Source: Lachnospiraceae bacterium (GTDB lineage Bacteria; Bacillota; Clostridia; Lachnospirales; Lachnospiraceae). From it: 38,500 bases of DNA. The DNA lies in NCBI GenBank assembly GCA_024699045.1, contig JAILQK010000136.1, positions 1 through 38,500 on the forward strand, in the 5' to 3' direction. Shown here one piece after another: positions 1 to 38,500 of the stretch. Within the stretch, counting starts at the first letter, position 1; each line of letters begins with the position of its first letter. A model generated the notes under the pieces. The model was not told the origin of the DNA. It saw only the letters and a program-made list of their open reading frames with translations, and searched no databases. The position numbers and the translations under genes were made by a program.

Positions 1-1
1 G

Positions 2-928
2 CATAAGCGCGGGATCACTGCCGGCTATGCCAAATTCGAGACTTTTCCCATATGGAACCTGCCGCTGAAGCATCCCGTCAATCTTGCTTATGAAGCGGCA
101 ACGGCGGATCTTAACGATGTCAATATGATCGATCCTTTTCATCTTGAATCATATGGCGTGACCACCGTTAACTACAATCGGGACATTGAGATCTTTCCGG
201 TGCTCAAGGCAATGTTTGAAGAGATCCTCGGAGAGTGTCCTTATAAATCCCCCACCGATATGGGTGTCAATATGGCGGGGAACTGTATCATTGATGATGA
301 GATATGCCGGCAGGCTTCAAAGCAGGAGATCATACGCAGGTATTTTAAGGGCGCGTGCGATCTGAAGCTTGGTAATGTAAGTACAGATGTGTTGAGGAAG
401 CTTGAGCTTGTCATGAAACAGGCCGGAGTTTCGACCGAGGACAGGAGAGTGGTGCTTGCCGCAAGGGAACGCATGGAAAAGACCGAGACTCCCTGCGCGG
501 CGATCGAGCTCCATGACGGAAGGATCATGACGGGCAAGACAAACGATCTTCTGGGGGCTGTGGCATCATGCCTTATCAATTCACTCAAGCTCAATGCCGA
601 CATTCCGCATCCGGTCCATCTTATAAGCAGAGAGTCGCTTGAACCTATACAGACCCTTAAGACACAATATCTCGGCGCGCATAATCCGAGACTCCATACG
701 GATGAGATGCTCATCGCGCTTTCCGTCTCGGCGGCGACCGATCCCAGGGCCAGGCTCACTCTTGAGCAGCTTCCCTATATGAGAGACTGTGAAGCGCATT
801 CTACGGTAATGCTGTCTTCTGTAGACGAGGATGTCTTCAGAAAGCTCGGCATAAGACTTACCTGCGACCCCGTGCTCCCTTCGGGCAACCGGGGAACCGA
901 ATCCCAGAATAAAGAAACATCGGAGTGA
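2..928 (+). CDS. UPF0371/DUF1846 family protein, 5'-truncated
   Basis: The reading frame is open from base 2 to the TGA at 926-928 and has no start inside the window, so this is the C-terminal 308 residues of a protein whose family is usually about 500 residues long. The first methionine in frame (base 125) is internal: the codons before it translate to family-like sequence, including KFETFPIWNLPLKHPVN. Conserved stretches seen are MIDPFHLESYGVTTVNYNRD, GVNMAGNCIIDD and the C-terminal TDEMLIALSVSAATDP. The family has solved structures, but I know of no firmly assigned reaction. The stop is 4 nt before the next start, so the two genes are probably co-transcribed and coupled. Family assignment is confident; function is unknown. 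Confidence 0.88.
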   Translation, partial: HKRGITAGYAKFETFPIWNLPLKHPVNLAYEAATADLNDVNMIDPFHLESYGVTTVNYNRDIEIFPVLKAMFEEILGECPYKSPTDMGVNMAGNCIIDDEICRQASKQEIIRRYFKGACDLKLGNVSTDVLRKLELVMKQAGVSTEDRRVVLAARERMEKTETPCAAIELHDGRIMTGKTNDLLGAVASCLINSLKLNADIPHPVHLISRESLEPIQTLKTQYLGAHNPRLHTDEMLIALSVSAATDPRARLTLEQLPYMRDCEAHSTVMLSSVDEDVFRKLGIRLTCDPVLPSGNRGTESQNKETSE

Positions 929-932
929 TCAA

Positions 933-2102
933 ATGACAGACAATGAAATAAAAGAGATAAAAAAACAGTTATCTCCGGATAACTGCATTATAGACCGTAT
1001 CTGCGGCTGCTATGTCAATAATGAAAAAGAGAAGCAGGCGATCTCAAAGGAAGCCTTTCTGAGTCTTTCCGATGAGGAACAGCATAAATATTTTGAGATA
1101 TTCAAAAAGATACTTACAGGAACCCGGGGCAGGAATATCATAGACATGGAGTTTCCGCTCGCCGAGGAGGCCGCAGGCGGCAAACAGGCGGATCTGCTTG
1201 CCCTGAGGGAATCGCATCTTGAAGATGACGCCCTTGTGGAAGCTTTCTATGATAAAGTGATCGCAAGCTATGATACCGTTGAAAAGCTATATATCATCCT
1301 TATCCATGCGATATATGATGTTCCGGGAATGACGACCGATATGATCATCAATGAAGATGCTTCGGAGGGGGTATACGACCATATCTTCTGCGCGGTCTGT
1401 CCCGTAAAGCTTGAAAAGGGTACGCTTTCGTATGATCCCGGAGAGAACAGGATATCCGAGAAGGTTAGAGACTGGATAGTGTCGGATCCGGCACACGGCT
1501 TCCTTTTCCCGGAATTCAATGACCGTGCCGCGGATATTCATTCGGTCCTGTATTACACAAAAAAGAGTGAAGAGATGCAGGAAGGCTTTATCGACAGTGT
1601 GCTTGGGGCGGAGCCTCCTATGACAGCCGGGGCCCAGGCGGACTTTTTCAATACCGTGGTCCGGGAAACCCTGGGGGATGAGATAAGCCTTGGGGATGTG
1701 ATGTCGATCAACGATAATGTCCGCATAATGATCAGGGACCATTCGGATGATCCGGATCCATATCTTATGGATAAAAAGGAGATCCGAAAGGTATTTGAAA
1801 GGAGCGGGATCGACAACGAGGTCATGGAGGACTTCGACTGGAAATATGATGAAGTCGTTAAGGAAAACGCAGAGGATGATGAGGAAGCAAATCCGGAGTC
1901 CTATATTCAGGCAACCAACATCCAGGGGATAAAAAAGATCGATATCAGGACTCCCGATATTGTCATCAAGGTCAATCCGGAACGCACCGATCTGATCGAG
2001 ACGAGATTTATCGACGGTAAGGAATGTCTGGTGATAACCGTTGATGACAGGGTCGAGATAAACGGGATGGAGGTACATACCATACATCGGAGGGATCGGT
2101 GA
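933..2102 (+). CDS. DUF4317 family protein
   Basis: 389 residues, starting at ATG 933 behind a GGAG (922-925) that overlaps the end of the preceding gene. The protein is soluble and acidic, with no signal peptide or membrane segment. The N-terminal sequence and the CAVCPVKLEKGTLSYD segment near the middle resemble the DUF4317 family, which I know mainly from Lachnospiraceae and related Clostridia and whose function is not known. The C-terminal part has a very acidic linker (about residues 310-325, NAEDDEEANPES) and then a short beta-rich end with DIVIKVNPERTDLIETRFIDG. Tight spacing to the DUF1846 gene suggests one operon. Assignment is from recalled family sequence and not from a search. Confidence 0.8.
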   Translation: MTDNEIKEIKKQLSPDNCIIDRICGCYVNNEKEKQAISKEAFLSLSDEEQHKYFEIFKKILTGTRGRNIIDMEFPLAEEAAGGKQADLLALRESHLEDDALVEAFYDKVIASYDTVEKLYIILIHAIYDVPGMTTDMIINEDASEGVYDHIFCAVCPVKLEKGTLSYDPGENRISEKVRDWIVSDPAHGFLFPEFNDRAADIHSVLYYTKKSEEMQEGFIDSVLGAEPPMTAGAQADFFNTVVRETLGDEISLGDVMSINDNVRIMIRDHSDDPDPYLMDKKEIRKVFERSGIDNEVMEDFDWKYDEVVKENAEDDEEANPESYIQATNIQGIKKIDIRTPDIVIKVNPERTDLIETRFIDGKECLVITVDDRVEINGMEVHTIHRRDR

Positions 2103-2155
2103 CATATACGTGAGCGTTGTTTTCAGGCTTTTTTACGCATAAGGATGGACAGAGC

Positions 2156-2401
2156 ATGCGTGAGATCGAGTTTAAAATGGAGATCGCCTACGATCATATA
2201 AAAAAAGGTGTTAAGGTTACTGTCGAAAAAGGTGAGCTACAGGACGGACTTGTGGTATACTATACCATAGTACCCGCTATAGCCATGTCAGGAAACTTTC
2301 CCAGACAGGAAGCTCTAAGTGTTGATACCGGCATCATATCCGAGGTCAGACAGGACGAGAACAGTGGGGCGTATTATGTGACGGTTGAGTTTGATGAGTA
2401 G
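2156..2401 (+). CDS. Small hypothetical protein (81 aa)
   Basis: I do not recognise this protein. The frame can begin at TTG 2117, but ATG 2156 has an AAGGATGG ribosome site about 10 nt upstream and begins MREIEFKMEIAYDHIKKGVK, which looks like a natural N-terminus; the TTG has no ribosome site. The predicted product is small, soluble and beta-rich, with alternating hydrophobic residues (GLVVYYTIVPAIAM, GAYYVTVEFDE) and an acidic C-terminus. It lies 53 nt after the DUF4317 gene and 5 nt before the histidine kinase gene, so it is probably translated from the same message. A role linked to the kinase is possible from position only. Confidence 0.6.
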   Translation: MREIEFKMEIAYDHIKKGVKVTVEKGELQDGLVVYYTIVPAIAMSGNFPRQEALSVDTGIISEVRQDENSGAYYVTVEFDE

Positions 2402-2406
2402 ATGAT

Positions 2407-5400
2407 ATGGGTACCTACGGGGAAAGACTAAAGAATTCCAGATCGTATGAAGAAACGGTTACGTCCAATCTTTGCCGTATACTTTTGATCTGTGTGATAG
2501 CGGTTCCGGCGCTTCTGTTCGGAGCCAATCTGGGGATGTGTACGCTGCCTCAGGGGCAGCTGTATGCGACCTGTTTTATAATGGTTCTTGCCACTGTAGC
2601 TCCGATAATGCTCTATAAGAGCAGGATCCCGATCGGATTCATCAAATACTATATAGGCATTACGGTCTCTCTGGCTGTCTGGGCGATCACACTGATCCCG
2701 GAGGTCGATATCAGGACAGGCTACCTTATAGGAGTAGCCGTTGCTCTGATATATCTTGATATCCAGCTTATGACCATCACTGCGGTCTTTTCCTATATCC
2801 TTATGTGTCTGTCGCTGCTCTTACTGTATATGTGGACCGATACGGGAGAGGGGGCGATAGCTTCGGTCTTTCAGGATTCCAACGGAGATCTTGTTTCCGC
2901 GCTCCTGAGGTTCACACTGGAGTTTGTGCTTTTGATGCCGGCTTTCTTCATGGCGAGCATCCTGGCAAAAAGACATCTGATGAGTGAAGAGGAGCTCTTT
3001 ATCGAGCTTTCCGCCGAGGAGGAAAGATACAGGCTTGCTTTTGAAGGCTCCGACGATGTCATCTTTGATTACGTATACGATACCGATAATCTGACTTATT
3101 ACGGTTCCCTTCTTGAAGACAATCCCGATAATTCCGTTGAACGGCATCTGAATCATGCTTTTGAGGCGCTCTCTAAGGGAGAGATCCTTCACAGTGAAGA
3201 TATCGAATCCGTAATAAACTTTATCAACGGAGAATGCGACGAGCCGCTCACGGTCAGGCTGTGCGGGAAGGAACCCGGGGAATATATCTGGATCCGGATC
3301 GAAGGCCGGGTCGTAAAACGCGGTGAGAAGAAGATCCGTGTCGTGGGTAAGATCACGGATATAACCGAGGAGAAGGATAAGGAAGCAAATTTCCTCGAAG
3401 CGGCAAAGAGGGACAGCGCCACCGGTTTCTATGCATGGGATATAGGCGAAAGACTGATAGAAAAGCTTGAGGATGAAGAAGGGAAAAAGCTCTGTTATCT
3501 GTTTTTCAAGATATTAAATCTTCAGGACATCACCGACCAGTACGGAAGCTTTTTCATGGATGCCATAATATCGAGGATCGCCGATACTTCGCAGAGCGTC
3601 CTTAAGCCGGAGGATTATCTTTTCAGACTGAATAATGATACGTTTATCGCGCTCATGATCGATACGGATGATGATATCATCTCCATGATCCACTCGAGCC
3701 TTGAGCATTCGCTGGATCATATATATACCGGCGAAGACGGGAACGGGCTTGATTACATAGTAAGGTTCATACGTGATAAAAGCGAACTCCTAAAATATAT
3801 CGAGGGAGAAAGCTCCGCGACGGTCGAGCCTGTCAAAAAGAGCGGGGATCTTGATTATGATTCCGTCAGCTTTACCTTCAATATACTTGAGCATTCAAAG
3901 GATTTCGCAACCTCGATGATGCTCCTGCTCGAGCATATCGCGAATAAATTCAATATCGTAAATATTCACGTGATGGAGCGGGATGATACTCCGGGACTCG
4001 AGATATGCCTGTATGATTTCACATCGATGCCGGGAGGAAACAGGTACGCTCAGGGGGATCGCAGAGAAAGCGATACGACCGAGCTTCAGATGACCTATGA
4101 CATACTCGCGAACAGTGAATATGTGATAATGAACAGTTCTTTCCTTTCCAATTACAGCAACGATACCCGAAACCGGATAGCAAATGAACATACCTCTCAT
4201 TTTGTCGTTCCGATCCTTTCGGCGGGTGAGCTTTACGGTACGGTTGATTATGAGCATCTGAACATAGATTATGAATGGCCCGAGACCACCGTGAACACTC
4301 TGGTCGAGGTTACCAGATGTATGTCCACTTATCTTCTGAGAGACCGGGCGGATTCGGCGAGCAAGGCGAAGAGTGATTTCCTTGCGTCCGTCTCTCACGA
4401 GATCCGGACTCCCCTGAATGCCATCTCGGGCTTCTCGGAGCTTATGCTCTCACAGGAGACGCTTGATTCGGAATCCAGGAGATTCGCGACCGGCATTAAG
4501 GGCTCGGCGGACAATCTGCTTGCGATCATCAGCGGGATCCTTGATTTCTCAAAGATCGAGTCCGGCAAGGTCGAGATAATGCATGACAGGTTCAGGATCT
4601 CCGATCTGATCTCGGATCTTTACCGGATGACGGTAATGAGCGTCAGGGAAGAGGGCCTTGATTACAATGTCCGCTTTGACGGACAAGTTCCGGACGGACT
4701 TGTCGGTGATGAGCAGAGGATAAAGCAGGTACTGCTCAATCTGGTCAGCAATGCGATAAAATTCACCACGGACGGACAGATCGATCTGGATGTCGCCTTT
4801 ATTCCCGGTGAAGAGAGCTCCAAGGGGATGCTGACCGCTTCTGTCAGGGATACCGGAGCCGGGATAAGGGAAGACGAGATCGGTTTTATTTTCGAATCCT
4901 TCCAGTATGCCGACAATGCACGGAATAAGTCCACAAAGGGCGTTGGCCTGGGTCTCACCATCTGTCGGGATCTGCTCCATATGATGAAGGGCGATATCAC
5001 CTGTGAATCCGTATACGGAGAGGGCTCGGTGTTCAGGATCACGCTTCCGGTAGATGTCTTTGACGACAGTCCGGCAACCTTTGATGAAGAGTATGCGGAG
5101 AACAAGACGGAAGAGGTCTTTAAGCTTCCGTTCATCTGTCCGAGAGCCAAGGTCCTTATCGTTGATGATAACAGGGTAAATCTTGATGTGGCCAAGGGTC
5201 TTATCGGGCAGTATCATCCTCAGATCACTACGGCGATGTCGGGAGACGAGGCGCTCAACATCTATTTCAGCGAGCACGATTTTGATATCATCTTCATGGA
5301 TCACATGATGCCGAAGATGGATGGTATCGAGTGCGTCAATCACCTCAGAAGGCTCAATGTTGAAGGCGCGGCGGATGTTCCCGTTGTCGCCCTTACCGCA

Positions 5401-6231
5401 AATGCCGTAAAGGGCGCCAGAAAGCTGTTCCTGTCTTCCGGAATGGATGATTATATCTCAAAGCCCATAAAGCTGACGACACTGGCAGAAGTCATGTCCA
5501 GATGGATACCTGACAAGTACAAGGAGACGCCGATATGGGATAATACCTGGGAGGATCCTTCCGCAAGAGATAACAAGCCCAAAGAAAAGACGACGGGAGC
5601 CGGTTCAGGGACGGATATTTATGATTTTTCATCACTCGAAGATATCAATGCGGATCAGGCTATAATCAATGTAGGAGGGAGCAAGGATGTATACAGAGAG
5701 CTCCTTGCGACCTTTGTCGATTCGGATTCGATGTCGGAAGCCCAGCAGTATTATGATCAAAGAGATCTTGAGAACTACCGGATAACGGTCCACGGACTGA
5801 AGAGCTCCGCCAGATATGTAGGTGCCGACAGTCTTTCCGACAAAGCAAAGGAGCTGGAGGATTATTCCAAGCAGGGTGACTGGGAGTCCATAGACAGGGA
5901 GCACGAGAATCTTAAACCAATGTACAAAAAGGTCGCGGATTCGATCAAGGCGTTCCTTGGCGGGGCTTCGGAAGCCGCAGCCGGGAATGACGATTCCAAG
6001 GCTGTGAGCAGAGAAACGGTCTTAAATATGATAAACGAGCTTTCCGGATATCTGGCCGATATGGACTTTGACGAGGCTTCCGAGGCTGCCGGGGCATTGA
6101 AGGGGATAAGCGTCGGACAGGAAGATATCGATACCGATATCAGCGATATCGTGCGTATGGTCGAGAACTTTGATTTCGAAGATGCGGAGAGTAACATCAT
6201 CCCCTTAAAGGAGAAGCTTGCCGAGGGGTGA
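2407..6231 (+). CDS. Membrane hybrid histidine kinase (PAS, degenerate GGDEF, HisKA, HATPase, REC, Hpt)
   Basis: 1274 residues, a multi-step phosphorelay kinase. In order: about six hydrophobic segments (residues about 23-190); a PAS-like domain (about 205-325) ending in VVGKITDITEEKD; a GGDEF-like module (about 336-438) whose signature reads NNDTF at 409-413, so cyclase activity is not expected; a GAF-like region (about 485-650); HisKA with SHEIRTPLNAISGF and phospho-His at 664; HATPase with NLVSNAIKF (N box), DTGAGI (G1) and GVGLGLTI (G2); a receiver with DD at 920-921, phospho-Asp 965 in FMDHMMPKMDG and Lys 1019; an Hpt domain with His 1129 in VHGLKSSARYVGA; and a C-terminal helical extension of about 70 residues. 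No DNA-binding output is fused, so the phosphate probably passes to a separate regulator not seen here. ATG 2407 lies 5 nt after the preceding stop without a strong ribosome site, which suggests coupling. Its signal is unknown. Confidence 0.93.
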   Translation: MGTYGERLKNSRSYEETVTSNLCRILLICVIAVPALLFGANLGMCTLPQGQLYATCFIMVLATVAPIMLYKSRIPIGFIKYYIGITVSLAVWAITLIPEVDIRTGYLIGVAVALIYLDIQLMTITAVFSYILMCLSLLLLYMWTDTGEGAIASVFQDSNGDLVSALLRFTLEFVLLMPAFFMASILAKRHLMSEEELFIELSAEEERYRLAFEGSDDVIFDYVYDTDNLTYYGSLLEDNPDNSVERHLNHAFEALSKGEILHSEDIESVINFINGECDEPLTVRLCGKEPGEYIWIRIEGRVVKRGEKKIRVVGKITDITEEKDKEANFLEAAKRDSATGFYAWDIGERLIEKLEDEEGKKLCYLFFKILNLQDITDQYGSFFMDAIISRIADTSQSVLKPEDYLFRLNNDTFIALMIDTDDDIISMIHSSLEHSLDHIYTGEDGNGLDYIVRFIRDKSELLKYIEGESSATVEPVKKSGDLDYDSVSFTFNILEHSKDFATSMMLLLEHIANKFNIVNIHVMERDDTPGLEICLYDFTSMPGGNRYAQGDRRESDTTELQMTYDILANSEYVIMNSSFLSNYSNDTRNRIANEHTSHFVVPILSAGELYGTVDYEHLNIDYEWPETTVNTLVEVTRCMSTYLLRDRADSASKAKSDFLASVSHEIRTPLNAISGFSELMLSQETLDSESRRFATGIKGSADNLLAIISGILDFSKIESGKVEIMHDRFRISDLISDLYRMTVMSVREEGLDYNVRFDGQVPDGLVGDEQRIKQVLLNLVSNAIKFTTDGQIDLDVAFIPGEESSKGMLTASVRDTGAGIREDEIGFIFESFQYADNARNKSTKGVGLGLTICRDLLHMMKGDITCESVYGEGSVFRITLPVDVFDDSPATFDEEYAENKTEEVFKLPFICPRAKVLIVDDNRVNLDVAKGLIGQYHPQITTAMSGDEALNIYFSEHDFDIIFMDHMMPKMDGIECVNHLRRLNVEGAADVPVVALTANAVKGARKLFLSSGMDDYISKPIKLTTLAEVMSRWIPDKYKETPIWDNTWEDPSARDNKPKEKTTGAGSGTDIYDFSSLEDINADQAIINVGGSKDVYRELLATFVDSDSMSEAQQYYDQRDLENYRITVHGLKSSARYVGADSLSDKAKELEDYSKQGDWESIDREHENLKPMYKKVADSIKAFLGGASEAAAGNDDSKAVSRETVLNMINELSGYLADMDFDEASEAAGALKGISVGQEDIDTDISDIVRMVENFDFEDAESNIIPLKEKLAEG

Positions 6232-6256
6232 CCTGTCGAGCATTGAACCCGGAAAC

Positions 6257-6285
6257 AACCGCCCGATCCCGGGCGGTTTATTTGT
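6257..6285 (+). terminator. Intrinsic terminator after the histidine kinase gene
   Basis: A perfect 9-bp GC-rich stem (AACCGCCCG at 6257-6265, CGGGCGGTT at 6270-6278) with a 4-nt loop is followed by TTATTTG, a weak U-tract. It lies 26 nt after the kinase stop and just before a promoter, so it plausibly ends block A. Confidence 0.82.
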
Positions 6286-6301
6286 GAACGGACTGTTTCA
6301 A

Positions 6302-6330
6302 TTGAATATGGTTTTGAGTTTTGATATAAT
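6302..6330 (+). promoter_or_regulatory. Sigma-A-type promoter upstream of yajC
   Basis: TTGAAT (6302-6307) and a perfect TATAAT (6325-6330) are separated by exactly 17 bp. A start near 6337 would give a leader of about 40 nt before the yajC ATG. It follows the kinase terminator directly and is the only clear promoter before the tRNA promoter, so it may drive the whole yajC-to-glgB-like run. Confidence 0.8.
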
Positions 6331-6375
6331 CACTTGTCGAGTATCTGAATTTACATATGGAGGGAATAGAACATC

Positions 6376-6711
6376 ATGAACATCTTACTTACAAATGCAT
6401 TGACCGGATCCTCTTCGGGGACCCTTATAATGATAGTTTATATCGTCGCGATAATCGCATTCCTTTATTTTATCATGATCCGTCCTCAGCGGAAGGAACA
6501 GGACAGGCTCAAGAGCATGCTCTCATCCCTTGAGGTAGGGGATACCGTGTGCACGACCAGCGGTTTTTACGGACTGGTCATCGACGTCTCGGACGATACG
6601 GTCATAGTCGAGTTCGGAAACAACAAAAACTGCCGTATCCCCATGAAAAAGGAAGCCATAGCGCAGATAGAAAAGCCGGAAGAGCCGGCTGAATCCGAAA
6701 AGAAAAAATGA
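6376..6711 (+). CDS. yajC: Preprotein translocase subunit YajC
   Basis: 111 residues with one N-terminal transmembrane helix (about residues 16-36) followed by the family hallmark IMIRPQRKEQDRLKSMLSSL, then a small beta domain with GDTVCTTSGFYGLVIDV and a Lys/Glu-rich tail. YajC is an accessory of the SecDF-YajC complex, which helps the Sec translocon at the cytoplasmic membrane. The start is supported by GGAGGG about 11 nt upstream. The stop overlaps the ribosome site of leuB, so translation of the two is linked. No secD or secF is in the window, and tgt or queA, common neighbours elsewhere, are absent. Confidence 0.95.
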   Translation: MNILLTNALTGSSSGTLIMIVYIVAIIAFLYFIMIRPQRKEQDRLKSMLSSLEVGDTVCTTSGFYGLVIDVSDDTVIVEFGNNKNCRIPMKKEAIAQIEKPEEPAESEKKK

Positions 6712-6723
6712 GGAACGGTGACA

Positions 6724-7806
6724 ATGGAATATAAGATCGGTTTGATAAAAGGGGACGGGATAGGTCCCGAGATCGTTGAGGAAGCAGTAAAGGTACTGGA
6801 TGCGGCCGCAGGAAAGTATGGTTTTGCGTTCAATTATACGGATATCTGCATGGGCGGATGCTCCATAGACAGGTTTGGAGTCCCACTCACCGATGAAGCT
6901 ATCAAGGCGGCAAAGGAAAGCGATGCGGTGCTGATGGGATCGATCGGCGGAAATGCCGCCACTTCCCCATGGTATAAGCTTGAGCCTTCAAAACGTCCTG
7001 AAGCAGGGCTTCTCGGGATAAGAAAGGCTCTCAATCTGTTTGCCAATCTAAGACCCTCTGTGCTCTACGAGGAGCTGAGATCCGCCTGCCCGCTTTCGAC
7101 AGCCACTGCCAAGAAGGGCTTCGATCTTATCATTGTGCGGGAACTTACGGGCGGCCTGTATTTCGGAGAGAGATATACCAAAGATATTGACGGAACGGAG
7201 ACTGCGGTCGACACCCTGTCCTACAACGAGACAGAGATAAGAAGAGCCGCGGTCAGGGCGTTTGATATCGCGATGAAAAGGAATAAGAAGCTGACCCTCG
7301 TCGATAAGGCAAATGTTCTTGATTCTTCAAGACTCTGGCGGAAGGTGACCTCACAGGTCGCAAAAGATTATCCCGAAGTCAGTTACGATACGATGCTCGT
7401 TGATAACTGTGCAATGCAGCTTGTCAAGGATCCGGCGCAGTTCGATGTGCTCCTTACCGAGAATATGTTCGGGGATATATTGTCGGATGAAGCGGCGATG
7501 ATAACGGGCTCGATCGGGATGCTCCCGAGCGCGTCCTTAAATGACAGCAGATTCGGGCTTTATGAGCCTTCGGGCGGTTCGGCACCCGATATAGCGGGAA
7601 AGAACATAGCCAATCCCATAGCCACGATCCTGTCTGCGGCGATGATGCTCCGGTACAGTCTGGATCAGGACAAGGCGGCCGAAGGGATAGAACAGGCGGT
7701 CAGACAGGTGCTGAAGGACGGACACCGTACCGGAGATATCATGTCGGACGGCTGCCACAGGGTCAATACCGATGAGATGGGAGATCTTATCGCCGGCGCG
7801 CTCTGA
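6724..7806 (+). CDS. leuB: 3-isopropylmalate dehydrogenase
   Basis: 360 residues. LeuB oxidatively decarboxylates 3-isopropylmalate with NAD+ to give 2-oxoisocaproate, in leucine synthesis in the cytoplasm. The sequence shows the beta-decarboxylating dehydrogenase pattern: GLIKGDGIGPEIV at the N-terminus, RELTGGLYFGER (catalytic Arg/Tyr region), the DKANVL lysine segment, ENMFGDILSDEAAMITGSIGMLPSASL (metal-binding Asp residues) and EPSGGSAPDIAGKNIANP (nucleotide site). A GTG at 6718 is in frame, but the GAGGA at 6710-6714 fits ATG 6724 (9-nt spacing) far better. leuA and leuCD are not adjacent; ilvD and ilvB follow, so this is a mixed branched-chain amino acid cluster. Confidence 0.96.
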   Translation: MEYKIGLIKGDGIGPEIVEEAVKVLDAAAGKYGFAFNYTDICMGGCSIDRFGVPLTDEAIKAAKESDAVLMGSIGGNAATSPWYKLEPSKRPEAGLLGIRKALNLFANLRPSVLYEELRSACPLSTATAKKGFDLIIVRELTGGLYFGERYTKDIDGTETAVDTLSYNETEIRRAAVRAFDIAMKRNKKLTLVDKANVLDSSRLWRKVTSQVAKDYPEVSYDTMLVDNCAMQLVKDPAQFDVLLTENMFGDILSDEAAMITGSIGMLPSASLNDSRFGLYEPSGGSAPDIAGKNIANPIATILSAAMMLRYSLDQDKAAEGIEQAVRQVLKDGHRTGDIMSDGCHRVNTDEMGDLIAGAL

Positions 7807-7837
7807 AACGCGCTGATCTGATCGAATGACCTATGAG

Positions 7838-7862
7838 GCCGGAGTTTCCTTACGGGTCCGGC
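7838..7862 (+). other. Small hairpin in the leuB-ilvD gap
   Basis: GCCGGA (7838-7843) and TCCGGC (7857-7862) form a perfect 6-bp stem with a 13-nt loop, ending 3 nt before the ilvD ribosome site (GAAAGGAGAG from about 7866). No U-tract follows, so it is not a terminator. It could affect ilvD translation or message processing; the 75-nt gap is too short for a T-box or a known leader riboswitch. Weak evidence. Confidence 0.35.
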
Positions 7863-7881
7863 GACGAAAGGAGAGATATAT

Positions 7882-9543
7882 ATGTTAAGCGACAATGTCA
7901 AACTGGGGGATGAGCACGCTCCACACAGGAGCCTTTTCAATGCGCTCGGTTTTACCAAGGATGAAATGAGAAAACCCATGGTCGGGATAGTGAGTTCCTA
8001 TAACGAGATCGTACCCGGTCATATGAACATCGATAAGATCGTTGAAGCCGTCAAGCTCGGAGTTGCCGAAGCCGGGGGAATGCCCGTGGTATTCCCGGCG
8101 ATCGCGGTCTGCGACGGGATAGCGATGGGACATATAGGAATGAAGTATTCCCTCGTAACAAGGGATCTGATCGCCGATTCCACGGAATGCATGGCAAGAG
8201 CCCATCAGTTTGATGCCCTGGTCATGGTCCCCAACTGCGATAAGAACGTTCCGGGACTGCTGATGGCCGCGGCAAGGGTCAATGTTCCGACGGTGTTCGT
8301 TTCCGGAGGGCCGATGCTCGCCGGGCATGTTCACGGAAAGAAGACCTCGCTCTCATCGATGTTTGAAGCGGTGGGTGCCAAGAAAGCCGGGACGATCGAC
8401 GAGGAGGAATTGAGATATTACGATGAGAATACCTGTCCTACCTGCGGTTCCTGCTCGGGAATGTATACGGCCAATTCCATGAACTGTCTTACGGAAGCCA
8501 TCGGCATGGGCCTCAGGGGCAACGGTACCATTCCCGCGGTGTATTCCGCAAGGCTGCGTCTTGCCAAGATGGCAGGCTATGCCGTTATGGAGATGCTCAG
8601 GAACAATATAAGACCCAGGGATATCATGACAAGAGAAGCGTTCATGAACGCTCTGACAGTGGATATGGCTCTCGGATGCTCCACGAACACAATGCTGCAT
8701 CTGCCCGCGATCGCACATGAAGCCGGGATCGAGCTCAACATGGAGATCGCGAACGAAGTCTCCGGAAGGACCCCGAATCTCTGTCATCTGGCTCCTGCGG
8801 GGCATACCTATATGGAGGATCTGAATGAGGCCGGCGGCGTCTATGCCGTGATGAACGAGCTCTCAAAGAAAGATCTTCTCAACCTGAAATGCATGACGGT
8901 AACGGGGAAGACCGTGGGAGAGAATATCGCCGATGTAAAGAACAGGGATCCCGAGGTGATAAGACCGATCGATGATCCATACATGAAAGAAGGCGGGATC
9001 GCGGTACTCAAGGGTAATATCGCTCCGGATACCGGCATCGTCAAGCGGTCGGCGGTCGCTCCGGAAATGATGGTACATGAAGGTCCGGCAAGGGTTTTTG
9101 ATTGCGAAGAAGATGCGATCAGGGCAATATACGACGGAAAGATCAACGCCGGTGATGTGGTGGTGATAAGATACGAAGGTCCCAAAGGCGGTCCCGGAAT
9201 GAGAGAGATGCTCAATCCGACCTCAGCGATAGCGGGAATGGGTCTTGGAGCTTCGGTTGCGCTCATAACCGACGGAAGGTTCTCGGGTGCATCCAGGGGA
9301 GCCTCGATAGGCCACGTCTCTCCGGAGGCGGCAGTCGGCGGACCGATCGCGCTGATCGAGGAGGGAGATATCATAAAGATCGATATCCCGGCAAACAGAC
9401 TTGACGTGGATGTCTCCGACGAGGTGCTGGCAGAGAGAAAAGCAAAATGGCAGCCCAGGCCTTCAAAGGTAACCGACGGATATCTGTCACGCTACGAAAA
9501 GATGGTGACCAGCGGTAATCGCGGAGCCATCCTTGAGATATAA
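7882..9543 (+). CDS. ilvD: Dihydroxy-acid dehydratase
   Basis: 553 residues, of normal length for the family. IlvD is an Fe-S enzyme that dehydrates 2,3-dihydroxy-isovalerate and 2,3-dihydroxy-methylvalerate to the keto acids that precede valine, leucine and isoleucine. Visible marks are [18 protein letters not shown] and [19 protein letters not shown] (Fe-S cysteines), [21 protein letters not shown], and the C-terminal [21 protein letters not shown] with the active-site serine region. The ATG sits 8 nt behind AAAGGAGAG. It lies between leuB and ilvB in the same direction, which fits a joint branched-chain function. Confidence 0.97.
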
Positions 9544-9596
9544 AGCGTAACCGGACTTTACTGAATAATTAAGCTGTTCTTTTGAGAGGAAAGAGT

Positions 9597-11285
9597 ATGA
9601 AGCTGAACGGATCCGAGATAGTGATAGAAGTTTTGAAGGAGGAAGGCGTAGATACCGTATTCGGGTATCCCGGGGGAACCATCCTCAACATTTACGATGA
9701 GCTTTACAAACACAGCAGCGAGATTCGCCATATCCTTACATCACACGAGCAGGGGGCAAGTCATGCCGCCGACGGATATGCAAGGAGCACGGGCAAGGTA
9801 GGTGTCTGCATGGCAACCTCCGGCCCCGGCGCCACCAACCTTGTTACGGGCATTGCCACCGCATATATGGATTCGATACCTGTTGTCGCGATCACCGCAA
9901 ACGTCGGGATCAACCTTCTCGGCAAGGATACATTTCAGGAGGTTGATATCGTAGGGATAACGATGCCCATAACGAAGCACGGCTTCATCGTCAAGGATGT
10001 GACCGACATAGCCGGCACCCTTCGCCGCGCTTTTAAGATCGCAAGATCCGGAAGACCCGGTCCCGTAGTCGTTGACATCACCAAAAACGCCACGGCGGAT
10101 TCATGTGAGTTCACACCCGGAAAGCCGGAGCCCTATGACAGAAAAAAATATGATCATTATACCGCAGAGGATCTTAAAAAGGTTGCGGATATGATCAATG
10201 CCTCCAAAAAGCCCTTTATCTATGTCGGAGGCGGCGCGGTCCTTTCCGGCGCTTCAAAAGAGGTCAGGGCGCTTATCGACAGGATCGATTCACCGGCCTG
10301 CGATTCCCTTCTGGGTAAAGGTGTCGTCGATGCCAACGATCCCCATTATACCGGAATGATCGGGATGCACGGAACCAAGGCTTCAAACAGAGGGGTAAGC
10401 GAAAGTGATATGCTCCTTACTCTCGGAGCGAGGTTTTCTGACAGGGTCACGGGCAATGTCAATACTTTTGCAAGTGATGCAAATATAATACATATTGATA
10501 TAGATGATGCCGAGATCAATAAGAATGTGAGCACGGATGCCCATATCGTCGGGGACATGAAGGATGTGCTCACGGATCTTCTGCCTTTGCTTGAGGAGAG
10601 GAAGCATGACGAATGGATGGAGAAGATTCGCGGGATCAAAAATGAATTCCCGATGACTTATCCCAAAGACCGGCTCACCTGCCAGTATGTCATCGAAAGG
10701 CTTGACGCTCTTACCGATTCGAATGCGATCGTTTCCACCGATGTGGGACAGCATCAGATGTGGACGGCACAGTTTTACAGGTTCAGAAATCCGAGACAGT
10801 TCCTTACTTCGGGAGGACTTGGGACCATGGGCTACGGCCTCGGCGCCTGCATAGGAGCGAAGATCGCCAATCCCGACAAGGTCTGCGTGAACGTTGCGGG
10901 AGACGGATGCTTCAGGATGAACATCAATGAGCTTATGACCGCGGCAAGAAACAAGCTTCCGATCATCGAGATGGTGATCGACAACCGTGTCCTCGGGATG
11001 GTCAGACAGTGGCAGAATCTGTTTTACGAGCAGAGGTATTCAAATACCATACTCGAGGATGAGACGGATTACTGTAAAGCAGCGGAGGCCATGGGCTGCA
11101 TCGCATACCGGATCGATAAGCCGGAAGAAGTGGATGAAGTCCTCAAAAAGGCACTTGCGTCCAAAGACAAGCCGGTTCTCATAGATGTCGTGATACATGA
11201 GGATGACAAGGTATTCCCCATGGTGAGTCCGGGAGGCGCCATAGCCGATGCATTTGATGAAGAAGACCTTAAGAACAGTAAGTGA
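9597..11285 (+). CDS. ilvB: Acetolactate synthase, large (catalytic) subunit
   Basis: 562 residues from ATG 9597. A TTG at 9582 is in frame, but GAGAGGA lies at the right distance only for the ATG. The enzyme uses thiamine diphosphate, FAD and Mg2+ to condense two pyruvates, or pyruvate and 2-oxobutyrate. The N-terminal module has VFGYPGGTILNIYDEL and the catalytic Glu in TSHEQGASHAADGYAR; the C-terminal thiamine diphosphate motif runs from AGDGCFRMNINELMTA to DNRVLGMVRQWQ. The biosynthetic type is favoured over catabolic AlsS by the FAD-domain length and the pathway context. The small regulatory subunit gene (ilvN/ilvH) is not next door: serC follows, so feedback control must come from a distant gene or be absent. 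Confidence 0.95.
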   Translation: MKLNGSEIVIEVLKEEGVDTVFGYPGGTILNIYDELYKHSSEIRHILTSHEQGASHAADGYARSTGKVGVCMATSGPGATNLVTGIATAYMDSIPVVAITANVGINLLGKDTFQEVDIVGITMPITKHGFIVKDVTDIAGTLRRAFKIARSGRPGPVVVDITKNATADSCEFTPGKPEPYDRKKYDHYTAEDLKKVADMINASKKPFIYVGGGAVLSGASKEVRALIDRIDSPACDSLLGKGVVDANDPHYTGMIGMHGTKASNRGVSESDMLLTLGARFSDRVTGNVNTFASDANIIHIDIDDAEINKNVSTDAHIVGDMKDVLTDLLPLLEERKHDEWMEKIRGIKNEFPMTYPKDRLTCQYVIERLDALTDSNAIVSTDVGQHQMWTAQFYRFRNPRQFLTSGGLGTMGYGLGACIGAKIANPDKVCVNVAGDGCFRMNINELMTAARNKLPIIEMVIDNRVLGMVRQWQNLFYEQRYSNTILEDETDYCKAAEAMGCIAYRIDKPEEVDEVLKKALASKDKPVLIDVVIHEDDKVFPMVSPGGAIADAFDEEDLKNSK

Positions 11286-11295
11286 ATGATAGATC

Positions 11296-11314
11296 ACGGA
11301 TCGGCGAGATCCGT
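11296..11314 (+). other. Compact hairpin between ilvB and serC
   Basis: ACGGATC (11296-11302) and GATCCGT (11308-11314) form a perfect 7-bp stem with a 5-nt loop, starting 10 nt after the ilvB stop and ending a few bases before the serC ribosome site (GAGGAGG). No U-run follows. It may be an mRNA processing or stability element separating the ilv and ser parts of the message. Confidence 0.4.
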
Positions 11315-11330
11315 TAATGAGGAGGATAAA

Positions 11331-12413
11331 ATGAGCAGAGTTTACAATTTTTCGGCAGGACCTTCCATGTTACCGCTGGAGGTGCTTGAGACAGCGCAGA
11401 AGGAGATGCTTGATTACCACGGATCGGGACAGTCGGTAATGGAGATGTCGCACCGGTCCAAGGTCTATGATGAGATCATAAAGACGGCCGAAGCGGATTT
11501 CAGGGAGCTGGCCGGGGTGCCCGACAACTATAAGGTACTGTTTTTGCAGGGAGGGGCTTCGACGCAGTTTGCGATGATCCCCATGAACCTTATGAAAAAC
11601 AAGGTTGCCGACTATATCGTGACCGGACAGTGGGCAAAGAAAGCCTGGCAGGAGGCCGGGAATTTCGGTACCGCGAATAAGATCGCATCTTCGGAGGATA
11701 AGACTTTTACATATATCCCCGATGTAAGGGATCTTCCGATAAGCGATAATGCCGATTATGTTTATATCTGCCAGAACAATACGATCTACGGTACAAGATA
11801 CAGGGAGCTTCCGGATACCAAGGGTAAGACTCTGGTCTCGGATGTTTCGTCCATGTTCCTTTCGGAGCCCATGGATGTCACAAAATACGGTATTGTGTAC
11901 GGCGGAGTGCAGAAGAACGTAGGTCCCGCGGGAGTTACGATCGTCGTGATAAGGGAGGATCTTATCAGCGAGGATACCCTGCCGGGGACTCCCACAATGC
12001 TCAAATACAAGACACATGCGGATAATGATTCTCTGTACAATACCCCTCCAGCTTACAATATCTATGTGTGCGGACTGGTATTCAAGTGGCTCAAAAAGAT
12101 GGGCGGCCTTACGGAGATGAAGAAGATCAACGAGTCAAAGGCAAAAGTCCTGTATGATTATCTTGACAGCTCGAAGCTCTTCAGGGGCACCGTTGTGCCG
12201 GAGTACCGTTCGCTGATGAATGTTCCTTTTGTGACCGATTCCGATGAGCTCAACAAAAAATTCATCGAGGAGTCGACAAAGGCCGGTTTTGTCAATCTGA
12301 AAGGACACCGTACGGTCGGCGGAATGCGGGCATCAATATATAATGCAATGCCTGAGGAAGGTGTAAAGAAGCTCGTAGAGTTCATGGATCGTTTTGAAAA
12401 AGAGAACGGCTGA
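11331..12413 (+). CDS. serC: Phosphoserine aminotransferase
   Basis: 360 residues from ATG 11331, which follows GAGGAGG; the longer in-frame start at 11286 would put 15 unconserved residues in front of the family N-terminus. SerC is a PLP enzyme that transfers the amino group from glutamate to 3-phosphohydroxypyruvate in the second step of serine synthesis. The N-terminus RVYNFSAGPSMLPLEVL, FLQGGASTQFAMIPMNL, the DVSSMFLSEP segment and the PLP-lysine 195 in YGGVQKNVGPAGV are all typical, as is GHRTVGGMRASIYNAMP near the end. It is directly followed by serA (26-nt gap), the enzyme of the preceding step. Confidence 0.97.
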   Translation: MSRVYNFSAGPSMLPLEVLETAQKEMLDYHGSGQSVMEMSHRSKVYDEIIKTAEADFRELAGVPDNYKVLFLQGGASTQFAMIPMNLMKNKVADYIVTGQWAKKAWQEAGNFGTANKIASSEDKTFTYIPDVRDLPISDNADYVYICQNNTIYGTRYRELPDTKGKTLVSDVSSMFLSEPMDVTKYGIVYGGVQKNVGPAGVTIVVIREDLISEDTLPGTPTMLKYKTHADNDSLYNTPPAYNIYVCGLVFKWLKKMGGLTEMKKINESKAKVLYDYLDSSKLFRGTVVPEYRSLMNVPFVTDSDELNKKFIEESTKAGFVNLKGHRTVGGMRASIYNAMPEEGVKKLVEFMDRFEKENG

Positions 12414-12439
12414 AGGCCTTAGGGTAAAGAGGAGGAGAA

Positions 12440-13603
12440 ATGTTTAAGTATAATTGTCTTAATAATATCGCAAAGGTCGGACTTGACAGCTTTGACCGCA
12501 ATTTCGTCGTGGTTGACGATCTGAAGGATGCGGACTGCGCACTGGTAAGATCCGCAGCGATGCATGATATGGAGCTTCCCGAGAGCCTGCTTGCGATCGC
12601 AAGGGCGGGCGCCGGGGTGAATAATATCCCGATCGACAAGTGTGCCGAAAAGGGGATAGTCGTATTCAATACCCCCGGGGCAAATGCCAACGGAGTCAAG
12701 GAGCTTGTGATCGCGGCAATGCTGCTGGCCTCCCGCGATGTGATCGGGGGCGTCAACTGGGTTACGACTCAGAAGGATAACGAGAACATTGCAAAAGATG
12801 CCGAAAAGCAGAAAAAGCTTTATGCCGGGCAGGAGATCTCCGGAAAGAAACTCGGAGTGATAGGTCTCGGAGCTATAGGTATAAAGGTTGCCAACACCGC
12901 GGTCAATCTCGGAATGGAGGTGTACGGTTATGATCCGTACATATCGGTCGATGCCGCATGGAACCTGTCGAGAGCCGTACGCCATGTTAAAAGCGCCGAG
13001 GAGATCTATGCCAACTGCGATATCATAACGATCCATGTTCCGCTTCTTGATTCCACCAAAAAGATGATAAACGCAGATGCCATCAAGCTCATGAAAAACG
13101 ATGCGATCCTGATAAATCTTGCAAGAGATCTGCTCGTTGACGAGGAGGCGGCGATATCCGCGCTCAAGATCGGAAAGCTTAAGAAGTATGTGACGGATTT
13201 CCCGAATCCCACGACCGTGGGACAGGAGGGCGTGATCGTTATCCCTCATCTCGGGGCTTCCACCGAGGAATCCGAGGACAACTGCGCTATCATGGCGGTA
13301 CAGGAGCTTACGGATTATATGGAAAACGGCAATATCAAAAATTCGGTGAATTTCCCTTCGATCAACATGGGAGTATGCGAAAAAGCGGGAAGGATCATCA
13401 TATTCCACCGGAATAAGGCAAATATGATCACCAAGTTTTCGGGATGCTTCGGTAATGCGGATATCAATATTTCCGAAATGAACAACAAGAGCCGCGGGGA
13501 TAATGCGGTAACCATGGTGGACGTTGATTCTGAGGTCTCCCCTGAGATAATCGAAAAGCTTGAGACCATAGATGATGTTTTCAGGGTAAGAGTAGTTAAG
13601 TAG
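12440..13603 (+). CDS. serA: D-3-phosphoglycerate dehydrogenase (short form with ACT domain)
   Basis: 387 residues behind a strong GAGGAGGAG site. SerA oxidises 3-phosphoglycerate with NAD+ as the first committed step of serine synthesis. It has the substrate-domain motif ARAGAGVNNIPID, the nucleotide fold KLGVIGLGAIGIKVANTAV, the catalytic Arg in LINLARDLLVDEEAA and the catalytic His in IPHLGASTEESEDN. The last 75 or so residues form an ACT-type domain (KANMITKFSGCFGNADINISEM), which in this family usually senses serine. The segment before the catalytic His reads DFPNPTTVGQEG and lacks the familiar ...EP glutamate motif, as I recall for other clostridial short SerA proteins. Paired with serC. 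Confidence 0.95.
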   Translation: MFKYNCLNNIAKVGLDSFDRNFVVVDDLKDADCALVRSAAMHDMELPESLLAIARAGAGVNNIPIDKCAEKGIVVFNTPGANANGVKELVIAAMLLASRDVIGGVNWVTTQKDNENIAKDAEKQKKLYAGQEISGKKLGVIGLGAIGIKVANTAVNLGMEVYGYDPYISVDAAWNLSRAVRHVKSAEEIYANCDIITIHVPLLDSTKKMINADAIKLMKNDAILINLARDLLVDEEAAISALKIGKLKKYVTDFPNPTTVGQEGVIVIPHLGASTEESEDNCAIMAVQELTDYMENGNIKNSVNFPSINMGVCEKAGRIIIFHRNKANMITKFSGCFGNADINISEMNNKSRGDNAVTMVDVDSEVSPEIIEKLETIDDVFRVRVVK

Positions 13604-13623
13604 GCTGAAACAAAGGATATAAT

Positions 13624-14838
13624 ATGGCGGATATCAGACCGTTTAAGGCCATAAGGCCTGTAAAAGATAAGACAGAGCATATTGCGGCACTTCCATATGA
13701 TGTCATGGATACGGCCGAGGCAAAGACGGAGATAAGTCGTGAGCCGCTTTCATTCCTTCGGATCGACCGTCCGGAGACTAATTTCCCGGACGGGTATGAT
13801 ATGTATGCTCCCGAGGTATATGAGAAAGCGCGTGAGATCTTCGATAAGATGCTTGCTGACGGGGATTTCGTACAGGATGATTCAAGCTGCTATTATATTT
13901 ATGAGCTTACCATGGACGGAAGGTCTCAGACCGGGATCGCCGCGGTCTGCTCGGCAGCCGATTATGAAAGCGGGGTCGTAAAGAAGCATGAAAACACTCT
14001 TGCCGCAAAGGAGCAGGACCGGATCGATCATATAAGCGCGCTTGGGGCTCAGACCGGCCCGATCTTTCTCGCATACAGGAGGGATGCGGACATAGATGCC
14101 GTGGTCAAAAAGCATAAAGCCAGGACACCGGTCTTTGACTTTGTTTCTCCCGACGGAATCGGACACCGCGTCTGGGTCATCTCCGACAGTGAAGATATCG
14201 AACGCTTGAGTAAATGCTTTGAGGGTATATCTGATATATATATCGCCGACGGACATCACAGATGCGCTTCCGCGGTAAAGGTCTTAAAACGGTTTCCGGA
14301 GGCGCCGGGATATTTTATGGCGGTTCTTTTTCCCGACAGTGAACTGAAGATATACGATTATAATCGCGTGGTAAGGGATCTTAACGGACTTTCGGAGAGC
14401 AGGTTTTTTGACCGTCTCAGAAAGAAATACACTGTAGAGCAGCTTGGCAGCGAGCGGACGGCTCCCGGGAAAAAAGGCTGCATGACAATGTATATCAGCG
14501 GGACGTGGTACCGTCTTGAGATCAAAGAAGAGTTTGTGGTGGATGATCCGGTCGGATCATTGGATGTAGCGATCCTTCAAAACGAGGTGCTTTCCCCTAT
14601 ACTTAATATCGAGGATCCGAAGACCGATGAAAGGATCGGCTTTATAGGCGGGATCAGAGGCCTTGCCGAACTGGAAAAACTTGTGGACAGCGGGGCTTAT
14701 GAGGTTGCGTTTGCGATGTTCCCGACTTCGATAGATGAGCTTTTTGCGGTGGCCGATGCAGGCAGACTCATGCCGCCGAAGTCAACATGGTTTGAGCCTA
14801 AGCTCAGATCGGGTTTATTCATAAACAGATTCATATAA
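13624..14838 (+). CDS. DUF1015 family protein
   Basis: 404 residues, soluble, with no signal peptide. The N-terminus ADIRPFKAIRPVKD...IAALPYDVMDTAEA and the central IYIADGHHRCASAVK motif (Asp 209, His 211, His 212, Arg 213) identify the DUF1015 family. The clustered His and Asp residues suggest an active or metal site, but I know of no established reaction. In many Firmicutes the gene lies beside serC/serA, as here, which suggests a link to serine or phosphoserine metabolism by context alone. AAAGGAT lies just upstream of the ATG, and a gap of only 20 nt after serA supports co-transcription. Confidence 0.88.
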   Translation: MADIRPFKAIRPVKDKTEHIAALPYDVMDTAEAKTEISREPLSFLRIDRPETNFPDGYDMYAPEVYEKAREIFDKMLADGDFVQDDSSCYYIYELTMDGRSQTGIAAVCSAADYESGVVKKHENTLAAKEQDRIDHISALGAQTGPIFLAYRRDADIDAVVKKHKARTPVFDFVSPDGIGHRVWVISDSEDIERLSKCFEGISDIYIADGHHRCASAVKVLKRFPEAPGYFMAVLFPDSELKIYDYNRVVRDLNGLSESRFFDRLRKKYTVEQLGSERTAPGKKGCMTMYISGTWYRLEIKEEFVVDDPVGSLDVAILQNEVLSPILNIEDPKTDERIGFIGGIRGLAELEKLVDSGAYEVAFAMFPTSIDELFAVADAGRLMPPKSTWFEPKLRSGLFINRFI

Positions 14839-14863
14839 CGGCAGAAAAAGAGAAGAGGCGCAT

Positions 14864-16939
14864 ATGACTAAAAAACTTTACAATCTGATGGACTGGGCTG
14901 AGATCGAAGCCGTGACCTACGTAGAGGAGGATCATCCCAAGGCGGTGCTTGGGGCGCATCCCGTAAGAGGCGGCCAGACACTCATAACGACATATAAACC
15001 TTTGGCGAAGGAAGTGTCCGTTAAGATCAAGGGCTCAAAGAGTGCAGTGAAGATGGAGCTTGCCGATGAGGACGGTTATTATGCGGTACTTGTAAAGAAT
15101 AAAGAGCCGTTTGATTATGAGCTTATGGTTAAGGATGAGGACGGCAACGTAACAACGGAAACGGATCCGTATTCATTCCCCGACAGCATCACCAAACGAG
15201 ATATCCAGAAGTTCAATTCGGGGATACATTATAAAGCTTATGACGTACTTGGGTCACATGTCATGAAGCTTAACGGGGTCACGGGGGTGAGATTTGCGCT
15301 CTGGGCTCCCAATGCGATGAGGGTTTCGGTCGTCGGAGATTTTAACGGCTGGGACGGCAGGATGCATCAGATGGAGCGTCTGTTTGACTCGGGGATATTT
15401 GAGCTTTTTATTCCCGGAGTGGAAGAGGGAGATAAATACAAATATGAGATAAAGCTTAATTCGGGACAGATATTCATGAAGCGTGATCCTTATTCCTTTG
15501 AGGAGGAAGAGAAGGACGATGCGGCATCGATCGTATATGATCTTGACAGACTCCCCGGAGCCGATGAGACATGGCTTGAGGAAAGGGAGGGGAAGCAGGG
15601 TGAGGACAGCCCTCTGAATATCTACGATATAAGAGAAGTCGTGCTTAACAAAAAGGAAGCCGGAAAGATCGTAAAGACCGCATCGGAAATGGGATTCAGC
15701 CATGTGCTGGTAACGGCGCCTTTAGAGCAGCTTTACATGCTTCCGGGAGATCCCGAAGACATCATAGATTTTACCGATACTCTGCATGAAGCGGGGATAG
15801 CGGTCCTTATCAAATGGGATCCGTCAACCTTTTCGGTCAGGGAGGGAGGCCTCCTTATGTACGACGGAAGCTGTCTGTATGAGGACGGTGACGGCCTGCG
15901 TTCCTATGTGCCCGGCTCCGACCGTAAATATTTCAATCTCGGCAGCGTAGGCGTCAGGGATTACCTGCTCTCTAATGCCGTATTTCTGCTCGATGTATTT
16001 CACTTTGACGGACTCATGGTCTCCGAGGTCGCAAGGATGCTCTATCTTGACTACGGCAAGCAGAACAGCGGATGGACACCCAATATGTACGGGGGCAATG
16101 AAAACCTGGATGCGATCGACTTTTTCAGGCTGCTCAACGGGACCCTTCATAAGTATTCCCCTGATATACTCATGATATCCGATGATGATACGGCGTATCC
16201 CGGGATCACAGCGCCGATCGACGATCAGGGACTCGGCTTTGATTACAAGATCGATCACGGCTGGAACAGGGATGTGCTTGCCTATATGAGGCAGGAGCCT
16301 CTCGGAAGATCCAATCATTATAACGAGATCTGCTTCCCGATGATCTACCAGTACAACGAAAGATTCATCCTTCCGATGTATGATATCGCCGATATATGGA
16401 ATGAGATGCCCGGAGACAGGGACGAGAAATTCGGGAGTCTCAAATCGCTGCTCTCATATCACATCGTGCATCCGGGCAAGAAGCTTCTTTCCGGAGATCT
16501 TCCCGATGGAAAAGGAAAGAGCAGGGATATCGCTGCGGTGCAGACTCTGCTTGTGGATGTAAATGCTTTTTACAATAAATACGATATCCTTTATTCCAAA
16601 GAAATGGACCAGTCCGGGTTTGAATGGATCAACAATATCTCCGCGAGGGAGAACATACTGGTCTTTGCAAGACGGGGCAGCAAAAAGGACGAGGTTTTTG
16701 TGGTGGTCGCCAATTTCGCGAATGTTCCCAGAAAGGGCTATAAGATCGGAGTGCCGCGCCCGGGGAGGTATACTGAGATCTTTAATTCGGATGCGGAAAA
16801 GTACGACGGCTTCGGTTTTGTGAATAAAAGCCCTGTGTTCTCCGAGAAATCCGAATGTGACGGAAGGGAAGATTCGATCCGCATAAGGGTCGCTCCGTTG
16901 TCCGTTTCGGTTTTCAGATACGCGCCGGCAAAATCCTGA
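14864..16939 (+). CDS. GlgB-like protein with degenerate catalytic site (probable pseudoenzyme)
   Basis: 691 residues with the glycogen branching enzyme architecture: an N1 beta domain (about 10-105), a CBM48 glycan-binding domain (about 120-225, VRFALWAPNAMRVSVVGDFN), a GH13-like barrel (about 250-560, YGGNENLDAIDFFRLLNG) and a C-terminal beta domain. Against the conserved residues of E. coli GlgB, nearly every catalytic position is changed: the Asp and His of DWVPGHF become Lys 317 and Thr 322 (KWDPSTF), the Arg and nucleophile Asp of LRVDAV become Met 385 and Ser 387 (LMVSEV), the acid/base Glu becomes Asp 440, and His 525 becomes Tyr 506; only the Asp 526 equivalent (507) remains. The loop carrying SWGYQ is deleted. 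The frame is intact and well translated (GAAGAGG site), so this is not a decaying pseudogene. A glycan-binding or scaffolding role is inferred. Annotation as a working glgB would probably be wrong. Confidence 0.85.
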   Translation: MTKKLYNLMDWAEIEAVTYVEEDHPKAVLGAHPVRGGQTLITTYKPLAKEVSVKIKGSKSAVKMELADEDGYYAVLVKNKEPFDYELMVKDEDGNVTTETDPYSFPDSITKRDIQKFNSGIHYKAYDVLGSHVMKLNGVTGVRFALWAPNAMRVSVVGDFNGWDGRMHQMERLFDSGIFELFIPGVEEGDKYKYEIKLNSGQIFMKRDPYSFEEEEKDDAASIVYDLDRLPGADETWLEEREGKQGEDSPLNIYDIREVVLNKKEAGKIVKTASEMGFSHVLVTAPLEQLYMLPGDPEDIIDFTDTLHEAGIAVLIKWDPSTFSVREGGLLMYDGSCLYEDGDGLRSYVPGSDRKYFNLGSVGVRDYLLSNAVFLLDVFHFDGLMVSEVARMLYLDYGKQNSGWTPNMYGGNENLDAIDFFRLLNGTLHKYSPDILMISDDDTAYPGITAPIDDQGLGFDYKIDHGWNRDVLAYMRQEPLGRSNHYNEICFPMIYQYNERFILPMYDIADIWNEMPGDRDEKFGSLKSLLSYHIVHPGKKLLSGDLPDGKGKSRDIAAVQTLLVDVNAFYNKYDILYSKEMDQSGFEWINNISARENILVFARRGSKKDEVFVVVANFANVPRKGYKIGVPRPGRYTEIFNSDAEKYDGFGFVNKSPVFSEKSECDGREDSIRIRVAPLSVSVFRYAPAKS

Positions 16940-16943
16940 ACTC

Positions 16944-16975
16944 TTGACGGGGAGTTTATTGAATGGTAATATAAT
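16944..16975 (+). promoter_or_regulatory. Probable promoter of tRNA-Thr
   Basis: TTGACG (16944-16949) precedes an AT-rich -10 region GGTAATATAAT. TAATAT (16967-16972) gives a 17-bp spacer; the better hexamer TATAAT (16970-16975) gives 20 bp, longer than ideal. Either would start transcription a few bases before the tRNA at 16991. Confidence 0.6.
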
Positions 16976-16990
16976 CGGGCGCTTTAAAAT

Positions 16991-17063
<73 letters not shown>

Positions 17064-17069
17064 GGATCG

Positions 17070-17102
17070 GGAAGTCTGTGAGCAGCAGACTTCCTTTTTT
17101 TT
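17070..17102 (+). terminator. Intrinsic terminator after tRNA-Thr
   Basis: A perfect 9-bp stem (GGAAGTCTG at 17070-17078, CAGACTTCC at 17086-17094) with a 7-nt loop is followed by eight Ts (17095-17102). This is a strong rho-independent terminator and ends block B. Confidence 0.95.
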
Positions 17103-17171
17103 CGATAGCCGACGTAACCATATTTCAACGTAACCGCATGTTTCGGCGCATCTTATGGCGACCTGTCCTTC

Positions 17172-17200
17172 TTGAATAAATACCCGAAATAAGCTATGAT
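17172..17200 (+). promoter_or_regulatory. Sigma-A-type promoter with a leader of about 115 nt, upstream of the argH region
   Basis: TTGAAT (17172-17177) and TATGAT (17195-17200) are 17 bp apart. The inferred leader (about 17207-17322) contains a small hairpin, AACGGG (17277-17282) with CCCGTT (17293-17298), ending 12 nt before the ribosome site of the next gene. I do not recognise a riboswitch or T-box in it, and apart from this the 17103-17322 stretch holds nothing I can identify. Confidence 0.65.
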
Positions 17201-17322
17201 AAAAATTCAATATGCCTTTCTGTGTGCTGTTTTGATCGGCATGCGGGAGGCCGGGATTTTGTGTTACGCAACTATAAACGGGGATGTTTTGTCCCGTTAT
17301 CTTATAGGCTGGAGGGTGAGCT

Positions 17323-17754
17323 TTGGATATAAAACGTGTGGCACCGGAAACTACGGATATAATAAGACATGTCAACGGTAATGGATCCAGATCCAATCTG
17401 CGCAACAGGGAGAGGACAAGGAGGAGTGATACGGAACGGCCGAAACACCGTGATGATGACCTTGTATTCGGACTGTTCTCAAAGAGGATGCTAGGATATA
17501 TCACTCTCGGGATCCTTTTTGTCATATCACTGATCTTCGGAGTGATACAGCTTGGAATGACGGTTCCCGTTTATGTGATAGTACTTGTTTCATGTACCCT
17601 TATGGGGATCCTTCTTTCCGGGTCTCCCGGGTTTGTATCTGTAATAATGGCAGCGCTGCTTTTGGTGGTCGGAGCGATAACATCACTGTTTCCCGCGGTC
17701 GCTATCGGGGTGGCGATGCTCGTTGCTTCTTCCATGATCGTCAGGGGGGATTAA
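17323..17754 (+). CDS. Small membrane protein with basic N-terminus
   Basis: 143 residues, not recognised. Translation most likely starts at TTG 17323, because GGAGGGTGAG (17311-17320) lies at ideal spacing and no ATG is suitably placed. Residues 1-48 are hydrophilic and rich in Arg and Asn (for example NLRNRERTRRSD), followed by three or four hydrophobic segments (about 56-77, 80-100, 104-122, 123-139). Basic residues before the first helix favour a cytoplasmic N-terminus. The stop is 2 nt before argH, so it is the first gene of that message. No link to arginine synthesis is evident from the sequence. Confidence 0.72.
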   Translation: MDIKRVAPETTDIIRHVNGNGSRSNLRNRERTRRSDTERPKHRDDDLVFGLFSKRMLGYITLGILFVISLIFGVIQLGMTVPVYVIVLVSCTLMGILLSGSPGFVSVIMAALLLVVGAITSLFPAVAIGVAMLVASSMIVRGD

Positions 17755-17756
17755 TA

Positions 17757-19151
17757 ATGGCCAATCTCTGGGGTGGCAGATTCACGGAGGCTACCGATGC
17801 TTCTGCCTACAGGTTCAACCAGTCGATATCGTTTGACAGGAGAATGTATAAAGAGGATATAGAGGGTTCCATCGCGCATGCACGCATGCTCGGAAAGCAG
17901 GGGATCGTCTCCGAAGAGGAAAGCCGGGAGATGATAAGGGGCCTTGAGGAGATAAAGGAGGATATCGATTCCGGAAAGCTTGTTATTTCCGAAGAGGCCG
18001 AGGATATCCACAGCTTTATAGAGTCCGTGCTGACACAGAGGATCGGAGAAGCCGGGAAGAAGCTTCATACCGGAAGGTCACGCAATGATCAGGTCGCTCT
18101 TGACATGAAGCTTTATACAAGAGGGCGTGTTTCGGAAACGGACGGTCTTTTGGATAAGCTTCAGAGAGTACTGCTTTCCGTTATGGAGCAGAATACCGAG
18201 ACCTTCATGCCGGGATTTACCCATCTGCAGAAGGCCCAGCCGGTGACGCTCGCTCATCATATGGGGGCATATTTTGAGATGTTCATAAGGGATCGTCACA
18301 GACTTGCCGATATATATCAGAGGATGAACACCTGTCCTCTGGGTTCCGGGGCGCTTGCGGGGACGACCTATGAGCTTGACAGGGATATGACGGCGGAAAC
18401 ACTCGGATTTACCGGAGGCCCCACCAGAAATTCGATGGATTCGGTTTCCGACAGGGATTATCTGATAGAGTATCTGTCCGCGCTTTCGGTCATCATGATG
18501 CATCTGTCAAGGTTTTCCGAGGAGATCATCATCTGGAATTCGAACGAATACCGGTTTGTTGAGATCGATGACAGGTACAGTACGGGTTCATCCATAATGC
18601 CCCAAAAGAAGAATCCGGATATCGCGGAGCTTGTGAGAGGCAAAACGGGAAGGGTTTACGGGGCGCTCATGTCGCTCCTTGTCACCATGAAGGGCATCCC
18701 GCTCGCATATGACAAGGATATGCAGGAGGACAAGGAAGTAGCCTTCGATGCCATGGATACGGTGAATGACTGCTTAAGAGAATTTACGGGCATGTTAAGT
18801 ACGATAAGTTTCAATAAGGACATCATGGAGGACAGCGCCAAAAAAGGCTTTACCAATGCGACCGATGCGGCGGATTATCTGGTCAAAAAGGGAGTTCCTT
18901 TCCGCGACGCGCATTCCGTGGTCGGAAGGCTCGTGCTGAAATGTGTCGGTTCGGGGATATCCATGGACATGCTCTCGATGGACGATTATAAAGCTGAAAG
19001 TCCTGTGTTTGAAGAAGATATATATGAAGCCATTTCAATGAAAAACTGTGTTGAAAAAAGGCTGACCAAAGGCGCTCCCGGAAGGGAACGGATGAATGAA
19101 GCCATCAGATTCTACCGGGTCTATCTGGAGGATATGGCGGGACAGGAATAA
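17757..19151 (+). CDS. argH: Argininosuccinate lyase
   Basis: 464 residues from ATG 17757, behind AGGGGGG within the end of the preceding gene; a longer in-frame start at 17592 would overlap that gene and add unconserved sequence. ArgH splits argininosuccinate into arginine and fumarate, the last step of arginine synthesis. It carries the family's NLWGGRF N-terminus, LHTGRSRNDQVALDMKLY, the FTHLQKAQPVTLAHHM segment with the catalytic His region, and the superfamily signature GSSIMPQKKNPDIAELVRGK with the catalytic Ser. argG is not adjacent. An asd gene follows after 22 nt. Confidence 0.97.
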   Translation: MANLWGGRFTEATDASAYRFNQSISFDRRMYKEDIEGSIAHARMLGKQGIVSEEESREMIRGLEEIKEDIDSGKLVISEEAEDIHSFIESVLTQRIGEAGKKLHTGRSRNDQVALDMKLYTRGRVSETDGLLDKLQRVLLSVMEQNTETFMPGFTHLQKAQPVTLAHHMGAYFEMFIRDRHRLADIYQRMNTCPLGSGALAGTTYELDRDMTAETLGFTGGPTRNSMDSVSDRDYLIEYLSALSVIMMHLSRFSEEIIIWNSNEYRFVEIDDRYSTGSSIMPQKKNPDIAELVRGKTGRVYGALMSLLVTMKGIPLAYDKDMQEDKEVAFDAMDTVNDCLREFTGMLSTISFNKDIMEDSAKKGFTNATDAADYLVKKGVPFRDAHSVVGRLVLKCVGSGISMDMLSMDDYKAESPVFEEDIYEAISMKNCVEKRLTKGAPGRERMNEAIRFYRVYLEDMAGQE

Positions 19152-19173
19152 TTTTATTCTAAGGAGAAGAGAT

Positions 19174-20262
19174 ATGGACAGACTAAAAGTAGCCATACTT
19201 GGCGGAACAGGTATGGTAGGGCAGAGATTTATCGCACTGCTTTCGGATCATCCGTGGTTTGAGGTGGCGGCCATAGCCGCAAGCCCCAGGTCGGCGGGAA
19301 AGACATACAGCGAAGCGGCAGGAGACAGATGGAAGCTTGAGACTCCCATGCCTGATGCGGTTAAAGACATGATCGTAAAGGACGTTTCGGATGTGGCAGC
19401 TGTAGCCGGGGAAGTGGACTTTTGCTTCTCGGCGGTCGACATGACAAAGGATGAGATAAAGAGGATCGAGGAAGAATATGCCAGGGCCGAGACCCCTGTA
19501 GTATCCAATAACTCGGCGCACAGATGGACTCCGGACGTACCGATGCTGATCCCCGAGGTCAATCCCGAACATGCAGAGGTGATCAAATATCAGAAAAAGC
19601 GGCTCGGGACCGAGCGCGGTTTTGTTGCCGTAAAGCCCAACTGCTCGATCCAGGCGTATGCCCCCGCGGTTTATATCTGGAGAGAATTTAAGCCGCAAAG
19701 ACTGGTCGTTTCGACATATCAGGCAATATCGGGAGCGGGAAAGACCTTTAAGGACTGGCCTGAAATGGTGGGCAATGTGATCCCCTATATCGGCGGGGAA
19801 GAAGAAAAGAGCGAAAAAGAGCCTTTGAAGATCTACGGTCATATCGACGAAGCGAGCGGGAGCATCATCCCGGCCGAGGGACCGCTGATCACCTCACAGT
19901 GTATTAGGATCCCGGTACTGAACGGTCATACGGCTTCGGTATTTATCGATTTTGAAAAAAAACCGTCGGCCGAGGAGCTGATAGAGGCATTGGTATCCTT
20001 CAAAGGAGAACCTCAGGAGCTTGCGCTTCCTTCGGCGCCAAAGCAGTTCATTCAATATCTTGAGGATGATAACAGACCTCAGATCACCCTTGATGTCGAT
20101 TATGAGCGAGGCTTCGGGATCTCCATAGGGAGACTCAGAAAAGATACGCTTTTTGATTATAAATTTGTGGGCCTTGCCCATAATACCGTAAGAGGAGCAG
20201 CGGGAGGAGCGGTACTTGGAGCCGAACTCCTTACGGCCAAAGGATATATAAAGTCAAAGTAA
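19174..20262 (+). CDS. asd: Aspartate-semialdehyde dehydrogenase (archaeal/fungal type)
   Basis: 362 residues from ATG 19174, which follows AAGGAGAAGAG; the frame also opens earlier inside argH, but that extension is unconserved. Asd reduces aspartyl phosphate with NADPH to the semialdehyde that feeds lysine, diaminopimelate, threonine and methionine. The N-terminus KVAILGGTGMVGQRF is the NADP site, and Cys 157 in VKPNCSIQAYAPAV is the predicted nucleophile. The segments YQAISGAGKTFKDWPEMVGN and VVSNNSAHRWTPDVPMLIPEVNP match the branch typical of archaea and fungi rather than the enteric branch. It is followed within 1 nt by the EAL gene. Confidence 0.94.
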   Translation: MDRLKVAILGGTGMVGQRFIALLSDHPWFEVAAIAASPRSAGKTYSEAAGDRWKLETPMPDAVKDMIVKDVSDVAAVAGEVDFCFSAVDMTKDEIKRIEEEYARAETPVVSNNSAHRWTPDVPMLIPEVNPEHAEVIKYQKKRLGTERGFVAVKPNCSIQAYAPAVYIWREFKPQRLVVSTYQAISGAGKTFKDWPEMVGNVIPYIGGEEEKSEKEPLKIYGHIDEASGSIIPAEGPLITSQCIRIPVLNGHTASVFIDFEKKPSAEELIEALVSFKGEPQELALPSAPKQFIQYLEDDNRPQITLDVDYERGFGISIGRLRKDTLFDYKFVGLAHNTVRGAAGGAVLGAELLTAKGYIKSK

Positions 20263-20263
20263 C

Positions 20264-21991
20264 ATGCCTGATTATGAGATCGTCAAACAGAAAACAGAGA
20301 GCCTGATCCGTAAATTCATCCGTAATAAAGCGGAAAAGGAAGATTACCGTGAGATATACGATCTTCTCGGGGTCGTGAAGGTAAGCCTGATGATGGGGAT
20401 TACGAATGAAACGCTCTCAAGAAATATGAGCCCGGAGTTTGTGGTAGAAACGGATAGAGCAGACGACGGATCTATTGTCCTGTTTGACACCGGAGCTCCG
20501 CATGGAGCGGAGCTTCGTTTTTTATATTCAAGGATCACGGCCGATGATACCACCTGTACATGGTACATCGATCCTAAGATCTCTCCGGACAGCATCGATA
20601 AGGATGAGTACTCATTCATCGCTGATAAAATGTATATGCTCCAGAGCATCATCAATATGAGGAGGATGCTGAAATTTGCGAGGAATAACGATGCGCAGTC
20701 GGGGATCCCGAACGGCGTGGGGATCAAGGTGCTGTTCAGTGAGTCCAGAGAGGCTAATCCGGATATTAATTATTCGGTCCTGTTCATAAACCTCCAGAAC
20801 TTTAACTATATCAATGAAAGCATCGGTTCCCGCGGAGGGGACGAAGTGCTGATCCAGTATTCAAGGAGGCTTACGCTTTTTGTGGAGCCCGATGAAGGAG
20901 TCTGCCGCATGGGGGGCGATAATTTCGTTTTCTATGTTAAGCCTGAGAATCTGGACAGGCTTATAGGTCTGATCTCAACTATAAGCATAGGGGATCTGAA
21001 AACGGCGCCGGAGAAGACTTTTATTCTCTCGGCCTGGATAGGGGTGTCCGCCAACGATAAGATCGACGAGGATATAGCAACGCGGATCGAGCATGCCAGC
21101 ATCGCCTGCTCGATCGCAAAGCAGAGACTTAAGCAGCCCGTAGTCTATTTTTCGGATAAGCTTAGGGCGATAACCGACAACAATCAGATGATCGCGTCGA
21201 TCTTTATGCCTGCGCTTTCCGCACATGAATTTCTCCCTTATTTCCAGCCCAAGGTCGATATGAGAACGGGAGAGCTGTCCGGCTTTGAGACGTTGTGCCG
21301 CTGGAAGCACGACGGTAATTTCATCTTTCCCGATCAGTTCATTCCGGTCATAGACCGGCTCGGACTTACATATGAGCTTGATATGGAGATGCTCCGCGTT
21401 ACCTGTCAGGCTATAAGACAATGGAAGGAGATGGGACTGAATCCTCCGATCGTTTCGGTGAACTTTTCAAGGAAGGACATCTTTGTCCCGAATATAGAGA
21501 GGGAGATCGGAAAAGTCGCGGAATCCTTCGGGATCACGCCTGACAGGCTTGAGATCGAGATCACGGAAACCTCTACCGAATCCGAGTATGCAAGGATAAT
21601 AGATTTTACGGGAAATCTGAAAAGTATGGGATTCAGGATCGCGATAGATGATTTCGGGACCGGTTATTCCTCGATCTCTTTGATCCATAATATAAACGCC
21701 GATGTGATAAAGATAGATAAAAGCTTTGTGACGGCCGTAAATAAGGATTCCAAGACGGAGATCCTTGTCGAGAGCATAATCCATATCGGAAGCAGGCTTG
21801 ATATGGAGCTTGTCGCGGAGGGAGTGGAGACTGCAAAGGAGGGGCGGATCCTGATGGATCTGGGCTGCCACATCGCCCAGGGTTATTATTACGGTAAGCC
21901 TTCGGATTTTGATACCGCCACGCAGCAGTTAAAAGATAATCCGTTTAAACCCATCCCGGATGAGGATCCGGACGGGTTATCCGATACTTAG
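20264..21991 (+). CDS. EAL-domain protein (c-di-GMP phosphodiesterase type) with degenerate GGDEF
   Basis: 575 residues with no signal peptide or membrane segment, so cytoplasmic. An N-terminal region (about 1-150) that I do not recognise precedes a GGDEF-like domain (about 165-275) whose signature is GGDNF (217-221), with Glu replaced by Asn, so cyclase activity is doubtful. The EAL domain (about 315-560) looks complete: PYFQPKVD, the E of ETL (342-344), VNFSRKD, EIEITETS, IDDFGTGYSS with Asp 462-463, VIKIDKSFV and LVAEGVET. It probably hydrolyses c-di-GMP, perhaps with GTP or c-di-GMP binding by the GGDNF domain as a control. The ATG is 1 nt after the asd stop with no clear ribosome site, which suggests coupled translation. 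Confidence 0.92.
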   Translation: MPDYEIVKQKTESLIRKFIRNKAEKEDYREIYDLLGVVKVSLMMGITNETLSRNMSPEFVVETDRADDGSIVLFDTGAPHGAELRFLYSRITADDTTCTWYIDPKISPDSIDKDEYSFIADKMYMLQSIINMRRMLKFARNNDAQSGIPNGVGIKVLFSESREANPDINYSVLFINLQNFNYINESIGSRGGDEVLIQYSRRLTLFVEPDEGVCRMGGDNFVFYVKPENLDRLIGLISTISIGDLKTAPEKTFILSAWIGVSANDKIDEDIATRIEHASIACSIAKQRLKQPVVYFSDKLRAITDNNQMIASIFMPALSAHEFLPYFQPKVDMRTGELSGFETLCRWKHDGNFIFPDQFIPVIDRLGLTYELDMEMLRVTCQAIRQWKEMGLNPPIVSVNFSRKDIFVPNIEREIGKVAESFGITPDRLEIEITETSTESEYARIIDFTGNLKSMGFRIAIDDFGTGYSSISLIHNINADVIKIDKSFVTAVNKDSKTEILVESIIHIGSRLDMELVAEGVETAKEGRILMDLGCHIAQGYYYGKPSDFDTATQQLKDNPFKPIPDEDPDGLSDT

Positions 21992-22003
21992 GAGAGATCA
22001 GTT

Positions 22004-24190
22004 TTGGGAAAAACTCTCATTATCACCGAAAAACCGTCGGTTGCCAGAGAATACGCTTCTATTCTCCATGTCAGCGGCAAGGGAGACGGGGTCATCGAAA
22101 ATGAATCCTATGTAATAACCTGGTGCTACGGACATCTCGTCGAGATGTCTTATCCCGATGCCTATGATGAAAAGTTCAAAAAATGGAATATGAACGATCT
22201 GCCGTTCCTTCCCGAGGAATATAAATATGCCGTTATCCCTTCGGCCAAAAAACAGTACAAGGTCGTGAACGGATGTCTGCACCGGGAGGATGTCTCGGAG
22301 GTCCTGTGGGCAGGAGACTCCGGACGTGAGGGACAGGTCATAGAGGAGCTTATCCGCATGCAGGGCGGGGTACGGACCGGACTTAAAGAGCGCCGGGTAT
22401 GGATCGATTCCACGACCGAGGATGAGATAAAGCGCGGGATGGAAGAGGCAAAGCCCTATGAAGACTACCGTAATCTTGCAAATGCCGGGATAATGAGGGC
22501 GATCGAAGACTATTCGATGGGGATCAATTTCTCAAGAGTTCTTTCCGTTAAGTACGGAAGGATGATGAATGAAGCCGCGGGTACAAAGAAGTATGCGGCG
22601 ATAGCGGTGGGAAGGGTCATGTCCTGCGTGCTTGGCATGGTAGTAAGAAGGGAAAGAGAGATAAGGGCTTTTGCCGAAACGCCTTTTTATAAGCTACAGG
22701 CGGTATTTCGCAAGGGGGAGGCCTCTTTTACCGGGGAATGGAAGGCGGTCAAGGGCTCCGCTTATTTTGAATCACCTCTTTTGTATTCGGAAAAAGGCTT
22801 TAAGGAAGAGAAGGATGCCAGGGCGCTTATAGACTCCATGAGCGAGTTTAAGAGCGGACTGATATTCAAGACCGACAGGAAGGATGAGAACCGAAAACCT
22901 CCGCTGCTCTATAACCTTGCGGAGCTTCAGGCGGCATGCAGCAAAAGATTTAAGATAAGCCCGGATCAGACTCTGGATATCGCGCAGACCCTCTATGAAG
23001 CGAAGCTTACGACTTATCCCAGGACCGATGCGAGAGTGCTTACTACCGCGGTGGCAAAGGAGATCACGAAGAATCTCGGAGGTCTTTACAGATACAGTCC
23101 GGTCAGTGAATTCGTGCTTAAGATAAGGGACGATAAGCTGTATACGGGACTCGAAAAGAGCATGTATGTGGACGACAGCAAGGTGACCGACCATTATGCG
23201 ATCATACCGACCGGTGACGTATCGCGGCTTGCCTCCATGTCAGAGCTTCAAAGATCCGTTTATGACATGATCGTAAGACGGTTCCTGTCCATATTCTATC
23301 CGCCTGCGGTGTTTGAAAAGGTTCAGATCACAACGGCCGTCAGCCGCGAAAAGTTCTTCACGAACGTCAAGGTGCTTAAAAGTCCCGGCTTCTATGAGAT
23401 AACCGGACAGGATAAGCCTAAAAAGACGGATCCGGAGGATGATGACAGATCAAAGGATGAGGACGAAGTCTCGACGAGCGCCGAGCTTCTGACCCTGCTT
23501 TCAGGTCTTAAAAAAGGTGATATCGCAGACCTTGACGGGATCACGATAAAGGAGGGCAAGACCAGCCCGCCCAAGCGGTATAACTCCGGGACAATGATAC
23601 TTGCCATGGAAAACGCCGGACAGCTCATAGAGGACGAAGAGCTCAGGGCGGAGATCAAAGGCGCCGGAATAGGGACTTCGGCGACCAGAGCGGGGATCAT
23701 AGAAAAGCTTGTAAAGAACGACTACCTTAAACTCAACAAAAAGACACAGATCCTTACCCCGTCGGTAATGGGTGAGATGATATACGAGATAGTCCTCATG
23801 ACGATACCTTCGATGCTTGAGCCCAAGATGACCGCAAGCTGGGAAAAAGGGCTTTCACAGCTCGAGCAGGGCGATATCTCTCCCGAAGTCTACAGAGACA
23901 AGCTCGAACAGTACGTCACGAAATATGTGAATTCGGTAAAATCCCGGAACCTCCAGGCGGCGATCGCCGTGAAGCTTAGGCAGGTGACCGAGGTCAACAA
24001 AACGACCGGGGGTGCCGGAAAGAAAACCAGCGGCAAGAAGGGTGCCGGAAAGAAAACCGCGGATAAGCAAACCGGCGGAAAAGAAACCAACGGAGAGCAG
24101 GGCGGGGATAAGCAAACTGCCGGCAAGAAAACCGCGGATAAGCAAACCGCGGATAAGCAAACCGGCGGAAAGCAGGATGCGGGATCATAA
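22004..24190 (+). CDS. topB: DNA topoisomerase III with Lys/Thr/Gly-rich repeat tail
   Basis: 728 residues, starting at TTG 22004 behind AGGAGAG; the product begins GKTLIITEKPSVAREYASIL, the Toprim start of the TopB family, and no ATG fits better. Type IA enzyme that passes single strands and decatenates DNA. The Toprim acidic residues lie in WAGDSGREGQVIEELI; the catalytic tyrosine is Tyr 338 in TTYPRTDARVL. The core ends near residue 665. In place of zinc ribbons it has a tail of about 62 residues (667-728) made of near-repeats such as GKKTADKQT, highly basic and likely disordered. The acidic linker PEDDDRSKDEDE (about 475-490) is also unusual. The gene lies between the EAL gene and a beta-helix protein gene. 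It could be a TopB of plasmid origin, but base composition is like its neighbours. Confidence 0.92.
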   Translation: MGKTLIITEKPSVAREYASILHVSGKGDGVIENESYVITWCYGHLVEMSYPDAYDEKFKKWNMNDLPFLPEEYKYAVIPSAKKQYKVVNGCLHREDVSEVLWAGDSGREGQVIEELIRMQGGVRTGLKERRVWIDSTTEDEIKRGMEEAKPYEDYRNLANAGIMRAIEDYSMGINFSRVLSVKYGRMMNEAAGTKKYAAIAVGRVMSCVLGMVVRREREIRAFAETPFYKLQAVFRKGEASFTGEWKAVKGSAYFESPLLYSEKGFKEEKDARALIDSMSEFKSGLIFKTDRKDENRKPPLLYNLAELQAACSKRFKISPDQTLDIAQTLYEAKLTTYPRTDARVLTTAVAKEITKNLGGLYRYSPVSEFVLKIRDDKLYTGLEKSMYVDDSKVTDHYAIIPTGDVSRLASMSELQRSVYDMIVRRFLSIFYPPAVFEKVQITTAVSREKFFTNVKVLKSPGFYEITGQDKPKKTDPEDDDRSKDEDEVSTSAELLTLLSGLKKGDIADLDGITIKEGKTSPPKRYNSGTMILAMENAGQLIEDEELRAEIKGAGIGTSATRAGIIEKLVKNDYLKLNKKTQILTPSVMGEMIYEIVLMTIPSMLEPKMTASWEKGLSQLEQGDISPEVYRDKLEQYVTKYVNSVKSRNLQAAIAVKLRQVTEVNKTTGGAGKKTSGKKGAGKKTADKQTGGKETNGEQGGDKQTAGKKTADKQTADKQTGGKQDAGS
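24011..24178 (+). repeat. Short tandem and dispersed repeats in the 3' end of topB
   Basis: The 18-mer GGTGCCGGAAAGAAAACC occurs at 24011 and 24041, and the 15-mer ACCGCGGATAAGCAA occurs at 24056, 24131 and 24146, the last two in direct tandem. ACCGGCGGAAA also recurs (24071, 24161). The units are multiples of 3, so they code for a five-residue K-rich repeat. Such repeats can expand or contract without shifting the frame. Confidence 0.9.
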
Positions 24191-24210
24191 TACAGGCGAA
24201 GGAGAATAAA

Positions 24211-24906
24211 ATGGAAAACGCAAAAGTAAAGGATCTTTATACTCTGAGTGAGAGTATGGCGGGAGAGTGGCTCAGCGGATTCGAATATCCCTGGGAAGCG
24301 CTTAAGGAGATAGGTTATATCATAAAAAAGCTTTCACGTCATCTGGACCTCGATATCTATGAAAAACGCGGAGAGGACATCTGGATCGCCAGGAGCGCAA
24401 AGGTCTGGCCCACGGTCTCGGTCACCGGCCCCTGCATCATAGGAGAAAGGACCGAACTCAGGCAGTGCGCGTTTATCAGAGGCAATGCGCTTGTAGGGGA
24501 AGACTGCGTGGTAGGCAATTCCACGGAGCTTAAGAACGTGATCCTTTTCAATCATGTACAGGTGCCTCACTATAATTATGTCGGAGATTCCATCCTGGGC
24601 TTTTATTCACATATGGGGGCGGGCTCTATAACATCAAACGTTAAATCGGACAAGACCCATGTGGTCGTCAAGGACCGTGTTTCGGGAGAGGAGATCGATA
24701 CCGGCCTTAAGAAATTCGGTGCGATGCTCGGAGATCACGTGGAAGTGGGCTGCAATTCCGTATTGAACCCGGGTACCGTTATCGGGAAAAACACCAATAT
24801 CTATCCGCTGTCCCGTGTCAGGGGGGTTGTTCCTCCGGACAGTATCTACAAGGATCGGGATAACGTGATCATAAAGCAGGCGGACGGTTCGATTGTAACG
24901 AAATAA
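24211..24906 (+). CDS. Left-handed beta-helix (hexapeptide repeat) protein, GlmU C-domain-like
   Basis: 231 residues. After an N-terminal helical part of about 60 residues (SMAGEWLSGFEYPWEALKEI), residues about 62-205 show hexapeptide-type repeats with spaced small hydrophobics: VTGPCIIGERTEL, AFIRGNALVGEDCVVGN, then GAMLGDHVEVGCNSVLNPGTVIGKNTNIYP. This resembles the acetyltransferase half of GlmU and sugar-nucleotidyltransferase C-domains, but the nucleotidyltransferase half is missing. The NHVQVPHYNYVGDSILG segment is reminiscent of the GlmU active region. Acyl or nucleotide-sugar transfer is possible; the substrate cannot be read from the sequence. ATG 24211 follows AAGGAG. Confidence 0.82.
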   Translation: MENAKVKDLYTLSESMAGEWLSGFEYPWEALKEIGYIIKKLSRHLDLDIYEKRGEDIWIARSAKVWPTVSVTGPCIIGERTELRQCAFIRGNALVGEDCVVGNSTELKNVILFNHVQVPHYNYVGDSILGFYSHMGAGSITSNVKSDKTHVVVKDRVSGEEIDTGLKKFGAMLGDHVEVGCNSVLNPGTVIGKNTNIYPLSRVRGVVPPDSIYKDRDNVIIKQADGSIVTK

Positions 24907-24968
24907 GACTTTGTGATAACATATTACTCGGTAAACATGCATCGCGGCAGATCAAAAAGGAGGAGAGC

Positions 24969-26111
24969 ATGATAAATCTGACACTTGACGGCGTAGAGGA
25001 AGCACAGGAGAGCACGGCTCCGGTTTCACAGCCTCCGGCCGAGGTCACAGTGGAGGCGCAGATCGACGAGATCAAAAAGCAGGTTGAAGCGTTGACTCCG
25101 GAGGAGCAGAAGCAGGTAGATGAGTTTTCGGCAAAGATCGATCTGCATGATGCGACGCTTATATCAAGATACGGCGAGAGCGCCCGTACAAAGGCCACAA
25201 GCTTTGCGGATGAGGCGCTCAAGGGGGTAAGAGGAAAGGATGCCGGAGAGATAGGCAAGCTCCTTACCCAGCTGACGGTTCAGGTTAAAAAATGCGATCC
25301 GGGCGATCCGGGCGGATTCAAGCTCCTTAAGACCGCAAAGAGAAAGGCCGAGGAGATAAAGGTGCAGTACGGCAAGGTGAGCGCGGCGATCGATGAGATC
25401 GGCAAGGAACTTGACGGACAGAGGATGAAGCTCCTTGTGGATATCGATAAGCTTGACAGGATGTATGATGAGAATCTTGAGTATTATAAGGAACTCACCA
25501 TGTACATCCTTGCGGGAAAGCAGAAGCTCAAGGAGACCGAGGAAGGAGAACTCCGGGAGCTTCACAGGAAAGCTCAGGAGACAGGCTCTCAGGAGGATGC
25601 CTGGGCCTATCAGGATCTCCAGGAAAAGTGCCGGCAGTTTGAGAAACAGCTCTATGACATGGAGCTTACCCGTACGACCTGCATGCAGCTTGCGCCCCAG
25701 ATAAGGATGGTTCAGAGAACGGATCAGGAGATGGCCAGAAGTCTTTACACCTCCTCAACCGATACGATCTCTCTATGGAAGAGGCGCGTCAGTCTCGCGC
25801 TTGCAATGGAAAACAGCAGGGCGGCGATTGATATGCAGAGGGCGGTCTCCGACATGACGAACAAGATGATGCGGGAGCAGTCGGCTGCGCTTAAGATGAA
25901 CGCCATAGATGCGGCAAGGGAGTCCGAAAAAGGCATCATAGACATCGAGACGCTCAAACAGGCAAATACGGATATCATCACCATGATCGACGAGGTCATA
26001 AAGATACAGGACGAAGGAAGAGCAAGGCGCCGCAATGCCGAGGCTGAGCTTCAGAACATCGAGGATGAACTGAAAAACAAACTTATAGGAGTTCAGAAGG
26101 ACAAGATCTGA
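24969..26111 (+). CDS. TelA/KlaA-family protein (toxic anion resistance family)
   Basis: 380 residues, soluble and almost entirely helical, with coiled-coil character. The stretch IDLHDATLISRYGESARTKATSFADEAL, the KLLTQLTVQVK segment and the C-terminal MQRAVSDMTNKMMREQSAALKMNAIDAARESEKGIIDIETLKQ are typical of TelA. The family was named for tellurite resistance on plasmids, but chromosomal members are more widely linked to envelope or phage stress and their mechanism is unknown. The start is well set by AAGGAGGAG. It is the first gene of a three-gene unit: the XpaC-like gene follows by 9 nt and a VWA lipoprotein gene overlaps that. TelA-XpaC pairing is common in Firmicutes, which supports both calls. 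Confidence 0.9.
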   Translation: MINLTLDGVEEAQESTAPVSQPPAEVTVEAQIDEIKKQVEALTPEEQKQVDEFSAKIDLHDATLISRYGESARTKATSFADEALKGVRGKDAGEIGKLLTQLTVQVKKCDPGDPGGFKLLKTAKRKAEEIKVQYGKVSAAIDEIGKELDGQRMKLLVDIDKLDRMYDENLEYYKELTMYILAGKQKLKETEEGELRELHRKAQETGSQEDAWAYQDLQEKCRQFEKQLYDMELTRTTCMQLAPQIRMVQRTDQEMARSLYTSSTDTISLWKRRVSLALAMENSRAAIDMQRAVSDMTNKMMREQSAALKMNAIDAARESEKGIIDIETLKQANTDIITMIDEVIKIQDEGRARRRNAEAELQNIEDELKNKLIGVQKDKI

Positions 26112-26120
26112 TATCTGGTT

Positions 26121-26873
26121 ATGAAGGAAGGGAAAAAGAACGGTAAGTTAATACGGACTCTGGTGTTTGCCGCGATAGCGGCAGGATCTTTCCTGATCTT
26201 CAAACTTGCCGAGGCGCCTCTTATCATAGCTATGGGAGTACGGGCCGCAGGCATTATCTCCGTCATCGTTCCGGCGGCGGCCGGCATAGGCGCCGCAGCA
26301 TCGGCGGCAGACCTGATCTCGACGCTCTCGAAAGAAAGGAAAAAGAATCTTGAAGCCAGAGCGCATGAAGAGATCGAGGTTGCGGAGGATGTCACCGAGG
26401 AATATGCAAAAGACGCAAGCAATCCCGAGATCACGAGGAAACGGCTGGAACAGATAAGGGCGACGGCTCCCGGTACCTCACGGATCATGAACAGATGTCT
26501 CGAGCAGATGGACAGAATGGATGAACTGCAGCGAAGACAGCTCGAGCTTATGGATGCAAACAGCGCGACCTATCTTAAGGACACCGTGACAACCCTCGAT
26601 CAGGTGGAACGTGAACTCTGCCTTAATTACCGGAGTGTAGTCAATCAGTGCATCATCGCGGGAAGCGATGCGGGAGAAGACAAGCTTGACATGTCAAAGG
26701 TGGAGAATTCACTCGGCCGCAATGACAAGCTCCTGTCGCAGTCAAAGGAGCTTCTGACCGTTTCGGCGGACTGGGTCGACAAGTACAACGAAAAGAACGA
26801 TGCGGACCGGAGTCTGCTGGACAATTGGATCAAGGTTATACAGGATACCATATCAAAGGAGGATATCATATGA
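26121..26873 (+). CDS. XpaC-like membrane-anchored helical protein
   Basis: 250 residues. Two hydrophobic segments lie near the N-terminus (about 11-30 and 33-65, the second rich in Ala and Gly), followed by about 180 residues of charged helix predicted to be cytoplasmic (EQMDRMDELQRRQLELMDAN). This layout, and its place right after a TelA gene, match the XpaC family (named for hydrolysis of 5-bromo-4-chloroindolyl phosphate; the true role is unknown). Recognition rests more on topology and context than on strong motif identity. No ribosome site is visible before ATG 26121, so translation probably depends on that of telA. Its TGA overlaps the next ATG by 4 nt (ATGA). Confidence 0.68.
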   Translation: MKEGKKNGKLIRTLVFAAIAAGSFLIFKLAEAPLIIAMGVRAAGIISVIVPAAAGIGAAASAADLISTLSKERKKNLEARAHEEIEVAEDVTEEYAKDASNPEITRKRLEQIRATAPGTSRIMNRCLEQMDRMDELQRRQLELMDANSATYLKDTVTTLDQVERELCLNYRSVVNQCIIAGSDAGEDKLDMSKVENSLGRNDKLLSQSKELLTVSADWVDKYNEKNDADRSLLDNWIKVIQDTISKEDII

Positions 26874-28540
26874 GAAAGGTGGTCGCTGCCATTACGGCAG
26901 TCGCTACCGCTGTCTGTCTTGCAGGCTGCGGCGGAATGATGGAGTCTGATGAGAAAGCATACTCTCCCGAGGAGAGCATGAAAGAGCTTGAAGCATATTA
27001 CAGCGAGATAGCTCCGATACAGACGGAGCCTCCTTTGGATATCTATCAGACAGAGGACGAGGTCACGGTACTTGCCGATATAGATACTTTTCCGATCGTG
27101 GTGACCGGCAACGGTCAGGTCGACATAGAGGTTGCCGCGGCTACCGAGATGAGCGCCAAAGCCCCCGATGACTGGATGGTCGAGGCTGCCGAGAGCTTTA
27201 ACCGGCAGGGTCTAACGACTTCGGGAGGCAGGACGGCCTCGGTATCGGTAAGAAAGATCACTTCGGGTGAGGTGCTGACCTATATGAGCGAGGGCAACTA
27301 TCGTCCCGATGTCTATGCTCCTTCGAACTCGGCCTGGGGTGAAATGCTGTCGGCATCAGGCTTTAAGGTTAAAAAGCTTGCCGACAGGATCGCGGGAAAT
27401 ACTGCAGGCATCCTTATGGAAAAGAAGACATATGAGGATTACAAATCAAAATACGGCGAGGTGACGGTGAAGGGCGTCCTCGAAGCCTCACTTGCCGGGG
27501 ATCTTACATTTGCCTATACCAATCCCTATACCTCATCCACGGGACTCAATATCCTTACGGCAATGCTGGCATCCTTTGACGAGAAGGATCCGCTGTCGCC
27601 GGAAGCTTCACAGAAGCTTCTTGATTATCAGCGGCAGTCACCGCCGGTCGCATATACCACCAGTGTGCTCAGGGAGCAGGCCAGCAAGGGGATAATCAAA
27701 GCCATGGTCATGGAGGAGCAGGCATATCACAACACGCCCGAGCTTAAGAATTTTGTCTATACCCCGGCGGGGATCAGACATGATCATCCGGTCTATACAT
27801 TTGATTTTGTCGACAGTGAGAAGCAGGAAGTCGCCGAAATGTTCACGGAGTACTGCCAGTCGGATAAGATGCAGAAGCTTGCCGAAGATAAAGGCTTTAA
27901 TCTGCACGATGATTATAAGGGACAGGAATCCGGGCTTGACGGAGCAGGGTACATTTCCGCCCAGAAAATCTGGAAGGCTTCAAAGGACGGCGGCCGTCCG
28001 ATAATCGCGGTCTTTGTGTCCGACGTTTCGGGCTCAATGGACGGACTTCCGCTCAATTCGCTTAAGGAATCACTTCTTGCCTCCTCCAAATACATAGGCA
28101 GCGATCATTATATCGGTCTGGTGTCCTATAATGATCAGGTGTATATCGATCTGCCCATTGAGCAGTTTGACGCTACCCAGAGAGCATATTTCTCGGGAGC
28201 GGTAAAGTCGCTCACGGCCTCCGGAGGAACCGCGACCTACAGCGCGGTGCTTGTGGGACTGAAGATGCTCGAGGATAAGGCCAAAGAGGTTCCCGACGCG
28301 AAGCTGATGCTGTTTGTCCTGTCTGACGGAGATGCCAATACGGGAGTCAAGCTCTCGAGAACGGTATCGATCGTGGGAGGACTCGATATCCCGGTCTACG
28401 CCATAGGGTACAATCTGAACGGCGGCTCCGCAGAGGATCAGCTGAAGGAGCTTTCCTCGGTGAACGAGGCTGCTCTAATAAATGCCGGGTCCGAGGATAT
28501 AGTCAATCAGCTGAGAAATCTGTTCAACGTACAGCTTTGA
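26870..28540 (+). CDS. Lipoprotein with substrate-binding-like domain fused to VWA domain
   Basis: 556 residues from ATG 26870 (AAAGGAGG upstream; ATGA overlap with the preceding gene). The N-terminus is a lipoprotein signal with lipobox LAGC and acylated Cys 20. Residues about 85-345 resemble the type 2 extracellular solute-binding fold (IEVAAATEMSAKAPDDWMVEAAESFN, then YRPDVYAPSNSAWGEML). Residues about 375-556 form a von Willebrand factor A domain with a complete MIDAS start, DVSGSM (Asp 385, Ser 387, Ser 389), plus the SGGTATYSAV threonine segment and LFVLSDGDANTG. It should sit on the outer face of the membrane and bind ligands through a metal ion. The in-frame start at 26825 is rejected because it would mask the signal peptide. 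Likely works with the TelA and XpaC-like proteins. Confidence 0.9.
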   Translation: MRKVVAAITAVATAVCLAGCGGMMESDEKAYSPEESMKELEAYYSEIAPIQTEPPLDIYQTEDEVTVLADIDTFPIVVTGNGQVDIEVAAATEMSAKAPDDWMVEAAESFNRQGLTTSGGRTASVSVRKITSGEVLTYMSEGNYRPDVYAPSNSAWGEMLSASGFKVKKLADRIAGNTAGILMEKKTYEDYKSKYGEVTVKGVLEASLAGDLTFAYTNPYTSSTGLNILTAMLASFDEKDPLSPEASQKLLDYQRQSPPVAYTTSVLREQASKGIIKAMVMEEQAYHNTPELKNFVYTPAGIRHDHPVYTFDFVDSEKQEVAEMFTEYCQSDKMQKLAEDKGFNLHDDYKGQESGLDGAGYISAQKIWKASKDGGRPIIAVFVSDVSGSMDGLPLNSLKESLLASSKYIGSDHYIGLVSYNDQVYIDLPIEQFDATQRAYFSGAVKSLTASGGTATYSAVLVGLKMLEDKAKEVPDAKLMLFVLSDGDANTGVKLSRTVSIVGGLDIPVYAIGYNLNGGSAEDQLKELSSVNEAALINAGSEDIVNQLRNLFNVQL

Positions 28541-28547
28541 TACATAC

Positions 28548-28599
28548 AGCTGATACATCGAGCTGATACGTGGAGCAGATAAATAAAGCTGATATGTTG
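28548..28599 (+). repeat. Four imperfect 13-bp tandem repeats after the VWA lipoprotein gene
   Basis: Units AGCTGATACATCG, AGCTGATACGTGG, AGCAGATAAATAA and AGCTGATATGTTG follow head to tail; a diverged fifth unit (AGCTTTGATACAT) covers the stop codon just upstream. The array lies in the gap before eno, upstream of its -35 region. Function unknown; it could be a protein-binding array or a slipped-strand product. Confidence 0.85.
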
Positions 28600-28613
28600 A
28601 AGCCGACGGCTTA

Positions 28614-28642
28614 TTGTATGAACCGGGTTATTGTGGTATCAT
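28614..28642 (+). promoter_or_regulatory. Probable eno promoter
   Basis: TTGTAT (28614-28619) and TATCAT (28637-28642) are 17 bp apart, with TG two bases before the -10. A start near 28649 gives a leader of about 60 nt. A short hairpin (AAGCC/GGCTT at 28600-28612) lies just upstream and could weakly end the preceding message. Confidence 0.6.
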
Positions 28643-28708
28643 ACAAGTTACGTTAAAAACAACCCGATATGGCTTCGGGGATAATAAAGAAAGGGAAGGT
28701 TAAATAAT

Positions 28709-30010
28709 ATGAACTATCTTGAGATCGAGAAAGTAATCGGACGTGAGATCATTGATTCCCGCGGAAATCCTACCGTAGAAGCTGAGGTAACGCTTATAGA
28801 CGGCACGGTCGGACGCGGAGCGGCACCTTCTGGAGCATCTACCGGACAGTTTGAGGCTTGCGAGCTTCGTGACAATGATAAGTCAAAATTCGGCGGAAAG
28901 GGTGTTTCCAAGGCTGTTGAGAACATCAACACCGTTATCGCCGACGTTGTTGTCGGAATGGATGCATCCGATATCTATGCGGTTGATGCGGCCATGATCA
29001 AGGCTGACGGAACAGATAATAAATCAAAGCTCGGCGCAAACGCGATCCTTGCGGTTTCGATCGCTACCTGCCAGGCTTGCGCAAATGCGCTCGGGATCCC
29101 GCTTCATGCATATCTTGGCGGTGTTAACGGCAATACGCTTCCCCTGCCCATGATGAACATCCTTAACGGGGGTGCTCATGCAGACAGCTCTGTCGATACA
29201 CAGGAATTCATGATCATGCCCGCAGGAGCATCTTCCTTCAAGGAAGGCCTCAGATGGTGTACAGAGGTGTTCCACACACTTAAGAAGCTTATAAAGGATA
29301 TGAAGGATGTTACGGCAGTCGGTGACGAGGGAGGCTTTGCTCCCAACAGCCTTAAGGGCGACGAGGACGCTATCGAGCTTATCCTCAAGGCTATCAAGGA
29401 AGCAGGCTTCGAGCCCGGCAAGGATTTCGTTCTCGCTATGGATGCTGCCGCTTCCGAGTGGAAGTCGGACAAGGGCGCAGGCTTCTATCATCAGCCCAAG
29501 TCAGGCAAGGACTTCACCTCCGATGAGCTCATCGCTCACTGGAAGAGCCTTGTTGACAAGTATCCCATCTACTCGATCGAGGACGGTCTTGATGAAGAGG
29601 ACTGGGACGGCTGGAAGAAGATGACCGCAGAGATCGGAGACAGAGTTCAGCTTGTCGGTGATGACCTCTTCGTTACAAATGTCAAGAGACTTAAGAAGGG
29701 TATCGATAATCAGTGCGGTAACGCCATCCTTATCAAGGTCAATCAGATCGGTTCGATCTCCGAGACGCTTGATGCGATCAAGATGGCTCATAAGGCCGGA
29801 TACGCAGCGATCACAAGCCACAGATCAGGAGAGACCGAGGATGTTTCCATCGCGGATCTTGCCGTTGCCCTCAATACACGTCAGATCAAGACCGGTGCTC
29901 CTTCAAGATCCGAGAGAGTTGCAAAATACAATCAGCTTCTCCGCATCGAAGAAGAGCTTGGTGAGGGTTCAGTATGGCCCAAGTTCGACGCTTTCAACAT
30001 CAAGAGATGA
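28709..30010 (+). CDS. eno: Enolase
   Basis: 433 residues, full length. Enolase converts 2-phosphoglycerate to phosphoenolpyruvate in glycolysis, in the cytoplasm, with Mg2+. It has [17 protein letters not shown] at the N-terminus, [13 protein letters not shown] (mobile loop), the [10 protein letters not shown] segment, metal ligands in [22 protein letters not shown] and VGDDLFVTN, the signature [18 protein letters not shown], and [19 protein letters not shown]. Codon use differs from neighbours: of about 33 isoleucines only two are ATA and one ATT, the rest ATC, as expected for a very highly expressed gene. It has its own promoter and terminator, so it is a single-gene unit. Confidence 0.98.
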
Positions 30011-30088
30011 TCATATTCCGGATGAGCGTTTGCCGGTAAAGCGGACAGCCGCGTTCCGGACATCGACAGAACGGATCAGGATCATTAC

Positions 30089-30122
30089 GGAGGCTCCCTT
30101 AAACAGGGGAGTCTCCTTTTTT
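30089..30122 (+). terminator. Intrinsic terminator after eno
   Basis: A 12-bp stem (GGAGGCTCCCTT at 30089-30100 with AGGGGAGTCTCC at 30105-30116, two G-T wobbles) closes a 4-nt loop and is followed by six Ts. Strong rho-independent terminator, 78 nt after the eno stop. The 30011-30088 stretch before it shows nothing else. Confidence 0.95.
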
Positions 30123-30161
30123 GGCAAGGATCATAATTCGAACATCTATTCGACCGGGATA

Positions 30162-30190
30162 TTGGCAAAAACAAAATATTGTGTTACAAT
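30162..30190 (+). promoter_or_regulatory. Sigma-A-type promoter upstream of the parE-type gene
   Basis: TTGGCA (30162-30167) and TACAAT (30185-30190) are 17 bp apart, with GTG directly before the -10 as a partial extended element. A start near 30197 gives a leader of about 65 nt to ATG 30261. Confidence 0.78.
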
Positions 30191-30260
30191 AGCAAAGTTA
30201 CAGCTAAATATAGATGCTGTGATTTTCCATGATTCAATAAGCAAAGGTTCGGGAATAAAA

Positions 30261-32186
30261 ATGGCAAAAGAAAACGATAATTACGGCGCGCAAAGCATCA
30301 CCGTCCTCGAAGGGCTTGAACCTGTCCGGTTAAGACCCGGAATGTATATAGGCTCTACCGGCGTCAAAGGACTCAATCACTGTCTGTATGAGATAATGGA
30401 CAACTCAGTGGATGAGCATCTTGCGGGATATTGCTCGACCATAAAGGTGACGCTTGAAGCCGACGGATCGGCGACAGTGGAGGATGACGGAAGAGGTATC
30501 CCGGTAGGCATGCACGAAAAGGGGATATCCGCAGAGAGAGTCGTGCTCACGACCCTTCATGCCGGAGGAAAGTTTGACGGCTCATCCTACAAGACCTCGG
30601 GTGGTCTGCACGGAGTAGGATCCTCAGCGGTAAACGCGCTGTCAAGTTCTCTAGACATCACCGTAAAGAGAGACGGCGTGATATCACATGACCATTATGA
30701 AAGAGGAGTGCCTACCGTCGAGCTGATCAACGGACTGCTCCCCGTGACCGGACGTACAAACCGCACGGGAACCCGGATCAATTTCACCCCGGATCCCGAG
30801 ATCTTCGATACCGTCAGGTTCAAGGCGGACGAGATCAAATCCCGGCTTCATGAGACCGCTTATCTTAATCCCGAGCTTACCATCATTTACAAGGATCTGA
30901 GAGGCAGTGAACCCGAAGAGATCACCTATCATGAGCCCGAAGGACTTGTCGGTTTCATTAAGGACATGAACCGCAATAACGAGACTATCGGAGATGTCGT
31001 TTATTATAAAGGGATGTCCGAGGGAGTTTCCGTGGAGGTAGCCTTCCAGTATGTAAACGAATTTCACGAGGAGGTCCTGGGCTTTTGTAACTGCATCTAC
31101 AATTCCGAGGGCGGGACGCATATCACGGGCTTTAAGGCGCAGTTCACCCAGATAATGAACACTTATGCGAGACAGCTTGGGATCTTAAAGGATAAGGATC
31201 CGAACTTCAACGGCACCGACATCAGAAACGGCATGACGGCAGTCGTATCCGTCAAGCATCCGGATCCCCGTTTTGAAGGACAGACCAAGACGAAGCTGGA
31301 TAATCAGGACGCTTCAAAGGCAGTCTCCAAGGTGACGAACGATGAAGTTCAGCTGTATTTCGACAGGAATCTGGACTCTCTGAAGGCCATCTTATCATGC
31401 GCGGAAAAGGCGGCAAGGATCAGAAAGGCTGAGGAAAAGACCCGGACCAATCTCCTGACAAAGCAGAAATATTCATTTGATTCCAACGGCAAGCTTGCAA
31501 ACTGTGAGTCGAGAGAGGCTTCAAAATGCGAGATCTTCATAGTCGAGGGAGACTCTGCGGGAGGATCGGCAAAGACCGCCCGTAACCGCATGTATCAGGC
31601 GATCCTGCCCATAAGAGGCAAGATCCTCAATGTCGAGAAAGCCTCCATCGATAAAGTGCTTGCCAATGCCGAGATCAAGACCATGATCAATTCTTTCGGA
31701 TGCGGTTTTTCGGAAGGGTACGGCAATGATTTCGACATAAGCAAGCGCCGCTATGACAAGATAATAATAATGGCGGATGCCGATGTCGACGGCGCGCATA
31801 TCGCAACCCTCCTTTTGACGCTTTTCTTCCGGTTTATGCCGGAGCTCATCTCGGAGGGACATGTATATATCGCGATGCCTCCGCTCTACAGGGCTCAGCC
31901 CAAAAAAGGAGAGCCGCAGTATCTTTACGATGACCGAGCGCTTGCCCAGTACAGGAAGACACATAAAGGTGATTTCATCCTGCAAAGATACAAAGGTCTG
32001 GGAGAGATGGATGCAGAGCAGCTTTGGGAGACCACGCTTGATCCCGAGAGACGGAGGATGCGCAGGGTTTCGATAGATGACGCCCGGATGGCTTCCGCGA
32101 CCACCGAGCTTTTGATGGGAAATGATGTCGCTCCGAGACGCGACTTCATCTATGAGCATGCAAGAGAGGCAATGCTTGACGTATAA
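30261..32186 (+). CDS. parE: Type IIA topoisomerase subunit B (ParE/GyrB type)
   Basis: 641 residues from ATG 30261; the frame is open much further upstream through eno and its terminator, but that part is unconserved. The ATPase subunit of topoisomerase IV or gyrase. GHKL motifs: YEIMDNSVDEHLAGY, VEDDGRGIPVG, LHAGGKFDGSSYKTSGGLHGVG; transducer NSEGGTHITGFK; Toprim EGDSAGGSAKTARN and the metal pair in MADADVDGAHI; end RYKGLGEMDAEQLWETTLDPE. The length fits both GyrB and ParE of Firmicutes. The ParE choice rests on the partner gene, which lacks a GyrA box, and on the distance from dnaA-region genes. It could be a second gyrase-like pair. Confidence 0.9.
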   Translation: MAKENDNYGAQSITVLEGLEPVRLRPGMYIGSTGVKGLNHCLYEIMDNSVDEHLAGYCSTIKVTLEADGSATVEDDGRGIPVGMHEKGISAERVVLTTLHAGGKFDGSSYKTSGGLHGVGSSAVNALSSSLDITVKRDGVISHDHYERGVPTVELINGLLPVTGRTNRTGTRINFTPDPEIFDTVRFKADEIKSRLHETAYLNPELTIIYKDLRGSEPEEITYHEPEGLVGFIKDMNRNNETIGDVVYYKGMSEGVSVEVAFQYVNEFHEEVLGFCNCIYNSEGGTHITGFKAQFTQIMNTYARQLGILKDKDPNFNGTDIRNGMTAVVSVKHPDPRFEGQTKTKLDNQDASKAVSKVTNDEVQLYFDRNLDSLKAILSCAEKAARIRKAEEKTRTNLLTKQKYSFDSNGKLANCESREASKCEIFIVEGDSAGGSAKTARNRMYQAILPIRGKILNVEKASIDKVLANAEIKTMINSFGCGFSEGYGNDFDISKRRYDKIIIMADADVDGAHIATLLLTLFFRFMPELISEGHVYIAMPPLYRAQPKKGEPQYLYDDRALAQYRKTHKGDFILQRYKGLGEMDAEQLWETTLDPERRRMRRVSIDDARMASATTELLMGNDVAPRRDFIYEHAREAMLDV

Positions 32187-32246
32187 GTCCGGTCTCCCCA
32201 GACAGACGTCCACCGCGGGATATCATAATACAAGGAAGAGTGACAC

Positions 32247-34511
32247 ATGAATACCGACAGCAAGAATATCATCGACAGTGAATACTCGGACATAATGCAG
32301 CAGTCTTACATCGACTACGCGATGTCCGTAATAATCTCGAGAGCGATCCCGGATATCAGGGATGGTCTGAAACCGGTGCAGAGACGTACCTTATATGACA
32401 TGGGAGAGCTCGGATTAAGATCTGACAGGCCCTACAGGAAGTGTGCGCGTATAGTCGGCGATACCATGGGTAAATACCATCCTCACGGAGACTCATCGAT
32501 CTATGATTCACTCGTGGTCATGGCTCAGGATTTCAAAAAGGGCCGTACCCTTGTGGACGGACACGGAAATTTCGGTTCTATAGAAGGTGACGGGGCCGCC
32601 GCCATGAGATATACGGAGGCAAGACTTGATCCCATCACCGAGGAGACCTTCCTTAAGGATCTTGATAAGAATACCGTTGATTATGTCCCGAACTTTGATG
32701 AGACCGAGAAGGAGCCCGAAGTCCTGCCGGTCAAGTTCCCCAATTTCCTTGTGAACGGTTCGGAAGGTATAGCCGTAGGAATGGCGACTTCAGCGCCTAC
32801 GCACAATCTTATGGAAGTGGTCACGGCCGAAAAGGCTTTCCTTAATGATCCGGAGATAACCACTGAAGGGCTTATGCATTATCTTAAAGGTCCGGATTTT
32901 CCGACGGGGGGGATAATAACAAATGCCGCGGATCTTCCCGGAATATACGAAACGGGCATGGGAAAGATCAAGATCCGGGGACGTATCACCGAGGAGAAAG
33001 GGAAGAACGGACGCAAGAACCTTGTCATCACCGAGATCCCCTATACGATGATCGGCGCCGGCATCGGGAAATTCATGTCAGATGTCATCGATCTGGTCGA
33101 ATCCCGGAAGACCACGGATATCATAGATATCTCCAACCAGTCTTCAAAAGAGGGGATCCGTATCGTGATCGAGTGCAAGAGAGATTCAGATACGGAAAAC
33201 CTCAAAAATCTCCTTTATACCAAGACCAGGCTTGAGGATACCTTCGGAGTCAATATGCTCGCGGTCCATGACGGCAGACCCGAGACCATGGGACTTAAAG
33301 CGATCTTTTCCGCGCATACCGCTTTTTTGTATGAGCTCAATACACGCAAATACACAAATCTCCTTGAAAAGGACGAGGCAAGGGCCGAGATCCAGGAAGG
33401 ACTGATAAAGGCCACCGATCTTATCGACCTTATCATCGAAACCATCAGAGGGTCAAAAGACCGTGCCACCGTCATCAGATGTCTTACCACCGGGGATACG
33501 AAGGGAATAAAGTTCAAATCCAGACTGTCGGAAAAAGAAGCCTCAAGCTTCAATTTCACTGAAAATCAGGCGGGGGCGATCCTTGACATGAGGCTTTCAA
33601 AGCTTATCGGATTAGAGCTTGAAGCCCTGCTTAAGGAGCATAAGGAAACTCTTAAAGCCATAGCCGGATACCGTAAGCTTCTGGAGGACCCCTCGGCTAT
33701 GAAACAGGAAATCTGCAATGAACTGGATCAGATCTCTTCCGCTTACGGACGGGAGAGACGCACCGAGATCACCGATGCGGCGGCTGCGGTATTTACCGAG
33801 AAACCCGTGGAGGAGATGGACGTTTATTTCGTGATGGACCGGTTCGGATATGCCAGAACGATAGACACCGCCACCTTTGAACGGAACCGTGAGGCGATCG
33901 AGGGTGATGACGCTGCGTTCCGCTCCGTATTTATCACAAAGAATACGGGACGAGTCGGGATATTTACCAATACCGGGATGCTGCATATCGTCAGGGTACT
34001 CGATCTGCCCATGACAAAGCTGAGGGATAAGGGTATACCTATCGATAATCTGAGCAAGTTTGATTCTTCAAAAGAGAATTTCATCTATATCAACGATCTT
34101 GAAAGTATCGTGGGATCAAAGCTGCTCTTTGTATCAAGGCAGGCGATGATGAAACTCGTGGACGGCAGGGAATTTGATGTTATGACGAAGAGGACCGTCG
34201 CGGCGACTTCATTATCTCCCGGAGACGAGCTGTTCAAGGTAAAACCCCTTGATGAGGAAAACGACAGGCAGATCCTGCTGCAGACCGAGGGCGGCTTCTT
34301 TATCAGGTTTTCGACGTCCGAGATCCCGGAAAAGAAGAAAGGGGCTGTCGGAGTACGCGGCATGAAGCTTACACCGGGAGACCGGCTTGAGGAACTTTAT
34401 TTCATGAATTTCGCGGATGAGAGAGTCATAGAGTATAAGGGCCGTGAGATGCCGCTTACGCATGTCAAGCTTTCAAAACGTGATGGGAAAGGCACCAAGG
34501 TAAGAGTATAA
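32247..34511 (+). CDS. parC: Type IIA topoisomerase subunit A (ParC/GyrA type)
   Basis: 754 residues, starting 60 nt after the B subunit. The cleavage-religation subunit: catalytic Tyr 122 in AAAMRYTEARL, the winged-helix region DGLKPVQRRTLYDM, and quinolone-region residues Ser 83 and Asp 87 (HPHGDSSIYDSLV), an unmutated-looking pattern. The C-terminal beta-pinwheel (about 500-754) has blade motifs such as KGAVGVRGMKLTPGD, but the GyrA box (QRRGGKG-like), needed for wrapping and negative supercoiling, is not visible and the tail is shorter than in GyrA. Topoisomerase IV function is therefore favoured, although the residue numbering matches E. coli GyrA exactly. GGAAG precedes the ATG; the stop overlaps rsmD by 1 nt. 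Confidence 0.9.
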   Translation: MNTDSKNIIDSEYSDIMQQSYIDYAMSVIISRAIPDIRDGLKPVQRRTLYDMGELGLRSDRPYRKCARIVGDTMGKYHPHGDSSIYDSLVVMAQDFKKGRTLVDGHGNFGSIEGDGAAAMRYTEARLDPITEETFLKDLDKNTVDYVPNFDETEKEPEVLPVKFPNFLVNGSEGIAVGMATSAPTHNLMEVVTAEKAFLNDPEITTEGLMHYLKGPDFPTGGIITNAADLPGIYETGMGKIKIRGRITEEKGKNGRKNLVITEIPYTMIGAGIGKFMSDVIDLVESRKTTDIIDISNQSSKEGIRIVIECKRDSDTENLKNLLYTKTRLEDTFGVNMLAVHDGRPETMGLKAIFSAHTAFLYELNTRKYTNLLEKDEARAEIQEGLIKATDLIDLIIETIRGSKDRATVIRCLTTGDTKGIKFKSRLSEKEASSFNFTENQAGAILDMRLSKLIGLELEALLKEHKETLKAIAGYRKLLEDPSAMKQEICNELDQISSAYGRERRTEITDAAAAVFTEKPVEEMDVYFVMDRFGYARTIDTATFERNREAIEGDDAAFRSVFITKNTGRVGIFTNTGMLHIVRVLDLPMTKLRDKGIPIDNLSKFDSSKENFIYINDLESIVGSKLLFVSRQAMMKLVDGREFDVMTKRTVAATSLSPGDELFKVKPLDEENDRQILLQTEGGFFIRFSTSEIPEKKKGAVGVRGMKLTPGDRLEELYFMNFADERVIEYKGREMPLTHVKLSKRDGKGTKVRV

Positions 34512-35071
34512 TGAGGGTAATAGCCGGGAAGGCAAGACGCATCCAGTTGAAGAGTCTGGAGGGAGACAAGACCAGACCTACACTTGACAGATATAAGGAA
34601 ACTTTATTTAATACTATACAGACCTATATTCCCGACAGTTATTTCATAGATGTTTTTGCCGGAACGGGCTCCATAGGGATAGAGGCTTTAAGCCGTGGTG
34701 CCGCAAAGGCTGTATTTATAGAGAATAATAAAAAAGCCGTTGCCGTCATAAACGAAAACCTCGAAAAGACCCGACTTGCCGAAAATGCGGAGGTCATCGC
34801 ATCCGATGCGATATCGGCGCTGATGCGTATCGAGCATACGGGACCGGCGGATGTGATCTTTATCGATCCCCCGTATAACCGGGGTTATGAGATCCAGGTA
34901 TTAAAGCTTCTGGGGAATTCAAAGCTTGTCGGAGAAGATACGCTCATCATCGCTGAGATATCAAACGAAACAGAGCTTGACGAACTTACGGAGACCGGAT
35001 TTGAGATCGTCAAGACAAAAGATTACAGGACCAACAGGCATGTGCTGATGATCCCTTCAAAGAAATCGTAA
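34511..35071 (+). CDS. rsmD: 16S rRNA (guanine(966)-N(2))-methyltransferase RsmD
   Basis: 186 residues. Uses S-adenosylmethionine to methylate G966 of 16S rRNA. The N-terminus MRVIAGKARRIQLKSLEGDKTRPTLDRYKETLFN is diagnostic, motif I is DVFAGTGSIGIEALSRGA, and the catalytic motif is DPPY in VIFIDPPYNRGYE. The ATG shares one A with the parC stop (TAATG), so translation is coupled. It is followed by coaD, the classical rsmD-coaD pair of many bacteria. Confidence 0.96.
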   Translation: MRVIAGKARRIQLKSLEGDKTRPTLDRYKETLFNTIQTYIPDSYFIDVFAGTGSIGIEALSRGAAKAVFIENNKKAVAVINENLEKTRLAENAEVIASDAISALMRIEHTGPADVIFIDPPYNRGYEIQVLKLLGNSKLVGEDTLIIAEISNETELDELTETGFEIVKTKDYRTNRHVLMIPSKKS

Positions 35072-35104
35072 AGGCCGGGATATCCCGGAGCGTGGGAGGT
35101 GTTT

Positions 35105-35587
35105 ATGGCAGTTGCATTATATCCGGGTTCTTTTGATCCGGTGACTTATGGACATATTGATGTGATCAGGAGAGCATCATCTTTATTTGATTCGCTGACG
35201 GTCGCAGTACTCAATAACGGGGCAAAGTCGCCGTTGTTTTCTGTTGATGAACGTGTTAATATGTTACGTGACGTGTGCCGGGACATCCCCGGGATCAAGG
35301 TCGAATCCTTTTCGGGACTGACCGCCGACTATGTGCAAAACCATGGTTATGATGTCATTATCAGAGGATTGAGGGCCGTCACTGATTTTGAATACGAGTT
35401 GCAGATGGCACAGACGAACAGAAAGCTGGCGCCCGGAGCGGACACGGTTTTCCTTACCACAAGCCTTGAATATGCATATCTTTCTTCTACGACGGTAAAA
35501 GAGGTGGCATATTACGGCGGAGATATCAGCCAGTTCGTACCGGAAAATATTGCGGCTCTTATATTTGAAAAGTTTGATAAGAAGTAG
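35105..35587 (+). CDS. coaD: Phosphopantetheine adenylyltransferase
   Basis: 160 residues from ATG 35105, 5 nt behind GGGAGG; the in-frame GTG at 35099 overlaps the ribosome site and is rejected. CoaD joins ATP and 4'-phosphopantetheine to dephospho-CoA, the fourth step of CoA synthesis. It starts [23 protein letters not shown], holding the nucleotidyl-transfer T-x-G-H motif, and has [20 protein letters not shown] and the late motif [18 protein letters not shown]. Length is normal. Confidence 0.97.
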
Positions 35588-35595
35588 GAAGGGAT

Positions 35596-36324
35596 ATGGC
35601 TAGTAAGATCGAACAGACTATCGAAGATATTTATGATTATCTGGAAACCTGCAAATTTGCTGCGTTCAGTAATAAAGAAAGCATCATAGTAAACAGGGAT
35701 GATTTATTTGACCTTCTCGAGGAATTAAAGAGCAATATACCCGAGGAGATCAAGCACAGTCGTCAGATAGTGGCAAACCGTGATGCGATACTTGAGAATG
35801 CAAAGGCAAATGCACAGGTTCTTTTAGCAAAAGCCGAAGAGAAGCAGGGTGAGCTTGTCGAGAAGAATGCGATCATGCAGGAGGCTTATTCTCAGGCACA
35901 GGAGGTTGTGAACCAGGCCAATGCCAATGCGCTCGAACTCTTAAATCAGGCTACTACCGAGGCTAATGCCTATCAGATGTCAGCGATGAGATATACGGAT
36001 GATTCTCTGGCGGGGATCTCGGATATCCTAACAAAAGCCATTAACGATGCCCAGAGCAGATATTCGGATCTTATCAGTTCACTTTCCGGGATCTTACAGG
36101 TGGTCAATAATGACCGGGCACAGCTCCAGATCGCAAATGATACCGAGCAGGTCATGATACCCGGCGGAGCTCAGCCACAGGGACAGGTTCAGGTTAAGAA
36201 CCGTGGGGCACAGCCACAGGCACAGACTTCTTCAAGACAGGGAGAGGCGCCCAAGGCCCCGGTAGTTGACAGAGCAAATTCGATCAGGGAAGAAATTGAC
36301 GATGACGATATAGACGATATCTGA
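35596..36324 (+). CDS. Coiled-coil protein of unknown function with acidic C-terminus
   Basis: 242 residues, no signal or membrane segment. Residues about 55-185 are a long Ala/Gln/Asn-rich coiled coil (ILENAKANAQVLLAKAEEKQ, VVNQANANALELLNQATTEA) like the stalk subunits of ATP synthases (E/H-type) or DivIVA-like scaffolds. Residues about 190-225 form a Gln/Pro-rich linker (GAQPQGQVQVKNRGAQPQ), and the protein ends in the acidic EEIDDDDIDDI. Similar proteins in Lachnospiraceae are, as I recall, often labelled ATPase subunits, but there is no ATPase operon here, so I would not accept that label. AGGAAGGG lies just before the ATG. Sits between coaD and pepD, 1 nt from the latter. Confidence 0.8.
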   Translation: MASKIEQTIEDIYDYLETCKFAAFSNKESIIVNRDDLFDLLEELKSNIPEEIKHSRQIVANRDAILENAKANAQVLLAKAEEKQGELVEKNAIMQEAYSQAQEVVNQANANALELLNQATTEANAYQMSAMRYTDDSLAGISDILTKAINDAQSRYSDLISSLSGILQVVNNDRAQLQIANDTEQVMIPGGAQPQGQVQVKNRGAQPQAQTSSRQGEAPKAPVVDRANSIREEIDDDDIDDI

Positions 36325-36325
36325 T

Positions 36326-37780
36326 ATGGGGATATTAAACGGGACAGAACCTAAAAAGGTTTTTGAATATTTCGAGGAGATCTGCGGTATTCCTCACGGA
36401 TCCGGCAATACCAGACAGTTGTCGGACCATCTCAAAGATTTTGCCAAAAAACACGGATTTAATTACAATCAGGAACCCTGCGGGAACCTGATCATCTATA
36501 AGCCTGCCAGTGCCGGGTATGAAAAATCCCCCTCGGTCTGCCTGCAGGGGCATATCGACATGGTGTGTGAAAAAGCCATGGATTCCAGACATGATTTCAA
36601 AAAAGATCCGCTTCCCATAGCCATTATGGATGATGAAGTTTTTTCCAAAGGGACCACGCTCGGCGCGGATGACGGGATCGCGGTAGCCATGATACTTGCG
36701 ATACTTGACAGCGATGAATACGAGCATCCCGCTATTGAAGCAGTGTTTACGGTCGACGAAGAGACCGGGATGGAGGGGGCAAAGGCGTTCAATTACGATT
36801 CCATTCATTCCAGGAGAGTGATCAATCTTGATTCTGAGGATGAAGGGATCTTCTATGTCAGCAGTGCCGGCGGTCTCAGAGCAAATATCAGCCTTCCGGT
36901 CGACTTGAAAGATCACAAGGGGATCGAATATGATATCGTGATCTCGGGACTTCACGGGGGCCACTCGGGCGAGCATATCGACAAGTACTATGCCAATGCC
37001 ATTGAGATAATGGGCCGTCTCTTAAGCTTCCTGCAGAAGCGGATGAAATTCCGTATCGCGGAGCTATCCGGGGGACTTATGGATAATGCCATTCCGAGAG
37101 AGGCGGGATGCCGCCTTATCGTATCCGTTGAGAATTCCACAACCTTCGAGCAGGAGGTCGCGGAATTCGAGAGCATTATCAAAAACGAATATAAAGCCAA
37201 TGAAGACAATATGATGATCTATTGTGAGAATCTGGGCGAATCGGAGCGGAAGGTCCTTCGCAATGATTCGGCCAAAAAGGTCATTTATCTCCTTACTGTC
37301 GTCCCTAACGGTGTGATCAAGATGTGCAGGGAAAAAGGACAGCAGGATATGGTCGAAACAAGCCTTAATCTCGGCATCATGAGGATGAGCGATGAGAAAT
37401 TCTTCCTGGAGTCTGCTTTAAGGAGTTCGATCTCCACCGAGAAATATGCCCTTTCATCAAAGCTTCGGACCATCGCAGAGATGGCAGGAGCCGAATACAG
37501 TGAGAGAGGGGATTATCCGGCCTGGGAATTTTCCGAGGACTCCTATCTCAGGGATATGCTCATAAGGCTTTACGAGAGTATGTTCGGGCGTTCGCCGATC
37601 ATAAAAGGCGTGCATGCGGGGCTTGAGTGCGGGATAATCTATAACGCGCTCAAACCGGTGGATATAATCTCCTTCGGTCCGAATATCAGTGATGCTCATA
37701 CTCCCAAAGAGGCGCTGTCTATTTCTTCCGTTGAGCGGACCTTTAACCTGCTGGTTTCTCTTTTGCGGGAATTGAAATGA
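36326..37780 (+). CDS. pepD: Cytosolic M20-family dipeptidase (PepD, aminoacyl-histidine dipeptidase type)
   Basis: 484 residues, typical length. A di-zinc peptidase that cleaves a wide range of dipeptides in the cytoplasm. Metal and catalytic motifs are in place: LQGHIDMVCEK (His and Asp), LGADDGIAVAMILAIL (bridging Asp), TVDEETGMEGA (catalytic Glu and metal Glu), LDSEDEG, and the lid-domain GLHGGHSGEHID; the last metal His is in GPNISDAHTPKE. ATG 36326 lies 1 nt after the previous stop with no good ribosome site, so translation is likely coupled. The stop overlaps the next ATG (ATGA, 37777-37780). Confidence 0.95.
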   Translation: MGILNGTEPKKVFEYFEEICGIPHGSGNTRQLSDHLKDFAKKHGFNYNQEPCGNLIIYKPASAGYEKSPSVCLQGHIDMVCEKAMDSRHDFKKDPLPIAIMDDEVFSKGTTLGADDGIAVAMILAILDSDEYEHPAIEAVFTVDEETGMEGAKAFNYDSIHSRRVINLDSEDEGIFYVSSAGGLRANISLPVDLKDHKGIEYDIVISGLHGGHSGEHIDKYYANAIEIMGRLLSFLQKRMKFRIAELSGGLMDNAIPREAGCRLIVSVENSTTFEQEVAEFESIIKNEYKANEDNMMIYCENLGESERKVLRNDSAKKVIYLLTVVPNGVIKMCREKGQQDMVETSLNLGIMRMSDEKFFLESALRSSISTEKYALSSKLRTIAEMAGAEYSERGDYPAWEFSEDSYLRDMLIRLYESMFGRSPIIKGVHAGLECGIIYNALKPVDIISFGPNISDAHTPKEALSISSVERTFNLLVSLLRELK

Positions 37781-38337
37781 AAAAAGGACAGTTCGGCTAT
37801 ATCAGGACAATGAAGCTAAAGAGCGGTCTCAGCGCAGCGATACTTGCAGCCTTCGCCGCTCTGATCTTTTATCTGGGGATACGGTTGTTTCCCGACAGCA
37901 GGACGCTTGTCGGCATAGTTACGGTACTCATCTGTATACCCGCGGCCATGGTTCTCGTGAGGTTCATAATGTTCATGCGGTTTCCTCCGGGCAGCAAAGA
38001 AGTCTTTGATATTATAGAGGCGGATAGAGGCGGGGTACCGGTTTTTTATGATTCGATAATCACTACTCCGGACAAGAGTTACGGAGTCAATGCTTTCATA
38101 TCCGCGGACGGGAGCCTGCTCGGCTATACGGAATATCCGGGTGTGGATATCCCGAAGCTCGAAAAGCATATCAAGGATATCTTTCTTGCAAATCAATATA
38201 AAGATCTGAACATCAAGGTTTTTACCGACAGGGAGAAATTCGTGGACAGGCTTAAGGCGCTGTCCGGGAGATATACAGATCCCGGAGACGGGGCTGAGGA
38301 TGCAGTCCTGCATCTGATCGGAAGGATCTCGCTTTGA
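37777..38337 (+). CDS. Membrane protein of unknown function, two N-terminal helices
   Basis: 186 residues, not recognised. Two hydrophobic segments (about 17-36 and 42-63) separated by a short PDSRT turn anchor a cytoplasmic or external domain of about 120 residues with beta and helix character (FDIIEADRGGVPVFYDSI, KLEKHIKDIFLANQYKDLNIKVFTD). With a basic N-terminus and a short hairpin, the soluble part is predicted to be cytoplasmic. The ATG overlaps the pepD stop by 4 nt and its own stop overlaps the next TTG start by 4 nt, so it is embedded in a tightly coupled operon. Confidence 0.75.
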   Translation: MKKGQFGYIRTMKLKSGLSAAILAAFAALIFYLGIRLFPDSRTLVGIVTVLICIPAAMVLVRFIMFMRFPPGSKEVFDIIEADRGGVPVFYDSIITTPDKSYGVNAFISADGSLLGYTEYPGVDIPKLEKHIKDIFLANQYKDLNIKVFTDREKFVDRLKALSGRYTDPGDGAEDAVLHLIGRISL

Positions 38338-38500
38338 TAGAATTTATCATATCCGAACGGGAAGCAGGTCTCACTGTTTTCAGATATGCTTCCAGGGTTT
38401 TGGACAAAGCTCCACAGAGTCTCATCCGTAAATTCATACGAAACAAAAACATCGAGCTTAACGGAAAAAAGAGCCGTGATGAGGCGGTCCTTTCGGGAGG
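38334..38500 (+). CDS. RluC/RluD-type pseudouridine synthase, 3'-truncated by the window end
   Basis: 55 complete codons to the end of the window. It begins at TTG 38334 (TTGA overlap with the previous stop), 7 nt after GGAAGGA. The product starts MIEFIISEREAGLTVFRYAS and continues RVLDKAPQSLIRKFIRNKNIELNGKK, an S4 RNA-binding domain as found at the N-terminus of the RluC/RluD rRNA pseudouridine synthases. The catalytic domain lies beyond the window, so the exact member and target cannot be named. Confidence 0.8.
   Translation, partial: MIEFIISEREAGLTVFRYASRVLDKAPQSLIRKFIRNKNIELNGKKSRDEAVLSG

Follow-up and report, generated by a model that had tools for sequence, protein, structure and literature searches.

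A Lachnospiraceae paralogue of the glycogen branching enzyme has lost its active site repeatedly and is retained by selection

GlgB2, a paralogue of the glycogen branching enzyme GlgB encoded in the 38,500-nucleotide stretch of Lachnospiraceae DNA analysed here (the window), is a pseudoenzyme maintained by selection. This conclusion is well supported: its frames are intact in independent genomes with dN/dS far below 1, the genome encodes a canonical GlgB at a separate locus, and relatives have repeatedly lost the active site, all of which bears out the preliminary description of the locus, in which a selected pseudoenzyme had been proposed. Judged from the alignment and a predicted structure, GlgB2 joins a homologous fold to the loss of catalytic residues, as a pseudoenzyme does. 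We propose, with a rough probability of 0.45, that it acts as a non-catalytic, probably glucan-binding partner protein similar to ISA2.

The GlgB2 reading frame is open over 691 codons and is preceded by an AGAGG motif 5 bases 5' of the ATG (Table 1), in line with the earlier account of an uninterrupted gene with a good ribosome site. Pfam matched GlgB_N, CBM_48 and Alpha-amylase_C in the window protein and gave no match to the catalytic domain PF00128, which is matched by E. coli GlgB, by the canonical GlgB of the same genome and in 19 of 34 aligned relatives. An AlphaFold2 model built from the relatives' alignment (mean pLDDT 85.7) retains the eight barrel strands, as read by eye from the DSSP line, and the best 50 Foldseek matches of this model are branching enzymes throughout, with TM scores of 0.83-0.88 to the full-length GlgB structures 3k1d and 9u77. 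The N1-CBM48-barrel-C architecture and, in the predicted model, the GlgB fold are thus present, and the four domains named in the preliminary description were recovered, N1, CBM48 and the C domain by Pfam and the barrel by AlphaFold2 and Foldseek. With respect to domain order and predicted fold GlgB2 resembles bacterial GlgB (GH13, TIGR01515), and it also passes the TIGR01515 name cut-off (498.3 versus 463.95 bits); in contrast to that enzyme, it lacks the nucleophile, the acid/base Glu, subsite residues, the active-site loops and a PF00128 match. Many of its close matches stem from rumen or gut samples. Since GlgB2 passes the cut-off, it would be annotated automatically as an active branching enzyme, and glgB is probably overcounted in genomes from the gut and the rumen.

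Table 1. Features of GlgB2 and its surroundings, in window coordinates.
Feature	Position	Strand	Remarks
serC, phosphoserine transaminase	11286..12413	+	
serA-like phosphoglycerate dehydrogenase	12440..13603	+	best NCBIfam match below its cut-off
DUF1015 protein; structural model similar to SerK/SbnI (free serine kinases)	13624..14838	+	separated from GlgB2 by 25 bases
GlgB2, catalytically degenerate GlgB paralogue	14864..16939	+	691 aa
N-terminal motif (LYNLMDWAEIEAVTYxEE...)	14864..14959	+	common to dead and most intact GlgB2, by eye
N1 domain (GlgB_N), residues 1-108	14864..15187	+	Pfam; omega 0.049 in clade A
CBM48, residues 129-211; W163 = E. coli W159, external glucan site IV	15248..15496	+	
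Degenerate (beta/alpha)8 barrel, ~residues 236-585; active-site loops shortened	15569..16618	+	
S387, position of nucleophile D405	16022..16024	+	alignment to E. coli GlgB
D440, position of acid/base E458	16181..16183	+	Asp in 20/20 clade A+B proteins
D507, opposite H525 or D526 depending on gap	16382..16384	+	
C-terminal beta domain, residues 588-686; W588 = E. coli W628, external glucan site VI	16625..16921	+	
tRNA-Thr(CGU)	16990..17064	+	
Terminator-like hairpin with T run	17069..17095	+	

Residues were compared with E. coli GlgB (numbering checked on MG1655), for which eight conserved positions were scored: Y300, D335, H340, R403, D405, E458, H525 and D526. The catalytic set of Asp405, Glu458 and Asp526 is not conserved in GlgB2, where Ser387, Asp440 and either a gap or Asp507 take their places. 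The first two replacements agree with what had been read by hand in the preliminary description, as does the deletion that encompasses Tyr300; an active site with intact Asp and Glu, which would have spoken against the pseudoenzyme, did not emerge from the alignment. Arg403 is further exchanged for Met385, Asp335 for Lys317 and His340 for Thr322. Whereas the loss of seven of the eight residues was thereby upheld, the claimed survival of the last, Asp526, proved insecure: MAFFT sets Asp507 opposite His525 and leaves Asp526 opposite a gap, and a HMMER alignment to Cyanothece GlgB places Asp507 opposite the Asp. The count of conserved residues left, 0 or 1 of 8, thus hinges on a single gap, and none is secure; in seven proteins of the sister clade the Asp526 position holds Ser, Gly, Arg or Asn. 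Having lost its nucleophile, its acid/base Glu, the residues of the subsites and the loops around them, GlgB2 should be unable to carry out GH13 double displacement. The invariant Asp at the acid/base position, which could mean that some chemistry is left, speaks against this reading. Within the genus, 38 positions without variation in 15 intact copies survive in no more than two of the 20 proteins of clade A+B, to which the window protein belongs.

In a 67-row tree, the family's proteins form two lineages, GlgB1 (with a short, canonical form and a long one) and GlgB2, and 23 GlgBs from other families of the order, the best-scoring ones, fall outside both with all eight residues intact. GlgB2, its fragments or its start is present in 47 of the 48 genomes of a genus sample, which yielded 44 scored frames, three of them ending at contig ends (G141 and G153, holding fragments only, were dropped from the count, and G133 and G140 had none to score). 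The absence from G133 is not real, as the contig ends inside the start of GlgB2 right after DUF1015; that of G140 breaks inside DUF1015. Asp405 is lost in 29 of the 44 GlgB2 versus none of 39 GlgB1 proteins (Fisher p 1.6e-11, a value that ignores shared ancestry). At least one of the eight residues is changed in 31 of these GlgB2 proteins, and all three catalytic residues are lost in 23 of the 44, counting the D526 gap of clade A as a loss; among the 39 GlgB1 proteins, G130 carries E458V and G124 is truncated before Tyr300. Outside the genus, 88 loci among the matches listed in a 120-genome family sample, in which the weakest matches are under-sampled, left 70 GlgB2 and 13 long GlgB1 once five short GlgB1 had been dropped. 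Among these listed matches, Asp405 is lost in 17 of the 70 GlgB2 and in none of the 13 long GlgB1; as the majority of the scored GlgB2 (53/70) keep it, branching may still matter outside the genus. Many of the surveyed genomes are draft MAGs. We reject a MAG artefact as the cause of the dead state, which recurs in independent assemblies including G142 (3 contigs) and G072 (5 contigs).

The phylogeny establishes several independent losses of the active site. An IQ-TREE of 47 hand-chosen rows (29 of the 44 genus GlgB2 and 18 of 83 long family rows; 23 dead), calculated without the catalytic columns by a quick search with SH-aLRT support only, needs nine changes in the state of Asp405, seven of which are forced by strongly supported (starred) branches. 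A FastTree of 136 rows (127 labelled, 46 dead) likewise needs nine changes, six of them forced; as its long dead branches meet, the smaller tree was used for the counts. Such counts carry no direction, and the changes are read as losses because Asp405 is retained both by the 23 GlgBs from other families of the order and by the GlgB1 proteins scored. One of the genus changes, in G139, is D405E, and the window's clade A+B (20 genomes) accounts for one loss event. This recurrence, like the usual position of GlgB2 behind serC-serA-DUF1015, had been missed in the preliminary description.

Dead GlgB2 is under purifying selection in the three dead clades measured. With GY codon models, omega amounts to 0.079 in clade A (10 rows), 0.061 in clade B (7 rows) and 0.031 in the D405N clade (3 rows), compared with 0.051, 0.036 and 0.023 in three D405-intact GlgB2 sets and with 0.041 and 0.020 for GlgB1 from clade A and clade B genomes, respectively; values derived from saturated dS are rough. 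In four of seven dead pairs, scored by both methods, dN is 0.04-0.06 and dS 0.65-1.7. Relatives decaying at a dN/dS near 1, which would have spoken against the pseudoenzyme, were not seen. Within clade A, omega is 0.049 for N1, 0.064 for CBM48, 0.103 for the barrel and 0.033 for the C domain. The barrel values of clades A and B (0.103 and 0.078) exceed those of every intact set (0.019-0.064); part of GlgB2 is therefore relaxed. Mean identity to intact GlgB2 follows the same regions: for the barrel it is 62% among intact copies, 38% in clade A+B and 47% in other dead copies, as against 58, 54 and 51% for CBM48, 55, 62 and 54% for the N-terminal motif, and 50, 47 and 46% for the C domain. On the basis of identity and omega, constraint has therefore gone from much of the barrel and not from the other regions. 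The repeated, separate losses of the active site combined with selective retention of the gene indicate a second job that does not need catalysis.

These data bear on three other explanations of GlgB2. That the protein keeps branching activity through residues misplaced by the alignment is barely conceivable: one gap does put Asp507 opposite Asp526, yet there is Ser at the nucleophile position, the Tyr300 loop is deleted, Arg403 and Asp335 are gone and the window protein has no PF00128 match. We also consider it very unlikely that GlgB2 is a decaying, redundant gene heading for loss. A canonical GlgB makes its branching redundant, and the barrel shows an elevated omega in the dead clades A and B; however, no stops were found within the matches of the scored dead copies, omega stays at 0.03-0.08 in the three dead clades, the gene is retained in 47 of the 48 genus genomes and the N-terminal motif has not eroded, and we reject decay on the open frames and the low omega. 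A quite improbable third explanation is that the barrel has come to bind another ligand or to catalyse another reaction, and that the invariant pair Asp440-Asp441 belongs to a new site. Both positions are Asp in all 20 clade A+B rows, and 35 positions are invariant in clade A+B while differing from the intact majority. Against a new site, the nucleophile position varies freely within clade A+B (Ser, Asn, Ala, Lys, Thr or Pro), most subsite positions vary too, omega is higher for the barrel than for the other three regions in both clades, and 13 of the 26 dead copies outside clade A+B keep Glu at position 458.

Following a suggestion in the preliminary description, the window's genome was searched for a canonical glgB, and a second GlgB with all eight residues intact was found on contig C145. 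About 26 kb from this GlgB, the contig also carries glgD, adjoined by a related glgC-type gene that scores below the glgD cut-off; a glgA-type gene lies on contig C63, and GlgB2 is on a different contig from the glg genes found. All 17 other-genus genomes with a dead GlgB2, among the matches listed, encode a GlgB1 with Asp405 and Glu458, which has all eight residues in 16 cases and is a partial frame in one. In the genus, 26 of the 29 genomes with a dead GlgB2 show GlgB1 or part of one. No GlgB1 was found in the drafts G125, G137 and G157 (75-81% complete), and cover of the dead protein by GlgB1 is therefore not demonstrated in these three. In G130, whose GlgB2 is dead too, GlgB1 (L219) has Val at the acid/base position (E458V), which could be a sequencing error or mark a genome without an active branching enzyme.

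The first 32 residues of GlgB2 carry the motif LYxLMDWxxIEAxxYSEE, which by eye is present in the dead copies whose start is complete and in the majority of intact copies, and was not seen in the 13 long GlgB1 rows, in E. coli GlgB or in the 23 order relatives; a search of the window's own genome at E up to 10 gave no second copy. Intact GlgB2 proteins such as those of G123 (L131) and L062 share lineage, motif and domains with the window protein and differ from it in having all eight active-site residues. PMC10254366 catalogues twelve glucan sites for E. coli GlgB. The positions of Trp159 (site IV) and Trp628 (site VI) are each kept in 45 of 46 dead copies, and in GlgB1 in 38 and 39 of 39 proteins, respectively; as GlgB1 keeps them too, these residues may be structural. 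Clade A+B has lost the aromatics of sites I, VII, VIII and XII; at sites II, III, V, IX and X, aromatics are atypical even among intact GlgB2. GlgB2 may bind glucan; the glycan-sensing or scaffolding role put forward in the preliminary description is, like this binding, putative.

The surroundings of GlgB2 were studied in the best 80 matches (L033-L112), a sample biased to the window's kin, of which five had less than the 0.7 kb of upstream DNA needed for scoring. DUF1015 lies directly upstream in 70 of the 75 remaining loci (17/17 dead, 53/58 intact), and serA is upstream in 15 of 17 dead and 41 of 58 intact loci. Its usual location after serC, serA and DUF1015 suggests that GlgB2 may be co-expressed with the serine pathway. 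In the wider family, coordinates of the 17 dead GlgB2 among the matches listed show eight linked to DUF1015, six unlinked (G047, G069, G010, G081, G072 and G043) and three at contig edges. DUF1015 is ~130 kb away on the same contig in G072 and on other contigs in G047, G010 and G081, although DNA upstream of GlgB2 is present there, and G043 has no DUF1015 match in its genome. A strict pairing of GlgB2 with DUF1015 is weakened by such unlinked and DUF1015-less genomes. Among 12 intact GlgB2 with surroundings chosen for reading, seven have DUF1015 upstream. A tRNA-Thr follows GlgB2 in 14 of 15 clade A+B loci scanned, and one tRNA is the sole Rfam element above the gathering score in the window. 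In other families of the order, argH adjoins GlgB on the opposite strand in 11 of 23 loci.

The window's DUF1015 protein has no NCBIfam match. Its AlphaFold2 model (pLDDT 90.9) has nine best PDB matches, five to SerK, three to SbnI and one to a functionally uncharacterised Pyrococcus protein, at E-values of 1.5e-8 to 2.6e-6 but TM scores of just 0.34-0.39 by query length. A SerB match over the cut-off is found in none of the 48 genus genomes, and weaker matches occur in 47. According to PMC9026213, 450 gut genomes have SerA and SerC and lack a known SerB, and a 'DU1015' fusion is listed in PMC12704722 among the ParB-CTPase folds tested. The DUF1015 protein is a candidate for the missing phosphoserine step.

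Conceivably, GlgB2 anchors one of SerA, SerC and the SerK-like DUF1015 protein on glycogen, or informs them of the state of the glycogen store, so that use of 3-phosphoglycerate would be tied to stored carbon. The near-constant DUF1015 neighbour in the best 80 matches, the gap of only 25 bases in the window and the motif special to the GlgB2 lineage are in favour; we nonetheless hold this unlikely, since linkage is looser across the family, the motif persists in intact GlgB2 unlinked to DUF1015 (for example in G046 and G044) and a shared position may reflect inheritance only. The broader proposition that the second Lachnospiraceae GlgB lineage is a glycogen-bound adaptor co-expressed with serine biosynthesis, linking stored glucose to 3-phosphoglycerate use, appears doubtful; there, the active site would have been discarded repeatedly because the job needs no catalysis. 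We place the role of an ISA2-like partner first, because it requires only the glycogen machinery and nearly all genomes checked have GlgB1, and the serine adaptor second, because dead copies are also retained where DUF1015 is not a neighbour. As an ISA2-like partner, GlgB2 would use external sites on its CBM48 and C domains to hold the alpha-glucan and the conserved N-terminal helices to reach its partner, and the subunit would change the work of the glycogen enzymes, most simply of GlgB1, on the polymer, as ISA2 does with ISA1.

GlgD is a regulatory partner of GlgC in Bacillota. GlgB2 would resemble it as a paralogous partner inside the glycogen pathway, and glgD is present in the window's genome; the two differ in the enzyme step concerned, and GlgB2 does not share a contig with the glg genes found. 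PMC10395257 refers to a regulatory subunit of GlgC. Maize ISA2 is described in PMC12510319 as a non-catalytic paralogue that shapes alpha-glucan together with ISA1. Like the protein so described, GlgB2 is a dead GH13 paralogue in alpha-glucan metabolism beside an active one, and an active-type paralogue is indeed encoded in the window's genome. In contrast, ISA2 belongs to a plant debranching lineage, whereas GlgB2 belongs to a bacterial branching-enzyme lineage and has lost its active site several times. Non-catalytic paralogues in alpha-glucan metabolism are thus known; in the open-licence PMC literature we found no report of a catalytically dead bacterial GlgB, nor of a recurrent one among bacterial branching enzymes, and 'one inactive isoform' in archaea, to which a note under a table in PMC11046441 refers, is a possible precedent. 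GlgB2 would be a bacterial counterpart of ISA2. Repeated, independent loss of the active site with retention of the gene constitutes a natural experiment: by comparison of related species whose GlgB2 is intact or dead, a non-catalytic role of branching enzymes can be tested directly. Elsewhere in the window, positions 2407-6231 encode a 1274-residue hybrid histidine kinase with GGDEF, receiver and Hpt domains.
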